Source: an uncultured Sphingorhabdus sp.
GTDB taxonomy: Bacteria > Pseudomonadota > Alphaproteobacteria > Sphingomonadales > Sphingomonadaceae
Length of the DNA: 5,117 nucleotides
Direction: 5' to 3'
Assembly (NCBI GenBank): GCA_937873665.1
Contig: CALMYW010000101.1
Coordinates: 1 to 5,117 of the forward strand
Shown here: positions 1 through 5,117 of the stretch, piece by piece
How the letters are laid out: each line of letters opens with the position of its first letter
Numbering within the stretch: the first letter of the stretch is position 1
The notes under the pieces: generated by a model
Database searches by the model: none
Told to the model about the DNA's origin: nothing
The model's input: only the letters and a program-made list of their open reading frames with translations
Translations under genes and position numbers: made by a program

Positions 1-216
1 GCCGCCATCGGGCAGTTTGCAGGTGGCGGCGGCAAAGGCACCCGCGGTGCCGCGCCCCTTGTCATTGTTGCGACCAATCAGTGCGAGAAACCCCGCGGCG
101 ACCGCCGACAGATCGACTGAGTAGGTCGCAAACAATGCGAGCTTGACCGTCTCCAGTCGCCCTGGCCGCATCTCGTCGAGATAGGGTTGCCCGGACCATG
201 CCTGAGGATCGCTCAT
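1..216 (-). CDS. N-terminal fragment of a probable phospholipase-D-like (PLD/HKD) family protein; 3' end outside the window
   Basis: Translation from the ATG at 216 gives 72 residues without a stop, beginning M-S-D-P-Q-A-W-S-G-Q-P-Y-L-D-E-M-R-P and continuing with A-T-Y-S-V-D-L-S-A-V-A, then L-A-L-I-G-R-N-N-D-K-G-R-G. A start of this type, R-P-x-G, then a T-Y-S-V-D-L strand, then L-A-L-x-G-R, resembles the lead-in of PLD-superfamily DNA-processing proteins found beside helicases in bacterial defence clusters. The diagnostic H-x-K motifs would lie further along, outside the window, so the assignment rests on resemblance only. The start is firm: GGAGG at ideal spacing and a four-base ATGA overlap with the DUF6361 stop. 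It is the last gene visible in the operon. The reading frame is near certain; the family is tentative. Confidence 0.65.
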   Translation of the reverse strand, partial: MSDPQAWSGQPYLDEMRPGRLETVKLALFATYSVDLSAVAAGFLALIGRNNDKGRGTAGAFAAATCKLPDGG

Positions 217-1466
217 GCGACGTCCTCCAGATCGCGCAGGAGCCGCTTCACATTCCCCCAGCGATAGTGGAGTGGCTCTGCGCGGCCATGGTGCTCGCCT
301 TGCCATTCCATACGCCGGTCGACGCCGAACTGATTGCTGGCAAGACGCGCGCGATTGTCTTTCCTGCTGACTTCCGCCCGTGCGTACACTTCGAGAAGCT
401 GCATGGGGTCCTTGCCATTCGCCCTGATCCAGGTCGAAGTTTCTTTCAACACACCCTCCACCGCAGGCGGGAGGTGGCCGATTTCGGCGAGAAACAGGTC
501 CATATCCAGCCGAGCGGCCTGTTTGCCCCATTGCTCGATCGCGTCGTTCAGTGCGGCGCGGTGCAAACTGGGTTGTGGTCGCTTGTCGCGGGTTTCCTTG
601 AGCGTCTCGACCTGAGCCGCATAGATCGCCCTGCCTATGGCCGAAAGCGCGGCGGCCTGGCCGGCCCGCTTCAGCATGGCCGCTTCCCTGCCGGCGAGGG
701 CTAGGATTTCGTTGTCCCAGCAGTGATCTGCCTCGCCTAGTGATTTTCCAACCAATTTCGACAAGAGCGACGGCTCACTTGGATCGGTCGGCGAGCGAAC
801 GGCGCGGAGTTTGGTCGCGAGGTAGATCTGCTCTTGGGGTAAAAGGTCGAGCGCTAGTTTTCCTTGGTCATCCTTCGAATACCGGTCATTCCAGTCACCC
901 CAAGTATCCCAGCCTTTAGGTGCATCGATCAGCCCCGCGATGGGCCAGGTGACTGTTTCTAGGGGCTTTCCGTCATCGTCATGGTGCGCGCGCTTGCTTG
1001 ACGCTGCCAGGAGCTTCGCCATGTCCGAGCGGCTCCACGGCCGGCCATCCGGGCGGGCGCCGATCAGTCCCCATTTGGTGAGCGCCGTCCAATAGACATA
1101 GGCCGGCGGCTGACTGATCGTGCGGGGGAAGACCTCTCCTCCGATCACGCCATCCTTCTCGCCGCCAACACCCTCGACATATTTGAGCCGGCCGGTCAGC
1201 TCATGTTCGAGATCAGAAAAGGCTTGGCCAAAGTCCTTGGGAACAGGGCGTTTCGTCCGCAGGCTTTGATAAAGCCAGGGGATGAGAAGCGCGTAGCGCA
1301 GGCGTGTGTGCAGAACCGATGTGCCGGGGAAGAAGTGATCTGCGTAACGCTGGTGGACGATGAGGAAACCAACCTCATCGCGCACGCCCGCCGCGCCGCC
1401 GAACATCATCTGTTCGGCCTGGCCCAGCGCTTTGCGCGATAAGAAAGTAAACCCAAAAGTTGACAC
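213..1466 (-). CDS. DUF6361 family protein, function unknown
   Basis: With the GTG at 1466 the product is 417 residues; the GTG at 1481 would add five. The N-terminus reads M-S-T-F-G-F-T-F-L-S and is followed near residues 45-66 by F-F-P-G-T-S-V-L-H-T-R-L-R-Y, then L-L-I-P-W-L-Y. That F-P-G-T-S...T-R...R-Y...P-W-x-Y pattern is what I recall as the hallmark of DUF6361, usually about 400 residues long. No catalytic motif I can name, signal peptide or membrane segment is evident. The C-terminal half is helical and rich in Ala, Arg and Lys, ending W-G-N-V-K-R-L-L-R-D-L-E-D-V-A, so a soluble, possibly nucleic-acid-associated protein is plausible. It lies about 60 bases after the helicase stop and overlaps the next start by ATGA, suggesting it works with both neighbours. 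Family call is from memory and was not searched. Confidence 0.75.
   Translation of the reverse strand: MSTFGFTFLSRKALGQAEQMMFGGAAGVRDEVGFLIVHQRYADHFFPGTSVLHTRLRYALLIPWLYQSLRTKRPVPKDFGQAFSDLEHELTGRLKYVEGVGGEKDGVIGGEVFPRTISQPPAYVYWTALTKWGLIGARPDGRPWSRSDMAKLLAASSKRAHHDDDGKPLETVTWPIAGLIDAPKGWDTWGDWNDRYSKDDQGKLALDLLPQEQIYLATKLRAVRSPTDPSEPSLLSKLVGKSLGEADHCWDNEILALAGREAAMLKRAGQAAALSAIGRAIYAAQVETLKETRDKRPQPSLHRAALNDAIEQWGKQAARLDMDLFLAEIGHLPPAVEGVLKETSTWIRANGKDPMQLLEVYARAEVSRKDNRARLASNQFGVDRRMEWQGEHHGRAEPLHYRWGNVKRLLRDLEDVA
224..228 (-). promoter_or_regulatory. Ribosome binding site (GGAGG) inside the end of the DUF6361 gene
   Basis: GGAGG lies seven bases upstream of the ATG at 216-214 and is embedded in the last codons of the preceding gene. 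Together with the ATGA stop/start overlap it fixes the downstream start and indicates translational coupling. Confidence 0.75.
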
Positions 1467-1474
1467 GAAGCCTG

Positions 1475-1479
1475 CTCCC
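1475..1479 (-). promoter_or_regulatory. Ribosome binding site deciding the GTG start at 1466
   Basis: On the minus strand GGGAG is followed by eight bases (CAGGCTTC) and GTG at 1466-1464. The alternative in-frame GTG at 1481 has no purine-rich sequence upstream. Starting at 1466 gives M-S-T-F-G, the form I expect for the start of DUF6361 proteins. Confidence 0.5.
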
Positions 1480-1529
1480 ACGGCGTGGTAAAATTTCTGT
1501 CTCAGGAAGGTTTCCGATGCCTGACGGTA

Positions 1530-4500
1530 TCATTCACTACCAATAATTTTCAACCTCATGGCGCGGGTTTCGAGCAAATAGGTCTCGACGCCGGCAAGCA
1601 GATGCAAGCCTTCTTCACTGATGGCTTGTCGCGATAGCCCCGGCTGCACAATTCGGACGTCGAACTCGAAGCGGTGATCTTGCCACCCGACCTTGAGCTT
1701 CTTGATCGCGGCGGCTGAGCCCTGCTCGATTCGCGAGCTGAGACTTCGGTCGCGGCGCATCTTTTCGCGTCGCAGCATGTGTTGAAGCATGCGGTTTGGC
1801 CGGTCGCGCCACCGAGCGGATTTCTGAGCCTGTCCGCAAACCTCATAAAGGTCTCCGAGGCGCGCACCTGGCGTATCCGCCCCTGAATATTTGCAGTGGT
1901 ACAGGGTCACGGAAACGACGCTGTCAGTTATGCGCAGCGCCACGACATCGGCGATTTCGCCTTTGCCATCATCGTCGAAGATCACGTCATAGGGATCTGG
2001 GTCGGCCAACAGGGTGTCGATGACCAGACGCTGGACAGAGTCAGCGCGCTTGTCCGTGCCCTGGGATTCGACGCGAATATTGGCCTTTGACCAATCCCAT
2101 GCCTCGATCTTGTCTGACGGGTACGGCTCGATCGTTTCGCCCTCGGGCAGGGTGTAGAGATGGCTGTAGATGAGAAGCGAGCCATCACCGAAGTCGATCT
2201 GAGGTGAGTCCTCGCCGAAGGATTCCGAGAGCTTCTGGACCTTGCCGCCGATCTTGATCGTCGCCTTGGGGCCGGCGCGTTGGGGGTAACGGGCGTGGCC
2301 GTCGCTGAAGACGATCTCGAACTCGGCCGCGTGGTCGTCGCTTCGCACGGCGAAGCGCAGCGGCCCGGTGCGCGCGTTATCGAGCAACTCGATATCGCAT
2401 TCGGCGAAGGTTACCGGCACATCGCCAAACGAGATCTCAATCCGCTCCTCGAACTGCGTGATCAGAGATTCAGGCCAATGGATCGCCACGGGCGGAACAG
2501 CCGGTCGTTGGCTGATCTGGTGGGGGCGCATCGCGCTCTTGAAGACGCCGTCGGTCGTGATGCTGGGATCGTTCACCGTGCGGCCGACATCCTGACACCA
2601 GTCCACCCAGTCGGTCAGGTCATGGACCTTGGCGCTGGACCAGAACTTGCCCTTGGCCGAGCATCCCCGTGAAGCAGGAAGGCCTTCGAGGAAGCCGGTG
2701 GCGAAGATATTGTTCTTTATCCTCGACTGGGACTTCGCGCTGTCGAGGCCATCGGCGACATCCACGCCCATATACATCGAATAGCGGACGCCTCGTCCCT
2801 GATGGTGGGTGAGGCCGAGATTGCGCAGAATGAGCCGCTTGAACCCGTGGAGGCTGCGGAACACTTCCTCGCCTTCCACGCGGCGCGTCGTATCGCCACA
2901 AACCGCCTTTGCGAGCCGGTCAAACGGCCCCTTGGCAGAACTGCTGATATAGAGCACGCCGCTTGCCTGATCCCAGTGAAGCATGTGCAGGTCCCAGGTG
3001 ACGTTCACCGCCTGCTGCGCGGAGGTCCAGCGTGCCTGCTCCTCCGCCCGCGTCACGAAGATCGCAACCCGTTGATGCGGGTTGAGCTTCATGCCGAGAT
3101 AGACGCCGGGGTCGTAGAGTTCTTCTGCGCGAAAGGGATCCCAAGCGTCGCAAGAGGTCCGGTACAGGACCGCGTTCATTTTCGGTTCCAGGGTCTGGAG
3201 CGGAATGTCGCTCAGATCTCCCGAAAAGCCCTTGAACATTTCCGCGCGGCGAACCTGGCGTTCGATCTTTGCGGAACTGAGCGCCTCCACCAACGCATTC
3301 CAGTCGGCGTCTTCGGCGTAGAGCTTGGCCAGCGCGCGATCGACATCGTCGATGCCGGTATTGGCGATCACCGTGGCATCACCCAGCCTCGGGTCCTGGC
3401 GGGTGAAGCGGCCGACGAACTGGATCGTCACCGCAACGCTCTTGTGATGATCGTGCAATGCAGCGATCTTCAGCTCGGGCAGGTCGAAGCCCTCGCCGAG
3501 CATATCGACGCAAACGATGATCCGGCTCTCAAAACGGCGTAGCGCGGCAAGATTTTCGCGCCGTTCCTTCAGTGATTGCTGGCTGTGGACTATGACTGGC
3601 CGAAAGTCTGGATAGATCGCCGCATAGAGCCTGTGCAGGTGCTTGGCGCGTTCGATCGTGTTGCAGCGGGCCATCGCAAGATGATTGAGGCCAGCATCCA
3701 GGTCGGTGGCGAGCACTTCGCCGAGCTTGTCGATGATGGCCTGGTCCGCGTCAGGCTGGTCCAGACCGAAGACTGCTTCGAAGCGGATCGGCTTGAAATA
3801 GCCCTCCTGCTGCGCCTTTTTTAGCGGGTAGGTGTAAATGAACTCGCCATCGACGCGGCCTCCGTCCTCGCGAAACGGCGTAGCGGTGAACTGGATCACT
3901 GGGATTGGTGGCTCGTGCTCGACGAAGAGCCCGCGGAAGGACTTCCACGTCCGTGCCCCGATATGATGCGCCTCGTCGATAAAGAGCGCTGAGGCGCGGG
4001 CCGCCATCCGCTCCTGCACCGGTGCCTCGGCGCGGCCAGCGATCTGCATCGTGGTGACAATGACATTGGCGCTGTCGAAGATTTCATCGACTTCGGCCTG
4101 GCTGGTCGGAATATGCGAGAGCCGCATGACCAAAGGGAAGGCTGCGGTCTCATCGAGGCATTTCTGCTGCTTCAGGACGCCGAAGGTCTCGAATTTGCTC
4201 GCGATCTGCTCGCGTAGCGCGTCGGTCGGCACCACCACCAGCAGGCGTTCGAACCGCTGGTTGGCATTGAGCGCCAGCATTGTCTCGGTCTTGCCCGTGC
4301 CCGTCGGCATGACGATGGTGGCCGGATCGGTCGATCGCGTCGCGTGGGCAAGCGCGGCATGAAGCGCGCCGATCTGTGGACGCCGCAAGCCAGGCTGCGC
4401 CGGCTGACCGTCCGCCGCAGCTCGTCCCTCGCGCAGATGAATCGCGTCGATCCAGGAAGCGGAGACAGCCTTCAAGCGCTCGCTGCGCGCGGAACAATCC

Positions 4501-4772
4501 AGCGTGTCGATGCTGGTGGGCGGTACATTCATCCACCGGCCTTCACCCAGTTCGAGCGCCGCAGCGATCCGTTCCGGCTCCGTTGCGCCGGGCACAAGGA
4601 GAATGAGATCGGCTTCCAATGGCGTGGTCGTCTTCGCGCTGATGATCTTCAGAATCTCGCCGGATTCCAGGGTCGTCTCGTGACCATTGACGCGGCGGAT
4701 GGCGAAGGGGCGCAGTCGGCACCGCACACGCTTCGCCGGAACAGCCAACTGACGCACAGGGCTTCCCAGCAC
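1530..4772 (-). CDS. Superfamily 2 DEAH-box helicase (ResIII/SSL2-like) with a C-terminal PD-(D/E)XK-like nuclease domain
   Basis: This 1080-residue protein (GTG start at 4772) should be a cytoplasmic ATP-dependent DNA translocase or helicase. All superfamily 2 motifs are present: a Q-motif-like L-R-R-P-Q at 129-133, Walker A M-P-T-G-T-G-K-T at 155-162 (K161), motif Ia V-V-V-P-T-D at 179-184, Walker B D-E-A-H at 266-269, motif III T-A-T-P at 296-299, motif IV around V-I-V-H-S at 393-397, motif V near G-E-G-F-D at 426-430, and motif VI Q-F-V-G-R-F-T-R at 451-458 with both arginines. Residues about 500-900 match nothing I recognise. Residues about 915-1000 look nuclease-like: D942 in G-E-I-A-D, then Y-H-C-K-Y-S with H959 and K961, then a Q-A-Q-K-S helix at 981-985. 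The GTG at 4772 lacks a good ribosome binding site, so the true N-terminus is probably at 4867, about 32 residues further upstream, through a frameshift. Helicase assignment is near certain; the nuclease is an inference. Confidence 0.92.
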   Translation of the reverse strand: MLGSPVRQLAVPAKRVRCRLRPFAIRRVNGHETTLESGEILKIISAKTTTPLEADLILLVPGATEPERIAAALELGEGRWMNVPPTSIDTLDCSARSERLKAVSASWIDAIHLREGRAAADGQPAQPGLRRPQIGALHAALAHATRSTDPATIVMPTGTGKTETMLALNANQRFERLLVVVPTDALREQIASKFETFGVLKQQKCLDETAAFPLVMRLSHIPTSQAEVDEIFDSANVIVTTMQIAGRAEAPVQERMAARASALFIDEAHHIGARTWKSFRGLFVEHEPPIPVIQFTATPFREDGGRVDGEFIYTYPLKKAQQEGYFKPIRFEAVFGLDQPDADQAIIDKLGEVLATDLDAGLNHLAMARCNTIERAKHLHRLYAAIYPDFRPVIVHSQQSLKERRENLAALRRFESRIIVCVDMLGEGFDLPELKIAALHDHHKSVAVTIQFVGRFTRQDPRLGDATVIANTGIDDVDRALAKLYAEDADWNALVEALSSAKIERQVRRAEMFKGFSGDLSDIPLQTLEPKMNAVLYRTSCDAWDPFRAEELYDPGVYLGMKLNPHQRVAIFVTRAEEQARWTSAQQAVNVTWDLHMLHWDQASGVLYISSSAKGPFDRLAKAVCGDTTRRVEGEEVFRSLHGFKRLILRNLGLTHHQGRGVRYSMYMGVDVADGLDSAKSQSRIKNNIFATGFLEGLPASRGCSAKGKFWSSAKVHDLTDWVDWCQDVGRTVNDPSITTDGVFKSAMRPHQISQRPAVPPVAIHWPESLITQFEERIEISFGDVPVTFAECDIELLDNARTGPLRFAVRSDDHAAEFEIVFSDGHARYPQRAGPKATIKIGGKVQKLSESFGEDSPQIDFGDGSLLIYSHLYTLPEGETIEPYPSDKIEAWDWSKANIRVESQGTDKRADSVQRLVIDTLLADPDPYDVIFDDDGKGEIADVVALRITDSVVSVTLYHCKYSGADTPGARLGDLYEVCGQAQKSARWRDRPNRMLQHMLRREKMRRDRSLSSRIEQGSAAAIKKLKVGWQDHRFEFDVRIVQPGLSRQAISEEGLHLLAGVETYLLETRAMRLKIIGSE

Positions 4773-4867
4773 CTTGCCGTCAACGGCAAGCCGAGCCGGC
4801 AGCAGGAGTTCGATCTCGGGGTTGAAGAGATCGTCCTGGTGCCGGTGGGGCGCTTGCGGGAGGCCAT
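4773..4867 (-). other. Probable N-terminal coding extension of the DEAH helicase, disrupted by an apparent -1 frameshift
   Basis: The ATG at 4867 opens a frame that begins M-A-S-R-K-R-P and then turns into low-quality sequence rich in T, R, S and C, which stops at 4649. The frame used by the helicase body stays open upstream of its GTG at 4772. There it reads H-R-H-Q-D-D-L-F-N-P-E-I-E-L-L-L-P-A-R-L and then A-V-D-G-K before the GTG, which looks like genuine protein running smoothly into the body. The two frames differ by one base. Adding a single C to the CCCC run near 4847-4850 would join M-A-S-R-K-R-P to H-R-H-Q-D-D and give an uninterrupted protein of 1112 residues. Whether this is a real mutation, a sequencing error or programmed slippage cannot be told from the sequence. 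Confidence 0.6.
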
Positions 4868-4872
4868 CGTTT

Positions 4873-4880
4873 CTCCCTCC
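4873..4880 (-). promoter_or_regulatory. Strong ribosome binding site ahead of the ATG at 4867
   Basis: On the minus strand the gap after the upstream stop codon reads GGAGGGAG, followed by AAACG and then ATG at 4867-4865. It is a near-perfect anti-Shine-Dalgarno match at good spacing. It argues that translation of the large helicase starts at 4867, although that ATG is not in the frame of the helicase body. Confidence 0.75.
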
Positions 4881-4881
4881 G

Positions 4882-5117
4882 TCAGGCTGCCACGGTCTGT
4901 GGCGAGGGCGAGACGACGATGACCGTTCCCTTCGTCATCAGGACGATGAGCCCGCGCTCGGCGCTGGTCATGTCGAGATAGGCCCGTACCTGAGCCCGAT
5001 AGTGTTCGAGCGCCTTGTCGTCAGGGTTCACATCGCTTTTCCAGTCCACCACCACGACCGGCCGGCCGTCGACGTCGACGGTCAGGGCGTCGGCGATCCC
5101 GGCCGTCACGGTCTCCA
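4882..5117 (-). CDS. C-terminal fragment of a UvrD/RecB (AddA)-type helicase-nuclease; 5' end outside the window
   Basis: The reading frame is open from the window edge to a TGA at 4882-4884, leaving about 78 C-terminal residues. The GTG at 5109 is an internal codon, not a start, because the frame continues upstream as E-T-V. The fragment carries the closing signature of RecB/AddA-family PD-(D/E)XK nucleases. A G-I-A-D-A-L strand supplies an acidic residue, followed by V-V-V-V-D-W-K-S-D, the equivalent of the family's vvDyKtd with the D-x-K catalytic pair. A helix H-Y-R-A-Q-V-R-A-Y-L then matches the family Y-x-x-Q-x-x-x-Y motif. In known members this domain ends a superfamily 1 UvrD-like helicase and cuts DNA during end processing. 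The helicase part is not visible here, so a stand-alone or Cas4-like nuclease remains possible. It is the most upstream gene seen in the operon and ends 14 bases before the next ATG. Confidence 0.8.
   Translation of the reverse strand, partial: ETVTAGIADALTVDVDGRPVVVVDWKSDVNPDDKALEHYRAQVRAYLDMTSAERGLIVLMTKGTVIVVSPSPQTVAA

Follow-up and report, generated by a model that had tools for sequence, protein, structure and literature searches.

Azaca is a named three-gene system (ZacABC; PADLOC PDLC03828-03830), the type system of which reportedly has anti-phage activity. Shango (SngABC; PDLC03958-03960) is another named system, and no published mechanism was found for either of them in the part of the literature that was accessible. 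AddAB is a break-repair enzyme, the AddB subunit of which can hold an iron-sulphur cluster through conserved cysteines that are absent from some AddB. Phages carry blockers of RecBCD. We present here a defence-type DNA helicase/nuclease locus, and we read the window (the whole stretch of 5,117 nucleotides analysed) as the seam at which Azaca meets a second AddAB of a movable kind. The window holds four minus-strand reading frames in one run, which are as follows.

4882-5115, minus strand: T2 tail, the C-terminal RecB-type nuclease end, open at the window edge
1530-4867 (open frame 1530-4772), minus strand: T3, a DEAH/ResIII helicase with a C-terminal PD-(D/E)XK-like end
213-1481, minus strand: ZacA (DUF6361) of Azaca, assigned with PADLOC and Pfam
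1-216, minus strand: start of ZacB (PLD-like), first 72 codons, cut by the window edge, assigned with PADLOC

As the preliminary description had proposed, these four genes form a tight and coupled run, with gaps of 14 bases (from the T2 stop, which ends at 4882, to the usual ATG of T3 at 4867) and 48 bases (from the T3 helicase gene to the DUF6361 gene ZacA), and one overlapping ATGA at the ZacA/ZacB junction. Its four assignments (RecB/AddA-type nuclease tail, DEAH helicase with a nuclease-like C-terminus, DUF6361 protein and PLD-like start) agree with the matches detailed below, and it was right to warn that the neighbouring genes could change the reading, as the flanks do matter.

Sequence matches identify the DUF6361 gene as ZacA of Azaca and the truncated PLD-like gene as its ZacB. 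The PADLOC match of ZacA (4.6e-90) spans residues 7-420 of 422 and is accompanied by a Pfam DUF6361 match (1.6e-13); fold comparison of its predicted structure (mean pLDDT 84) returned no clear match. The 72-residue ZacB fragment matches the PADLOC ZacB model (5.7e-9), and the full-length relative in locus L003 (11266-13071), a locus 97.5% identical to the window across the shared stretch, matches ZacB at 3.3e-115 and carries a PLDc_2 domain (1.5e-6). ZacC lies outside the window, directly after ZacB in L003 (PADLOC, 6e-268), and it occupies the same place in L004, L005, L007-L011, L013 and L016, while in L006 it is cut by the contig end. The locus thus resembles Azaca in its A-B-C order and overlapping genes, but differs from it in that three further same-strand genes (T1, T2 and T3) lie ahead of ZacA, the PADLOC models covering the last three genes only. 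The view of the window as one undescribed four-gene system, which was to fall if the cassette mapped to an already named system, is wrong: it has to be given up for ZacA and ZacB, and only the T2/T3 half belongs to a module for which no name was found. In keeping with the claim that DISARM, Druantia, Mokosh and Dpd do not fit, their signature sets are absent from the six genes in PADLOC: none of their proteins appears in the complete lists for T1, T3, ZacA and ZacB, or among the best 25 of 48 families for T2, and ZacC shows only partial helicase-domain matches to DrmD, DrmA and DpdE (best 5e-10). For the three-gene AddAB-like plus DEAH module (T1-T2-T3), no published description occurs among the open-licence matches listed, as far as their text was accessible.

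T2 is about 1130 amino acids long in its relatives. Its tail in the window displays the stretch GIAD...VDWKSD...YRAQVRAY, the nuclease residues being conserved in at least 14 of the 15 aligned T2 sequences, together with Cas4-type nuclease matches (PADLOC) and a Pfam PDDEXK_1 match (8e-4; 19.8 bits, below the cut-off of 22). The helicase motifs are invariant in all 15 sequences, and the full T2 relative in L003 (3204-6596) combines UvrD-helicase (8e-55) with PDDEXK_1 and has AddA (3u44_A, 9e-32) as its best PDB sequence match. By these motifs and this match T2 is an AddA-like SF1 helicase with a C-terminal RecB-type nuclease, which likens it to the AddAB/RexAB enzymes (AdnAB, RecBCD). Gabija GajB, RTasHel and other UvrD-type defence helicases match the helicase part of T2 (among the best 25 of 48 families), but these matches are partial, and T2 differs in carrying a nuclease end of its own and in being paired with an AddB-like protein. 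The exception in the alignment of nuclease residues is presumably L038, a shorter sequence.

The AddB-like protein, T1, is the first gene of the three-gene module; it lies upstream of the window and overlaps the T2 gene. The predicted fold of T1 is AddB-like: when compared with the PDB (Foldseek), its top five matches are all AddB chains (E 3e-24 to 2e-22; TM 0.58-0.60 of query), with 4ceh_B as the best one (E 3e-24, TM 0.60 of query, 14% identity), followed by AdnA and RecC. The RecB-type nuclease residues are invariant in 19 of 19 and 62 of 62 sequences (two alignments). At the level of fold and motif, T1 is therefore an AddB-like partner subunit with a RecB-type nuclease; however, it is shorter than the solved AddB chains (884 amino acids versus 1132-1156 residues) and the same alignments of 19 and 62 sequences contain no invariant cysteine, the iron-sulphur cysteines of AddB not being used here to define the family. 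No PADLOC model matched T1 at E 0.001, and its homologues amount to 1515 proteins at E 1e-10 among 7994 scored candidates.

T3 in the window matches ResIII (7e-21) and Helicase_C (2e-10) in Pfam. Its GTGKT, DEAHH and C-terminal D/HxK motifs are invariant in the 10 aligned sequences, as are D975, H992-x-K994 and YEVCGQ, the window copy included, which supports the nuclease-like C-terminus proposed for it. Relatives of T3 also occur without the T1-T2 pair.

The pair is found beside more than one named system. T2 ends 4-116 bases before ZacA, on the same strand, in L050, L052, L037, L034, L035, L058 and L059. The Azaca lineages joined to the pair are very different from each other; L003 and L033 share 89% (T1) and 90% (T2) identity, but only 30% in ZacC. 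Partial modules only accompany Azaca in L007, L009 and L016, and Azaca occurs without an adjacent pair in L014 (1.5 kb of upstream sequence only), L015, L029, L064 and L027, the plasmid of the latter encoding a relative of T1 (39.5%) at a distance of about 25 kb. Shango is absent from the window, and the module lies downstream of Shango but upstream in Azaca: T1 starts 2 bases after SngC on the same strand in L018, L019, L036 and L053, and in L063 the module is 272 bases downstream of SngC (PADLOC assigned Shango in L018, L053 and L063). T1-T2-T3 also adjoins, in divergent orientation, WYL/BrxA/BrxB/BrxC/PglX on two plasmids (the UvrD being unannotated in L021) and WYL/HmaA in L051; in L052 the pair adjoins WYL/HmaA in this way without T3. 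With such divergent transcription the functional link to BREX and Hma is uncertain, and both may be mere island neighbours; a word search in the main text of a 2026 BREX survey (PMC12839542) gave no AddA, AddB, RecB or UvrD. Further neighbours of the pair are CBASS, DRT, type III RM and AbiE, and an SOS-response-associated peptidase gene directly follows T2 in L060, whereas no partner was recognised in L040, L041, L055, L061 and L062.

To follow these partners we used a quick-type T1 tree, in which SH-aLRT was the sole measure of support and the partner labels were set by hand from gene contexts; L004, L006, L028, L049, L055 and L052 (which appears to be the L033 record again) were left out. 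Counted on its starred branches, the partner changed at least four times for Azaca, twice for BREX and twice for Shango, the second Shango change hanging on the long branch of L063. The Azaca label needs 4 changes, as compared with a mean of 10.2 after shuffling (0 of 500 shuffles as low), while the BREX label (two rows) reached its own value in 500 of 500 shuffles. Since the Azaca label is clustered on the tree, the exchange of partners is real but not free. In a survey of 384 genomes, T1 was present in 7 of them, including five of the six with ZacB (Fisher p 2e-9, kinship ignored) and two of the five with SngB (p 0.003, kinship ignored). This test left out the central genome, because it had been chosen for carrying the system, and scored G033 as a miss even though the end of a T2 precedes ZacA in that genome. 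The module is missing from most of the Shango places surveyed: the pair adjoins SngB in one of six, and the contigs of two of the other five measure about 5 and about 6.6 kb.

On a slight balance of probability, the window takes in the centre of an operon of six genes (T1, T2, T3, ZacA, ZacB, ZacC) in which T1-T2 are a second, mobile AddAB-type helicase-nuclease, serving as a DNA-degrading tool shared by Azaca, Shango and perhaps others. T1 and T2 would form a complex that degrades DNA after the partner system has acted, and this co-operation would confer anti-phage activity on the shared module, protecting from phages or plasmids. We propose that the partner system would recognise and open the invading DNA, in the case of Azaca via ZacC as the helicase and ZacB as the PLD-type nuclease. 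The exposed DNA end would then be bound by a heterodimer of T2 and T1, T2 unwinding it while the two RecB-type nuclease sites cut both strands during movement, and T3 would be an optional extra motor-nuclease. More tentatively, T1-T2 might be a general "plug-in" immune effector, a mobile AddAB dedicated to defence and independent of the host AddAB. Several unrelated sensing systems (Azaca and Shango, and perhaps also BREX, Hma, CBASS and type III restriction) would call it in interchangeably to complete the destruction of invading DNA.

It is scarcely credible that T1-T2 are housekeeping double-strand-break repair genes that chance to adjoin Azaca, as their AddA/AddB-type features might suggest and as the preliminary description had allowed. 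With the curated cut-off of TIGR02784 (860.75 bits) as the test of housekeeping AddA, a separate AddA was found in all eight hosts checked (1064-1444 bits), whereas T2 stays below the cut-off in all seven genomes where it is listed (270-308 bits); at 300.5 bits against addA_alphas, T2 was ruled out as the housekeeping AddAB orthologue. Furthermore, T1 occurs in 8 of 385 genomes, all of the window's class, and the module differs from AddAB in its plasmid location (64 records with T1, 21 of them read for gene context, the L033 record being without annotation) and its defence-gene neighbours, and it adjoins an integrase in L003. The housekeeping reading is thus refuted for the genomes tested. The separate host AddA and this mobility also speak against T1-T2 as self-damage control that repairs or clears chromosome breaks made by the partner system; we judge this improbable, even though AddAB is known as a break-repair enzyme, the partners are nuclease/helicase systems and the SOS-associated gene follows T2 in L060.

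An unlikely reading, which we nevertheless take seriously, is that T1-T2, with or without T3, make a defence system of their own, their closeness to partners reflecting only how defence genes commonly gather and are reshuffled on plasmids and islands, without any link in function. The loci without a recognised partner, the many kinds of defence neighbours, the T3 relatives without the pair and the pair's absence from most Shango and some Azaca places all agree with it, but the same-strand junctions of 2 bases with SngC and 4 bases with ZacA and the repeated joining to Azaca on the T1 tree exceed what neighbourhood would lead one to expect. Those recurring partners are left unexplained if T1-T2 are a reserve or a bait for phage blockers of host AddAB/RecBCD, by which end degradation would continue, or the attack be sensed, while the host enzyme is blocked. 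We hold this to be quite improbable, although the sequence of T2 is remote from that of the host enzyme and Gabija is reported, in the accessible part of the source, to restrict phages carrying RecBCD blockers (PMC12407980).

If an AddAB-type machine is indeed exchanged between Azaca and Shango, both systems probably produce or guard DNA ends, which would offer a direct and testable lead on their mechanism. Such an exchange would further imply that operons of this sort are truncated in defence databases (of the six genes of this locus, PADLOC names only three) and that break-processing enzymes, commonly regarded as host repair machinery, can become an immune effector that is both mobile and shared.

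About nine codons into the gene, T3 in the window has 4 bases fewer than in L003, L005 and L006, which puts its usual ATG (4867) in another frame, so that the open frame starts at a GTG (4772); this loss may be an assembly error.

The four minus-strand frames given in the preliminary description were present in the window, and its assignment of the third to a DUF6361 protein was borne out. This protein corresponds to ZacA of PADLOC (4.6e-90), and the fourth frame is the start of ZacB (PADLOC 5.7e-9), which assigns half of the cassette to the named Azaca system. Hence, the proposal of an undescribed four-gene system does not hold for the ZacA and ZacB half, Azaca being already known. It survives for T1-T2, a pair made of an AddB-like nuclease (T1, encoded upstream of the window) and an AddA-like helicase-nuclease (T2): no description of it as a shared part of Azaca and Shango was found among the matches listed in a word search of open-licence papers, and this association is apparently new as far as that literature goes. 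The window holds the end of T2:

4882-5115, minus strand, UvrD/AddA-type protein with a RecB-type nuclease signature

The remaining frame, T3, encodes a ResIII/DEAH helicase in whose C-terminal part a D and an HxK motif are conserved. At 4820-4867, near its codon 9, the window has 4 bases fewer than the related loci L003, L005 and L006, which puts the normal start out of frame; this gap may be an assembly error.

The closest relatives found were contigs 97-99% identical to the window over the aligned stretches. One of them, L003 (Caulobacterales; 97.5% identity where aligned), gave access to the flanks, which according to the preliminary description could change its reading. Six genes lie there on one strand in the order T1, T2, T3, ZacA, ZacB and ZacC, the first three products being as follows:

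T1, 884 aa, PDDEXK_1
T2, 1130 aa, UvrD helicase and PDDEXK_1
T3, 1113 aa

Next comes a tyrosine integrase gene on the opposite strand, with a GMP synthase-like reading frame (judged from the sequence by eye) beyond it, which gives the locus the appearance of an island. The six-gene order is complete in L003, L005, L008, L010, L011 and L013; the ZacB frame is broken in L004, the L006 sequence ends inside ZacC, and L001, L002 and L012 are short contigs. The Azaca loci L007 (1-6600), L009 (1-6320) and L016 (1-9950) retain T1-T2-T3 in part, the rest being lost or replaced, and two gammaproteobacterial loci carry ZacABC without the upstream module (L015, and L014 as viewed over 1.5 kb upstream). 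The truncated T2 of L007 lies near HmaA, and the T2 frame of L009 opens with a stretch not matching T2.

T2 resembles AddA, its best PDB sequence match, but its score against AddA of Alphaproteobacteria (300 bits) falls far below the cut-off (861). T1 had no match in a PDB sequence search, and resembles AddB by its predicted fold (mean pLDDT 85.5, pTM 0.64): the top five PDB matches are the B subunit of AddAB (E 3e-24 to 2e-22; TM relative to the query 0.58-0.60; rmsd 9-14 along the entire chain), and AdnA and RecC come next. The T1 nuclease residues H626, D743, D758, K760 and Q778 are invariant in 19/19 sequences, with identity down to 39%. Similarly, the T2 helicase motifs are invariant in 15/15 aligned sequences, and its nuclease residues are present in at least 14 of the 15, the exception presumably being the shorter L038 sequence. 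The housekeeping addAB locus considered in the preliminary description is ruled out by a separate AddA above the cut-off, encoded elsewhere in all eight genomes tested; seven of them also show the T2 match below it, and G006, the home of L007, has a T2 remnant only. From these likenesses and the separate host AddA, we conclude that T1-T2 is a second, AddAB-like copy distinct from the housekeeping enzyme.

T1 occurs in 64 of 72,556 plasmid records, in none of 50,697 phage records and in 8 of 385 genomes from the class of the centre genome G003 (itself counted). In these 385 genomes, ZacB (E 1e-30) was found in 7, six of which carry T1. With G003 left out, T1 is present in 5/6 ZacB genomes (Fisher p 2e-9, kinship ignored). 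T1-T2 and Azaca are directly linked in G003, G183 and G279; in G033, scored as a miss, a 4.4-kb contig has the end of T2 immediately ahead of ZacA, and in G068 T2 meets a ZacC fragment end to end, with ZacA and ZacB on a different contig. The ZacB contigs of G073 and G296 (11.8 and 6.2 kb) lack the pair. SngB of Shango was found in five genomes, two of them with T1 (p 0.003, kinship ignored), and adjoins the pair at one of its six places. Together, these counts show that in this class the tie of the pair to Azaca is strong and that to Shango occasional.

In the L003 group, T3 stands between the pair and ZacA, and Azaca lies directly behind T2 in L033/L052, L034, L035, L037, L050, L058 and L059 (PADLOC checks: L035, L037, L052). 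The Azaca genes of L028 are on the strand opposite to the pair, and a ZacC fragment of L054 is convergent with it. Shango directly precedes T1, with T3 in L018 and L019 and without it in L036, L053 and L063 (PADLOC checks: L018, L053, L063), and BREX is divergent from the pair in L020 (BrxC confirmed) and L021.

These partners of T1 are inherited in part and exchanged in part, since their labels cluster on the T1 tree and yet change. L003 and L033 (proteins taken from L052, apparently the same record) share 89% identity in T1 and 90% in T2, versus 30% in ZacC; L003 and L008, both with the Azaca type of the window, share 87%, 88% and 93%, respectively. On the tree of 31 T1 sequences, the starred branches force four label changes for Azaca, two for BREX and two for Shango, the second Shango change resting on L063, a row flagged as long (as are L056, L039, L061 and L040); T3 presence changes five times. 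Independently of the long rows, neighbours of all three kinds (Azaca, Shango, BREX) occur intermingled among T1 proteins 75-90% identical to that of L003. The Azaca label is clustered (4 changes versus a shuffled mean of 10.2; 0/500 as low), as are all ten labels together (11 versus 17.1; 0/200); BREX, with two rows, gave 500/500 and thus no information.

AddAB binds double-strand ends, unwinds the DNA and degrades it by means of two nuclease sites. In the simplest reading, Azaca would open foreign DNA, with ZacC as the motor and ZacB as a PLD nuclease (ZacA is a mostly helical protein), and T1-T2, presumably as a complex, would then destroy the opened DNA from its ends; the order of action is likewise inferred. 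In the chief competing reading, the pair is a defence system of its own that frequently lands nearby. Against it, the same-strand junctions are tight (2 bases with SngC, 4 bases with ZacA) and the pair joins Azaca repeatedly, which argues for more than neighbourhood, although it does not prove co-operation.

Other neighbours were also found. A WYL-domain regulator is divergent just upstream of T1 in L051 (16108-16992), L052 (15510-16394), L054 (8254-9138) and L037 (12957-13826), with HmaA in L051 and L052, and is possibly a switch of the module; those of L051, L052 and L054 share 53-79% identity with the WYL protein on the BREX side in L020. In L039 (10513-21072), type II-like CBASS genes (cyclase, E1-E2, JAB) lead directly into T1-T2 and a gene for a metallophosphoesterase with weak similarity to an anti-phage family. 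Since no CBASS effector is named among the 14 features listed, T1-T2 might take that role. Type III restriction genes lie upstream of the pair in L038 and L060 (weaker restriction-subunit match), and a DRT type 1a reverse transcriptase gene directly precedes T1-T2-ZacABC in L050 (15682-19377). On rhizobial plasmids, genes for a response regulator, a small protein, a UvrD helicase, multiubiquitin, ThiF (weak CBASS E1-E2 matches in L035) and DUF6527 recur directly upstream of T1. A multiubiquitin/ThiF/DUF6527 cassette lies downstream in L056; the full set from response regulator to DUF6527 is found upstream at:

L034, 6528-13782
L035, 6574-13833
L057, 4536-11789
L058, 4568-11827
L059, 4556-11807

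The pair has no recognised partner in L040, L041, L055, L061 and L062. Relatives of T3 (34-44% identical) occur without T1-T2 in the annotated stretches of L022, L023, L024, L025 and L026, a possible single-gene helicase-nuclease defence family; that of L022 lies beside CBASS genes.
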